NCBI RefSeq assembly: GCF_014633365.1 | Contig: NC_068344.1 | Span: 36,330,670-36,394,669 of the forward strand | Source: Diospyros lotus | Lineage: Eukaryota; Streptophyta; Magnoliopsida; Ericales; Ebenaceae | Length of the DNA: 64,000 bases | Direction: 5' to 3' | Shown: positions 1-64,000 of the stretch, one piece after another | Position numbering within the stretch: the first letter of the stretch is position 1 | Layout: every line of letters starts with the position of its first letter | The notes under the pieces: generated by a model | What the model was told of the DNA's origin: nothing | The model's database searches: none | Seen by the model: the letters and a program-made list of their open reading frames with translations, nothing else | Made by a program: the position numbers and the translations under genes

Positions 1-3000
1 GTGGGCAATATAGACCCATAGAAAGACCCATGGAATACATCAGTTTGCAGGATAATTTCGTTCTTGAGCTTCTCATCGGTATCTTTTTGTAAAAGTGGGA
101 TTAGTCTAATCCGTTGCCTGCTTCTTCTTGAATGAACTGGGATTAGGTTGGCACTAAGCTGCTAATTGCATTCATGTGATTATTTCTTTCTTTCATGGAA
201 TGTCAAATTATGGCTTTGTGTGAATGCGAGTGTGAGTTTCTTTGTGGTCTTCCTTAAGAATTTAGTTTATTCTGTCTGTACTGATTCTTCTTGAATATTA
301 TTTTCCTTTTTCTCCCCAAGAGATTCAGATAAGATGCATTGTCATGAATTGAATTGCCCTTTTTCTGTATTCTAATTATATCTGTATAATTGTTACATTT
401 CATCAGGAAAGGAAGGACTAATGTCAGACCTATCCATGAATGGAGAAACTTCTAGTGACACCAGAGCGGTGAGTGCTTGAAAACATTCATGCATAAAATA
501 TTATGCAAATGAGGTAGATTTGATGTTTAAATCCAGGGTATTAATGGTAAAATATTATTTGATGACAAGCCTTAGTAGCAACAATCTCCTTTATGACTAG
601 AAGGTCATAGATTCAAGGTTGAGAAACAGGGGTACTGGTGTGTATAAAAATGACCCTTTCCCAGCCTTTGCAAAGCTGGGAGCCTCATGCACTGTGCACA
701 CCCATTTTTTTTTTCCCCTTGAAGTCACCTCAGATTGGGGAATTTAGGTTTCATGTAGTGGTATGCATTCTATGAAGGGTCTAGATGTGGTTGAACTGGC
801 ATGCCATAACCCTTCAAGGTTGTGCATGCATTTTATGAGGACATGTTTATAGTTGTAACTCTTATTTGGGGAAGAATGTTGAGATTTCATTTAATTTGAC
901 TACATTTGAAGCTTGTCTCATGCCACCAATGTTACTTGTGAGTGTTGTGGAATATGGATAAAAGTATAATGTATTTACATGATATTATAAGATTAATTGA
1001 TGGTACCATTGAAAGTTGAAACTAAATGAATCTTAAGAGGAAAATATTTCTCTCCCTTATCCATGTAAGAGAGGTAGATCTGAAAAGTCTTTGACATTTT
1101 GGTCTTATTTGTTTGTAATGTAGACCCAGTTGCATATGCCTCTGGCAGGATAGTTTCATTCTTGAGCTTCCCATCATGCTTGTGGGAGATCTTGTAAGAG
1201 GGAGATTGGCAGAAACTGTTGCCTGCTTCTCCTTGAATGAATTACAAACAACATCTGAAATGAGGAGACACCACATAATTGATGACACTGTCATCAGTTA
1301 TCACTCCTAGCATTATTCTTATGGAATATCAAATTATGGCTTTGTGCAAGTGTAGTGTGAATTTCTTTGCGGTCTCTTCCTTAAGAGTTAAGAATCCAGT
1401 TTAGTCTATCCCCCCCAGTTCTTCTTGAATCTTATTTTCTTTTTTTCCCCCAATAAATTCATATCAGATCTATTGGCATGAACTGAATTGCCTTTTTTTT
1501 ATTTGTTGTCTATATTTTTCCTACATAATTGTTATTTTTTATGGAAGGACTAATATCAAACCTATCCATGAATGGAGAAATTTCAAATAACACTAGTACA
1601 GCAGTGAGTATGGGATAAAAGTTCATTATGCATGAACCATACATCTCATAGCCCTTCAATGTGGTGCATCCATTTTATGAGGACTTGTTTAGTTGTTTAT
1701 ATAATTGTATCTATTCTGAGACCTCTTATTGCTGAAGACAGTTGGATTTCATTTAGCTGGACTACATGTGAGGTTTATCTCATGCTATCAATGTTATATG
1801 GGTTTGGATATGAGTGTTGGGTGTGGGTTTTGACCATGAATCGACATACTTAAATCCTCTATTTGAGGATATTGAAATATATATCTGGTAGTGAATGGGT
1901 AATATAGACACATTATGAATGGTAAGTATAATGTACTTGCATGATATTCTAAGATAAGTTGATGTTGTTTAGAAATATACTTGAAATTAAGTGAAACCTA
2001 AGAGAGAAATATTTATCTTTTACCCATGTTAGAGTTTTGAAATCTTTCTTCAGAATCAAACATGAGTTTAGTTTCTTCAACTATCTTAAAAATAGAGGAT
2101 CCAAATGTGCAGTTGTATTGTTGTTGGGCACTTATCCCATTCCCTTACCCTTATAATATCCATAAGCCCCCAGCATGCTATTAACTCATCTACCATATTG
2201 ACTAGCAATTCTTGGCATTTGATTTATATTCATCTCATTTTGATTTTAAAGTTTGATGTTCCAAGTTTGGAATATGCTCCTCAGGTTTGCTCCACTGCTA
2301 TGAGGACTGGAAGCCTTCTTTCCAGTCATGTCAGATTTTGCTCATCAGTGGATGACATTTTTGCCCGTCTGTTGACCTTGACTACTTCTGTAAGGGGTCG
2401 GTTCATTCATTTTATTGGTGAGTACCTTATTTCAACCATTTTTAGGTTATGTACGGCTAATAAGCATTGAGGTGAATACCTGAAATACATGTCGTATCTG
2501 TTGATATCGACCCTCTAACCATCTGTTGAAGTTATTTTCCCTAATATAATAGCTTCATCTGGTTCAATATGACTGCAGAGGAACTTGTCTATAGAGATAT
2601 CAACAGATGCTCTGAAGATTTAATGGATCCTTCTTCTGGACAACATTCAAGATGTTCAAGTTGCACCAACTGTAGAATTGTCTCTGATGGTTGTTCGTCT
2701 TCTTCAGGACCTTACAACACTAGTACCAGTGTTGGAATCCCTGAAAAAAGGGCATCAGATCTCAAGATAAGGTTACCTCTAAATTCAAGATTTGAAATTG
2801 TAGAAAACAATTGCTGTTTTCAAAGCATATTTAATTTTTCGAGGGCATAAGGAATCGCATTAAGATTTTCTCTATCTCTAGGTGATTACAGTCTATTCTA
2901 TGAATAAAATCAAGGGGCATACTCGCTTAACATCAATCTGGAATCATGACACTGTTGGCAATAGCTTCATTCTCAAGAAGAATGCAAATAGTTTTGGAAT

Positions 3001-6000
3001 TATAAGCAGTTCCATTGATTTTGGTTTCTCTTTTTCTTGTGTTGATGTGATTTATTGATTAAGCATCATTTGGGAATTTGCAAGTGTATAAATGGATGCA
3101 TGTTGCACATATATGGATCCTCTGAAGCTTAAACAGTGAACTGTGTATGTATGGTTGTCCACTATTTGATAATATGGAAACAACTTTCCTGCCTTAATAA
3201 ACTTCAAAATTTACCCAACATGAATATAGGCTGCAAAGTATGTTATGTATCGCATGTCTATTTTATTATCAACTATTCTTTTAAAATTTTGATTTGTCTT
3301 ACTATTTGCTCTTGATTTTAGGTTGATGCTCCCATTATTTGGTTTTAGACTTGCCTGGAGGCTAGCACTTTCTTCTTGGAAATTTTCTTTCTGCTTTATC
3401 AGATGCACCCAAGTTAAAGTTCGCAGGTGAAGGCATGCTTGTTATATGCTTTAGTTGCCATAGATAAGTCAGGCGTGGCGCCTTTCTGTTCTATTGAATG
3501 CTTAAATATCAATTCAGATCATACATCTTAGCAGTCCTATGTTTTAAATTTCTCATTAGCAGCTTGGGTTTGTAGAAAATTAATACTTATTCTTGCATAT
3601 TTAGTGTCATCTCTCGAGTTAGGAAAACTTTGCATGGTTCTTCAGATGATATTGGATGGTTGCAACACACTCCTGGAATGGCTCCTGTGGAGGATGGTTC
3701 TGCTAGGTTCCTAGAACTGTTGCATCATGTAAGGTACCAAATTTAAATTTGTGACTTTTTAGCAAATTTAGATTCGGCAATGAGCATTTCCTGTGGTGAT
3801 TATGATAATTACTGTTCTGTGGTGAATCTTTTGGATTTCATGCTTGAATTCTTCCCTCTAGGTTGAACCCGACCAACCTTCATTAACCTAACCTTCAGCA
3901 ACTGACCAGCCACACCCCCTTTATCTACCAAAAATACTAAACAAAACTTTTTATCAATATTTTTAATCATCATGTACTTCATCATTTGATAAAAAAAACG
4001 CAACATTTTTACCAAACATCATTTTCATTTTTGGTTTCAAAATTTTGAAAAAATGAAAACATTATTAAACACAATGTTTAGTTTCCATTTTTGTATGGAA
4101 AATGAAACTGAAGACAAAGCAAATTAATAACAAACGCAAAAAATGACTTTATTAGAACTGACTTCAAAATCAGACAACCCCAATATATTAACTTCATTTT
4201 TCAACTTATTCCAACAACAGTTCGAGGATCTCTTTTGATTTGAAGAACCTCTATATATAGCTGCTATGAATTTGAGTGTAGCTTATTTTCTTCTTCTCTC
4301 TTTTTTTTTTTGTTTTTTTAAAGGGGGTCTTTATATCATTGAATACCTATTTGTCATTTGTGTTAGTTTTCATAAATTGATATTCCCTTCCATTCTTTTG
4401 CTTCTCAGGAATGGAAATCACAATCTCCCAGACTCGTTTGTGTATCTTCTGATTCCAGGTAAAATAATTTTAATTGAACATTTGATTCTCCTCGTCAATT
4501 GATTTCTAATGTGTGATGACCAATTCATGTAAGTCGTTATTGTCAGGGCTTTTTAGCAATCATGGTCCCTTGTATTTTGTCGGCACCAAGAGATTTTTCT
4601 CCAAGATGGGTCTAGCATGCCATATTGCAAAAATCCACAGTGAGGTACGTGCATTCTGTGGCTATAATCATACGAGTAAAAAGTGGCTTTGGGAACATTG
4701 AAACTAATTCCTACCTCATGATAGTCGTGCTGTGTTTGTGTTCTCTTCTCTATATAATGATGTACTTTTTCCTTGTCTCATTTTGTTATTATCCCATAAA
4801 CCATTGTAAATCTTTGTGTTTTGTGAAGGCGTCTGTGGAGCATAATGCCTGGGAACTGAAGCTATATATTGAAGAGCTGTACTGGGGGTCCGGCAAACGT
4901 GTAATGCTGCTTGGGCACAGCAAAGGTGGAGTTGATGCTGCTGCTGCATTGTCAATTTACTGGGGTGATTTAAAGGACAAAGTTGCCGGCTTGGCACTAG
5001 TCCAGAGCCCATACGGTGGCACGCCTTTAGCTTCTGATATTCTTCGTGAAGGCCAGGTTGCCGACAAAGAAACCAGGAGGATCATGGAACTTATAATATG
5101 CAAGCTAATTAAGGTAATCCTTCCTCTGTATGTAGATGTCATAGTAGTATATGCAAGCTAAGTAAGGTAATCATTTTAATTTGGATGTTAGACTAGACAA
5201 ACCTATTTCATAGTTGTACATGTACTAAGAATGGAGGTGTACTGGAGAGGTCCTGGCCGAGAAAAACGATTAGCAAGGGAAATCATATCCTTAGAACTAG
5301 AAAGAGGAGAAAGGAAAAGGAGAGCCTTTATGCAAATGCAGATGGTTTCTCCCCTTGTTAGCAGAAAAAAATCGGAATAATAAAAGTACGAGTGTTATTT
5401 AGTTTGATATATTTTAAATACAATCAAAAATTCGATCAAATATTTGTCATACGGAAAATATTTGGGAGATATTTATTCATATTTAATACATTTTAACTAA
5501 ATAAATTTGATAATAAAAATTTGACATATTATATATATATATACACAAATATATTCTTGATAAACAAGTAAATAATTCATTAAACATAAAAATATAATTT
5601 TATATTTTCACCAATATTACAAAATAACAGAGAGAGATGAGAGGTATGTATGGGGATAGATGAATAATAATATTCATTAATATTTAATAAAAACAAAGGA
5701 GAGGTGGGTGAAAAGTGAGAAATTGAGAACTTTGTTAGGAGCATATATGTTTCTTTAGTGTATGAAGTCATCATGAGGCATTAGTCATAGCAATAATTAA
5801 AAAAAATATTTGGTCTGTTGCACATGGTCTTGTGGGAGTAGATAACGAATTTTTCAGTCAAATTTTTAAAAAACATTTGTCGATACATGTTTTATATTTT
5901 TTAAATTTAAAATATGAAAATTATTCTAAATATTTAAAAAATATGTGAGTATAATATTTTTAATAAAAATATAAAATAATTCACATATAATACGGGAATA

Positions 6001-7111
6001 ATTCGATAAATTATTATCAAGGATTTTTTTCATTAGAGACAAAATGTCCCCCCCCCCCCAAAAAAAAAAAAAGGAAAAAAAAAGTAGAATTGTTTCTTGT
6101 TGATTTTGGATGCAAGAGATACAAAATGTTCTTGTGGACAGACGACAAAACAATTTCGACAAGAGATAATGAAACAATAGAAACTTGTTAGGATGCGACT
6201 GAATTTAGTAACCAACCATTGTTAAGAACTGCAACTGTGAATAATGAGGTGATTTTAATAGGCGAAGCACTCTAAACTATGGAAAACTAGGAGGTGTAGT
6301 TTAGAGGTTTATCGAATGAGTGCCTTGGGAGGCCTGTTAAAGGGATTAGGGGGCTCTGCTAATTTTTAGGTGCGGTTGTTTGTTATCTGTTTTGTCCTTT
6401 CCTTGTCAATACAATTCGTCATTCTATGTCTCATAGAAAGCGAGCTAGAATTCATATATTTGACCCCATATAGTGAGACTAAGACTTGATATATTGTTGG
6501 TATTCTCAAGTCTAAGATTTTCAATGTCTTGAAAGAGTTCCTACAATATTGTGAAGTAAACTAATTGAATTATATCCCCCTTTTGTGATTAATTCCTTGA
6601 GAAATGAAACAAAATGGAATTGCAGGGCGACATACGGGCCCTGGAGGACTTGACGTACGAGAAGCGAAAGGAGTTCATAATGAAGAACAAGCTTCCCGAG
6701 GACATCCCTATTGTCTCCTTCCATTCTGAAGCCAGCTTCGGGCCAGAGGTGCTAGCCACAATGTCGCATATAGCGCACGCAGAGCTCCCATGCATCCCTT
6801 TCCCGAGCCTCCGCAGGCAAGCGGGGCACAGCGTGCCCGTGGTGGTTCCTGTCTCTGCTGCCCTCGCCGTGTGCGCGCTCCACCTGAGGCTCAGGTATGG
6901 CGAGAAGAGCGACGGGTTGGTGACGTGTCGCGATGCCGAAGTCCCGGGGTCGGTCGTTGTCCGGCCGGACCGGAAGCTTGATCACAGCTGGATGGTATAC
7001 TCCCCATGGAAGAAGGATGGAGATGAAGCTGATGCTTGTGAAATGTGTGAGGCTGTGTTGAGTCTGCTTGTAGAGCTTGGCAAGGCTAAAGCAGCTGGCC
7101 ACATTGTATAG
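1..7111 (+). CDS. alpha/beta-hydrolase (lipase-like), 3' nine exons
   Basis: A spliced gene whose 5' end is outside the window. I place exons at <1-78, 407-468, 2285-2417, 2579-2771, 3605-3733, 4409-4458, 4547-4644, 4829-5113 and 6626-7111. Every junction is GT-AG and all phases agree, giving one open frame to TAG at 7109-7111. The last five exons resemble a plant alpha/beta-hydrolase family of unknown substrate (Arabidopsis At2g44970-like, from memory). The nucleophile elbow G-H-S-K-G has its Ser codon at 4919. The likely acid is Asp in KSDGLV (6911) and the likely base is His in LDHSWMV (6983), so the triad looks complete. Pieces such as PGLFSNHGPLYFV and SPYGGTPLASDILREGQ fit the fold. The upstream exons (1-2771) are Ser/Cys-rich, poorly conserved and rest on splice phase only. 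The reaction and substrate are unknown; esterase or lipase activity is inferred from the fold. Confidence 0.85.
562..714 (+). mobile_element. Au-like SINE
   Basis: This stretch follows the plan of the plant Au SINE: 'acaagccttag' at the start, a degenerate tRNA-type B box in 'aggtcatagattcaag', then 'aatgaccctttccc', 'gggagcctcatgcactg' and a terminal T-run at 705-714. It lies in intron DNA of copy 1 of the duplication and is absent from copy 2, so it probably arrived after the duplication. A candidate imperfect target duplication (ttgatg/ttgaag) is weak. Confidence 0.7.
1141..1603 (+). pseudogene. second copy of two hydrolase exons, splice acceptor lost
   Basis: The copy of the first exon lies near 1151-1176 and the copy of the second exon at 1541-1603, which still ends in a good GTGAGT donor at 1604. 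The working copy begins after 'catttcatcag'. Here the matching bases read 'gttattttttatgg', with no AG acceptor, and the donor of the first exon copy is also changed. The copied exons are probably not used, although the reading frame of the second (an MEGLISNLSMNGE-like peptide) stays open. Confidence 0.6.
5114..6625 (+). other. last intron of the hydrolase gene, with homopolymer runs
   Basis: This 1.5-kb intron has a GTAATC donor and a TTGCAG acceptor. It is much more AT-rich than the flanking exons from about 5390 to 6010 and contains a C12 run (6048-6059) directly followed by A13. No coding potential or recognisable element termini were found in it. Confidence 0.6.
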
Positions 7112-8289
7112 CTGCTACTGCTAGTGCTACCTATCTTTAACATTAACCAACCACAATCATCTGTTTCAAATTTCTATTACAGAATGATTGATTTATTGAT
7201 GAATATTCTTCCAACTCGACCTGGTAGGAAATGAGCTATTTAAAATACCCACTGTGTAAAGATAGCATGATGAGAAAATGGAGTTGGCCAAATTCATATT
7301 TTTGTTTTTGTAATTTTATGTTTTTTTAATATGATCATTCAAATTTTTTGTTGTTTCGATGATATTCTTATACCTGAATTTTTTAGTCAATTTAATTCAT
7401 ATACTTCTAAGTTCTTTTTTTGTGACAATTTAAACTTTTCGTTATATTAAATACATTTCTATACTTATATTTTTAAGAAAATTTAATCCATGTACTTTGA
7501 CATATAAAAAAAAATGTTAACTTAACTCATTTCATTTTATTTCTTTATTTATGCATCAAAATATAGAAATTAAATTAATTAAAAAATGCAAGTATAAAGG
7601 TATAGTCGAAATAATGAAAAGTTTGAGTTGCCACACCAAAAAAATGTCAAAAAATAGAGATTAAATTGATTAAAAAATATATGTTCAAGAATATAATTGA
7701 AACAACGAAAAGTTCACTAATAGTTAAATTGATTCATCTCACTTTATCTTTTTTTTTTTTACACATCAAAATATAAAAGTTAAATTAGTTTGAAAATACA
7801 AGTATATGGATATAATTGAAATAACGAAAAATTTGAATTGATATATGAAAAAATATTAAAAAATAGAGATTAAATTAACTTAAAAATATAAATTTAAGAA
7901 TGTAATTAAAATAATAAAAAAATTAAGTAACCACACGAAAAAAAATATAAAAATATAAGGGTGAAAACATGAGTTTGGCCAAAGAGACGGAGACAAAACA
8001 TTTTAAAGGTACAAGATTTAGGGCAAGTGTAAATGTAAGTGTGGGCAAAGGAATTTTCTATCCATGGTCTCACAATTATTATCCTTGAATGTAACTAAAT
8101 AATCACTAATAATCACTCACTTATGACCCGAACTATTTGAATAACATGCCATAATGGTAAAGTATTTAGAGTTTTACATGGAGTATTAAAGTTTGAATCA
8201 ATGCAACGATTTGAAAGACATATTTATTGCTGGAAAACAACATTTAGTTAGAAAATAACAATAAAGTTGAAAGGTAACAATAACACTAA
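7112..8289. other. intergenic DNA downstream of the hydrolase gene
   Basis: This interval covers the probable 3' UTR and terminator of the hydrolase gene (7112 to about 7270), the family A element, and a further 300 AT-rich bases. I see no ORF or RNA gene here. Confidence 0.5.
7284..7982. mobile_element. MITE-like foldback element, family A, longest copy
   Basis: The left end 'ttggccaaattcatattt' is the inverted match of the right end 'aaacatgagtttggccaa'. The interior is AT-rich and self-complementary over much of its length, so a single strand could fold into a long hairpin. Related copies lie at 12625-13008, 21481-21833 and 22135-22495. No coding frame and no clean target duplication were found. 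The superfamily is not assigned. Confidence 0.6.
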
Positions 8290-8521
8290 GGGTGTATTTG
8301 ATAGAGGTGAAAAATGAGAATGGAATTTCAATTCTATGGAATTCCAATTCTCACCCCAACCCCTAAGAATTCTAATTCCTTGATTTTAAGAAAAATCTTT
8401 ACTTTTTGAACTAAGATGGAATTCGAATTTCATGGAATTGAAAAGCTGTTTGATAGAATTTCTTAAAATTTAGATGAAATTCGAATTCCACCCTCATTTT
8501 CCACTCTTATCAAACGCACCC
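8290..8521. mobile_element. Tourist-like MITE, 232 bp
   Basis: The ends are inverted repeats: 'gggtgtatttgatagaggtg' at the left, and at the right the complement of 'gggtgcgtttgataagagtg'. The element is flanked on both sides by TAA (8287-8289 and 8522-8524). A three-base TAA duplication with GGGTG termini fits PIF/Harbinger-derived Tourist MITEs. It has no coding capacity. Confidence 0.75.
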
Positions 8522-8524
8522 TAA

Positions 8525-10077
8525 AAAGTAAATTCTACATCGACTACACTAAATATCTAGTTTTGAGTGTGTATGAACTGTGATTGCATCTAAATTTACT
8601 TGGAGGGTATATCAGGGGAATGTCACTCATTTCTAAAAATTAGTCGAACAAAATTCAAACACCATGATGAATAAAAAAAAAAAATGGAAGATGATTCAAA
8701 TGCATAAACAAAGTACTAATTAGGCAAAGACTGCACTTGGTCATCCAATCTTAACCTTTAACTAGAAAAAGAAAGGGATGACCTTGTCGTGATGATGATG
8801 AGTGATGGGGTAGATGTCCCTTCTACATGGACCAGGGAGGGTGGTTTCCGTATGAGTTTGAGATGATGGGTCCCTTCTACGACCGAGATTTAGAACCAGA
8901 ACAGATCAAGGGACGGTGCAGATCAGGCCAACACGAGAGGGGCCTACGATGACACGGTGGGCCACTGAAACATGGAATAAATCAAGAGGGATCCAATTCC
9001 AAACACGAATGGTAGGAGGCCCACTGGTTCGTCCGTGCAACGGTACAGCTCCAATACACTGTGAGGCCCAAATCACTCGCCGGCCCACTAAGAATTCTCA
9101 CTTCGGTAAATTCACTCTAACTAGACTTTTTGTGATTTAGTTTATTTTTATGGTGTCCTGTGTGATTTAAATTTATCGTTTTGAGATTTTGGTTATTTTT
9201 ATAGTATTTTCCGTGCAAACCCTTTTATAGTTATCGATTCAAAAATATAAGGTGACCTTGCTTTTTGAGGGTAAAAAAGGTAGAGGAAATATCTCAAGTA
9301 ATATTCGATTATCAGGTGTTACGGCTCTAAAGTAACCCATACAATATTCTTAATAGAAGTTCAAACAACTTCCAATAAAAAAATATTTATACTTAAAACT
9401 AATAAAGATGGATAGATAGAGAATATCTAGAAGTTCAAGATAACTCTCTTTAACGAACTCAACAAAGTAATCTCGTAACTTCAAGAAAATAAGTGTCTTC
9501 CCACAAAAAAGGTTGCAGTGACAAGGCTTAGTCAATTATTTAACAAAAACACAAGCCTCCACAAAGTTGTAAGACTTTAAGTTTCAAACTAAGAGAACAT
9601 ACTCAATATAGATATAGTGTAAGTCATTTTCTATAAATCCACTTTTATTTACCTTTGACATTCTTGAATTCTCATGGTTTACGATTTTTGTTCTTTTTTT
9701 TTTTTTACTAAACACCCCTATTTTGTTAAAAGGATAAATATTTTGTCTTTTGTACCAAATTTAAACTATGACAAAGGAAAGTGAACCATATGAGTGTAGA
9801 ATACTATAAGCGAATCCATAACGTAATTGTGTTACCTTTTCATTTATTACATGAAATGTCTAATAAACCCTAACATTAGTTGTAAGGATCACAATGATCT
9901 AAATGTTGGGTTGGGTCTCCTCCTTTGTGGAGATGATCTATTAGTTTATATTTAATCATTAATTAAGTAAAATAAATCCCATATGAGTTAGACTCAAAAG
10001 ACCTAGGGCCATTTTTGTTTTAAAAAATATCAAGTATTAAAGGGTTTTAACCCTTTTTAATATGGCAGCTCTACATA
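8525..10077. other. intergenic, no gene found
   Basis: Mostly AT-rich. An island of ordinary base composition at about 8760-9100 has short frames on both strands but no recognisable protein, and is not in the repeat families seen elsewhere. It may be old regulatory DNA. The remainder shows nothing I can name. Confidence 0.4.
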
Positions 10078-10082
10078 CTAAG

Positions 10083-10929
10083 ATAATGTTTATTAATCAA
10101 GATATAAGATAAAAAATGTCAAATATAGAAAGCATTCTAAATATTTATTATTTTCAACATATTTATTAAATTTATTTAACATTTTTCGAAAAAACTCTCA
10201 CATGACTTTTATCTTACTTTTTACAAATAAATTTATCTGACCCCTCTTTAGATAAATTTATCTGATATTTTATAGATAAATCTAAATTACTCATATGTTT
10301 ATTGTAGGATAATTAATGTCATTTAATATATTTTTAAATTACCATATATTTTGACAATTTTTAAAATTTAAATGAAATTATTCATTTCACCAATTTTTAA
10401 AATTTAAATTTCTCTCTCTCTCTATATTATTATCTAATATAAATTCATTTCATTGATTTTTTAAATTATTTTATTCAATTTTATATTTTATTACCTATTA
10501 TGAAAATATGTTTTGATAATTTTTAATTATCTATTTGGAATTATTGTAATTCCACTAATAATTATTTCTACTTGCTAGTCTTTTTAAAATCTATTTTTGA
10601 ACATGAATTTAGAAAATAATTTTTTTTTAATTTTTATTTTTTGATAATTCACATTAATCATAAATTTGTTATTGATGTTTTAAATAAATTTTGTAATAGT
10701 AATATTTTGATAAAAAAAAAACCCCTTATCTTGGTACTTATCATATGCATTTAACAAACATATGGAAAAAAGTACAATTCTTAATGAATTCCAAAAAAAT
10801 TAACAATAAGTTTGATACAAATTTTGGAATGTTTCTCAATCTTATCTTGATAATTCCATATCTTGATCCAAAAAGTATTCTAACCTTATATTAATACTTC
10901 CTTATCTTACTCATTTTAACAAACGCTAT
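10083..10929. mobile_element. MITE-like element, family B, with CTAAG target duplication
   Basis: The left end 'ataatgtttattaa' mirrors the right end 'ttaacaaacgctat'. The five-base target duplication CTAAG is present at 10078-10082 and 10930-10934. The AT-rich interior carries no coding frame. Related elements lie at 15736-16023, 16920-17340 and 23460-23829. Confidence 0.65.
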
Positions 10930-12624
10930 CTAAGAAAAAAAAATAAGAAAAAAAGTGTAGAATTTGAAAAAAGATGTGCAATCCAATTTTGATCAAGAGG
11001 TTATATGGGGTTTGGTCTGTGGTCCAATTTGGTTGAAATTTGGTCAGCATGTTCAAAACACACGGCTCTATAATCTGAACGTTGGAGATCAGTTTTGGAG
11101 CTCTTTGTTAACATGTTTTTACAGTAGTTGTTGAGTTTCTATTCAGTAAAATCTTTTTTATTTTTTATTGCAGTTGTTTGGTTTCAAGAGTGATTATTCT
11201 TGAAAAGATATTGTTATGTGCCTCTAGTTATTGACAATTAGAGAAAAATTTCATGTATTTTCATTAAATGTTTAATAGTGAAAGTTTTTGATGAATTCCA
11301 ATCTTATAGTTTTTACTCCTCGTATTAAGGGATTTTTCAAGTAAAAATTTGGCGTTCTTATGATTGATTGATTAGTGCACTTATTTCATATTATTTTATA
11401 TCTGCTTGATTTAACTTCTACTATATTCATATAAGAATGGAGAGAACAAAATATTTGAGCATCTTTATATTAATTTATTGATTTGATGTGTTTTTCTCCT
11501 AACACTAAAATTAATATAAAGACATATTAGATATTTCACACCATAAGATTATCAATTCAGGCTATTTTATAGGATTAAATATATAGCATTATATCTGAAA
11601 AAATAACCCCAACTAGGAGGTATTATTTTAGGTGAAATTTACACAAAAAAATAAACAAACAAACCACACAAAGATCTCAAATGTTAGACTTAAATCACAT
11701 AAACATGCTAAATTCAAACAATGTGAAAAACTCTGTAAAAATGACTGGAACCAAGACATCAAGGCTGTAGGGAACTTACCCTACATGATAGGACAGGGTA
11801 ATAAGCGTACAAAGTCGCAGAAAAGGGAAAGAGAGCGACCATATATGCATCACATGGTTCAGAGATCAGGAGAAACAGAGTTCCACATGATCATGATGAG
11901 TGGTGTAGCACGAGAAGGGGAAGAAAAGGACGACAGGAGATGGAGACCACGATAAGACAGTGGTCCCGCGAAGCAGGATGAAACCTGGTTTGGATGAACA
12001 GTGGGAAAGCCCAACTGTGCTACGGTCCAGAAACAGTAAATTTGGGTAGGCCCAAATGGACCCCAGCCCATTAAATTCGCCCCTTCACCTTCACCATCTG
12101 TCGCTCTTCACAACACTCTACTGACCATATATATTTTATTTAATGCTGTGCCTCGCCCTTAAATGCACCCACCAAATTTGCAATCATGGCTCCAAGTAGT
12201 TTTTTTTTTTTATTGATCAATAAAGATACACAATAATAATAATAATATTAATATATGAATCCGATTGAATTGACTAAACATGTAACATTAAAAATCAATT
12301 TAATCAACAATAATAATAATAATAATAATAATATTATGTGAATCTGATTGGATTGGTCGACTAAACATGTAACATAAAAAATCGATTTGGTTAAGGAAGA
12401 ACAAGATTGATCGAATCTTCTAAAAAAGTGTTGTTAAATCCAAAAAATTAGTACGATTTAATAAGAAAAAAATTACATTTTTTTTAAATAAATACATCTA
12501 TAAAATATATCTCCATAGTATCTTGGTTCACTTTTCTAAATATTGAAGTTAACATTTTATTATTTTAAGTTATGATTATAGAAATTTATAAAAAAAAATG
12601 TAAAATCTTTTAAAGGAAAAAATA

Positions 12625-13008
12625 GTGGCCAAACTCATGTTTGTCTCTACTTTTTTTTTTTTTGAGGCCATTAAAACTTTTCTTTATTTCAATTATATCA
12701 TTAAACTTACATTTTTGAGTTAATTTAATATCTAGACTTTGACTCTTTTTTTTATGTGACAATATAAATTTTTTATTATTTTGATTACATTCTTGTACCT
12801 ACATTTTCAAATTAATTTAAACTCTATAGTTTGATGTGTAAAAAAAATAAAATTAAGTAAGATGAGTTAATTTAATTCTATTTTTTACACTTCAAAATAT
12901 AATAGTTAAATTGACTAAAAAATATAAGTATATATATATAATCCAAATAATAAAAATTTTCGATGATTACATAAAAAAATGATCAAAGTATAAAAATAAA
13001 AATATGAA
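12625..13008. repeat. MITE-like family A, shorter copy
   Basis: It begins with 'gtggccaaactcatgttt', matching the terminal repeat of the 7284-7982 element, and shares its interior landmarks: the 'gtgacaatataaa' type segment, 'acttgtac..acattttcaa' and 'ttgatgtgtaaaaaaaataaa'. The right end is degraded. Confidence 0.5.
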
Positions 13009-13479
13009 TTTAACTAGAAAAATGATAATGAAGATCGAAGAATAGTGAAAGAAGAGCGAGTATACACACACATATTATATATATGGGAAGCAAACATCCT
13101 CCCAATCATTGTCGGAATGTGTCCTGCAACTAAGCTTTGTACATACTAATATTGCACATTGCAACCCTATGGCCCATTTTTGTTGTAATAATTCCAATAT
13201 GTACATGCGTGTACATGAAAAGTCTTCTAGCTAATCTGTGTTTTTTTATTTTATATTGTTTTTAATATTACGGGTTGATGATAAATATATCGTATTTTGA
13301 AATATTTAATTAATTAATAAAATAATTTAAAAATTAAAAATAATGTATAATAAATATATTTTATCTAAAAATAATCTACACTTATTCCACCTTAATCATT
13401 GCTTGACAATTGATATATCACGGTGAAAATACCTACAAAAAAAAAAAAATAATTAGATAAATTTTGACATTTAAAAATT

Positions 13480-13860
13480 CCTTTGAAGGTCCTACAAAAG
13501 AGTAGATATTATCTATAAAGAATTCTAATCTTAGATAAGACTTCAAAATATTAGAATAAATGTCATCGGTAAGGATCGTAATCTTTGGAGATTTAGAATT
13601 GTTCCATATTTTTCTATAAATAAGTAAGATCTTATTAAAAAAAAGATACGTCTCTGATAGTAGTAAATATGACTTTCGAGTCTTTAGCATCTTTAGTGTC
13701 TAACTTAAAAATCGAAGTATTTGTGTAAGAATTTCATTACACCCTCTGACCATTTTCTCTCAGACAACTTGACGACGACGTTTTCAAACACTAAATTTAT
13801 TATTATGTTTGAACGACAACGACAATAATTAGCATTACGAATTATTAATACATCTCAAAT
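13480..13860 (+). repeat. LTR-like fragment, related to 24600-24985
   Basis: Both stretches share an ordered series of blocks: 'ttatctataaa', 'tttataaataag', an 'acttgacgacgacgttttc' / 'acttgaagacgatgttttc' pair and 'gaacgacaacgacaataatta' / 'gaatgacaataatta'. This looks like the 3' part of an old gypsy-type LTR. No ends, primer site or coding remains are attached. Confidence 0.4.
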
Positions 13861-15735
13861 AAAGTGAGACGTAAAATACTTTGTTATTTGGATATTCACT
13901 TACAACGCTTTTAATAATACTTATGTATTGATATATTATACGTTTATATTAATATAACACAAAGTATAATATATTAATGCACGAGTGTAATTAAAAATGT
14001 CAAAAGTGTGTTAAAATAACATTTTCATTCTATATATCTCTAATTGACATAACATTTTTACAATAATAATAAAAAAATAAATGACATATAAATCTTGCCT
14101 TTGCTATGTTAAATTTCTAAGGGAAGGTTGGACCCCCTAGCTTGCTAGGTTATGGCTTTAAATTTTCCGGGCTACCAAACATAGTGCCCTAGCATTAATT
14201 TTGGTTCGCTTTTGATACTTTAATTAGCCTAAACAAAATAAATTGAAAATCTTTTTGGTAGGTAACAAGAAATTAAGTCTGACCAAATGGTTAGGGACTT
14301 AGTAAAAATCCATAAAAAGATTTTGATTTTTCAAATGGAATCTAACTCCATTAGTACTAAACCATGTTATGGTTTAGTGTTCTTTGATGGCAGTTGACAT
14401 GTCAAGTCAATATTAACATATATTTTGTAAATTAATATTACATATTAGATAAAATTACACTCAATTGAGATAATTTAAACTTAATTATCAAAATTAAAAA
14501 AATTAGATAAAATTATAAATTCGTGAAAAATGATTGAAATATTTTCATGATTAGCCCTCACTGGAAAGGACGAAACTATTTTAAACTATTCAAATTGAAC
14601 CATTTAAACCTACATTTATTGCGAAACATAATCATTTATTTTAATAAAAATGTTATCTGTATGTTTAGTTGTGATATTTTTAAAGATACTCGTATATCAT
14701 TAATACATTATACTCATTTTATTATGTTACATGTCAGATGTTGACATTTTTAGCCCTCATGCATTTTTAATCTAATTTCCATTATTTTTAAAGCTAACTA
14801 CCCATTATTAACCAAATTGCCATCAATCTATGAAATGATATAGTTAGATTATTATTATTATTATTATGCTTGTGTATCCATAATGTATTCTATAGCCAAA
14901 CAAAACAAATAAAGCGCTCATAGTGCATGCAATCAATATGTGGAATAGTAATGAAAATGGTTTCTAGTTTTTATGTGTGTATTTTTTTTATTTTTATTTC
15001 TCTTAATTTTTGTAATTTGTTAGCTATTAAGTTTATGATGAGTTTTTATTTTCCTGAAAATAAGAATTTCATAAAACTAATGAAAACGGTCTACTACTCT
15101 CAACTAGAGAATACCCTAAAAGCCATAACAAAAGACCAAGTGGATCGAAGTAGTTAAAGAGCAAACGAATATACAGTCTTTCTAATAATAAAAAAGAATA
15201 ATATGTACAAATATTGGGAAGAAATTTACATCAGTGTCACATTCTAAAACCATTCAGAAAAAACACATTCCCTAAACTTTATAGCTTAGAGTGTCAAAAC
15301 ATACTCATGACTCATCAAGTTCCTGTGAAACATAAAAGATAGCTCAAAATAAAGGAGTAGAAAATATATTAGTGAAAGATTTTCAAAAGAGTGGGTTGGA
15401 GAGTCCAACTAGAAAAGAACTTCCCTAAGGATTTGCTAGACTTTTTATGCAAAAGTTCACAATTGTGCTAGTAACTCCCAATTACTAAACATTCCAAATC
15501 AGGGGAGTAACAACAAAATATAGAAAATTTGTCAATTTACGATGTTTCCTAGTCATTAGAATGGTATATTCGTGCGAGTATTCACATTTGTGATGTCAAC
15601 TATCGACTATTCCTCAAAAAATGAATCATTAGGATTCTATGGCATACTTGTGAGTCAACTACCGTTTTTACATGAAAGTTGATGCATTTGTCATCAATAC
15701 CAAATTTATGATGAGTTTACTTAATATACACTTAA

Positions 15736-16023
15736 GTAGTATTTGTTTATTAAGCTGTGAATTAAAAAAAAAATGAGATATAAAAAGTATTTTAAACAAA
15801 AGTGATTTATATTATATTTGTTAAATTTATTTGACAAATCACTGATTATTTAAGATTTTATAAATAAGAAAAAATAACTTATATGCCGGGCCCCCATCTC
15901 ATAAAACTCTCTTCCTCATTGCATTTTAAAAATTAATGAACAATCTGATAGAAATTTTGATTTAAAAAATATTTTAATTTTATTTTAATATAATTTTATC
16001 TTACTCATTTTAATAAATATTAC
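15736..16023. mobile_element. MITE-like element, family B
   Basis: The ends 'gtagtatttgtttattaa' and 'ttttaataaatattac' are inverted matches, flanked by CTTAA and TTTAA, an imperfect five-base target duplication. The interior shares the 'aaatttatttgacaaat' type segment with other family B copies. Confidence 0.55.
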
Positions 16024-16919
16024 TTTAAAAGGGTAACAATTGTTAATTTTTCATCAGTAGCATTAAGAAAAGATAACACACAGCCATCCATGAAAACCAA
16101 GAGAAATGAAATTGGAGCGTAATGGATTCACCCCCAAAAGAGTTTAAATCCTAATTATGGAGGAAATAACTATAACTTCTTACTACTTATAAAATCTAAT
16201 ATTTTTTTAAAAAAATAAAATTCTTAGAGGTTGTTCTTAATTACTTAATTTATGTACTCACTAACTGGGGGTGGAGGTTAAAATAAAAGGGCAAAGCAAC
16301 TCCTAATCTGGCCCTCCGAGAGGGGGTGGGGGCATTGGATCATTAATGTGAAACACAAACCCTAATAGGAACCCATCCCCAACTCTGGGTAAAGATCCCC
16401 CTCTATTAATTGAGTTAGATTATATATTTTAAAACACCAAATGTTAATATTACTTTATTTAATATTTACCCTTTATTTTTCCTGTGAGTAATTAATACTT
16501 TATATTATATATATATATCATATTAATATAAACATATAAAATATTAAACTCAAAATACCCAAATGGACACATGGATTGGGTCATATTGGTTTTGTAGGAA
16601 AACAGTTTGACTTCATTAATTAATTAAATACTTTACTGCATAGGTAAAACAAAATTATATATATTAATTTCTCTGTGTAAGGACTGCCATTTATGGGGCA
16701 TCATTCTTGATTTGTTATAGTTATATTGCCAGGTTCCAAACCAATTAAAGCTGAATTTTACACACACCATTTATGAAGCATGGCTTCTTTGCAAAATCCT
16801 CGTTCTCTAGCTGCCAATGTGTCTTTCCAATCCATTTACTTTGAAGCAGCATATATAATCTTAATCTTAATTTATATTAATTAATATGTATGTGTTATTA
16901 GAGGTCGAAAAAAATGAAA

Positions 16920-17334
16920 TATAAAAAATATTACAGATAAAAGTGTTTTTCATTATATTTATTAAATTTATCTAACAATTTATTAAAAATAAATCACATG
17001 ACTTCTTATCTATCTAAAATCAAATAAACAAATCTCTTCTACATACAGATAAATTTATCTAGGATTTTATAGGAAAAGAACCATATGATCAATCATCTCA
17101 TAATTAAAACCCTCACACTCTTTGATAGTGAGAGGGATATTTTGGTAAAAAAATCCTTATCTTGGTATTTATCATATGTATTTTAACAAATATATGAAAA
17201 AAATAATACAATTTTCAATGCATTTTTTAAAATTCAACAAATAGTCTGATCAAATATTTTCTAGTCTTATCTTAATTACTTCACATTTTAGTTCGATTTT
17301 TTTTAAATATTATTTTATTTATTTTAATAAATGC

Positions 17335-17340
<6 letters not shown>
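16920..17340. repeat. MITE-like family B, degraded copy
   Basis: Internal blocks match other family B copies: 'aaagtgtttttcattatatttattaaatttatctaac', here spanning about 16940-16977, 'ataaatttatctaggattttata', and a right end 'ttattttaataaatgctat'. The left terminus is not recognisable. Confidence 0.45.
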
Positions 17341-17348
<8 letters not shown>

Positions 17349-17379
<31 letters not shown>

Positions 17380-17394
17380 GGGGGGGGGGGGGGG
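17349..17394. repeat. (GA)n tract running into 26 consecutive G
   Basis: A GA dinucleotide run (17349-17368) is followed by uninterrupted G from 17369 to 17394. G-runs of this length are rare in plant DNA, could form quadruplexes, and are also a common place for sequencing or assembly error. Confidence 0.85.
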
Positions 17395-17835
17395 TGTTAC
17401 CGTGTTAGTCAGGTGGAGTTCAAAACGGAAGCGAAGGTAGCCCATTTACACGGATTCTATGCTGAAACTCTTTAATAAAGTGTTAATTTTTATTTTTATT
17501 TTAGATTATTTAATGTTTGAAATATATATATATATAATATATATTTAAAAGATGAGATGGTATGGCTGGCTTTGTGACAGCTAGGTGTGCCGACTGTAGC
17601 GTTACCCCCCAGCCTCCATGCTTCTTATTATTTAGTTAGGTCCACTCTTATTTATATTATCATTATTATTATTATTACTACTACTACTACTACTATCTTA
17701 GTTTAATTATATTGATTAATAATTATAATTATATTATACATCTCTTAATGGAGTGCCCTGCACTTTATAGCATGTTAATGTTATGTGTACAAGCACTGAT
17801 CCTCCCTAAACCTTAAGCTCCTAATCTTAATAAGC

Positions 17836-18190
17836 ACTTCTCTCTCTCTCTCTCTCTCTCTTCTCTATTTGTGTGCGGATGTTTATTAAGAAATCATGGG
17901 GTAAAGCTCAGGTCGGTCGCCATCTCTCTCTCTCTCTCTCTCGCTGTGTGTGTGTGTGTGGATGTGTCTATATATATATATACATATATTATACATTCAT
18001 TCACTCGCCACACAGATACATATAGTGATACCAGTCTCTCTCTCATCTACTTCCGCTTTCACATTCCATTTCTGTTCATCCATTCTCCCTGGCCGATTTC
18101 CTACCAAGTAATATTAGAACGATCAAGGGGTTTAGAGAATCGTATCAGAGCATCGTTAAAAGTCTAAGTTAAAAGAGAGTTGCTGCATTA
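17836..18190 (+). promoter_or_regulatory. pyrimidine-rich promoter/5' leader of the ERF gene
   Basis: There are two CT tracts (17839-17861 and about 17923-17942), a GT tract, and a TATA-rich stretch at 17970-17995 that could hold the TATA box. CT-rich tracts of this kind are common around plant transcription starts. The exact start site cannot be read from the sequence. Confidence 0.4.
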
Positions 18191-18874
18191 ATGGCGGATC
18201 CATCAAACTCGGAGTCGGAGTCAAGCAGTGTCTCGTCCTCTCTCTCACCGTCCACCGGCAAGGCCGACGGTGTAGGAGCCCAGAAGCGGCCGAAGAGGGG
18301 CAGAGAGAGCGGCGGAGCCAGCACCAAGCACCCGGTGTACAGAGGGGTGAGAATGCGGGCGTGGGGCAAGTGGGTCTCCGAAATCCGCGAGCCCCGGAAG
18401 AAGTCCCGCATCTGGCTCGGAACCTTCTCCACGCCGGAGATGGCGGCCCGCGCCCACGACGTCGCCGCCCTCTCCATCAAGGGAAGCTCGGCCGTCCTCA
18501 ACTTCCCCGACCTCGCCGACCTCCTCCCCCGCCCCGCCACGTGCTCCGCGCGTGACGTCCAGGCCGCCGCCCTCAAGGCCGCCTCCATGGACAACCTCAT
18601 CCCCGCCACCCCCTCCACCTGCTCTTCCTCCTCCTCCTCCTCCTCCTCCACCTCCACGGCTGCTGCTCCAGAGGAGCTCAGCGAGATAGTGGAGCTACCG
18701 AGATTAGACGATTCGGCCGACTCCCGGAACGATTTCGTGTTCACGGAATCCGCGTGGGTCTACTCCCCTGAGTGGTTGCACGAAGCCTACGCGTATTTAG
18801 CGACGGATCCCCTGGCGATGCAAGAGAGTGTTATCCCCGCCGGCGATTTCGAGACTTTATTGTGGCAGCATTAA
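18191..18874 (+). CDS. AP2/ERF transcription factor, DREB subfamily (TINY-like, A-4)
   Basis: An intronless 227-residue protein that should bind DRE/CRT or related GCC-type elements in the nucleus and regulate stress or growth genes. The N-terminus is Ser-rich, followed by a basic patch KRPKRGR (about residues 32-38) that could be a nuclear signal. The single AP2 domain spans about residues 49-106 and contains [19 protein letters not shown]. Val at domain position 14 and Glu at 19 are the usual DREB-type pair. The segment after the domain ([13 protein letters not shown]) and an acidic C-terminus with IVELP and LLWQH-like endings match the TINY/A-4 group. A Ser run (about residues 143-152) comes from a TCC repeat. 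The ATG at 18191 is the first in a long open frame and fits family length. It stands alone in AT-rich DNA, as such genes often do. Confidence 0.93.
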
Positions 18875-19134
18875 TGATTGCCGGTGAGAGAGAGTTTATG
18901 GGTTTTTCACTACAACCAACCCTTTTTTTGTTTTTGTTTCTTTTCCCCCCTCTTTTTTTTTTTTTTTTTGTTTCCTTGTTTGGACTTTTCATCATCAGTA
19001 GCTCTTTTGTTTGTTTTTAAGGGTCAAATTATATATACCTTTCTTCCTTCTCAAGTTCTTCTTCATTAATAACAGTACGTAGTAGTTGTGGATCAGCTAG
19101 TGTTTTTCTTCCCATTTTCTCTTTAATTAATAAT

Positions 19135-19170
<36 letters not shown>

Positions 19171-21480
19171 CAGGCTTGCTTAATGCTACAATTAATCTCT
19201 CTCTCTCTCTCTCTCCATGTTATAATGCCATCTCGTTTTGTTTGATTCTATTATCAATGCATATATGTATTCTATAGTTTGTTTGTTTCATCTCAAAGGT
19301 ACTGATTTTATTAAGTGGGTTCCAAATCTCAAGGCAGTCCCAAACTTCTTTGTTGTTTTTTTCCCTTAATAAGTCTTGGAATTAATAATCCGTGAGACCA
19401 TGGACTCTTAATCATATCATATACATATATCAGGACCCAATTCATGATATTCCCATCAATTTAACTCTTTAAACACTTAATATGAACAAGATTATAGAAA
19501 GGGCAACTAAAAGGTCCTAAAGATAATCAAGGAGGTACAGACTAATGGCCCTTAGCTGCTGGCTGCTTCTATTCTTTTGTAACTCATCAAAAAGAGAAAG
19601 GGAGAATAAAACAAAGGCAGTAAGATTCTCTGAAGGGCACATTGTGGTGTTCTTTGAAGGGAAAGTTTGTGGTAGAAATGGCTCGGAACTCATTTAGGGT
19701 GATATTGACACCCCCAATCAATTAATTTCCTTTGGCAATAATACAGCACCTATGCCTGCTGTGTCCAAGCCAAAATAGCATGCAGCTGCCTCTTATCTTC
19801 CTCTCTTTTACCCTCTCTGTCACCCTATTTCAAGGACATAGACCCACCCATTCTCAAACTTCGTCCCCAATTGGGGGTAAAAGATTATATTTATCTTTTT
19901 AATTAATTAGGCTTAATTATTTCATCAGTCGAACTAGCTAGTTGACTTAACTAATTAATCGGTTCAACCCCGCATGCCACCCACTGCTAATTATAAACTA
20001 ATTAAAAAGATTTATTTTAATGGCATTGACTAAACTTGTACGTCTAGTTTGCTCTTCAGACCCTTAATTAGGACTTGTATGCGCAGCAATAGTATCCTAA
20101 CAACTGTAATCTGAAACTTTAGTTTTTAAATGACACGTTACTGCTTATGCATCCATCTTACAATAATACATATTAATACATTAAAGTATGTAGTATAGCT
20201 GATATTTATATATATGTGTTGAGTTACTAAGAAGGCCAATAGAAAGTAGCCAGATAAACGTGATTAATGAACTGAAGGGTTGTTAGGCTTTCATTATTAG
20301 TCACACCGGGGCCTTCCATAAGGCCGGAGACATATTTTAGGTACCATGGTACATGCCCTTGGATTAAATTAGTAAAGAATCATTGGATGATCCTGCCTCA
20401 TTAGTCATTGTCTACAGGACACAAAGATGGACCTGCATATTAGTTTTATGCATTTGCAATTCATTTTCAATACGAAAATGATGTCACCATTTAACATCTT
20501 AAAAATCACATTGTATTTGTTATAAAGGGTGAGCCCGCCGCACTAATAAATGACGATCGTTCTTCAAAAATAGTACTCATTACTTTTATCGTTATATGTT
20601 GATTTATCACTTGTGGGTATTCTATTTTTCATGTTTATAATTTGTCGAACAAATTAAATAATCAGATTGATTTCGCTTTTTACCTCTAATTTTTATTTAG
20701 GGTAACACAAAAAAACTTTACTAATAAACGATAACTATTCATCAAAAATATCGTTATATGTTAATCCATCACACGTGAGAGCGTGACTTTAAAGGAAGCA
20801 ATAGGTAGAAAATATGAAGAATAATTGAAAAACATTGACATAGATAGAATGGGTTGTAAAATAAAATGTGTTAGAAGTGGTCTTCCATAGTGGGTTGGAG
20901 GTACCTTCCAAGCAAGAGAAGCAAAGATTGAGCCATTATTGTAGATATATCTTCATAGAAAATGTGGGTTACGCACAAAACGTGTGCCCTGATGATGATG
21001 AGCATACAATTTCCAATTCATTTAAATAATGGTTTGATTATTTAGAGCCTACTTTATGTGTTACAAGCAAACCAATTTTATACCTTTAAATATTAGTTGA
21101 AAATGTGAAAAAGGGTTGTAGTTAACTGTTAGATGCCCTACCCAAATCCCAAATATTTCATTGAAAGCTCAGTCCGACCATGCTCCCAGCATATACATTC
21201 AAAGAATCTAACCTGCTCGATCTCAAATTGATGATTTTCTTATTCGTTAATTTATTTATTTGTTTATTAATTCTCTCTTTATAATTTAGACCAAAAAATT
21301 ATACCATGACCATGACTTTAAAAATCCACAAATAATTTTCTTAAAATTTTTATTGAATATAAAATTAACACAAAAAAAAATTAGTGATAAGAATAAATTA
21401 ACTCATAATTTTTAACCTTAGTTAAAAATTTGACTAATTATTTAATTAAAGCATATATATATATAATGAGATATGGAAAG
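18875..21480. other. intergenic, no gene found
   Basis: The ERF 3' region has T-rich runs at 18925-18970. It is followed by 2.4 kb of mixed sequence with no ORF of interest. I looked for tRNA and well-known miRNA sequences by eye and recognised none. Confidence 0.45.
19128..19170. repeat. (AAT)n microsatellite
   Basis: A near-perfect AAT/ATA trinucleotide run of about 43 bases, 250 bp downstream of the ERF stop codon. Confidence 0.9.
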
Positions 21481-21833
21481 AGACTAAGCCTATATTTTTT
21501 GTGTGTAATCATTCGAACTTTAATCATTTCGATTATATTTTTTTATTTTTGAATTAATTTAATTTATGTATTTTAACGGGAAGAATGTGTATCTTGATAT
21601 GTATTTTGTTAATTTTTTTATACATAAAATAAAATTAATTAAATGAACTCAAAAAAATATATTTAATAGTATAATTCGAAACAAAGAATAGTTTGAATTG
21701 TCACCAGAAAAAAATGATCAAAATACAAGAAATAAATTGATTCAAAAATTAAAGTTTAGATGTATAATTAAAATAACGAAAATTTTAAATAATTATTTAA
21801 AAAATATAAAAATAAAAATATAGATTTAGTCCA
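21481..21833. mobile_element. MITE-like family A element
   Basis: The left end 'gactaagcctatatttt' is mirrored by the right end 'aaaatatagatttagtcc'. The interior shares the family A layout: the 'ttaatcatttcgattatat' segment, a 'tttatacataaaataaaat' centre, and the mirrored half. Confidence 0.55.
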
Positions 21834-22134
21834 TAAATTAGAGATATTATCGATTAAAATTGGAGTAGGGGAAAGGAGATGGGTAGAGAGATAGGAACCT
21901 CAAATGCAGTCCATCGATCGAATAGTGACGGTGATGGTGATGGATGGTGATCCATGGCCCTTGCTGTTGAGAGACTTTAAGGAAGAGGTTCGTAGTCAAA
22001 CTTTCATGACCCCATCACCCAGCTGTGATGATGTGATCAAAGCATTCGTAGGACCCCACTTTTTATTCATTTCATTTGTTTTTTTCTTTTTCATGGATAA
22101 CCGTGGTACGTTTATGTTTTCTTCGCTTGCTTAC

Positions 22135-22495
22135 TTTATTTTTTATTATTTTTTAAAATTAATTTAATTTTTATATTTTAATATTTTTTATGTAATCATT
22201 TAAATTTTTTTATTATTTTAATTATACTCTCAATACTTATATTTTTTAATTAATTTAACTCATATATTTTGACATATAAAAAAAATAAAGTGATATGAAT
22301 CAATCTAACTCGTCTTCTTTTTTACATATTAAAATATAAAGATTAAATCGATTAAAAAAATATAAGTACATGAATATAATCGTAACAATAAAAAATTTAA
22401 ATTAACAAACGAAAAAAAGTCAAAATATATGAAAATAAATTAATTAAAATATATATATACAAGAATATAATTAAAATATAAAAATATAGATTTAA
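22135..22495. mobile_element. MITE-like family A element
   Basis: It has the same mirrored layout as the other family A copies, with a 'gacatataaaaaaaataaag' centre and a right end 'aaaatatagatttaacca'. It lies 300 bp from the previous copy. The stretch between them (about 21840-22130) has a short open frame I do not recognise. Confidence 0.5.
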
Positions 22496-22699
22496 CCATG
22501 GTAAAATTGTCCTTCTCTTGTCAAATATTATGTACAAATACCACCCTAGTAAATTAACAAAATGAAAAGCCTAGTAAATTAACAATACCCTTTTCCTCGA
22601 GTAATTTTACAATGTTTGGGGCACGGGAACCCAAGCTCTTTATTTTACCACTCCCTTTTAAATTATACCCTATCCCTTTTTTTCTTTATTTACTATATT

Positions 22700-22894
22700 T
22701 TTTTGGGACCAAAAGGTGAAATTCCTCACCTAGGGGTCCCAACTCCAATATTTTTGCAAAGGATTAAATTATAGAACTCAACGACGAGATTCGAACATGG
22801 GATTTGCACCAGCTATATAGTGGCTAAATTCAGAGCTATTTAGGACCAACGTGTATACGGTCTCAACTACTAGACTATGCCCGTAGAGACGTCT
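22700..22894 (-). mobile_element. tRNA-derived SINE with 12-bp target duplication
   Basis: On the minus strand the element starts with a Pol III A-box-like 'tagtctagtagttgag', then a B box 'gttcgaatctc', and ends in an A/T tail. It is flanked by direct repeats of 'atttactatatt' (22688-22699 and 22895-22906). A non-autonomous SINE; any ORF crossing it is spurious. Confidence 0.7.
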
Positions 22895-23080
22895 ATTTAC
22901 TATATTCTTAATGTTACGAAAATTGTGCATACATTTTAATAGTTTAGATCTTCTCTTATATATATATATTGTAAAGTTTAAGCTGTAGATGTTTATTAGT
23001 TTCTTTGTAATGAAATTTTTATTTATAAAAACAAATCTATTACTATAAGGACAATAATTAAGTAGTAATAAATGTATCTT

Positions 23081-23255
23081 GGGATTACTATTCTTGTATG
23101 GTTCCCTATCGCTCATGCCATCAATTTCGACAGAGGAGGTAAATCATAAGTGGAATCTTTGTCTTACTGCACAGAGTAAAAAATCGAACCCACGACCTAC
23201 TAGTGCGAATCTCAACTTATCGTGATTCAACCACTTGATCTATATCCCTTAAGAC
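23081..23255 (-). mobile_element. tRNA-derived SINE with about 17-bp target duplication
   Basis: The minus strand contains 'tagatcaagtggttgaa' (A-box-like) and 'gtgggttcgat' (B box). Flanking direct repeats 'agtaataaatgtatctt' (23064-23080) and 'agtaataaatatacctt' (23256-23272) differ at two positions. Its sequence differs from the 22700-22894 SINE, so it is another family. Confidence 0.65.
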
Positions 23256-23459
23256 AGTAATAAATATACCTTATTTTCATACAAGGTAGGTTATTGTATC
23301 TTGTTTTCAATATCCAAAAAAATTTATTAATTGATTAAATGATTTTAAACACGATGCATTTATCATTAGGCAAAAGAATTGTTTGGATGTTGAAAATAAG
23401 AAACAACAAATGCATCTTTTATGAAAATAAGGTATATTTATTATTTCTTAACTATTAAG

Positions 23460-23829
23460 ATAGTGTTTGTTAAAATAAGTAAAATAAGATTGTATTAAAA
23501 TAAGGTTGAAATGTTTTTCGGATCAATATGTATAATGGTCAAGATAAGGCTATCAAGCACTTTAAGTTTTTTAACAAATTATTTGTTAATTTTTTTGAAA
23601 TGTACTAGAGGATATATGCGTTATTTTTTTATCTGTAAGGTCCAAAGTAAATTTATTTAGAAGGAGATGAAAGATAAATTTATTTAAAAAATCCTAGATC
23701 AGAAGTCATGTAACTTATTTTTCAATGATCGCCAAATAAATTTAATAAATACAATAAAAATTATTTTTATTTAAAATATTTTTACATATCTCACTTTTTT
23801 CGATCTATATTTTGGTTAACAAACATTAC
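23460..23829. mobile_element. MITE-like family B element
   Basis: The ends 'atagtgtttgttaaa' and 'ttaacaaacattac' are inverted matches, flanked by TTAAG and TTAAA. It shares internal blocks with the element at 16920-17340 ('aataaatttatttaaaaaatcctagat' type). Confidence 0.6.
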
Positions 23830-25616
23830 TTAAAAGCAATGATTAGTTTTACCAAATTAAAAAATATGAAAACTCAAATTTGATACCTTATACATTTACA
23901 TTGACCAATGTAGAGGATCGACATAAATGTCAAACTTGAATATCTAAATAATATTTTGAAACAAATTTACTCACAAACAAACAAAAAATAACAAGAAGGG
24001 TAATCACCCAATGTTGGTTTGCGATCGCATGTTACTTTGGGAGCTTATTTAATGACAGAATCCACTAATTAAAAAATTAAAAGTATTAATTGGTGCCAGA
24101 ATGAGTTTGGGTGTGTACAGCTAATAATTAATTAGAGTTGATAATCAGAGTACTTATAATAAGCTGTTTTCTTCTAAGCAATTGTACGTCAATTCTGGGT
24201 AAATGTAGGGGACTTGGAGTCACACGTGCACTTTAATTACAAAGTTGACCTTAAATAATCCCAGGAATTAATTGGGACTCTAAACTAAATATTCTTTTCT
24301 ATTTCTGAAATTTCTAAATGCATCGGAAAATGATACATATTTTAAAATTATTATTATGCTGTCAACCACATAATGCTTCACTGTTGAATGAAACCCAAAT
24401 CTAACACTACATAATATATATATATATATATTTTTTTTTATTATGTATAAAATATATTATTATTATTATTATCACCATCAATGTATGGTAGACAAAAATT
24501 CATTAAAAGATCAAAAAAATCTAAAACCTCAAATTAATCTTTTAGGCTAAAAAGCTATAATTTTTCTCTAATAGTTAGGATGGTCCCGGACAAAATGCAA
24601 ACATGATAATTTTGATATTCAAAAGTCCCTAGAGAGTTTTACGAAAGAATAAGTGTTATCTATAAAAAATTTAATTCTAATGAGATTTGGAATATGAAGA
24701 TAAATATTATTTATAACAATCATAATACTAGTAGATCTCGAAAAAATTTCATACTCCTTTATAAATAAGCAGGCTTTCATATCAGAAAAAGTAAATATTT
24801 GATACTGATTTTAATATACCATTTAAGTTTTCGTTGTCTGGCTTAAGTATCAGAGTTTTTGCTCAAAAACTTTCATGCGTTTTTTGATTTTTCTCTTTCT
24901 TATAGATTTCAAGTAACTTGAAGACGATGTTTTCATTCGATAAATTCATTGTTGTATTCGAATGACAATAATTATAAATTTGAAAAGAACTATTATAAAA
25001 TTATGTTAATTTATAAATTATTTGTCAAATTTATATGTATGTATAATATTTTTTTAATTTTATTAATTGATTAAATAGTTTAAAATGCAACGCACTTATC
25101 ATTGGTCAATAAAATTATTTAGATGTTGGCTGAGGTGTAATAAATGCATGTTTATTGTTACTTAGCCATTAATCTTAAAATAGTGATTAGAAGCTTCCTA
25201 ATCTTCCAATCCTCGGTAGAATTAGGCCACAGTCCATGTGAATTTGGGAATGCTAACTCTGATCTCAATGATAATTAAGTAAACTTTGATGCTTCCTAGG
25301 AATAGAATCATATGATCACACAATCCTAAGTCAAAATTGATCAACAAATCATTCTTTCCTATTAATTAATCCCAATTGTCGTGCAAAGAGATCTAATTAA
25401 GATACCTTTCTTTTGATATATTCTTGGTTTGGAAGTCAGTTTGACTATAAATTATTATGATTAATAAGTATACTTAGTAATGGTGATAGGGTATTTGATT
25501 TATGTTTGAATAATATTATGAGTCATGATTGATGATAATATCATCAGTTATATAGTATTTTCTCATTGAAAGAGACTAAAGACATCATATATAATTATCT
25601 TTTCTAATTACTACCT
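23830..25616. other. intergenic, no gene found
   Basis: AT-rich DNA with an (AT)n and (ATT)n patch at 24415-24470 and the LTR-like fragment at 24600-24985. Nothing else could be named. Confidence 0.4.
24600..24985 (+). repeat. LTR-like fragment, related to 13480-13860
   Basis: It shares an ordered set of blocks with 13480-13860 (see that entry), including the 'cttgaagacgatgttttc' segment. The two copies are diverged and lack termini. Confidence 0.4.
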
Positions 25617-25624
25617 CTTCTAAT

Positions 25625-25849
25625 TAGGGGCGGATCCAGAAATCTATGTAGGGGAGGCTAAAATTTTTTTTTGAGGTATAAAATTATACATCACAAATTT
25701 TGGAGTGGGTTGAAATTTTTTTTAACTGAATTATTAATAAAATTTATTATTTTTTACATTAAAAAATTAATTTTTATATTAAAAAATATTTTTAATTGTG
25801 AGCTGCCTGGGTTTCGGCCCAGGGCAGCTCACGCATGCATTTGCTCCTG
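25625..25849. mobile_element. hAT-like MITE, 225 bp, 8-bp target duplication
   Basis: The eight-base repeat CTTCTAAT flanks both sides (25617-25624 and 25850-25857), the size typical of hAT elements. The ends 'taggggcggat' and (complement) 'caggagcaaat' are imperfect inverted repeats of the usual hAT kind. Near the right end, 25798-25832 forms a strong hairpin with arms 'gtgagctgcc' and 'ggcagctcac'. No transposase is present. Confidence 0.75.
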
Positions 25850-25857
25850 CTTCTAAT

Positions 25858-27866
25858 AAAGATGCGACAGATAACACCATTATTAGTTATGATTTCTAAC
25901 ATTATTCAAATATAAATCAACCACTATGTCACCATTCCTAAGCATACTTAATTAATCATAATAATTTTTATGTTTAGGAATGGGGTAAATAATTTAATAT
26001 TTATGCACATTGAAATAATGCAAAAAGTAATAATAATGGTAATAAAAATGCAAAATTAGAATGATTAAAGCCTCTCAACTGCAGCCTTTATTTAAGATGA
26101 TAGCAATGGCATCATTAATTAAATGTACTCATTCAATGCTTCAATTTCATCTGTTGCATAGTGTGGTCCAGTTTCATTTTCGCGGCTATATAACTATGTA
26201 TAGGTGTCGGAGGAAGTCTTCAAAAATATGCACTAAAAAAATTAGCTCCCAATCAACATCTATCAAATCTCCTTAAACATCAGAATGATATGTTCAGTAA
26301 GTATTAATATTTGTAACGTTAACCCTCAATTACTTTCCAAATAATGATTTATAGTGCCGAAAAAACTAAAAGTATACTCATGAAAACTAATATTTATGAT
26401 ATTAACTCTTAGTTACTAAACAATTTAACTCAGTAAAATATAAAAAGACTGATCAATTGGGAGCCGCCAAAAATGTTGCAGAGCTTACCTCTGTAAGATA
26501 TGAAAGAAGGAGATGTTAGCTAACTTTGTTCAGACAACAACGCATTGCATTTGATGTGCCAGCTAGGACATGAATCGCTCTTATTTCTTAAAACACTTTT
26601 TATTTTGCTCTCTTCACGAAAAATAAACCATCATCTGCCGAACCAAATAGTTAAGAACCTATCAAGAGCTCCTACCACACTATTTTGCCGCTGCCCGTAT
26701 GACTCCCTTGTTCCACCGTTGTCTAGATCATCCAAATTTTTTCAAGTAATTAAAAAAAATAATAATATAAATCGCTCTTATTTCCTCACACACTTATTAT
26801 TTTGTTCATTTCACAAAAAATAAACCATCATTTGTAGAACCAAACAGTTAAGAACCTATAAGGGCTCCTACCACACTACTTTGCCGCTGCCCATAAGACT
26901 CCCTTGTCCCACTGTTGTCAAGGTCATCCAAATTTATTAGAGTAATTAAAAAAATAGCAATATAAATTATTGTTTGTATACTAAATATAATAAATTTTAA
27001 AGACATTTGTATATTTTTATTTACATATAACTAGTAATCAATAATTTTAAGCGTATAAAAATTTGCTTAATTATTAACCTTCTGACTTACTAGATATAAT
27101 AAATTTTAAAATAATGTAATAATGCATTCGTTTGGAATTGTCCTTTTCAAAAATAAAATGTAAATTTATGTCTCTAAATGACCATGTCACCATAATTTTT
27201 TAATATCCCAAGTCAATCCATATATGACCGTTGAGGGTTATAAGTTTAGGTTCATCATTAATACATGACAACATGATAATGATTATTAATATTAATTAAA
27301 AACATTATATATTAACATAGTTTACAAATTTAATGAGTATACTTGTCACTTTTTAATTTATTTAATAAATTTTAAATATTAAATTTTTCTAAATACTAAT
27401 TAAATTTTAAAACCCATTTCCCAAAAAAACTCTTTTTGTTAATACATGCTTTTTATAGAGCTATCAATAGACTCTAATGCATAGAAATGACTTAAAAATA
27501 ATGTTTTGGCGTTTTCGAGACATTTCTTATTCTGGAAATAATGAATACGTATAAGAACGTTTTTTGAGTCATTTTTGTAATTTAAAAAATATTTTGGGGG
27601 GTATTCCATAATATACCCAAACTATAGCAAATTCATTTCGGGTAGCAGACGCTAGTTAGAGATGGAAGAATTTTTGTCTCTTCTCCTCAATCGATTTTGC
27701 ATTTCTTCTCTTCAATCTTTATGCCTTAGCCCTAATTTTTGAAGTCCAAAGCATTTCTCAACTCAATCCTCTCATTTTTTACCCTAAATGGTCGTCATTT
27801 TGTCATCGTTCCCTTGTTGGCCAGTTGCTTAGTGTTTGGTGCCGTTGTCGATTTAGTTGCTTAGTG
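25858..27866. other. intergenic, no gene found
   Basis: Contains the 197-bp duplication, then AT-rich DNA. From about 27600 there is low-complexity CT-rich sequence with repeated 'ttgcttagtg.ttggtg' words that continues on the far side of the solo LTR (29262-29490). Confidence 0.4.
26570..26966. repeat. tandem duplication, 197-bp period
   Basis: Two adjacent copies share 'aaaataaaccatcat', 'gttaagaacctat', 'gctcctaccacacta' and 'tttgccgctgccc' at an offset of 197 bases (for example 26624 and 26821). The copies are clearly diverged and no coding function is seen. Confidence 0.75.
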
Positions 27867-27871
27867 CTTGG

Positions 27872-29261
27872 TGATAGAATTGAACTGATATGGCACACAC
27901 CAAGAGGGGGGTGAATTGGTGTAATTAAAAAAATTCTTTTGAGAAGTAAAAATATTTTGGTTAAAGAAAAATTTATCAATGAATAAGCTAAGTCAAAAGA
28001 GCAAGGATGCAAACATAAAACAGAAAAGATGAATAGCAGTGAAGACACAGATTTATAGTGGTTCAGCCTTCCAATCTTAGTCCATTACCTTAGCTATCCA
28101 CTAAGGATTTTAAAAGCAATTTCACTATCAAACCCCCTACTCAATATGAGCAGATTCTCTAGTCCTTGACTAGGCAGAGTTACAACCTCCCAATTTAATG
28201 GGCCCTCTAGCTACTGCTAGGAAAAATATAGAAAATGAAGTAGAGATTCTAAGAGTACAACTCTTAGTTACAAGCTCTCTCTTTAAATTAATGATCGAGG
28301 CTTAAAAGAATAGAACAGTAAGATATCAAAGCCTCTTAAATGGAAATACAGAGAGAAAGAAAAATAAACGCTTGATGTAACAGTGAAGGCACAGTCGTTT
28401 TAGATATTCAATAAGATTCAACAGCCTTCAATGCGTCTTCAACCACTTATTTATAGTTGATGGTGCGCAAGTTCAAAATTTGGACCGTTGTGGGTGGTTG
28501 GGCGAGCATTTAATGAGCAAAAAACTAGCTGTTATAAGTTTCTATAAAACACATAATCGACAGAGAAAATAGGTTAGTCGACTATTTTATCAAATAAAGC
28601 TAAGTATAGTCGACAAACAGAAAGAGATAGTCGATTATTTTTTAATACAAAAATTCCATAGTTGACAGATACAAGTGTATAGTCGACAGATGTGAAAATG
28701 TGAAGAAAATTTTGAATTTACAAAACAAAAATAGTCGATAGATGAAAACCCATAGTCGACTATCCTTACTTGATAGTCGACAGATTAAGAAATAGTCGAC
28801 AGATGCCTCACATAGTCGACAGATCAAACCAACATAGTCGACTATCCTTATATATAGTCGACTATTCTTAACAGCATAGTCGACTATTTTAAGGCATAGT
28901 CAACAGAATGAAACACATAGTCGACTATCCTTTTGAAAACATAGAAAACTTAAACACATCCTCATTTTGATCTTTTTGAAAGCAAGTTGAGATTATCAAA
29001 AGTATATTTTTAAAATAAATATCACTCAACCAAACTCAATATTTCTTCTATAGGATTTCATATTTTGCTTCAAAATTCATGTATTACAAATTTGTTTTCT
29101 CATTCACAATTCACATATTAAAAGCTATTTTCTCATTTATATAATCCATGCCTTGCTTCATATTATAAAAGTTATTTTCTCATTTATGTAATCCATATTA
29201 TAGAGATTGATTTTCATATAGTCATTATCAAAACCATTTTATTACTAAGAGTAAAATATCA
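27872..29261 (+). mobile_element. solo LTR, 1390 bp, TSD CTTGG
   Basis: The stretch starts TGATA and ends TATCA, is flanked on both sides by CTTGG (27867-27871 and 29262-29266), and has no primer site or coding region, so it is a lone LTR left by recombination. Its first 60 bases ('ggcacacaccaagagg', then 'gtgaattggtgt') resemble the start of SIRE-type copia LTRs as I remember them; that assignment is tentative. It is inserted in a low-complexity repeat whose two halves lie on either side. The orientation is nominal. Confidence 0.75.
28553..28935. repeat. interspersed array of ATAGTCGAC motifs inside the solo LTR
   Basis: About 16 exact or near-exact copies of ATAGTCGAC occur with irregular spacing of roughly 15-45 bases. 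They fall into two kinds: those continuing to the perfect palindrome ATAGTCGACTAT, and those continuing as ATAGTCGACAGAT. A few are altered (GTTGAC, GTCAAC, GTCGAT). Confidence 0.9.
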
Positions 29262-30728
29262 CTTGGTTGCGATTGTTCACGAGATCATCGTTTCCAATTC
29301 TAATTGCTCAATTCTCTCTCACTGTCAATTACTCGATGCTTGGTACTCATACTATCGTCGATTCAATTGCTCGATGCTTGGTGCGATCGCTTGCAAGGTC
29401 ATCATTTCCAACTCTGACTACTCGGTTCCCTCTTGTTACTGATTGCTCGATGCTCAGTGTTTGATGTTCGTGTTGTTGTCGATTCAAATTAACTATTTTT
29501 TAAATTGAATAAATATTTTTTTATAATTTTTTATATTAAAAATTATATTTACAAAAAATCTCCTATATATTTTTTAGTTACATTTTTATCCCACGTTTAC
29601 GTTTTTTACTTTTTCAAAAAAAATATCATTCTTTTTGTTTTTATTTCATATCGAAAACGTTTCCTATTTCTGTTGCTGTGTAACCTAATCAATAGATCAC
29701 TTAACCTAATATTCTAACTCAAACTCAACACAAAATTAGTGAATTTTGGATCGACCCTTTAACAAGTCTAAGTCGTTATTAGGTCAACACGATAAAAATT
29801 TATTAGGTTCATATTAATAGTAGGTCAACCCAAAAGAATTTGAAATCGACCCGATAGTAAAACAAGATTTTAATTATTTTTCCAAGTATATATCATGAAT
29901 AATGGATGTCTTGTCCTTTATGTCTTAACAATTTTGGATGGCTTCACAAGAATCAGAACAATACTAATCATTTAATTAGTAATCTATGTGTTACTTTATT
30001 TTATTTTTTAATTTTAATATTTTGATTAGTATTTAAATTTAAATAAATATTTAAACAAGTTAATAAATTAACTTGATATGTATATGTTAATATTAACAGG
30101 TATTTAATATTTAACCTATTTAGTTAACCTGTTCAAATCAAAATTAAGAATTATGTATTCAATAAATTAACAGATGAAAATAGAATTAAATATTAATAGA
30201 TGGAGACCGGAGAATACAGTCGACTTCAAGTCATCATGCTAGCCTGTCTTCTTTACTTGCTTTGATAACCCCATAGCATTTTATTGCACGTGTGTGTAGT
30301 CCATTGGACCCATAGAGCTGCTGCTCAATCACATCGCTTTATTCGAAAAGGCTGTCAAATAGTTATCCTCTCACACAATCTTTAATTAGGGTTTCATTGT
30401 TACTATATATTTATATATTTTTATTAGTTAATAAAACACCCTCACAAAGTAAGACCACCTCACATATGGTTGCGTACTTAGTTGATCATACTGAGATAAT
30501 TTTGACAAAGTCCATGATCTTTTAGGAATTTTTTTGTTTTGAATGAAACATCTTATAATATGGTATCATAAATTGATCTTAATTTAATTAAGATGGCAAA
30601 AAAATTTGTTATCATGAGACAAATCATTTAGTTATACCTTTGAGGTTAACAAGTTTCACCGATGGTTCATTTTCGGTGATGGTGTTAGATTTTTGGATTA
30701 AAATCAAATTAAAATCGGAGTCAATCAA
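29262..30728. other. intergenic, no gene found
   Basis: Begins with the right half of the 'tgctcgatgcttggt' low-complexity repeat. A segment at 29500-29650 resembles 36375-36480. The stretch 30200-30400 has ordinary composition but no frame or known motif. Confidence 0.4.
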
Positions 30729-31464
30729 TATTGTTGTTAAAATCCCGATTTTATGTGTATGATTTTACGATTTTAAGATTAAAAAACCTCCTAAACGATT
30801 CAAATCCTATGTAAAATCTAATTTGGGATAAAATCCTATAAAATCTCGATTTTATATATACGATTTTACGCTTTAGAGATCTTTAAACAATTTTACGCTT
30901 CAAAGACCTTCATTGATTTAAGTTACAATTTAGAGGATGCTTCTAACGTCTCAATGTCACATAACATCTGACATTGGAACTTATGCAATAAATTGTTATA
31001 TTTTGCCTCAAATTGGAACTTGATTTAACATTGATTGCATAAGTAAATCAAGACAAACAAGTAATTAATTAATGGACCACCAAACCTCAAATCTGGATTT
31101 TACTTGATTTAATCAACGTTAAATCAAGAAAAAAATGCAACATAAATCTAATGGAAGACGTTGAAAGAATCCTCTAAAGAATTTTAAGCTATATTTTACC
31201 TCTAAATTGCCTATACCAACCTGCTAGTTTTTTAGCTATATTTTGGAAGTATATCTTTTGAACTATAATAAGGAATAATCAGGTTATTAAAAAATATTAA
31301 TTCATTTTCTACAAAATTATATTATTATAAACATATATTTATAAAAATTGAAGGGTATTTTTAATTATCTCTAAAATCTTACGATTTTATGATTCGATTT
31401 TACGATCCGATTTTATGAACACTTTTTCGATCTCACTTAAAATCCTGATTTTAACAATCTTGAA
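30729..31464. mobile_element. MITE-like element with TTGTTAAAATC termini
   Basis: The left end 'ttgttaaaatcccgatttta' is mirrored by the right end, whose complement reads 'attgttaaaatcaggatttt'. Several internal copies of 'cgattttacg' and 'tcgattttata' occur near both ends. It has no coding frame and no clear target duplication. Confidence 0.55.
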
Positions 31465-32790
31465 ATCAATGAAGAAGATATATGGACCATTGTCAATGGA
31501 TTGATTTATTCTTTTTTCTCTTTTTCTTCTTCTTCTCGCTATTAGAACCTAGCAACATTTTCAAACCACGTGGATTAGTAGTGAAGAATGAGTGTCTTTG
31601 CCGAAACACTAAACTATATACATATATAAGAACTAGTAAAAACATTTTTAAATTACAAAAAGTATCTCGATCAATAAATAAAGTCATATTAGATTTGGAT
31701 GCATTTTACCCTACATGTTATGTCAATGTTAAAATGAAAAAATATATTGTTACCTACTGAATAATTAATTATATTGACTGAAGTACCAAAATTAAGGTCT
31801 GGACACCAACTCAATCCCTAACAAATTCATGGCTTAAACCAAAAGAATGTACTTTTGGATATATGCATGCATCCATCTTCACTTCACTATATATATATAT
31901 ATATATGAGTAGCTCCAAACTGACTTTTCATGATATGGAGTTTTGCTAAACAACAAAGGAAACGAATTTAACATATGTTCTATCAAAAACATGCAATTAA
32001 AAAAATATATATATATATATATATAGTGGCTTTAATTACCAAGTTTATACCTTCATCATGATGGGGGCAAACGTGGCATCAAACCCTTCCAAAAACAACA
32101 TCATTACGTGGACCATGAGGAGAGATCCATCCACTTAATTACCATCCATGGCTAGTCTTTTTATTTATTTATATTGACATGTGTGCATGCCATGATGAAG
32201 GAAAGAGGGTCAAAGTAAATTAACAATACTTTTGCTTTGCTTTTCACATTGTTAAGTCGAATTTTGTCAAAATTACAGACCAATTAGGAGTCAAAGAGAT
32301 ACAGTACTTTGTTTAATTAATTAACATTTGGTTAATATATGTCACCTCCATCTAACTGTCTAACACCACGCATACGCATCTATATCATATATAGATTTAC
32401 TTCATATATATTCATCAGTTGTCCTCTTCCATGAAAGGAAAGCATTCATCAAATCTTTTTACCCCACCTCCACTGTATAATTAATTAAAAAAATATTCTG
32501 AGATTTGAGTTTTCTTTTAATTAAAAAGCTTAGTTTAAATTGAAAGCTTATTTCATATATATATATATATATACTTTTTTTTAATATAGGTATATGTCTG
32601 ATCTACCCACTTCCACCGCCCCTTTCCTCGCCGCCGTGTGGCGGCAGCGAGCGAGCCAGCGAAAACAGGCAGCCCAGTTGGCGGAATTGGCGCGTTTGGG
32701 TCGGTGGTGACCATGTGTCCAGAGCCAGCAAAGACGGTGCCTTGACTTCACTTTTGTCCCAAGAAATTTCAAAAAAAGTCTTCATGTTCG

Positions 32791-32822
<32 letters not shown>

Positions 32823-35800
32823 AAGCGCATTTGTTTGTAGCAAAAAAAAAAAAAAACAAATTATTTATAGTCAAAGAATATCAACTTTACTATTCAATTG
32901 TCAAATGCCAAGATACCATCTGATCTGTATCCAGAAGACACGTATTTCTTTTAATAAATTATATACCAAGCGTCACTGTCTTTCTCTTTGATTATCGGAG
33001 CATGGACTTTAAAGTGATCTAAAAAGAATGGTCCAGACACAAGAAATGATCCAATAAAATTCATACTCAAAAGTATCTTGAATCGAGATATATAAGTCTT
33101 AAATTCTAGAGGTACGAGAGGGACTTTGGACATTAATCTGCTAATTATTCTTATCTTTTACTTTTTTATTAAAATTTTGATATTAATTTCATCCTCAAAA
33201 ATTAGCCAAGAGACAAAAGTCCCACGCTTGCAGGAACTAGCAGGTGGTACCTTAGGTTCCAATACATAGCAACATCGACTACTAAGACTTATGAGAGTCA
33301 ACTTGAGACTATTACTATGCGGGTATAGACAGGTAAAGAAAATACGTTTAAAATCATCTTTTGTTAACTTGAGATAAGAGTTCTCTATCTTCGAGAGAAT
33401 GTCAGAAGTTACAAGCAAAGGAACTTTTGACGATTTAATTCCATATTAACAATTTATGTGCTTAATCTCATAAACATGAAGATCATTGAATATATTAATT
33501 ATCACTTCTTGAATAAGTACTCCTAATGTCACAAGTACCAATCCAAAATCTAAGATCTTAGAATTTGATCAGTTAAAAATCTATCCCCCTTAATTAGATT
33601 GGGCCCTGTAAATAACAAAGCAACCTTTCAATTAGTAGGACCAGAATAGCGATTATGAATAGACGAGACTGTTATACACGACATATACACACACACACAT
33701 ATATATATATATATATGAAAAGGTCAAAAAGGCAAAATGAAAAGATCATTTTCATATAGAAAACAAAGGATGCAACAACCCAAATCAAACCTTGCACATC
33801 GACACTGTCCCTATATTGCTTTTACATAACTTGCATGTGTGCGCTTATATATATATATATATATATCGATGTCTGCATGAATATATATATATGTATAAAT
33901 ACACATACACACGCACATATATATATATATATATATAGACGAACAGGATAGAGATTGTCGGCATGTAGAGATGGGGGACAAGGTGGTGTGGTGAAGGAGT
34001 CGTCAACTCTTGCACTGGATTTGCCCCAAGCAACGGAACAAAATGGCTAGCTATCAATATATACATATATATATATATATGTATATAAGGTGGCATTTAT
34101 TTGTAATTAATTATTATTTAGAGGTTATAGATTTAAATATTCTTAGGATAGTTAATTTTTATTTTTTAAAGAAGATATATAACATAAAGAATAGTTTAGA
34201 AAGACATTTTGTTGACAGAATTTTGTGGTATTGAAATTAATATTTATTTACATAATAGTATAAAGATATAAATTTAATGAATGAATGAATGAATCATTTG
34301 AAATTGATAATTGGAAGTGGGTTCTACCAACTTTCCAGGGTTCTTCTTTTCAAGGTTTGCGGCTCAAAAGGCTGTTTCCTAACCTTTGAATTTGCTTTGA
34401 AGCTTTTGAACATGTCTGCAACCCCGTCTCTCATCTTATTTTCAAGTTCCTTTCTTAAATATAAATATAATATATATATATATACACACACATGGCACTT
34501 AGAGATGGATGAACTCTTATATATATATTTCGATTTAGACTAAAATGTATTTTTCTTGGTTCGATCCTTATTGCCTTAGTAGAATTAGTTAAATAAGACA
34601 AAAATAATATGGGTAATGACTCGATCTTATTTTAACAAGAGTGAATAGGTAAACTAATTGCCCTATATATACGAGAATTTGATTTTATATTTATATATTA
34701 TTTTGTGGGAAAAAAGGACAAGTTGTACAACAAGGTACACAAAAAAAAAAAAAAAAAGGCTCAAAATTTGGAGGGCCCCATATTTATTCTGCAATAATAC
34801 AGGCCCCCAAATGAAATGAACGGCAGCTCTGCATGGGTGACTATTATTATTATAGAGATGGAGATGGCTGGAAATAAAAATCCAATGCCCAATCATCACT
34901 TCTCAATTATAGCACATCTTCTTCTTCTTCTTTTCGGTTTCCCCTTTTCATCCCCCCAAAAGCTTTCATCTTTCTCTGTCTCACTTAAAAAAAATTGTTT
35001 CTTGATGAGGTGATGTCTCTTTAGGACCTCTGCATCAACATCTCCCTCCCTTGTCTCTTTTCTTTATTTTTTAAATACAAAAAATTGATGTAATTTAAGG
35101 GTATTCGTATCCGAGTAAGTTCGAGAGAATTGAATTGAACTTAATGTGATTTGATCGATATAATTTTAAGATTTTTTTTTTAATTTGATTCGGGTTTATG
35201 TTTAATTTAATTTTTTACAACTAATATTCAAGTTGGAATAACATAAACTTAGTTGGGTATTACCTTCAAATGCATTTTGTAATTGAGGGGGCGAAATAAT
35301 ATAAAATTGTAATTAAATGGATCCGAGAATATAAGTACTAAATAATTTAGAATAATTGGGAGGTTGCAGAGAGAGAGAGAGAGAGAGAAAGAAAGAGAGG
35401 TGAGGACTGTGCCGACGAGCAGGGAATGGATCATAAGATCTTTCTGCTTTTAGGGAGGGGCCTAAGAATCTCTATACAAACAGTGACGTCCTAGCAGTTG
35501 AGAGAGAGAGAGAGAGAGAGAGATGGGTTGGAATGGTGGTGGGGTCTTGAAATAAAAGTAGGGCGGTGGAAGTTGCCGGCAAAATACCGGGGGGGCCTTC
35601 TTGGCCCTTTGCGGCGGCGATGCCTTCTCCGACAAATCCCCATCTCCATCATCTTCTTCTTCGGCTACGTCGTACGTCTTCAATGGGAGGTTCAGACGCA
35701 ATGGATGGTCCGTCTGCAGACTACAGTGCGTGGGGGGTAGCTTTCTCCCCTCTCTCGATCGTCTGCAGCCTGCAGGCACCACGTTTCAAACAATTTCAAC

Positions 35801-36483
35801 GTGCTGCCACCATAGCAGCTAGGAAGAGGAATGATTATGGGGTGACAAGGATGTAAAGATGGAGACAACATGGCGGCAAAGAAAAGATGTGCCCTTGCCC
35901 TTGCCCTTTGTGTTCGTATTCCAGCTGGCGTCTGGAGAGGCTTCTTTCATCACCGGTCAACCACTCACTTCCCCTTACTCGTCCGCCTGTCATCGATGAA
36001 TCTATTGTAATGAATTTTATATATATTTTATTTATAAATCAATTATTATGTTTGAAATCATATCATTTAAAATATAAAATTTAATTAAATTTTACAAATT
36101 TTATGTTTAAAGTCTATGGCGCACGGAAAGACGTTGTTTTAGCGTTTTTCAAAATGTTCTAATTTTTAAAATACAAAAAATAAGATAAAAAAAAATAACC
36201 GTTTTTAAAATTTTTAAAACTATTTTGTAATATTAAAAGAATATTAGAAACCTATTTTTAATTTGAAAACGTGATTCTATCCACGAAAAGCTTAGAGAGA
36301 GAAAAAATTATAACTTAAAATTCTTAATTTTTTTCAAATTTTTTTGAATGTATTATAGAATTTATGTTTATTTTTTAGATTGAATAATTATTTTTTTATA
36401 ATTTTATATTAAAAATTATATTTTAAAAAATATATTTTTTAGTTATGTGTTTCTTTACGTTTTTGTTTCTTATATTATTTTTC
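31465..36483. other. intergenic, microsatellite-rich, no gene supported
   Basis: Many (AT)n tracts are present, for example 31890-31915, 32003-32023, 32795-32818 and 33690-34085. A GC-rich patch lies at 32600-32760. A minus-strand LTR-like relic lies at about 32950-33300. A pyrimidine-rich stretch with a 65-residue frame that starts like a signal peptide lies at 34816-35013. GA tracts (35370-35400, 35500-35522) precede a GC-rich island (35540-35860) with open frames on both strands. None of these frames matches a family I know. Confidence 0.4.
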
Positions 36484-36588
36484 GTTGCCACCCTCCAAAT
36501 CTCCCAATTCAACCTCACGTCCTCGCTGCTCAACAACAAATTCAATCTCTTTGTCATTGCCTGCAACCCCAACAAGAAAGAGATGTGA
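36484..36588 (+). pseudogene. fragment of an NDR1/HIN1-like (LEA_2) gene
   Basis: A 35-codon open stretch ends in TGA. It reads with the pattern of the LEA_2 domain in NHL proteins: an ISQFNLTSS-like motif, an F-x-L-x-V-x-A strand, and NPNKK. NHL proteins are membrane-anchored and linked to defence. Only this small piece survives, with no start, no membrane segment and AT-rich repeat DNA upstream. The copia element inserted just downstream. It could be a transposon-captured fragment or the last relic of a local gene. The call rests on a short match. Confidence 0.45.
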
Positions 36589-36616
36589 GATAGATAGTTG
36601 TAAGCCCATTTGATTC

Positions 36617-37460
36617 TGTTGGTTTTTGTTTCTCAATGAGGGCCAAGGCTATGATGAAGTTTCGAATTTATCTTCATGGGTTTCGGCTCGAGATTAAAGT
36701 ATAGTCTAAATATACCACCCATTGACAGCCCATTAAAAAGTCGGGCCATGAGCCCTTAATTAAGTTTTTTGAAGAAAAATAGGCTAAGCCCATTTGCTCA
36801 AGACTTAAGGAAGTCCAAGCCCAAGCCAAATAGCTTCCCAGCCGTGCCCTAGCACCATCATATAAAAGGCCCATTTTCTGCTTTCTTTTGCTCTTATTTG
36901 ACGGCCGAACTCTCTCTATTTCTCTCTTTACTCTCCCGATATTTTCCTTTTGATGGCCGATCTTCGTGAGTCGGTTCTTCCCTTTTCAGCCAGATCTCCC
37001 TTTCCATGGTAGTGGTCTTCCTTTCCTTTGAAAGCCCTTGGTCGATTGGTGAGTAGCTATTATTTATTTGGTTCGATAGATCCCTTAGAGGTAAGCTTTT
37101 TGGTACTGTTCTTCGTCCCATATCTTCTTGATTGTTCTTGTTCCTTGGTGGATCTTGCTGTGAACGTAACTTGTGTGGTTTTGGGAGAAGATTTGGTGTT
37201 CTGGCTGAGAGGGTTTGGGCTCTGATTTGGGGGTTCTGTGGCTCGGTTCTTGTGTGCTTCCGTGAGGCTTGGTGTCTCTATTTTTGGAGTTACCTGGGTG
37301 GTACAAACTGGACAGATCCAGATCTAAGCCTTGAAAAGCTATTTTACAGGGAGTTTCATCTCTTTTACTCTTTTGTGTTCTTGATTGTTTTTTCGATATC
37401 TCTTTCGTTTGCTTATATTTTGTTCTAACCCTCTGTTTTGGTAAGTATTCTTCCGCAACA
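36617..37460 (+). repeat. copia 5' LTR (844 bp)
   Basis: It starts TGTTGG and ends CCGCAACA. A TATA-like 'catataaaag' at about 36857-36866 is a candidate promoter. Confidence 0.9.
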
Positions 37461-37462
37461 AA

Positions 37463-37475
37463 TGGTATCAGAGCC
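37463..37475 (+). promoter_or_regulatory. copia primer binding site (initiator Met tRNA)
   Basis: TGGTATCAGAGCC, complementary to the 3' end of plant initiator tRNA-Met, lies two bases after the LTR. The 650 bases from here to gag are an untranslated leader. Confidence 0.9.
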
Positions 37476-38125
37476 TCGTGTGGCTCCTGGGTTGTACAAA
37501 ACCAAAACCTAATAGAAAAACCCCTCTGGTTTTCTCAATCGATTTACACGGTAAGTGGTTCTAGGGTTTACGTTGGAACCCGAATCATTTAACTCAAATT
37601 GCTTTGTGTAGTGAATGATTTGGGGTAAACCAACCCCAGATCCGTGATCCTTTGTCCGAGTAGGTTCACTCTGACCGGCGCGTGCTAGTTTACTCTTCGG
37701 TCGGTGACGACGCGTGTAGTTGGCAGACTTTGGCACATGGAGGCCGACAGGTCCGCAAGATCCGACCCGATTTCATTCTAGATCTCATTCTTGAGATCTA
37801 GCTCGATAAATTTTGTATCAGCTTATTTGAGTTGTTTTTCCTGCAGTTACTGTTCTCTAAATTTTTGTTGTTGTTCCAATATATACTTTGTTGAGTACAT
37901 CTTGATAATATGCTGTGTGATATCAGTTACTTGGCTATGTGCAAAACAAGTTTAGAATATTATTTATTTTGTAAATCAGTTTTCTCTATCCCTGTTTAGT
38001 CCTGTTCCAGTTCTGTTTATTATTCCTCTATGAATCTACTGCCTGAGTTAAATCTTTAAAACTGTGTGTTTGCATCAATTTAATTAGGCTGCATATTCTA
38101 TGTGAAATTCATATACTTAGTGAAT

Positions 38126-38890
38126 ATGACCACACACTTCGAATTAGGGGTTTTTAATGGGAAGGGGGATTTTTCTATTTGGCAACAAAAAATTAAGGGA
38201 ATTTTAGTACAACAGAAAGTATCTAAGGCCATAGATGGTAAATACCCTGAAGGTACTAGAGAAGAACAAAAACTAGAAGCTGATGAATTGGCATACACTT
38301 CAATAATCTCACATCTCTCTGATTCAGTGTTAAGAAAAGTAGGAAAACTTGACACAACTAAAGAGTTATGGGAAAAACTGAAAAAATTATATGTGAAAAA
38401 GTCCACACCAAATAAACTCTATTTGTTAGAGAATTTTTTCAATTTTAAGATTGACCCTTCTAAGGATCTAGATGACAACTTAGATGTTTTCAACAAATTA
38501 GTTCAAGATATCACTAATTGTGGTGAAACAATATCTGAAGAATATAAGACTGTAATTTTATTAAATGCTATTTCGGATATCTATAAAGAGGTTAAAAATG
38601 CAATTAAATATGGTAGGGATACCTTAACACCAGAAATTGTCATAGATTCTTTAAGAAGTAAAGAAATAAAACTTAAACATGAGAAAAGACATGGCGAAGT
38701 CCATATAATGAGAGGTAGGTTCCAATCTAAGAATTAAGAAAGAGGTGGTAAGAAAAAAGGAAGAAATAGGTCCAAATCCAAAAATCGAGGGAAGGGTAAA
38801 AAATGTTATGGGTGTGGTAAAACTGGGCATTTTATTAAAAATTGTTATGCAAAAAAAAATAAAAATAAAGAAAAAGGTAAGGATCAAGAA
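38126..38890 (+). pseudogene. copia gag with CCHC zinc knuckle, interrupted
   Basis: The frame opens at ATG 38126 (an in-frame ATG 24 bases upstream also exists). It encodes the UBN2-type gag core (FNGKGDFSIWQQKIKGILVQ and following) and stops at TAA 38735-38737. The same frame resumes directly and carries a CCHC knuckle, C-x2-C-x4-H-x4-C, at 38804-38845. Its product would have packaged element RNA into particles. Confidence 0.85.
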
Positions 38891-41800
38891 GAGGCTAATG
38901 TAGTAACCTCATACGACCTTAGTGAAGTATACATGCTCTTAGATTCTGATTGGATTTTAAATTCAGGTGCATCATTTCATGTCACATCACAAAAACAATG
39001 TTTTGAAAATTTGCATGAATCTGAAGGTGGGCATGCCATAGTGTGTAGCAACGTAGCATATAAGGTCATTGGGGTATGAGACATCTCTGTCAAGTTAGAC
39101 ATTGGTTATGTGCTAAAATTAAAAGATGTTAGGTATATATCCGAAATGGTTAAGAATTTAATTTCAGTAGGAGAGTTAGAAAAGAGTGGTCTTATTGGAA
39201 AAATTGAAAATAGAGTGTTAAAAATGTTTAAAGGAATAGTGGTAGTCTGTAAGGGAGTAAGAAGAAATGGGATTTATGTATTAAATGCTGAGGTAGTTAA
39301 TAATCTAGAATCCCATATTGCATCAATCAATCATGATGCCACTATCAAGTGGCACAATAGGTCAGCACATGTGAGTGTTAAAGGGCTTAAGTTGTTAAGT
39401 GATAAAGGTGCTTTTGGTAAAGACTTTGTGTCTAATATCCATTTTTGTGATCATTGTGTCCTTAGAAAACATCATAGGTTGTCTTTCTCCTCTAATGTTC
39501 ATAGAGCCTTAGAATACATTCATTCAGATATTTGGGGGCCAGCATCAAATCCCACATCAGGTGGTAATAGGTATTTTTTGTCTATAATTGATGATTACTC
39601 TAAGACAGTTTAGGTTATTCTCTTAAAAGATAAGTCAGAAATTTTTAAAAGTTTTAAAAACTGGAAAACTCAAATAGAGAATCAAACTGACAAGAAGATA
39701 AAATACCTTAGGACTGACAATGGTTTAGAATTTTGTAATTCTAATTTTGATAATTTGTGCAAGGAATATGGAGTTACTAGGCATAGAACAGTCCCCTGCA
39801 CTCCTCAACAGAATGGAGTAGCTGAGAGGATAAATAGGACCCTTTTAGACAAGGTTAGGTGTATGATGATTAGTTCAAATATACCTAAATCATTATGGGG
39901 AGAAGCAGTCATGACTGCCTGTTACCTAGTTAATCTAACTCCTTCAGCTGCTTTAAATGGTGATACTCCCTATGAAAAATGGCATGAAAAATGTGCCAAT
40001 TATTCAATTCTTAGAACCTTTGGTTGTGCTACCTTCACTCATCAAAATGAGGGAAAATTAGAGCCTAGAGCTAGGAAATGTGTTTTCTTAGGATATCCTA
40101 AGGTAGTAAAAGAGTATAGGCTATGGGATAGAAACCAAAAGGGAATAAGGATCATTGTTAATAAAGATGTCACATTTAATGAATCTGAAATGCCTTGTAC
40201 AAAGCCTAGTGGTGACAAAGTTAGTGAGGATAAGAGTCCTCAAGAAGAGTTGAGAAACTCAAGCACTCAAGCTCCTATAAACTCAGATGAGATGGAGAAC
40301 ACTCCTTCAACCTCTAGTGAAGTGAAGAGTCAAAATCAGCCTGAAATAGATGAGGAGAGAGAAACAATAGAAGATTTTCCTAATGACCAACCATCAGTTT
40401 TTGATTATCAGTTAGCTAGGGATAGGGAAAGAAGGTCTCATAGGTTACCTCAAAGGTTAGCATCAGATTTCGAATTAGACTATGTTAGCTATCAAGACCT
40501 AACTGAAAATGAGCCTAACACATATGAGGAAGCCATAAGAAGTAAATATTCAAAAGAATGAATAGAAGCAATGAAAGAGGAGATGAGTTCCCTCAATAAG
40601 AATCAAACTTGGGAATTAGTCCCTAGACCTAAGGATAAGTCCATTGTAGGTTGCAAGTAGATTTATAAGGTTAAGAAGGGTACAACTGATAGAGAACCAA
40701 TAAGGTTTAAGGTTTAAGGCTAGGTTAGTAGCCAAGGGATTCACACAAAAGAAAGGGGTAGATTATAACGAGATTTTTTCCTTGGTTGTTAAGTACGCTA
40801 CCATTCGAGTTATGCTTGCATTAGTTGCATATTTTGACTGGGAACTTGAACAACTAGATGTAAAAATTGATTTCTTGCATGGTGATTTAGAAGAAAAAAT
40901 CTTTATATATCAACCCAAAGGTTTTGAAGACAAAAGAAAACTAGATTTTGTGTGTTTCTTAAAAAAATCCTTTTATGGTTTAAAATAGTCCCCAATACAA
41001 TGGTATAAACGTTTGACTCCTTTGTAAAATCTATTAGTTTTAAAAGAAGTGAGTTTGATAATTGCTTGTATTTTTAGCATAAAAAAAAAATAATTGTGTG
41101 TTTCTTTTACTTTATGTTGATGATATACTTCTTATTGGCCCTAATGTTAAAAAGATAAATAGCATAAAATCTGCATTAGGTGGAAAATTTGAAATGAAAT
41201 ACCTAGGTATGGCTAAGAGGATCTTAGGTATGAAAATTGTAAGAGATAGGTCAAATTCTATGTTATTTTTGCATCAATCAACATATGTGTTAAAAATTCT
41301 AAAAAAGTTTGGCATGCATGATAGTAAGTCAATTTCATTACCTTTAGGAAACCATTTCATATTATCTAAAGATAAATCTCCTACTAATGAGGAAGAACAG
41401 AAATATATGAATAGAATTCTTTACTCAAATGCAATAGGTTCAGTCATGTACCTTATGGTATGTACTAGGCCAGACCTAGTCTATACAGTTAGTACTCTTA
41501 GTAGATTTATGACAAACCCAGATCCCTATCATTGGGAAGCAGTGAAATAGTTATTGAAGTATTTAAGAGGCACCTACAATGTAGGATTAATATATAAACA
41601 TAAGTCCAATAATGTGAGATTAAAAGGGTTTACCGATTCAGACTATGCTGGTGATAGAGATAATAGGAAGTCCACATCATCCTATGTATTTACTTTATGT
41701 GAATCATGCATTAGTTGGAAGTCTCAGCTGCAACATATTGTTACCTTCTCTACCACCGAATCTTAATACATTGCTGCTACAGAGGCCATTAAGGAAGCTC

Positions 41801-42087
41801 TGTGGTTTAAGGGATTGCTAAATGAACTATGTGTTTTTAATGAAAATGCGACTGTTTTCTCTGATAGTCAATTTGCAATTCACTTATGTAAAAATCTTGT
41901 TTTTCACAAACACACTAAGCATATAGATGTGAGATTGCATTTTGTTCATGATATTGTATCTCAAAACATTATTAGACTGGAAAAAGTGCTTTCTAAATAT
42001 AATCCTGCTGATATGGGGACTAAAATTTTTCGTATGGCTAAATTTAAGAGCTGCCTAGATCTACTTAATATTGGTAAGGTTACTTAA
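38891..42087 (+). pseudogene. copia pol: protease, integrase, RT, RNase H, multiply broken
   Basis: The protease motif reads NSGAS where the family has DSGAS, so the catalytic Asp is lost. The integrase has an H/C zinc region (near 39360-39470), a core with HSDIWGP, DNGLEF and ERINRTLL, and then reverse transcriptase with YVDD at about 41113-41124. RNase H ends near 42087. Stops lie at 39077, 39611, 40559, 40658, 40986, 41548 and 41764. A seven-base tandem duplication 'gtttaag' near 40706-40720 shifts the frame, and a second shift lies between 40988 and 41098. The product cannot be made, and mobility would need another element's enzymes. Confidence 0.9.
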
Positions 42088-42180
42088 TAATTGCTTAAGC
42101 ATTTGTTGCATCATTTGCATTCTATTGCATGTGCTTGCTGTTTTTCTTCTGTTTGTGTGTGCTGGCCTCATTGAAAATCA

Positions 42181-42190
42181 GGTGGAGATT
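42181..42190 (+). promoter_or_regulatory. copia polypurine tract
   Basis: GGTGGAGATT lies directly before the 3' LTR, the usual plus-strand primer position. Confidence 0.75.
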
Positions 42191-43030
42191 TGTTGTTTTT
42201 TGTTTCCCAATGAGGCCCAAGGCTATGACAAAGTTTCGGGTTTATCTTCATAGACTTCGGCCCAGGATTGAAATATAGTCCAAATATACCACCCATTAGC
42301 AGCCTATTAAAAAGTCGGGCCATAAACCCTTAATTAAGTTTTTTGAGGAGAAATGGGCTGAGCCCATTTGCTCAAGGCTTAAGGAAGCCCAAGCCAAATG
42401 GCTCCCCAATCATGCCCTAGCACCGTCATATAAAAGGCTCATTTTCTGCTTTCTTTTGCCCTTATTTGACGGCCGAACTCTCTCTCTCTTTCTCTCTTTG
42501 CTCTCCTGATATTTTCCTTTTGATGGTTGATCTTCGTGAGTCGGTTCTTCACTTTTCAGCCAAATCTCCCTTTCCATGACAGTGGTCTTCCTTTCCTTTG
42601 AAAGCTCTTGGTCGATCGATGAGTAGTTATTATTTATTCGGTTCGGCAGATCCCTTAGAGGTAAGCTTTCTAGTACTGCTCTTCGTCCCATATATTCGTG
42701 ATTGTTCTTATTCTTTGGTGGATCTTGCTGTGAACGTAACCTGTGTGGTTTTGGGAGAAGATTTGGTGTTCTGGTCGAGAGGGTTTGGGCTGTAGTTTGG
42801 GGGTTTTGTGGCTCGGTTCTTGTGTGCTTCCATGAGGCTTGGTGTCCCTATTTTTGGAGTTACCTGGGTGGTACAAACTGGACAGATCCAGATCTGAGCC
42901 TTGAAAAGCTATTTTACATGGAGTTTCATCTCTTTTACTTTTTTGTGTTCTTGGCTGTTTTTTCGATATCTCTTTCGTTTGCTTATATTTTGTTCTAATC
43001 CTCTATTTTGGTAAGTATTCTTCCGTAACA
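42191..43030 (+). repeat. copia 3' LTR (840 bp)
   Basis: Aligns end to end with 36617-37460 with scattered substitutions and small indels, and is followed directly by the GATTC duplication. Confidence 0.9.
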
Positions 43031-43035
43031 GATTC

Positions 43036-43873
43036 AATGGAGAAGATGAATACGTTGGGAAGTGTGAAGAGTTTACCTGGAAACTAAAAACCAACCCTCC
43101 CCTCCCCCTTCCCCTCCCCCCACCCACAAGAAAATGTTTTTCAGCATTTTGAAGAAAATCAAGTCACATGAACAAAATTTGAAAAATAAATTGCCTAGAA
43201 AAAAAAAATAATCAAACACCTCAAAAGTTAAAATTTAAATGAAAAATAGACATTTTTCATGAAAAATTTGACCAATCAAATGCACCCTTAAAGTGGTAAG
43301 GGCCAGTGTAGGCATAGTCAATGACGATGCAAATGAAAATTGGTGAGGGTACGAGAAGAGAAGGGGCATTTTTATCTATAAATAAATTTTATCTTTAAAT
43401 TGTAAGATACATTTCTAAATTTCACCTATTTTAGTAAAAAATAATTTAATATAGTTGAATTTCATTGAGTTTAATTCTTAAAATTAAAATTTTCATAACT
43501 GTTATGCTTAGTAATCAATTTAGCTCTATGAAAATTTAAGTGGCAGAACTAAGTTAAAAATTAATATGGGTCAAGACCATTAAAACCAAAACCAAATGAG
43601 CCAAGGCCAAAGAAGCACTCCCAAAGCTTGAACAAGACCAAGAAATCAAAACAAATCATTAAGGCAAGCAAACTCAACCATGATCGAGTGAGTTGGGCAG
43701 TCACTCAATCATGACCAAGTGAGTATATAGATCACTTGGTAATGACCGAGTAACCTCTCCTTTCCCTCTCCCCACTTAGTCATCGTTGTTTCAACCATAT
43801 TTCAAGCTATTTTCTATCCCAAGCCATAACAAATCAAGTCACGTGATTATATAACCCTGTGCACAAAGACTTA
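43036..43873. other. spacer right of the copia element
   Basis: Starts with a C-rich tract (43099-43130), then AT-rich DNA, then the left part of the probable older LTR. No gene. Confidence 0.4.
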
Positions 43874-45230
43874 GAAGCTATTATACGCATTTCCCATATC
43901 ATTCCTCATGGGCCAGACTCAGTCTAATGGGCCGGCCCAATCGACTGAAGCTAGAAGGCCCAAGCGGCCTCGCCAAAGAAAGTCTATACACAATCGAAAT
44001 CCGAATCTCGTACAGCGAGCACCTTGTGAGCTCTCGGCAAAGCCCCTAGCGAGCTCTCAGCGATTGATTAACGAGCTCCCAGCAAAGCCCTCAATTCGCT
44101 AGACCATCAAGATCGCTGGCCTAAAACCTCCAGCTCGCATAAATGACAAAGCTGCTGAGAAGTCAAGGGTAGGGTCCATTTACTTTACCTGCAACAGCCC
44201 ATGCTCCTCGTAATGAGGATCCCACTCCCGATTTTGTGTAGATGATAAGGGTTGTTTGTCCCCCAAAATGTCATCTTTATATTTCTATATGTTATCCAAA
44301 TCATAAAGGCCCTTCATTATAAATAGGAGTTAGAGATACCATGAGGGGTACAAGGAGAATAATCAAACACCGCCATTCTGAAAGAACAATCAGAGTGCGG
44401 ACGTGGAGTAGGCATCGTTCTGGCTGAACCACGTGAAAAGTGCTTGTGTTGACTCACATCTAGGATCTTTGTTTTCCTCCTCTTAGCATTTTTGGACTCA
44501 CTCACCGCGGCCCAAAACGAATCACGGTCGGCTGAAATTGAACGTTAACAGAAGTTGATCGAGTGACATGGGGGGTCACTCGGTCATAACATAATGACTA
44601 CCCCCCTTTCCTAGTCGTTGTTTGTGCCACATGCAATCGGGCCATGCGAACCTCGTGAGACTCAGTCAAAATCGTTCCCGAGATGCTCGCCAAGAGGTGT
44701 GAGTTTCTTACCACCTATTAGTCTCACCCGTCTCTATAAATAAGAGTCCCATCTTAGCAAAGGTACGCTCACAAGGCCACTTAAACTCCAATTGTTTTTC
44801 GAGCTAAGACTAACTTAAGCATTGGATCGAAGCGTCCGCAAATAACCCCACCCGTGCCCTTAACTTGTTTCTTTCTTTATAGGTCACTTGGTCATTTGGA
44901 ACTCTTTCGGTCATCAGACACTTTCTTAGTCATCAGACAACTCTCCTAACACTTTGGAACTCTCGTCACCAAAGAAGACTCATGTCACTAAAGAGGACCC
45001 TCGTCTCCAAGGAAGACTTTCGTCACCAAAGTAGACTTTCATTATTGAAAGAAATCACAACTCATCCTAAGAGTCACAACTCATTTTCCATCTTGAGAGA
45101 CAACTCACAAGCTTATACTAAGACTTCCTTTCGTTGGGATCATTACCCAACTCATTGGCCCACTTGCATCTCACTCTCCCACATTATAAATTTATTATTC
45201 TAATTAGGTAACGATAAAAACTTTTTTCAT
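43560..45230 (+). repeat. probable older LTR fragment split by the solo LTR
   Basis: DNA on the two sides of the solo LTR belongs together: both sides repeat words such as 'tcgagtga', 'gtcactcggtcat' and 'cctagtcgttgttt'. A TATA-like 'ctctataaataagag' near 44733 and repeated 'gtcaccaaagaagac' words (44964-45030) suggest a gypsy-type LTR. No ends or coding region were found, so this is an inference. Confidence 0.35.
43879..44550 (+). mobile_element. solo LTR of the Tat-lineage gypsy family
   Basis: This 672-bp stretch aligns along its length with the 5' LTR of the gypsy element (46109-46655 plus 56245-56393). Shared blocks include 'gggccagactc', 'aacgagctcc', 'ccagctcgcat', 'aaagctgctgagaagtc', 'cctcgtaatgaggatccc', 'aggcatcgttctgg' and 'cggcccaaaacgaatcacg'. 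It begins TATTA (TG changed to TA) and ends TTAACA. The flanks GAAGC (43874-43878) and GAAGT (44551-44555) are a target duplication with one change. It shows what the uninterrupted LTR looks like. Confidence 0.8.
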
Positions 45231-45325
45231 TCCAAAAAGAGATAAAAGTTTCAGTTTGTTTAGTTTAGAGAATCAACATCAATTTTTAAAGTCACTAGTT
45301 GGTCTGATTTCTTTTTTCTATTTTA

Positions 45326-46095
45326 GAGCATCTCCAATGTTGGACACCAAATTGGACGCCAATTTGGTGTCCAAGAGTAGATTACACCAAATATTTTAAC
45401 ATCATTTTGGTGTTGTCTCTAATGTTGGACACCAAATTGGTATAAAAAAGAATCTTTAAAGAATATTCTATAAATAAGTATTTAATAAATATTAATAGTA
45501 TAATATAATTAAAAATAATTTGTCATATTTTATAAAAAAATTAAAAATGATAGTCATAATTTTTTTAAATTTTTTTCAAAATATGTTATTCTAATTAATT
45601 TCTTTACTAAATTTTTAATTAATTATTTTCGCATAACTTTTATCAAATTAATTGTTTATCCACTTAATTATTTATCCATCTCATTTTTCAACTAATATTT
45701 TAAATCAAAGAAACTATTTTAAAATATATTCAATATTATACTCATTTTATAGATCTTAATAAAATATTTCCATCGATATATATATTTTATGATAATCTAA
45801 TTTATATTTTTAATTATTAATCAAAATATACAAATATAATAAAAGTGATAAAAGATACAAAGGGAATAAGTTATTTTGAAGTTACACAAAGAGGAGTAAA
45901 ATTGGGAATAAAATGAAAAAAAAAAATTTGGTGTTGGTGAATAGTGTAACACCAAATTTGGTGTTACACTATTTACTCAACACCAAATTTAATTATAGAA
46001 AATTGTGCCCAATACCATTTTGGTATATTCATTGGAGACACTTTCAGCGCCAATTTGCAGTTGACCCTGCAATTGGTGCTCCATTGAAGCTGCTC
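45326..46095. mobile_element. PIF/Harbinger-type MITE, TSD TTA
   Basis: The termini GAGCATCTCCAATG and (complement of right end) GAGCAGCTTCAATG match at 12 of 14 positions. TTA lies on both sides (45323-45325 and 46096-46098). Words such as 'ttggacaccaaattgg' recur. The segment 45930-45992 is nearly palindromic, with arms of about 25 bases centred in 'aaattt'. No transposase is present. The gypsy element inserted 13 bases beyond its right end. Confidence 0.7.
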
Positions 46096-46108
46096 TTAAT
46101 TTCGCTTT

Positions 46109-46655
46109 TGTTATATGTATTTCCCGCATCACCCCGCATGGGCCAGACTCGGTCCGATAGACCGGCCCAATCACCCAAGGCCAAGAAGGCCCGGACGACC
46201 TCGTCAAGGAAGGTCCAGCCTCCACCAAAGATCCGGAACTCATAAAGCGAGCGTATGGCGAGCTCCCGGCAATCCCCCAACGAGCTCGGAGCAATCGACT
46301 AACGAGCTCCTGAAATATCCTCCAGATCGCTGGACCATCCAGGTCGCTCGCCTAAAATCTCCAGCTCGCATGAGCGGCAAAGCTGCTGAGAAGTCAGAGG
46401 TAGGGTCCGATCACTTTATCTGTAACAGCCCATGCCCCTCGTAATGAGGATCCCACTCCCGGTCTTGCGAAGGCGGTAAGAACTATTTGTCCCCCATTAT
46501 ACAAACACTGTATTTTTATATATTATCTAGATTGTAAAAGCCCCTCAAGAAAAATGGAAATAAAGGAGACCATGAGGGGCAAGGAAGGAGGACAAGAAAA
46601 ATATAATCAGATACCGCCACTCTGGGAGAATAATGAGATGACGGCTGTGGACTAG
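46109..46655 (+). repeat. gypsy 5' LTR, left part
   Basis: 547 bases matching the left part of the 43879-44550 solo LTR. It ends in ACTAG (46651-46655), the duplicated target of the nested element. Confidence 0.85.
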
Positions 46656-48352
46656 TGACTGCTACACTACCCTGCACATTTATTTATCAAAACTACAACC
46701 AAATTCATCCGACGTCAATCCTCTTATTAAAGCAGGTGTATGGCGATTATACTCGCCAGTGTGCGAGTGTGCGTGTAGTACAATTTTAAATTTATATTTC
46801 GGTGAGTCCGAGTCGATTCACAGGGAGATTATTTATTGATGAAAATGAAGATCACAAAATATTTGATTTTAAGAGGTAATTAAGATGATCTAAAGACAAT
46901 AATTAAAGCTAAACTAATACTGAATTTAAGTAGCTTGGGTCAAGGCAATTTCAGTGTCAAAACCAATTAATTCCCAATTTGATAGAAAAGATCAGCAATA
47001 TTCATCTGAATTAAGTTTTACAGCTCTGTTAGTAAATTTAGTTCAAGATAATGGTAATTCTTGTTTAAGCAATATCCATACATGGCATGGAAATTCTAAG
47101 TTAAGCAATTACCATAAATTGAACTATATTCCATAGACAGAATTTATAGATATAGATTAATCATTTAGGCTTGGGTATGAAAACGTTTCCAGATCTAGCA
47201 ATCTCCATACCTGGCATGAAAATTCTAAGTTAGGCTTATGCTTCAATCCAAACTTAAAGATACACTATACGCACACTGCTCAAATTGAATCAGATTAATA
47301 TTACATATTTTAAGCGCAGCTTTCTTTGGGAATCATTGGCGTTGGACACTGTCCTTGCCTTAACCCAAGAATGGATTTAGCTACTCATCTTCATTTTAAA
47401 ATAAATTGGCAGGAATTTAAATAACGGGAATTAAAAGACAGTATTTAAAAGACTATTTTTTAACCGACCATATAGGCGGTATATAATGAAAAGACAATAA
47501 TTGAAAGACTATTTTTTAACCGACCATATAGGCGGTATGTAATTGAAAGACAATAATTAAAAGACTATTTTGAACCGACCATATAGGCGGTATGTAATTG
47601 AAAGACAATAATTGAAAGACTATTTTGAACCGACCATATAGGCGGTATATAATAAAAAGACAATATGAATAACATAATACAACTATATGGAAACAAAGGT
47701 TAAAGATTTAAGAGAAAAATTCTAAGAACAAAACTATATAGAAACTAAAGTTGAAAATTTAAGAGAGAAATCTAAAGATCACAATTATACTTTCATTATA
47801 AGAAAATCCAATCCTTACAAATGCACCCTAAGTGCTCTATTTATAGGCTAGAAAATGTAATGGAAACTATTCAATTATATAATTTAATAATACAAAATAT
47901 CTAATTAATGATGTAAGCGATGATGTAATTCCAACTCATGATGTAAGCGATGATGTCACTCCAACCCATGATGTAAGCGATGATGTCATCAATTTGTGAG
48001 ACTTGGGCTTTTCATATTTTTGGGCTTGGGCCTTGCTTGTGTTGGGCTTGGGCTTGAACCTTCCTTGTGTTGGGCTTGGGTTTGGGCCTTCCTTGTGTTG
48101 GGCTTGGGCTTGGACTTGGGCCTTACTTGTGTTGGGCTTGGGCCTGGGCTTTCCATATTTTTATATTATTATATTATTATATATATTATATTTATTTTTT
48201 TTATATTTTATATATTTTATATATATTTTTATATTAATATTTTAAACATGCACAAAATCACAAAATGCATAATAATATTCAATTTAAACTATTTTAAGAT
48301 CAAAATAAGGGTGAAATTATAACAAAATTTTTACAAAATTGATCACTAATCA
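46656..48352 (-). repeat. LTR of the LOG-carrying element (its 3' LTR)
   Basis: 1697 bp. It contains four 55-56-bp tandem copies around 'accgaccatataggcggtat' (47461-47650), three copies of a 'gatgtaagcgatgatgt' unit (47910-47992) and GGGCTT-rich repeats (48003-48160). Apparent ORFs within it are products of these repeats. Confidence 0.92.
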
Positions 48353-48371
48353 CACCCCCAACTTAAACATT
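48353..48371 (-). promoter_or_regulatory. polypurine tract of the LOG-carrying element
   Basis: Read on the minus strand the sequence is 'gtttaagttgggggtg' followed directly by the LTR start TGATTAG. This is the expected place and composition for the plus-strand primer. Confidence 0.75.
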
Positions 48372-48671
48372 GCTAGTCCTATAGCAATTAAACTTTACAC
48401 TGGCCAGATTTATTCACAATAATCACATGAATATAAAAATTTCAAATTCAAAATGGAAATACATAGAACAGAACAAGCCATCTGTCATACAGTCGAATAT
48501 TCTAAATTAGATTTCAGTCAAAGGTTATACAATCTTAGGAATGGCAATTAGGATGATCATTATTCTACCTTATTCCCTCGAAGTTTCGACTTCAAACCTT
48601 ACTATGGATTTTTCCTCAAATAAAAAAAATTATTCCTCGGGTGTACACATAAGGGAGCCACCGTTTTAAGA
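48366..48671. other. 3' untranslated part of the LOG-carrying element
   Basis: Non-coding DNA between the polypurine tract and the Cassandra insert; nothing recognised in it. Confidence 0.5.
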
Positions 48672-48676
48672 GTAAA

Positions 48677-49726
48677 TGTAACATCCCGCATCGAGCGATA
48701 GGAAGAACCGGAACAACTTACCCTGATGGGCCTACACGAACTTCCCAGGGGGGTCACCCATCATTGGATTGCCCCAGGTCAAGCACGCTTAACTTGGGAG
48801 TTCTTTGCCAACATTCAGCCCAAAAGGTATCCAGCTGGTGTTGTTTCCTTTCTTACACTATCCTCGATATATTCTAATCTCTCTGGGCTCTCGGGGTATT
48901 ACATTCTTCCCCCCTTAAGCACATGACGTCCTCGTCATGCGACCTTACAACTGGTCCCAGACCTTCTCCCCTTGGGGGCTGCCATCCTAGAAGCCTGCCA
49001 GAAGCCGCTTCTTGTACAGGCCCTCGAGCCCCGGCGCCACTCCCCGCCCTCATCAGACCGCTTTCGCCAAGGGTCGGCTCTGATACCACCTGTAACATCC
49101 CGTTCGAACGATAGGAAGGACCAGAACAACTTACCCTGATGGGCCTACATGAACTTCCCAGGGGGTCACCCATCATTGGATTGCCCCATGTCAAGCACGC
49201 TTAACTTGGGAGTTCTTTGCCAACATTCAGCCCAAAAGGTATCCAGCTGGTGTTGTTTCCTTTCTTACACTATCCTCGATATATTCTAACTTCTCTGGGC
49301 CCTCGGGGTATTACATTCTCCCCCCTTAAGCACATGACGTCCTCGTCATGCGACCTTACAACTGGTCCCAGACCTTCTCCCCTTGAGGGCTGCCATCCTA
49401 GAAGCCTGCCAGAAGCCGCTTCTTGTACAGGCCCTCGAGCCCCGGCGCCACTCCCCGCCCTCATCGGACCGCTTTCGCCAAGGGTCGGCTCTGATACCAC
49501 CTGTAACATCCCGTTCGAACGATAGGAAGGACCAGAACAACTTACCCTGATGGGCCTACATGAACTTCCCAGGGGGTCACCCATCATTGGATTGCCCCAT
49601 GTCAAGCACGCTTAACTTGGGAGTTCTTTGCCAACATTCAGCCCAAAAGGTATCCAGCTGGTGTTGTTTCCTTTCTTACACTATCCTCGATATATTCTAA
49701 CTTCTCTGGGCCCTCGGGGTATTACA
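48677..49726 (-). mobile_element. Cassandra TRIM, tandem form (three LTRs, two internals)
   Basis: LTRs lie at 48677-48903, 49091-49315 and 49502-49726, each TGTAACATCCC...GTATTACA, separated by internal segments of about 187 bases. The whole is flanked by GTAAA (48672-48676 and 49727-49731). On the minus strand each internal begins with TGGTATCAGAGCC (initiator Met tRNA primer site) and ends in a purine-rich 'aaggggggaagaa' or close variant. LTR sequence matching 5S rRNA identifies it as Cassandra. A tandem LTR-I-LTR-I-LTR form is expected from unequal recombination between LTRs. It codes for nothing. Confidence 0.92.
48731..48840 (-). ncRNA. 5S-rRNA-like segment of a Cassandra LTR (three copies)
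   Basis: On the minus strand the LTR contains AGTTAAGCGTGCTTG (48794-48780), the 5S internal A box, and GATGGGTGACCC followed by CTGGGAAGT (48762-48740), the C box, in the right order. The same pair occurs in the other LTRs near 49207-49153 and 49618-49564. The middle of the 5S sequence has drifted (GACCTGGGGCAATCCAAT). It is not a ribosomal gene; in Cassandra this acts as a Pol III promoter. Confidence 0.85.
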
Positions 49727-49731
49727 GTAAA

Positions 49732-51066
49732 TGTAAAACAAGTTCAAACTCGGTGTCGTCCCAAATACAAAGAACGTATTTTCATGAAAGAATAGGAAAT
49801 TTAACATAGCTTCATGACTAGAATAATGCCATAGATAAATAACTTCTGAATTTAAACAGAATTCTTTACTCTGAACTCGAATCCTAAGATCACATGATTT
49901 ATAGCATCAAGAGGGACCAGACCGGGTTGTAATGGGGCTATGAGGTTAATACGGGTTGTCAAAGAAAAGGGTAAAGTGTGCAAATGGTGTGTCGGGATTT
50001 TTTTTTCTCTTTTTTTTTTTTTGACACTAATATCAAATTGGACATATTGTTTTCTTCAGCATTTATTTTGAAACACTCGTGCTGAAAAGCTAAGAGAACT
50101 TCCATTTTTTCTTTTTTTCTTTTTTTCCTTTTCTTTCTTTTTTTTTTGTTTCTTTTTAATATGAAAGTACTGAGATAGACTGATTCCTAAAAACACACCA
50201 GGTTGGATAAACTTCATATGGTTCTAGGTTAGACGAGGGTAATGAAAGGAATTATGCTAAGAACAGTTCAAATGGGCTAGCAAGGGGGTTAATGTAAAGA
50301 AAGAAAAAGGTTAATAGGCCCAAATTGAAAGAAATTGATCCCCTATCATGCTTCTATAAAACGATGTTACTCAGTCAACTAATTCAGAGTTTGAAATCAG
50401 CCAAATTCATCCGCCATCATACTAGACATTCAAAGTAAATTGATGTTTTGAAGCTATTGAAAATATGAGATCAACAATAAAGCGCATTTAGAATAAGTGT
50501 TATTTCACTCAGAATTAATGATCATTAGGCTCAAACACTCATTCGGGTAATAGTCTCCACTTCTGTTAAGGGATTATGCAGTGTGCTAATTACCATTGCC
50601 TTTGACTTTATGACCAATAAACCAATTTCTAATTATTGAACTTCCGATGCATGCAAATCACTTATTCTAATCCCATACATGTACGTTTTCAAATAAGAAA
50701 TTAATGCATTCATGATTCATACTGCAAATTCAACTAGCTATCAGTTTATAACTCCAAAGCTTTAGGGATAGCATTATTTAAAGCACACACAATTTTTTTT
50801 AATTTTTAATAGGAGTAGATAAAAGTAAATAATTCACATAAAACTACAAGCATGCAGTTACAAATTCACAATTAAACATGGACTAGATAATTCATAAATA
50901 TACCTTACTCCCCCCAACTTGAATTGCAATAATAAAATAGGATTGTTAGGAATACCTGTAACTCCACGAGTCTGTAAGTTTATTGTGAACTGCTAAATCT
51001 TCAACAAACAAGTGAGAATACTCTACATATATTTTTTTATTTTTTTTTTTACACTGAAATAAGAAA
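49732..51066. other. non-coding interior of the LOG-carrying element
   Basis: Lies 3' of the LOG domain in element orientation. It has T-rich runs (49989-50022 and 50107-50157) and otherwise mixed sequence. No pol domains and no coding frame were found. Confidence 0.5.
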
Positions 51067-51274
51067 AATTCATGCAAGTCATATAATAAAGAAATGCGTC
51101 TCAAGAGTACAAAAAGTACTCCTTACTCAGCCATCTTATCATAGACTTGCCTAACAACATTCCATAATTTTTTAAAACAAAACATAAAATAAATTCATGC
51201 AAGTCAAAATAAACAGATGCGTCTCAAGAGTACAGAAAAGTACTCCTTACTCAGCCATGTTATCATAGACTTGC
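51067..51274 (-). repeat. two tandem relics of the upstream 181-residue ORF
   Basis: Two copies (51067-51150 and 51191-51274) share 'attcatgcaagtc', 'atgcgtctcaagagtac' and 'actccttactcagccat'. The same words, with extra bases between them, occur inside the 181-residue ORF at about 52272-52327. So a piece of that ORF has been copied twice to just beyond the LOG stop codon. Confidence 0.65.
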
Positions 51275-51279
51275 TCTCC

Positions 51280-51963
51280 TTAGAAGGATGAATCTAAATT
51301 AATCGGACCCCTTTTGCGCTTGCTTCCAATTACCTTAGACCAGTCTATCCGAGGCTCGTAAGGATCATGCTGTGGAACATAAGTGTGTAATTTCTCTAGT
51401 AGCTCCTCAATGGTGGATGCAGAAATGAGAATATTTCTTGCAGAAAGAGAAATGAACTTTTGTTCCACAGCCTGATCAAGAAAAGAGAGCAACTCATCAA
51501 AAAAATGGTTAATATTTAAAAGTCCAATGGGTTTGGTATGGAGATTGCTCTTGGCCCAGGAGATTATACAAAAGATTTCTTCAAGTGTACCAAAACCTCC
51601 TGGCAAAGCAATGAAGGCGTCTGACTGATAAATCTTACAAGCCATGCGCTCAGACATAGAAGTCGTTCTTATAAGTTGACCTCGTGTGTACCCGGAAATC
51701 TGTGGATCAGCCAAAGGGATTGGCATAATACCTACCACATATGATTGCCCAAGATGTGCAGCCTGTGAAATACATCCATTCAATCCACGACTTCCCCCTC
51801 CATAGACCAAATTAATTTTTCTCTCTCCCAATTTTATGCCAAGTTCGCTTGCTGCAAGTGTGTAACAAATATCGCTCCCAGGTTGAGAGCCACATAGTAC
51901 ACATATGGTATTGATTCGACGAACTGGCTGGCCTTCTATTTATGTTAGTTCTTTATGTATGCC
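51280..51963 (-). pseudogene. LOG: LOG-like cytokinin riboside 5'-monophosphate phosphoribohydrolase domain in a retrotransposon
   Basis: LOG enzymes release active free-base cytokinins from their nucleoside monophosphates. From 51939 to the TAA at 51282-51280 the minus strand encodes about 219 residues, close to full LOG length. Visible motifs, in order: TICVLCGSQPGSD (Rossmann start), INLVYGGGSRGLNG, a central M-x-x-R (SMSERM), and DAFIALPGGFGTLEE with the catalytic PGGxGTxxE intact (51603-51577). These are followed by KPIGLLNI and a C-terminal YVPQHDPYEP. The usual LOG introns are absent. The Lys that usually follows the Arg of M-x-x-RK is Met here. There is no ATG at the domain start, and a TAA stands in frame at 51942-51940. 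Upstream is a plausible splice acceptor (51965-51964) that would join it in frame to the 181-residue ORF. I call it a pseudogene or disabled fusion, though non-AUG starts or splicing variants are possible. Confidence 0.85.
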
Positions 51964-52082
51964 CTGAAAGTAGAACTGGTTAAAGAGGTTTGGCAATCAA
52001 AAGTAACTACATAGAAATTCAACAATAAATAAACATAAACAAAAATCATGCGTATATACAAGTAGTTGTGATTGTGGCTCAC
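51964..52082 (-). other. candidate 119-nt intron between the two captured ORFs
   Basis: On the minus strand GTGAGC (from 52082) opens and a T-rich run ending CTACTTTCAG (to 51964) closes a U-rich, plant-like intron. Splicing here is phase 0 and keeps the 181-residue ORF frame continuous with the LOG frame, apart from the stops at 52127-52125 and 51942-51940. Confidence 0.5.
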
Positions 52083-52124
52083 ATCTTCCTCTGGTTTTAC
52101 GTCCAGAAACGGCTTAAACACCTT

Positions 52125-52670
52125 CTATGAAGCGGGGATAGGCTTCCCATCCAATTTTCTTATAGATTGGCAAACAGGGTCAATTATAGTCAGATTCCCA
52201 AGACTATAGAGTTGGTGGTCACTTCTAAATTGGGTCCATAAAGCAAGAATTTCTCGCTGCACTATTCCACACGGATGCGTCTCAAGAGTCAATCGGATAT
52301 CATCCAAAGACTCCTTACTCAGCCCATCCTTTATGAAACAAATTTTATCATCTCGATTTATGGAAGTAAACCCCACAGATTTGCATCGTGTGTTATAAGT
52401 CCATCGAGCACATTTGTGACAACTATTTAATCTTTTCGCTCTTCTTTTTTTCAAAAAACTACTTTTTCCCAATCCTGGAAAATGCTTAAAACTAGGTGAG
52501 GTTTCGCCAAGAAATCGAACTTTTGCTTCAATTAACCAGCGAATATCCTCAGGAATATTTTTATACATCAACATTCGAAGTCTTTCACACCTAGTGACAT
52601 AAATCTTTCTTAAATCATTTTGTGGGAGAGATGGATAGTACTTGCGAATTTTCAAGAGCTGAAGATCCAT
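52125..52670 (-). CDS. 181-residue ORF of unknown function upstream of LOG
   Basis: The ORF starts at ATG 52670 and ends at TAG 52127-52125. I do not recognise the family. The protein is basic in the middle (KKRRAKR, near residue 74) and has scattered Cys, including C-H-K-C (near residue 83), which could be half of a zinc site. It has no signal peptide or membrane segment. The open frame continues past the TAG for another 14 codons to a GT donor at 52082, which in frame leads to the LOG domain. This suggests the two were one protein. It lies inside the 9.6-kb element, on its sense strand. Length and composition argue against chance, but no function can be given. Confidence 0.6.
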   Translation of the reverse strand: MDLQLLKIRKYYPSLPQNDLRKIYVTRCERLRMLMYKNIPEDIRWLIEAKVRFLGETSPSFKHFPGLGKSSFLKKRRAKRLNSCHKCARWTYNTRCKSVGFTSINRDDKICFIKDGLSKESLDDIRLTLETHPCGIVQREILALWTQFRSDHQLYSLGNLTIIDPVCQSIRKLDGKPIPAS

Positions 52671-52816
52671 TTTTTTAAAACAGAACTATAGTAAAAGAGA
52701 AATAAAACAAAATTATGAATCTTACAAAAGGAACGAGAGTACCTGATCGGAGAACAACACAAAGGAGAGAAGACTGAGCTCAAAGAAGTGTGGCTTGCCT
52801 CATGCAGATACAGGTC

Positions 52817-52824
52817 TCTTATAG
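52817..52824 (-). promoter_or_regulatory. candidate TATA box before the captured ORFs
   Basis: The minus strand reads CCCTATAAGAGA about 150 bases upstream of the ATG at 52670, followed by CT-rich, leader-like sequence. It may mean that the captured cassette has its own promoter. This is a motif match only. Confidence 0.35.
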
Positions 52825-52893
52825 GGCTGTGCCAGTCACCATTCCAACAACCACACTTGGCTCGAGGCGTGCCACAAGTGCAGGGTCACGTCT

Positions 52894-52988
52894 GGCGTCT
52901 CCTTTTTTCAACGTTCGGCATCTCCTTTTACAACTTTCGGCGTCTCCTTTTTCAACTTTCGGCGTTTATTTTTCAACGCTAGATGTTT
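52894..52988 (-). repeat. 22-bp tandem repeat, about four copies
   Basis: On the + strand the unit is close to 'ggcgtctcctttttcaactttc', repeated about four times with decay at both ends. It lies just upstream of the candidate TATA box. Confidence 0.8.
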
Positions 52989-53174
52989 CTTTTTCTTTAT
53001 AGGGTATTGTGTCCTTTTTCTTTATAGGGCAGTGTGATTGCACTGCCCCAGAAAAGTGGTTGCCGTCAGCGATATGTCTGTCTCCCTCTTTTCTCTATCT
53101 TTTTTTTCTTTTGTGTATATATATATATTTATATTTATTTATTACAAAAACAAATTTTATTTTATTATATATTT
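52989..53174. other. spacer between gag-like frame and captured cassette
   Basis: Short T-rich stretch (about 53085-53210) with no feature I can name. Confidence 0.4.
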
Positions 53175-54161
53175 TTAAATATTTTTCAAGAGTTTTTTTC
53201 TTTTCTTCCAGTTAAGAATCAAATAAGTGGTTGCCCACCTATTCGTATAATAACTCCCATTCATTACACCACGTTTAAAGTTATTTTCAAAATTATGTAA
53301 ATTGATTTTTCTCATAAATGCACATACATATTTTGAAAATATGTAATCCGGAGGTGTTGGCTTTATTACATCAGAGTACGACACATCAATTCGCACAAAC
53401 ACTTCACACATGTCTGGTTTAATTTGATCCCCAATAATATAGACTAGCCTAAAAGACATAAATTTAGGCTCAAGTTTGGCTAGGCTCATGGTATCTTCAC
53501 ATTTGGGCTCTTGGGTTTTATCATTTTCTTTCTCCCAGGCTTCTTCTTTTCTCACATCATTTTAGCCCAATTTTTCTTCTATGATTGCTAGTACCATCCT
53601 AGGGTCATCAAGTCTCTCAATTGATTCATCATTCCTAAGGATGGGTATAGATTTGACCGACTCTTGACCTATGGGTGCATTGAATAACGATTCCTCCCCA
53701 AGACATTGACCTATGGAATTTTGATTAGGTTGGTTTGGAAACTCGCCAAGTTCACTCACGCTCAAGGTCTGTGTAAACTCGGTCAATTGTTCTAAAATGT
53801 CACCTATGGCTCTAGTGGTTTGGTCTTGAAGTTCAACCACTTGTGCATTAAAACTCATTTGACCTTGCATAAACTCCTGAAGGGTGTCCTCTAGAAAATT
53901 TTCATCCTGAGGTTGATAAGCATCAGATCTAACATCTTGTTCTAACTCAAATTGGTGAGGTGGTGGAGGAAAAGGCTCATGAGATTGGAACACAGAGTCA
54001 TTGTTCCAAGGATAATTCCAATGATCACAGGAATTGGGGTAATCAGTGTAAAGATCTGGGTTGTAGCCCGACATATAAGAATTCTCCCTCTGACTCTAGT
54101 CAAAAGAAAACCTCCCCTCACTGGGATCGGGATGGCCAAATGCATTATAAGTCACAGACAT
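53175..54161 (-). pseudogene. gag-like ORF of the LOG-carrying element, two in-frame stops
   Basis: One frame runs from ATG at 54161 to 53175 with stops at 54098-54096 (TAG) and 53564-53562 (TAA). The middle has a Gln-rich helix (EDTLQEFMQGQMSFNAQVVE and on) like the segment after the core gag domain in Athila/Tat gags. The N-terminus is Tyr/Asp/Pro-rich. The C-terminal third (FMSFRLVYIIGDQ and on) I do not recognise. No zinc knuckle and no following pol were seen. It is probably a rump gag or an element-specific protein. Confidence 0.5.
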
Positions 54162-54519
54162 GCTAAAATACTGAGACATAGAGAATATGGAATGATAATT
54201 CAACGGCAGATAATGATGCTAATGAATCAATTAATGTTTCAATAATCATACCTGACCGTAATCTCTTGCATTGTTTAGTAACTAAAAGTTATCTAAATTT
54301 TTTTAAAATTTAATTTTTTAAATTATTTTTAATTTATATTTTTTTATTATTTTTTAATTTATATTTTTTATTATTTTTTAATTTATATTTTTTTATTATT
54401 TTATTATTTTTTTAGTATTTTTTTCAAATATATATTTTATATATATATTTTTTGAAAATAATTTTTTTAATTATTTTTTTTAATATTTTTTAAACAACAA
54501 AATTCAACCAAATTTAATC
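54162..54519. other. 5' leader of the LOG-carrying element
   Basis: Very AT-rich, with repeated 'tttaatttatattttttattatttt' units (about 54300-54420). In element orientation it lies between the primer site and the gag-like frame. Confidence 0.5.
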
Positions 54520-54537
54520 TCCCCGGCAACGGCGCCA
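54520..54537 (-). promoter_or_regulatory. primer binding site of the LOG-carrying element
   Basis: The minus strand reads TGGCGCCGTTGCCGGGGA a few bases from the LTR end, a primer-site sequence commonly found in plant Athila/Tat-type elements. It fixes the element's orientation. Confidence 0.85.
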
Positions 54538-54542
54538 AAAAC

Positions 54543-56239
54543 TGACTGCTACACTACCCTGCACATTTATTTATCAAAACTACAACCAAATTCATCCGAC
54601 GTCAATCCTCTTATTAAAGCAGGTGTAGGGCGATTATACTCGCCAGTGTGCGAGTGTGCGTGTAGTACAATTTTAAATTTATATTTCGGTGAGTCCGAGT
54701 CGATTCACAGGGAGATTATTTATTGATGAAAATGAAGATCACAAAATATTTGATTTTAAGAGGTAATTAAGATGATCTAAAGACAATAATTAAAGCTAAA
54801 CTAATACTGAATTTAAGTAGCTTGGGTCAAGGCAATTTCAGTGTCAAAACCAATTAATTCCCAATTTGATAGAAAAGATCAGCAATATTCATCTGAATTA
54901 AGTTTTACAGCTCTGTTAGTAAATTTAGTTCAAGATAATGGTAATTCTTGTTTAAGCAATATCCATACATGGCATGGAAATTCTAAGTTAAGCAATTACC
55001 ATAAATTGAACTATATTCCATAGACAGAATTTATAGATATAGATTAATCATTTAGGCTTGGGTATGAAAACGTTTCCAGATCTAGCAATCTCCATACCTG
55101 GCATGAAAATTCTAAGTTAGGCTTATGCTTCAATCCAAACTTAAAGATACACTATACGCACACTGCTCAAATTGAATCAGATTAATATTACATATTTTAA
55201 GCGCAGCTTTCTTTGGGAATCATTGGCGTTGGACACTGTCCTTGCCTTAACCCAAGAATGGATTTAGCTACTCATCTTCATTTTAAAATAAATTGGCAGG
55301 AATTTAAATAACGGGAATTAAAAGACAGTATTTAAAAGACTATTTTTTAACCGACCATATAGGCGGTATATAATGAAAAGACAATAATTGAAAGACTATT
55401 TTTTAACCGACCATATAGGCGGTATGTAATTGAAAGACAATAATTGAAAGACTATTTTGAACCGACCATATAGGCGGTATGTAATTGAAAGACAATAATT
55501 GAAAGACTATTTTGAACCGGCCATATAGACGGTATATAATAAAAAGACAATATGAATAACATAATACAACTATATGGAAACAAAGGTTAAAGATTTAAGA
55601 GAAAAATTCTAAGAACAAAACTATATAGAAACTAAAGTTGAAAATTTAAGAGAGAAATCTAAAGATCACAATTATACTTTCATTATAAGAAAATCCAATC
55701 CTTACAAATGCACCCTAAGTGCTCTATTTATAGGCTAGAAAATGTAATGGAAACTATTCAATTATATAATTTAATAATACAAAATATCTAATTAATGATG
55801 TAAGCGATGATGTAATTCCAACCCATGATGTAAGCGATGATGTCACTCCAACCCATGATGTAAGCGATGATGTCATCAATTTGTGAGACTTGGGCTTTTC
55901 ATATTTTTGGGCTTGGGCCTTGCTTGTGTTGGGCTTGGGCTTGAACCTTCCTTGTGTTGGGCTTGGGCTTGGGCCTTCCTTGTGTTGGGCTTGGGCTTGG
56001 ACTTGGGCCTTACTTGTGTTGGGCTTGGGCCTGGGCTTTCCATATTTTTATATTATTATATTATTATATATATTATATTTATTTTTTTTATATTTTATAT
56101 ATTTTATATATATTTTTATATTAATATTTTAAACATGCACAAAATCACAAAATGCATAATAATATTCAATTTAAACTATTTTAAGATCAAAATAAGGGTG
56201 AAATTATAACAAAATTTTTACAAAATTGATCACTAATCA
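54543..56239 (-). repeat. LTR of the LOG-carrying element (its 5' LTR)
   Basis: 1697 bp, the same length as 46656-48352. Differences I can see: one near 54627, one in the third 55-bp repeat, two in the fourth, one near 55821 and one near 55968. Confidence 0.92.
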
Positions 56240-56244
56240 ACTAG

Positions 56245-56393
56245 GCATCGTTCTGGCCGAACCACGTAAAAGATTCTGGTGTACACGCTTGGAACGTCGG
56301 GGGGAGGGGTTTTCTTCCTTCCTTCTCGGTATTTTTGGATTGACTCACCGCGGCCCAAAACGAATCACGGTCGGCCGAAATCAAACGTCGACA
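56245..56393 (+). repeat. gypsy 5' LTR, right part
   Basis: Continues the LTR interrupted at 46655 and matches the end of the solo LTR at 43879-44550 ('aggcatcgttctgg', 'cggcccaaaacgaatcacgg'), ending CGTCGACA. Confidence 0.85.
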
Positions 56394-56396
56394 TTT

Positions 56397-56412
56397 TGGC
56401 GCTAGAGGAAGG
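56397..56412 (+). promoter_or_regulatory. gypsy primer binding site
   Basis: TGGCGCTAGAGGAAGG lies right after the LTR. The position and the TGGCGC start fit gypsy primer sites; I do not assign the tRNA. Confidence 0.65.
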
Positions 56413-56432
56413 GCCCGCTCTGATCAATAGCC

Positions 56433-57703
56433 ATGGCTAGAGGAAGGAATACTAGAAGTTCCGAGGCGGCGGTCGACCCACCTGAAAATCACCACGACCG
56501 ACCACGAGACTTACCACCAAATGGAGGACCCATTGCCCCGACAGCCGATACTCCTTTGCCGCTGCCCGCCGGAGACGCTCCCGGCATACCACCGCGGGTC
56601 CCTGTCCAGCCTACTGTCCAAATCACTGGGACAGGGACGATCCGGGACTGGCAGCAGCGCCAGGAAGCATTGGAGAATACGGTAATGCAACTCGCTGACG
56701 CGGTCAGAATTCTGGCCCAAGCTCAAGCACGGGCTGTCCACGACCCACCGGCGTCGCCTCGCAGGGTCCGCCAACCGCGGGAGGAGAGACACCCATCCGC
56801 GGAAGAAGATATCGGGGATAACTATCCGTCCCCAATTCACCGCTCCCCAGTCCGAGAAAGAAGTAGGCGATCGCAAGCCCAGCAATCAGTAGGACCGGAC
56901 TCAACTGTGCAAGAACTGTATCAGAGGGTGCGACAGCTGGAAGAACGACAAGGAGTCCGCAGCCAGAATAATGGCCGTGGGGATAGGACGCCGTTCGCCA
57001 GAGAAATTGAGCTCGAACCCCTGCCCGGAGGTTTAAGGTCCCGAGCATGCCACAATATAATGGGGACAACGACCCCTATGATTACCTGGATGCGTACAAC
57101 GTGCAAATGGATCTACAGACAACCAGCTCGCTGGCTAAATGTCGCGCCTTCCCAGCAATCTTAGGAGACATCCCCCGAGCTTGGTTCAGGAGCCTTCCGC
57201 CTCGTAGCATCAACAGCTGGGAGGAGTGCCAACAGAGGTTCCTTAACCAATACAGGGCTCTAAGGAGGCAGCTCGCGCCACCTTGCCACCTCGCCACCAT
57301 ATTCCAGAAAGCAAACGAACCATTAAGGGATTACATCGCCAGGTTCAGGCGCGAGGTGAGCAACGTCGAGGATCCCTCGGATGAAAGTATCCTAACGGCG
57401 ATCTCCGCCGGCCTCCGAAAAGACGGAAAGCTCTACGAGAGCATCTACCGAACCCCAGTCAAAGACCTGGGGGAATTCTATGAACGAGCTTCCAAGGAAA
57501 TCCGATGGGAAGACGCCTTCGGGACGAAGAAGCCCGTCGGGTCGAGAGAAGAAGTTGGGGGCTCCAGCCAGAATAAGAGAAGGCACAACGGAGACGCTGG
57601 AAAAGAAGCTCGGGGGGAGCGCTCGAGCAATGAAGTGTTCAAGCGAGCTCGGAAGGCAGAGGGAGATGAGCGACCTCATAGATCACAGCGCTTTGACAGC
57701 TAA
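56433..57703 (+). pseudogene. gypsy gag, frameshifted
   Basis: The frame starts at ATG 56433 with a Pro/Arg-rich N-terminus and a short coiled coil (LYQRVRQLEERQG). A one-base loss near 57031 moves the rest to another frame, which carries the retrotransposon gag core at about 57047-57500 (including AWFRSLPPRSINSWEECQQRF and LRDYIARFRREV). An in-frame TAA at 57701-57703 then precedes a zinc-knuckle region. Confidence 0.85.
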
Positions 57704-60700
57704 TGTGCCCTGTCAGACCCCCAAGAAAGGATCTTCGCCATCGAAAGGAACAAAAAGGAATTCGGGAAGCCCAACCCGTTAAGAACCCCAAACAAATTCC
57801 GAAACAAAGAAAAATTTTGCGCGTACCACAACGAGGCGGGTCACAACACCTCGGAATGCTGGGCCCTAAGAGACGCCATCGAAGATCTGATAAGAAGAGG
57901 TCGCTTGAAAGATTACGTGGTGCGGCCGACTAATCAACCAAGCCAGCCGCCGGTACAGCAGCAGCCTCCCACCGATGACGACCAATCACCGGCTGTACGA
58001 ACCATCTACACGATCCATGGCGGGCCCCACCTCGCTGGGTCCTCCCACAAATCCCGCGACAAATACATACGAGAGGCCAACCATGTCTTGCTAGCGAGAT
58101 CGGGCGAACAGCCGGTTCCCGCGAAGCGGCCTAGGGGTAACCCAATCCCAGAGAAGATGTTTTTCTCGGAAGAAGACGCCAGAGACGTCCATTGGCCGCA
58201 CAACGACGCACTCGTTATACGAGCCCAGGTCGGCAACTCCGAAGTGCGGAGGATAATGGTGGACACGGGCAGCTCGGTAAATGTAATGTACAGAGCATGC
58301 TTCGATCAGATGGGTTTGGGACCGGAACAGTTGAGTTCATCCCCAGAGCCACTCTATGGGTTCACGGGAGACGCAGTGATTCCCGTCGGTCGGATCAGCC
58401 TTCCCCTCACCATCGGGGATGCGAACCGCCAGGCCACTACTTTGGCAGAATTCCTAATAATTGACTGCCCCTCAGCATACAACGTCGTACTCGGAAGGCC
58501 GGCGATGAACGACCTGGATCTAGTGACCTCAACCAGGTCGCTTACGTTGAAATTCCCGACCCCCGACGGTGTAGGGTGTGTACGAGGCGAGCAGCACCTC
58601 GCAAGACGTTGCTATGAGGACGCCCTGAAAATGGGAGCAAAGGGAAAGAAAGTAAATATCATCGCAAAAGTCGGCCCGCGATCAACCGGCCGATGGGAGG
58701 ACCTGGATCCACGCGAGGTCGACTGCGAAAAGCCCACCGGTCCCATGGAAGAGCTCGAAGATATCTCAGTCGGCGAGGCAGACGAGGAAAGGCACCTCAA
58801 GCTAGGCAAGAGTCTAGCCCCCGAGGTAAAATCCCAACTTACAGATTTCCTTAAAGCTAACCTTGATGTATTCGCATGGAACCACGAAGATATGGTGGGA
58901 ATCGCCCCAGAAGTCATGTCACACAGGCTCAACGTAGATCCAGGCTACAGGCCAGTGCGCCAGAAGAGGAGGCCAATGACTCCGAAGCGTTATACCGCTC
59001 TTAAAGAAGAAGTGGACAAACTCTTGGCGAATAATTTCATCAAGGAAGCCCACTATCCGGTCTGGGTGGCCAACCCGGTCCTAGTAAAAAAGAAAAACGG
59101 GAAGTGGAGGACCTGCATCGACTTCACCGACCTGAACAAGGCCTGTCCTAAAGACAGCTTTCCCCTCCCCAGAATCGATCAGCTCGTGGATGCAACGGCT
59201 GGTCACCGCCTCCTCAGTTTCATGGATGCCTATTCAGGCTACAACCAAATCCCCATGAACCCCACGGACCAAGAGCACACCTCGTTCATAACCGACCGGG
59301 GGCTCTATTGTTACAAGGTCATGCCCTTTGGATTGAAGAATGCTGGCGCGACCTACCAGAGGCTGGTCAATACGATGTTCGAAACACTGATCGGAAAAAC
59401 CATGGAAGTATACGTTGACGACATGCTGGTAAAATCCGAGCAAGTGACGGACCACGTTTCCGATCTAAGAGAAACGTTTGGAGTCCTCAGGAAATATCAG
59501 ATGAAGCTCAACCCGCTCAAGTGCGCATTCGGTGTAGCCTCTGGAAAATTTCTTGGGTTTATGGTAAACAACAGAGGCATTGAAGCCAACCCAGACAAAA
59601 TTAAGGCTCTGCTCGACATGAGGTCGCCCATAAGAAAGAAGGAGGTGCAAAGCCTCAATGGTCAGGTCGCGGCTCTGAGCCGTTTCATTTCAAAGGCAAC
59701 TGACAAGTGTGCCCTGTTCTTCGAGCTTCTAAAAAAGGAGAAAGACTTCAGATGGACAGAAGAATGCGAGTTCGCATTCCAACAACTAAAAGAGTACATG
59801 GGACGGGCCCCACTGCTCGCCAAACCTAAGGAGGGAGAGAGGTTGACCTTGTACTTAGGAGTATCCCAACAGGCTCTCAGCGCGGCCCTCGTTCGGGGGG
59901 AAGAAGGGGTGCAGCACCCCATTTATTACGTCTCCAAAAGCCTAATCGATGCAGAAACAAGGTACGCACCAATCGAAAAATTAGCTTACTGTCTAATAGT
60001 GGCATCAAGGAAGCTGCGACCCTATTTTCAAGCTCATGAGATCGAAGTCCTGACCAAATACCCATTGAAACAAATCCTCCAAAAATCGGATACCTCAGGC
60101 CGTTTACTAAAATGGTCTATTGAGCTCGCTCAGTTCGACATAAAGTACAAACCAAGGACGGCGATAAAGGGTCAAGCGTTGGCAGGCTTCATTGCCGAGT
60201 TTACTGGGCCAATTGACGAGGAGCCGGAAAACCTGAAAAGACCGTCCTGGGAACTATACGTCGATGGATCATCGAACGAACAAGGAGCGGGAGTCGGGGT
60301 TACGCTAATAAGCCCCGAAGGTCACAAAATCCTCTGCGCCCTGAGGTTCGGTTTTTTAGCCACCAATAATGAATCCGAGTATGAAGCCTTATTAGCAGGA
60401 CTCCGCCTGGCAAAGGAAATACGAGCTGAATTCTTGGAGATCTTCAGCGACTCTCAACTAGTTGTCAACCAGGTGCGGGGAGAATACCAGGCCAGAGACA
60501 CGAAGATGGCAGCATACTTACAGAAGGCACGCGAACTTTTAGCCACTTTCGAAAAATATGAAATGCATCAAATCCCCCGTTCCTAGAACTCTCATGCGGA
60601 CGCTCTGGCTCGCCTAGCAACTGCCCGGGACGCAGAATTCTTAGGGGACATACCTGTCGATATTTTTGCCACCCCGAGCACAGAACAACGAGATGAAACG

Positions 60701-61963
60701 CTACTGATCACGGTGCCCCAAAACTCATGGATGACCCCCATCTTGGAATATCTGCAAGACGGGAAACTACCGGAAGACAAGCTGGAAGCACGTCGCCTGC
60801 GAGCTCAAGCCGCCCGATATTGCATCTACGATGAAAGACTGTACAAGAGGGGATTCTCAGCCCCACTCCTGAGGTGCATTGACGGCATCGATTGCCAGTC
60901 TGTGCTAGAAGAAATTCATGCAGGCCACTGCGGTAATCATGCAGGGGCACTCTCTCTGGCACAAAAGGCCCTCCGACAAGGGTTTTATTGGGCCACCGTG
61001 AAGCAAGATGCCATAGAGACGGTCAAGAAATGCGAGAAGTGCCAAAGGTTCGCCAAGGTTCCGCGAGCTCCGCCGGCTTACCTGCAGCAGATGAGCAGCC
61101 CTTGGCCCTTTGCCATTTGGGGCATGGATCTAATCAGGCCGCTGCCCACGGTTCGCGGAGGATGCAAACATGCCATAGTGGCAGTTGACTACTTCACCAA
61201 ATGGGCAGAGGCCAAAGAGCTCGCACAGATCACCAGTGCGAAGACACAAGCTTTTACATGGAATAACATAATCTGCAGATTCGGAGTGCCACAGCAAATA
61301 GTAACGGACAACGAAACCCAATTCACCAGCGAGCAATTCATCCAATTCTGCGAGTCAATAGGGATTCAAAAGAGTTTCACCGCCGTTGATCACCCCCAGG
61401 CCAATGGGCAGGTCGAAGCAGTCAACAAAATAATCAAGCAGACCCTGAAGACAAACCTTGAGGCTAGAAAGGGGGCCTGGGTGGATGAACTGCAAACAGT
61501 GCTATGGACCTATCGGACAATAGCCCGAAGCAGCACTGGAGAAACCCCATTCTCAATGGCGTATGGGTCGGAGGCTATGATCCCCGCTGAGAATAAAGTG
61601 GCCAGCCACCGAAGGGCCACCTTCAGCCCAGATCGCAATAACGAGCTACTGGCGGCTAATCTGGACCTGCTCGAGGAATCAAGAGATGTAGCTCGCGTGA
61701 GGATTGCCATTTATCAACAAAGGGTGGCACGATACTATAACAGGAAGGTCCGAATCTGACGTTACAACGTCGGAGATCCGGTACTACGCCTAGTACTGCC
61801 AGGAGCACGGGCGGCAAGCGATGGCACCTTAGGTCCTAACTGGGAAGGTCCATTTATCATCAAAGAAAATTTGAATAACGGAGCATATCATCTGGAAAAC
61901 ATGGACGGTCTCCCTCTCCCACGAGCTTGGAACGCAGAACACCTTCGTCCTTACTTCAGATAA
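57704..61963 (+). pseudogene. gypsy pol: protease, RT, two RNase H domains, integrase; two stops
   Basis: The frame is the same as the gag core. It has a gag-end CCHC-like region (CAYHNEAGHNTSEC, about 57820-57861), protease with D-T-G-S-S (Asp codon 58262), RT with YVDD (59411-59422), the usual gypsy RNase H, then a second, archaeal-type RNase H (LYVDGSSNEQGAG, from about 60256). Integrase follows, with an H/C zinc site and a D-D-E core (Asp 61127, Asp 61307, Glu 61415). The residue after the second Asp-Asn is Glu where Gly is usual. Stops lie at 60584-60586 (TAG, between RNase H and integrase) and 61757-61759 (TGA, before the C-terminal domain). The frame otherwise ends at TAA 61961-61963. 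The 893-residue open part is nearly undamaged, so decay is mild. Confidence 0.92.
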
Positions 61964-63243
61964 ATGTAATCGTTCTTGCCTATGCTCCGTCTTTTTCATT
62001 ACGAATGACTTTCATGATTCTGGTCAGAATTTATGAACTTTCATTGCACTTTATTCTTATTGGTATTCGATTGAATGCCCCCGTAACGAGGGGTCGAGAA
62101 GCCATGATTTGCGGGCTGAGGCCTAAATAACCTAGCCGCGGCGCTACGGTCAACGGCTTAACCGAGCATTCACCTTGGTCCCTCCCTCAGGTCGTGGTTT
62201 GCGAGCTGAGAACCAATCATCTTGACTTTATGTCATGGTTTGGAACCTACTGAGCAACCACTTCCACAAGTAACCCCGAGCTTGGGTTCGCTAGCCAAGG
62301 TCCTTTTATCTTGGCTTAAAGCCATGGTCTGCGACCTACCTGGGTGTTCCCTCTCAGTTCAAATAAAACTTGTAGAAGCCACTGGGTGTTAGCTGAGGCC
62401 GTAACGCGACCTACCTGGACACATATCCGGGCCGTACAAGTCTAACGAAATAACAAGCCATGGTGTGTTAGCTGGGGTCACTCTATGACCCGCCTGAACA
62501 TATAACTTGGTGGTACAGACTGCGCTTTCACTAGTTGGGGTCCTCCTATCTTGGCTTAAAGCCATGGTCTGCGATCTACCTGAGTGTTCGCTCCCAATTT
62601 ATTGAAAACTTATTAAAGCCTCAACATGCCGGCCGAGGTCATGGCACAATCTCATACCCTAGCAAACTTTGCGTATTGGACCCTATCAGCTGAGGTCCGT
62701 CTTAACTTGGCTAAAAATAAAGCACTCGCGACCTATCAGGCACGCGCCCTGTAGCGAGCTTCTCAGCCACCACATGTTAGACAAGATCACAAGGCCATCC
62801 GACTTTACATATATCTCGGGAAGGCTCTCGTTATTTCGTCAAAATATGCCGAACGGGGTTTCCTGGAAATTGCCTAAGTATGAGTGTTCGCGCTGATTAT
62901 TACAACTATCATCAACGAGCTAGTTAAAGAGCGTTAGTCTACGAGCTGATAAAACTCCGGATCTACCTGGACCTATGTTCGAACAGTTTATTATCAAGTT
63001 ACATACTCAAAAGTTTCTTATCAGTGAACCTTTCAAAAATACGGGAGCTTTGTTGAAGAAATTTTCAAGTTATACCATGAAGAAGTTACTTTCAAGTCAT
63101 GATTCAAGAATCGTCATGCCAAAGCCTCGTCAGAGTTAACTTGAATTCGCGAAGAAATCTGAGGCAACGTGCACAAAATGCCAATTTTTATTAGAAGAAG
63201 CTCACATTACAAAAAAAAAAAAAAAAAAATACATGTGGGAATC
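61964..63243 (+). repeat. gypsy 3' non-coding region with diverged repeats
   Basis: Degenerate direct repeats recur. The clearest pair, 'atcttggcttaaagccatgg' with flanking 'tctgcgacctacctg', lies near 62309 and 62548, about 240 bases apart. Words like 'gctgaggtc' and 'cgacctacctgg' recur at other points. It ends with an A18-20 run near 63211-63229. Such repeats are common between pol and the 3' LTR in Tat elements. Confidence 0.7.
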
Positions 63244-64000
63244 CTAGCTAAGAGGGGCGTTCGGTTCTGCAGGATCAACCTCGACAGGGCGAGCTTCAGT
63301 AGGTAGGGTCGGCTGGAGATCGACCTCGACAGTCCCGGCTGGGCAAACCTCGGCAACCTCCACAGGAGGCTCCTTGGCAGTCTCACCAGGCTGAACCGCG
63401 GCGACCCCGGATAGCTCGGCCCCGACCTGAGGGGCTTGCGTTGCGACCAAAAACTAGTCAAGGGGACTGGCATCCTCAGCATCCTCCGCGGCCTCGGCAG
63501 CATACCGAGCCACCTCCTCGACAGCCTGCGCACCAAAGAAGGAGAAATCCATCTCAGGATGGTTCACCCAAAGGGTGTACAGAAATGCCGAGCAGGTGTC
63601 GGATCTGATCTCCCTACACGCCGCGTCCATCCGCTCTCCGACCTCCGCCCTTATATCGTCAATGGTCCTCTTGGTAAGCTCCTCGCATCGGACGGCACGA
63701 TCATCCGCCCGTGTCCGCTCCTCCTTCGCCACCCTAAGCTCTGCCTCGGTTGATTTGAGTCGCTCCTCAGCCCTCCACAACTCCGCCTTCGCTCCATTTA
63801 GCTCGCCGGTGAGCCCGGAGTTGGCTTGCTCCCACATGTTCTTCGACCTGCGAAGCTCCTCGTCGAGATCTTTATTCTTCTGGATCTCCATCCTCAGACG
63901 CGTCAAGCAACCCTCCACCTCCTTTTGAGTGGCAAGGAGCTCGACCTGGAGATCTTTCTTCTCGCCCGAGAGCTTCGTTATTTCGGCCTTTTGGGCGTTC
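63244..64000 (-). CDS. antisense extra ORF of the Tat element (partial, one stop)
   Basis: On the minus strand an open frame enters from the right edge and runs to a stop near 63244, broken only by one TAG near 63456. The visible N-terminal part (64000 to about 63620) is Glu/Arg/Lys-rich with heptad spacing (KAELWRAEERLKSTEAELRV), a coiled coil. It is followed by a conserved-looking stretch (LYTLWVNHPEMDFSFFG) and an acidic, Ala/Pro-rich tail. Tat elements such as Grande are known to carry antisense ORFs between pol and the 3' LTR; the role is not known. The start lies outside the window. Confidence 0.65.

Follow-up and report, generated by a model that had tools for sequence, protein, structure and literature searches.

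The window, i.e., the 64,000-nucleotide stretch of the Diospyros lotus genome that was analysed, carries on its minus strand an LTR retrotransposon with two extra genes, an NABP gene and a LOG gene downstream of it, and its features are as follows.

46651–46655: target-site duplication ACTAG, one side
46656–48352, minus strand: 3′ LTR, 1697 bp
48353–48364, minus strand: polypurine tract adjoining the 3′ LTR, assigned from sequence
51280–51324, minus strand: LOG tail SKRKRGPINLDSSF, with the basic cluster kept and LxLxL lost in this copy
51280–51939, minus strand: LOG frame, 219 codons and a stop, with the start ATG changed to ATA in this copy (PF03641, TIGR00730)
51964–52059, minus strand: intron-like stretch GTATAT...TTTCAG before LOG, splicing predicted
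52060–52124, minus strand: near-invariant block that follows the NABP TAG and continues the NABP frame without a stop (FKPFLDVKPEEDVSHNHNY)
52125–52670, minus strand: NABP, 181 aa, with finger Cys92 changed to Tyr in this copy (PF05515, PF01623)
52686–52742, minus strand: candidate 5′UTR intron, donor GATCAG/GTAC and acceptor TATAG/, splicing predicted
52814–52823, minus strand: TATAAGAGAC, candidate TATA box upstream of NABP, conserved in 34 of 35 loci
53562–54074, minus strand: 170-aa ORF at the gag position
54520–54537, minus strand: primer-binding site TGGCGCCGTTGCCGGGGA, adjoining the 5′ LTR, assigned from sequence
54543–56239, minus strand: 5′ LTR, 1697 bp
56240–56244: target-site duplication ACTAG, other side

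The two LTRs, which have TG...CA termini, differ at 6 positions, and ACTAG flanks both ends, in agreement with the almost identical LTRs and the perfect 5-bp duplication given in the preliminary description. The minus strand is assigned as the sense strand since the primer-binding site adjoins the LTR at 54543–56239 and the purine tract adjoins the other LTR. The LTR pair, the 5-bp duplication, the primer-binding site and the polypurine tract are together those of a Ty3/Gypsy element. We take the primer-binding site to be of the tRNA-Asp type; this type and the gene position, considered alone, would presumably point to the Athila lineage. Plant substitution rates are about 0.3–1.3 × 10−8 per site per year, at which the LTR divergence of 0.35% corresponds to an insertion age of roughly 0.1–0.6 million years. 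The absence of pol, also noted earlier, was borne out by a DNA comparison with the autonomous copy L016/L017, in which matches were limited to the LTR stretches, the part downstream of pol and about 0.1 kb of the gag-pol frame. A Pfam profile search found no significant family for the ORF at the gag position, the best hit being CENPH below its cut-off (E 0.01). The element is probably nested within another LTR element, since similar sequences occur at 44409–44550 and 56242–56393, on either side of it, and the plus strand of a GC-rich (~0.5) stretch carries another LTR-element pol at 57905–61759. A 411-bp unit is present in 2.5 tandem copies (48677–49726) between LOG and the 3′ LTR; parts of this unit resemble 5S rRNA gene sequence, but an Rfam search of 46600–56300, the repeat included, returned no match at E 0.01. 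The locus is best explained as a non-autonomous copy, recently inserted and partly decayed, of a large Diospyros lotus Ty3/Gypsy group.

A LOG domain was originally proposed for the range 51280–52670. This assignment holds for 51280–51939, where PF03641 (E 9e-33, 113.7 bits, cut-off 27) and TIGR00730 (117.9 bits, cut-off 96.35) both match and the PGGFGTLEE motif is intact in a frame lying in sense between the LTRs, but not for 52125–52670, which forms an ORF of its own and encodes a Viral_NABP domain. The fold of the element LOG was modelled using P0121, an annotated D. lotus protein identical to the LOG of L011, and the model (pLDDT 87) superposes on 2a33 with a TM score of 0.94 at 48% identity; by sequence, the closest solved structures are Arabidopsis At2g37210 and At5g11950. 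A PHROGs search gave a single DprA-like match (E 1.2e-5). The LOG of relatives starts at MEGQ, for whose ATG the window has ATA, and the ORF finder begins the frame at TTG. Among 33 full-length aligned copies, the start is ATG in 31 and ATA in 2 (the window and L045); 4 of the 33 have an in-frame stop and 29 do not.

The upstream ORF matches PF05515 (Viral_NABP; E 1.6e-7, 32 bits against a cut-off of 23) and PF01623 (Carla_C4; E 9.8e-5, 22.7 bits against 20.9), and the NABP of L020 exceeds both cut-offs with 34.3 and 25.4 bits, respectively. Judged from these profiles, its product is a homologue of the carlavirus-type NABP/CRP. The four finger cysteines and a basic stretch reach at least 90% conservation among 74 relatives, and the cysteine at position 92, a tyrosine in the window, is invariant in them. 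Relatives numbered 343 at E ≤ 10, and those of the 120 listed that bear a species name are from Populus, Xanthoceras, Acer, Rhamnella and Orobanche. The stop codon is TAG in all 30 full-length alignments, 4 of which have in-frame stops. Part of the NABP coding region (gagtaaggag...cttgagacgcatc; 52280–52330) occurs twice again at 51100–51260, downstream of LOG, together with a short palindrome. The structure model is weak (pLDDT 65), and its comparison with BFVD gave no match at E ≤ 0.001 (best E 0.039). Its best 27 rows (with 50 of 52 rows available) comprised 4 unnamed and 23 named proteins, all 23 assigned to flexiviruses; the names, below significance, included RNA silencing suppressor and nucleic acid binding protein. 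No relative was confirmed in IMG/VR scans using either the single protein or the 74-row alignment, and there was no match in a PDB sequence search at E 1 or in PHROGs. Viral CRPs are described as suppressing silencing and determining pathogenicity, and the chrysanthemum virus B CRP is described in addition as a transcription factor that induces hyperplasia (PMC12172455). By analogy, the element NABP, which shares with these proteins the Pfam domain, the basic stretch and, apart from the cysteine replaced in the window copy, the finger, may suppress silencing. It differs in being longer (181 aa) and encoded by an LTR retrotransposon, with its suppression predicted, whereas the viral gene is located close to the 3′ terminus of a flexivirus RNA. 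The flexivirus replicase-like insert of cucumber, as far as the available text describes it (PMC3136472), is another matter.

Autonomous relatives carry the same two genes. Open gag-pol frames of 1824–1861 codons lie upstream of NABP and then LOG in L009, L016, L019 (whose LOG lies in L018) and L020, and gag, protease, RT, RNase H and integrase were found in pieces of L016 and L020 in the Ty3/Gypsy order PR-RT-RNaseH-INT. LTR identity is 100% across 1673 bp in L018/L019 (family B; duplication GACTA), 98.55% in L016/L017 (family A; duplication ATGGC), 98.39% in the non-autonomous L026/L027 (duplication GTTAG) and 99.88% in L020/L021, for which a clear target duplication was sought and not found. 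The gag-pol frames are broken in L010 and L025. The pair is also kept in the non-autonomous copies L013–L015, L022, L027 and the window. However, NABP is interrupted by a stop in L013–L015 and L027 and by a frameshift in L022, and in L016 it has a 4-codon deletion in the finger. Since NABP is broken and LOG is open in each of L013–L015, and L016 lacks part of the finger, NABP need not work in every copy. L013–L015 (G000:C11:16472001-16502000) are three nearly identical non-autonomous copies about 7.3–7.4 kb apart, apparently a tandem array with LTRs in common.

That other copies of the element carry LOG is evident from the first-look candidates in the Diospyros lotus genome, 926 for LOG and 995 for NABP, compared with 5 sites for a host-LOG-specific DNA pattern (reversed control, 0). 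The refutation test proposed in the preliminary description therefore turned out in favour of that description. The best 150 candidates of each gene were scored, a choice that biases the scored copies towards intact ones, and stops were found in 1 LOG row and 6 NABP rows. NABP lies upstream of LOG on the same strand in 37 of 37 distinct LOG-found loci, a count that includes the window and excludes 4 duplicates as well as L012, which has both genes. The spacing, stop codon included, is 170 nt in 34 loci, 169 in 2 and 188 in the window. Conversely, LOG lies downstream of NABP in 9 of 9 distinct NABP-found loci, with a stop in L053 (part of L050) and L056, a frameshift and a stop in L052, and a match limited to the first 61 residues in L055. 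Outside Diospyros, two joined NABP+LOG gene models occur in Orobanche (P0083, P0108). In addition, among contigs of more than 2000 bases, the NABP list (n = 42) and the LOG list (n = 24) have three sizes in common (2128, 4511 and 8723) versus about 0.2 expected, with 0 of 2000 jittered draws reaching three; this comparison is of contig sizes, not of contig sequences.

The reading that we favour, with a chance somewhat better than even, is that NABP and LOG form a two-gene accessory cassette whose predicted activities counter silencing and reprogram host cells; we do not rate it higher because NABP is damaged in L016 and L013–L015. Two conserved extra genes point to an element that supplies its own tools for managing the host. 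Autonomous members would encode gag-pol and then the cassette between pol and the 3′ LTR. The first gene product, a zinc-finger nucleic-acid-binding protein, would dampen silencing of the element, and the second, a LOG-type phosphoribohydrolase related to host LOGs and free of introns, would make active cytokinin and/or recruit co-repressors. LOG action in dividing cells would then allow new copies to be made and inherited.

The single host LOG locus compared has interruptions after HDKPV and before KLQEYVP; at both points the element frame is continuous, suggesting passage through RNA or intron loss; the reported absence of the usual LOG introns thus stands at these two interruptions. In a tree of 61 rows, 35 element-type LOGs fall on one side of a branch (99/94) with 3 Xanthoceras rows next to them and the 22 host LOGs separate. 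The host rows were selected for similarity to the query or to a single host LOG, and distant host LOGs may therefore be absent. The bootstrap was not fully settled and long branches were flagged; a quick 126-row tree agrees. Outside Diospyros, “element-type” is assigned by sequence, with context from the two Orobanche models and the three common sizes. In Xanthoceras, the sister group includes P0125, P0127, P0128 and P0189, annotated proteins whose models each contain parts of two LOG domains. Silencing of host LOG genes by small RNAs, raised in the preliminary description, is unlikely on sequence, as the longest exact shared run is 9 nt (33 element LOG copies versus the 3′ part of one host LOG locus). 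An effect on hormone dose was also raised there as a possibility; the LOG of the window copy has no start codon.

The element LOGs also end differently from host LOGs. Among 106 element-type rows, many of them near-copies, 100 are of full length, of which 87 have an exact LxLxL end and 96 a basic cluster near the end. The three full-length Xanthoceras sister rows have the basic cluster (3/3) and not the LxLxL end (0/3), and the latter is found in 0 of 7 host rows and in 0 of 120 of a larger host set (P0232 and P0240 are in both sets). The motif is short, and the controls gave 1.4% for shuffled tails and 2 of 120 listed NABP rows. The window LOG ends in NLDSSF. The basic cluster and the terminal LxLxL resemble a nuclear signal and an EAR motif; LxLxL is, we assume, a form of the TOPLESS-recruiting EAR motif, and TOPLESS binding by the tail is predicted. 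This tail, which is disordered in the model, would also fit a LOG kept as a nuclear scaffold or co-repressor recruiter that acts on element transcription or silencing instead of on cytokinin. However, the catalytic-region motif PGGxGT[LM]E[EQ] is retained in 103 of the 113 rows, among which are host-type ones, and R98, E120 and E121 are at least 90% conserved in alignment A4, all of which would be needless for a pure scaffold and makes this alternative unlikely. The PGGxGTxxE motif and the conserved Arg, whose role is presumably catalytic, are likewise present in the window LOG and at least 90% conserved in A4. Phosphoribohydrolase activity of the element LOG on cytokinin monophosphates is a prediction of the cassette reading.

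It was also considered whether the pair is passenger cargo, taken up by an ancestral element and since replicated with it at no benefit to the element. The window copy, having lost the LOG start and a finger cysteine, and the stops in some LOG and NABP alignments would be expected in that case. By a simple counting method with no significance test, however, dN/dS between the window and representative copies of other lineages is 0.15–0.26 for NABP and 0.31–0.38 for LOG, and between families A and B (L011, L003) it is 0.24 for NABP and 0.27 for LOG; values of up to 3.3 in very close pairs are due to the few changes between them. Both cassette genes therefore appear to be under purifying selection. 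They are moreover kept by autonomous and non-autonomous copies alike, with relatives in several eudicot orders, and passenger cargo is accordingly quite improbable. The preliminary description was right to call the element non-autonomous, but the LOG is not chance cargo, since it is family-wide, in sense, constrained between lineages and paired with NABP everywhere examined. That a nucleotide other than a cytokinin precursor, be it a monophosphate or an immune signal, is the substrate of the LOG is very doubtful, because the fold and closest solved relatives of this protein are those of LOGs, although it scores 76 bits against a cut-off of 300 for the cytokinin equivalog NF058542 (a comparison of the element LOG) and the residues after the conserved Arg (ERMACKI, ERIARML) are unlike those of the host (QRKAEMA).

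Within the two-gene cassette reading, the cassette also appears to have moved between families. Between A and B, cassette dS is 0.16/0.21, whereas the synonymous sites of three gag-pol pieces are saturated, so that no dS is computable, with dN of 0.07–0.10. DNA identity is ~70% in the LTR, 69–74% in gag-pol and 85% in the leader (184 gap columns), versus 93% in NABP, 96% in the intergenic region, 92% in LOG and ~80% downstream. Since the cassette is much less diverged than pol, its exchange via recombination or template switching is the simplest account. Alternatively, there may be constraint at the nucleotide level, which may apply to the block after the NABP TAG. Over 68 nt, TAG included, 33 of the 37 loci show 0–1 differences in this block, and one locus differs at 24 of the 68 positions; the block may represent readthrough, a splice signal or the remnant of an older, longer protein. 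P0070 and P0073, foreign relatives that have no NABP stop, translate it alike (FKPFLDVKPKEDVSHNHNY, FKPLLDVKPEEDVSHNHNY).

Regarding expression, the candidate donor GATCAG/GTAyT is kept in 35 of 35 loci, and the cassette would have its own promoter and alternative splicing, where the choice of acceptor could give either an NABP or a LOG mRNA; readthrough of the NABP UAG may occur beside splicing. Maize Grande is a precedent for such a promoter: downstream of its pol and ahead of the 3′ LTR it has an accessory gene that is driven by its own promoter and encodes a nuclear protein, but this gene is antisense and its protein unrelated (PMC7264820), whereas the Diospyros cassette lies in sense.

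A plant Gypsy YgdH/LOG domain has a precedent in PMC9289625, where Steinbauerova 2011 is cited. In the available part of this account, the domain is described in Gypsy elements of Citrus sinensis and C. clementina and, without the authors’ filter, of Populus trichocarpa (PMC9289625). These are LOG-type domains in Ty3/Gypsy elements, as in Diospyros, and are very likely of the same gene lineage, since Populus rows fall inside the element branch of the tree. However, that part of the account covers the domain only and mentions neither an NABP partner nor a tail, selection, exchange or a survey of copies (PMC9289625). What is new here is the NABP–LOG pair, the LxLxL tail and the Diospyros burst, and no report of a retrotransposon NABP gene or of an NABP–LOG pair was found in the openly licensed literature. 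The orchid Gypsy element with an AlkB-type RNA demethylase similarly has an extra ORF whose activity is named and for which a counter-surveillance role has been proposed, but in the available description it is a different enzyme, from one genus, and a single extra gene (PMC9289625). Insect LINEs with tobamovirus-like helicase domains also combine a plant-virus-type domain with a retrotransposon, but are reportedly non-LTR elements with another gene in animal hosts (PMC4686597, PMC5563155).

The preliminary description, a young non-autonomous LTR element with a plant-type intronless LOG, was thus correct but too narrow, as it missed NABP. A broader version of the cassette reading is that of a host-reprogramming cassette across eudicots, in which a silencing suppressor and a nuclear cytokinin enzyme with a co-repressor tail, under their own promoter, would be swapped as a module between backbones and would raise transposition in meristem or germline-founding cells. 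This version is tentative, and we consider it less probable than its opposite; if true, a plant retroelement would handle a hormone pathway as pathogens do. The extra genes of plant LTR elements mostly have no recognisable homologues or known functions, according to the parts of two sources available (PMC7264820, PMC9289625). Both Diospyros extra genes, in contrast, have named relatives and clear predicted activities, are present in high copy and are separately testable. Element LOGs are also annotated as host genes, e.g., P0121 of D. lotus under the name LOGL10, which distorts gene-family counts. If the two proteins are active, RNA viruses and retrotransposons would have a silencing-suppressor gene in common, and the retrotransposons would counter RNA silencing and touch cytokinin or co-repressor signalling.
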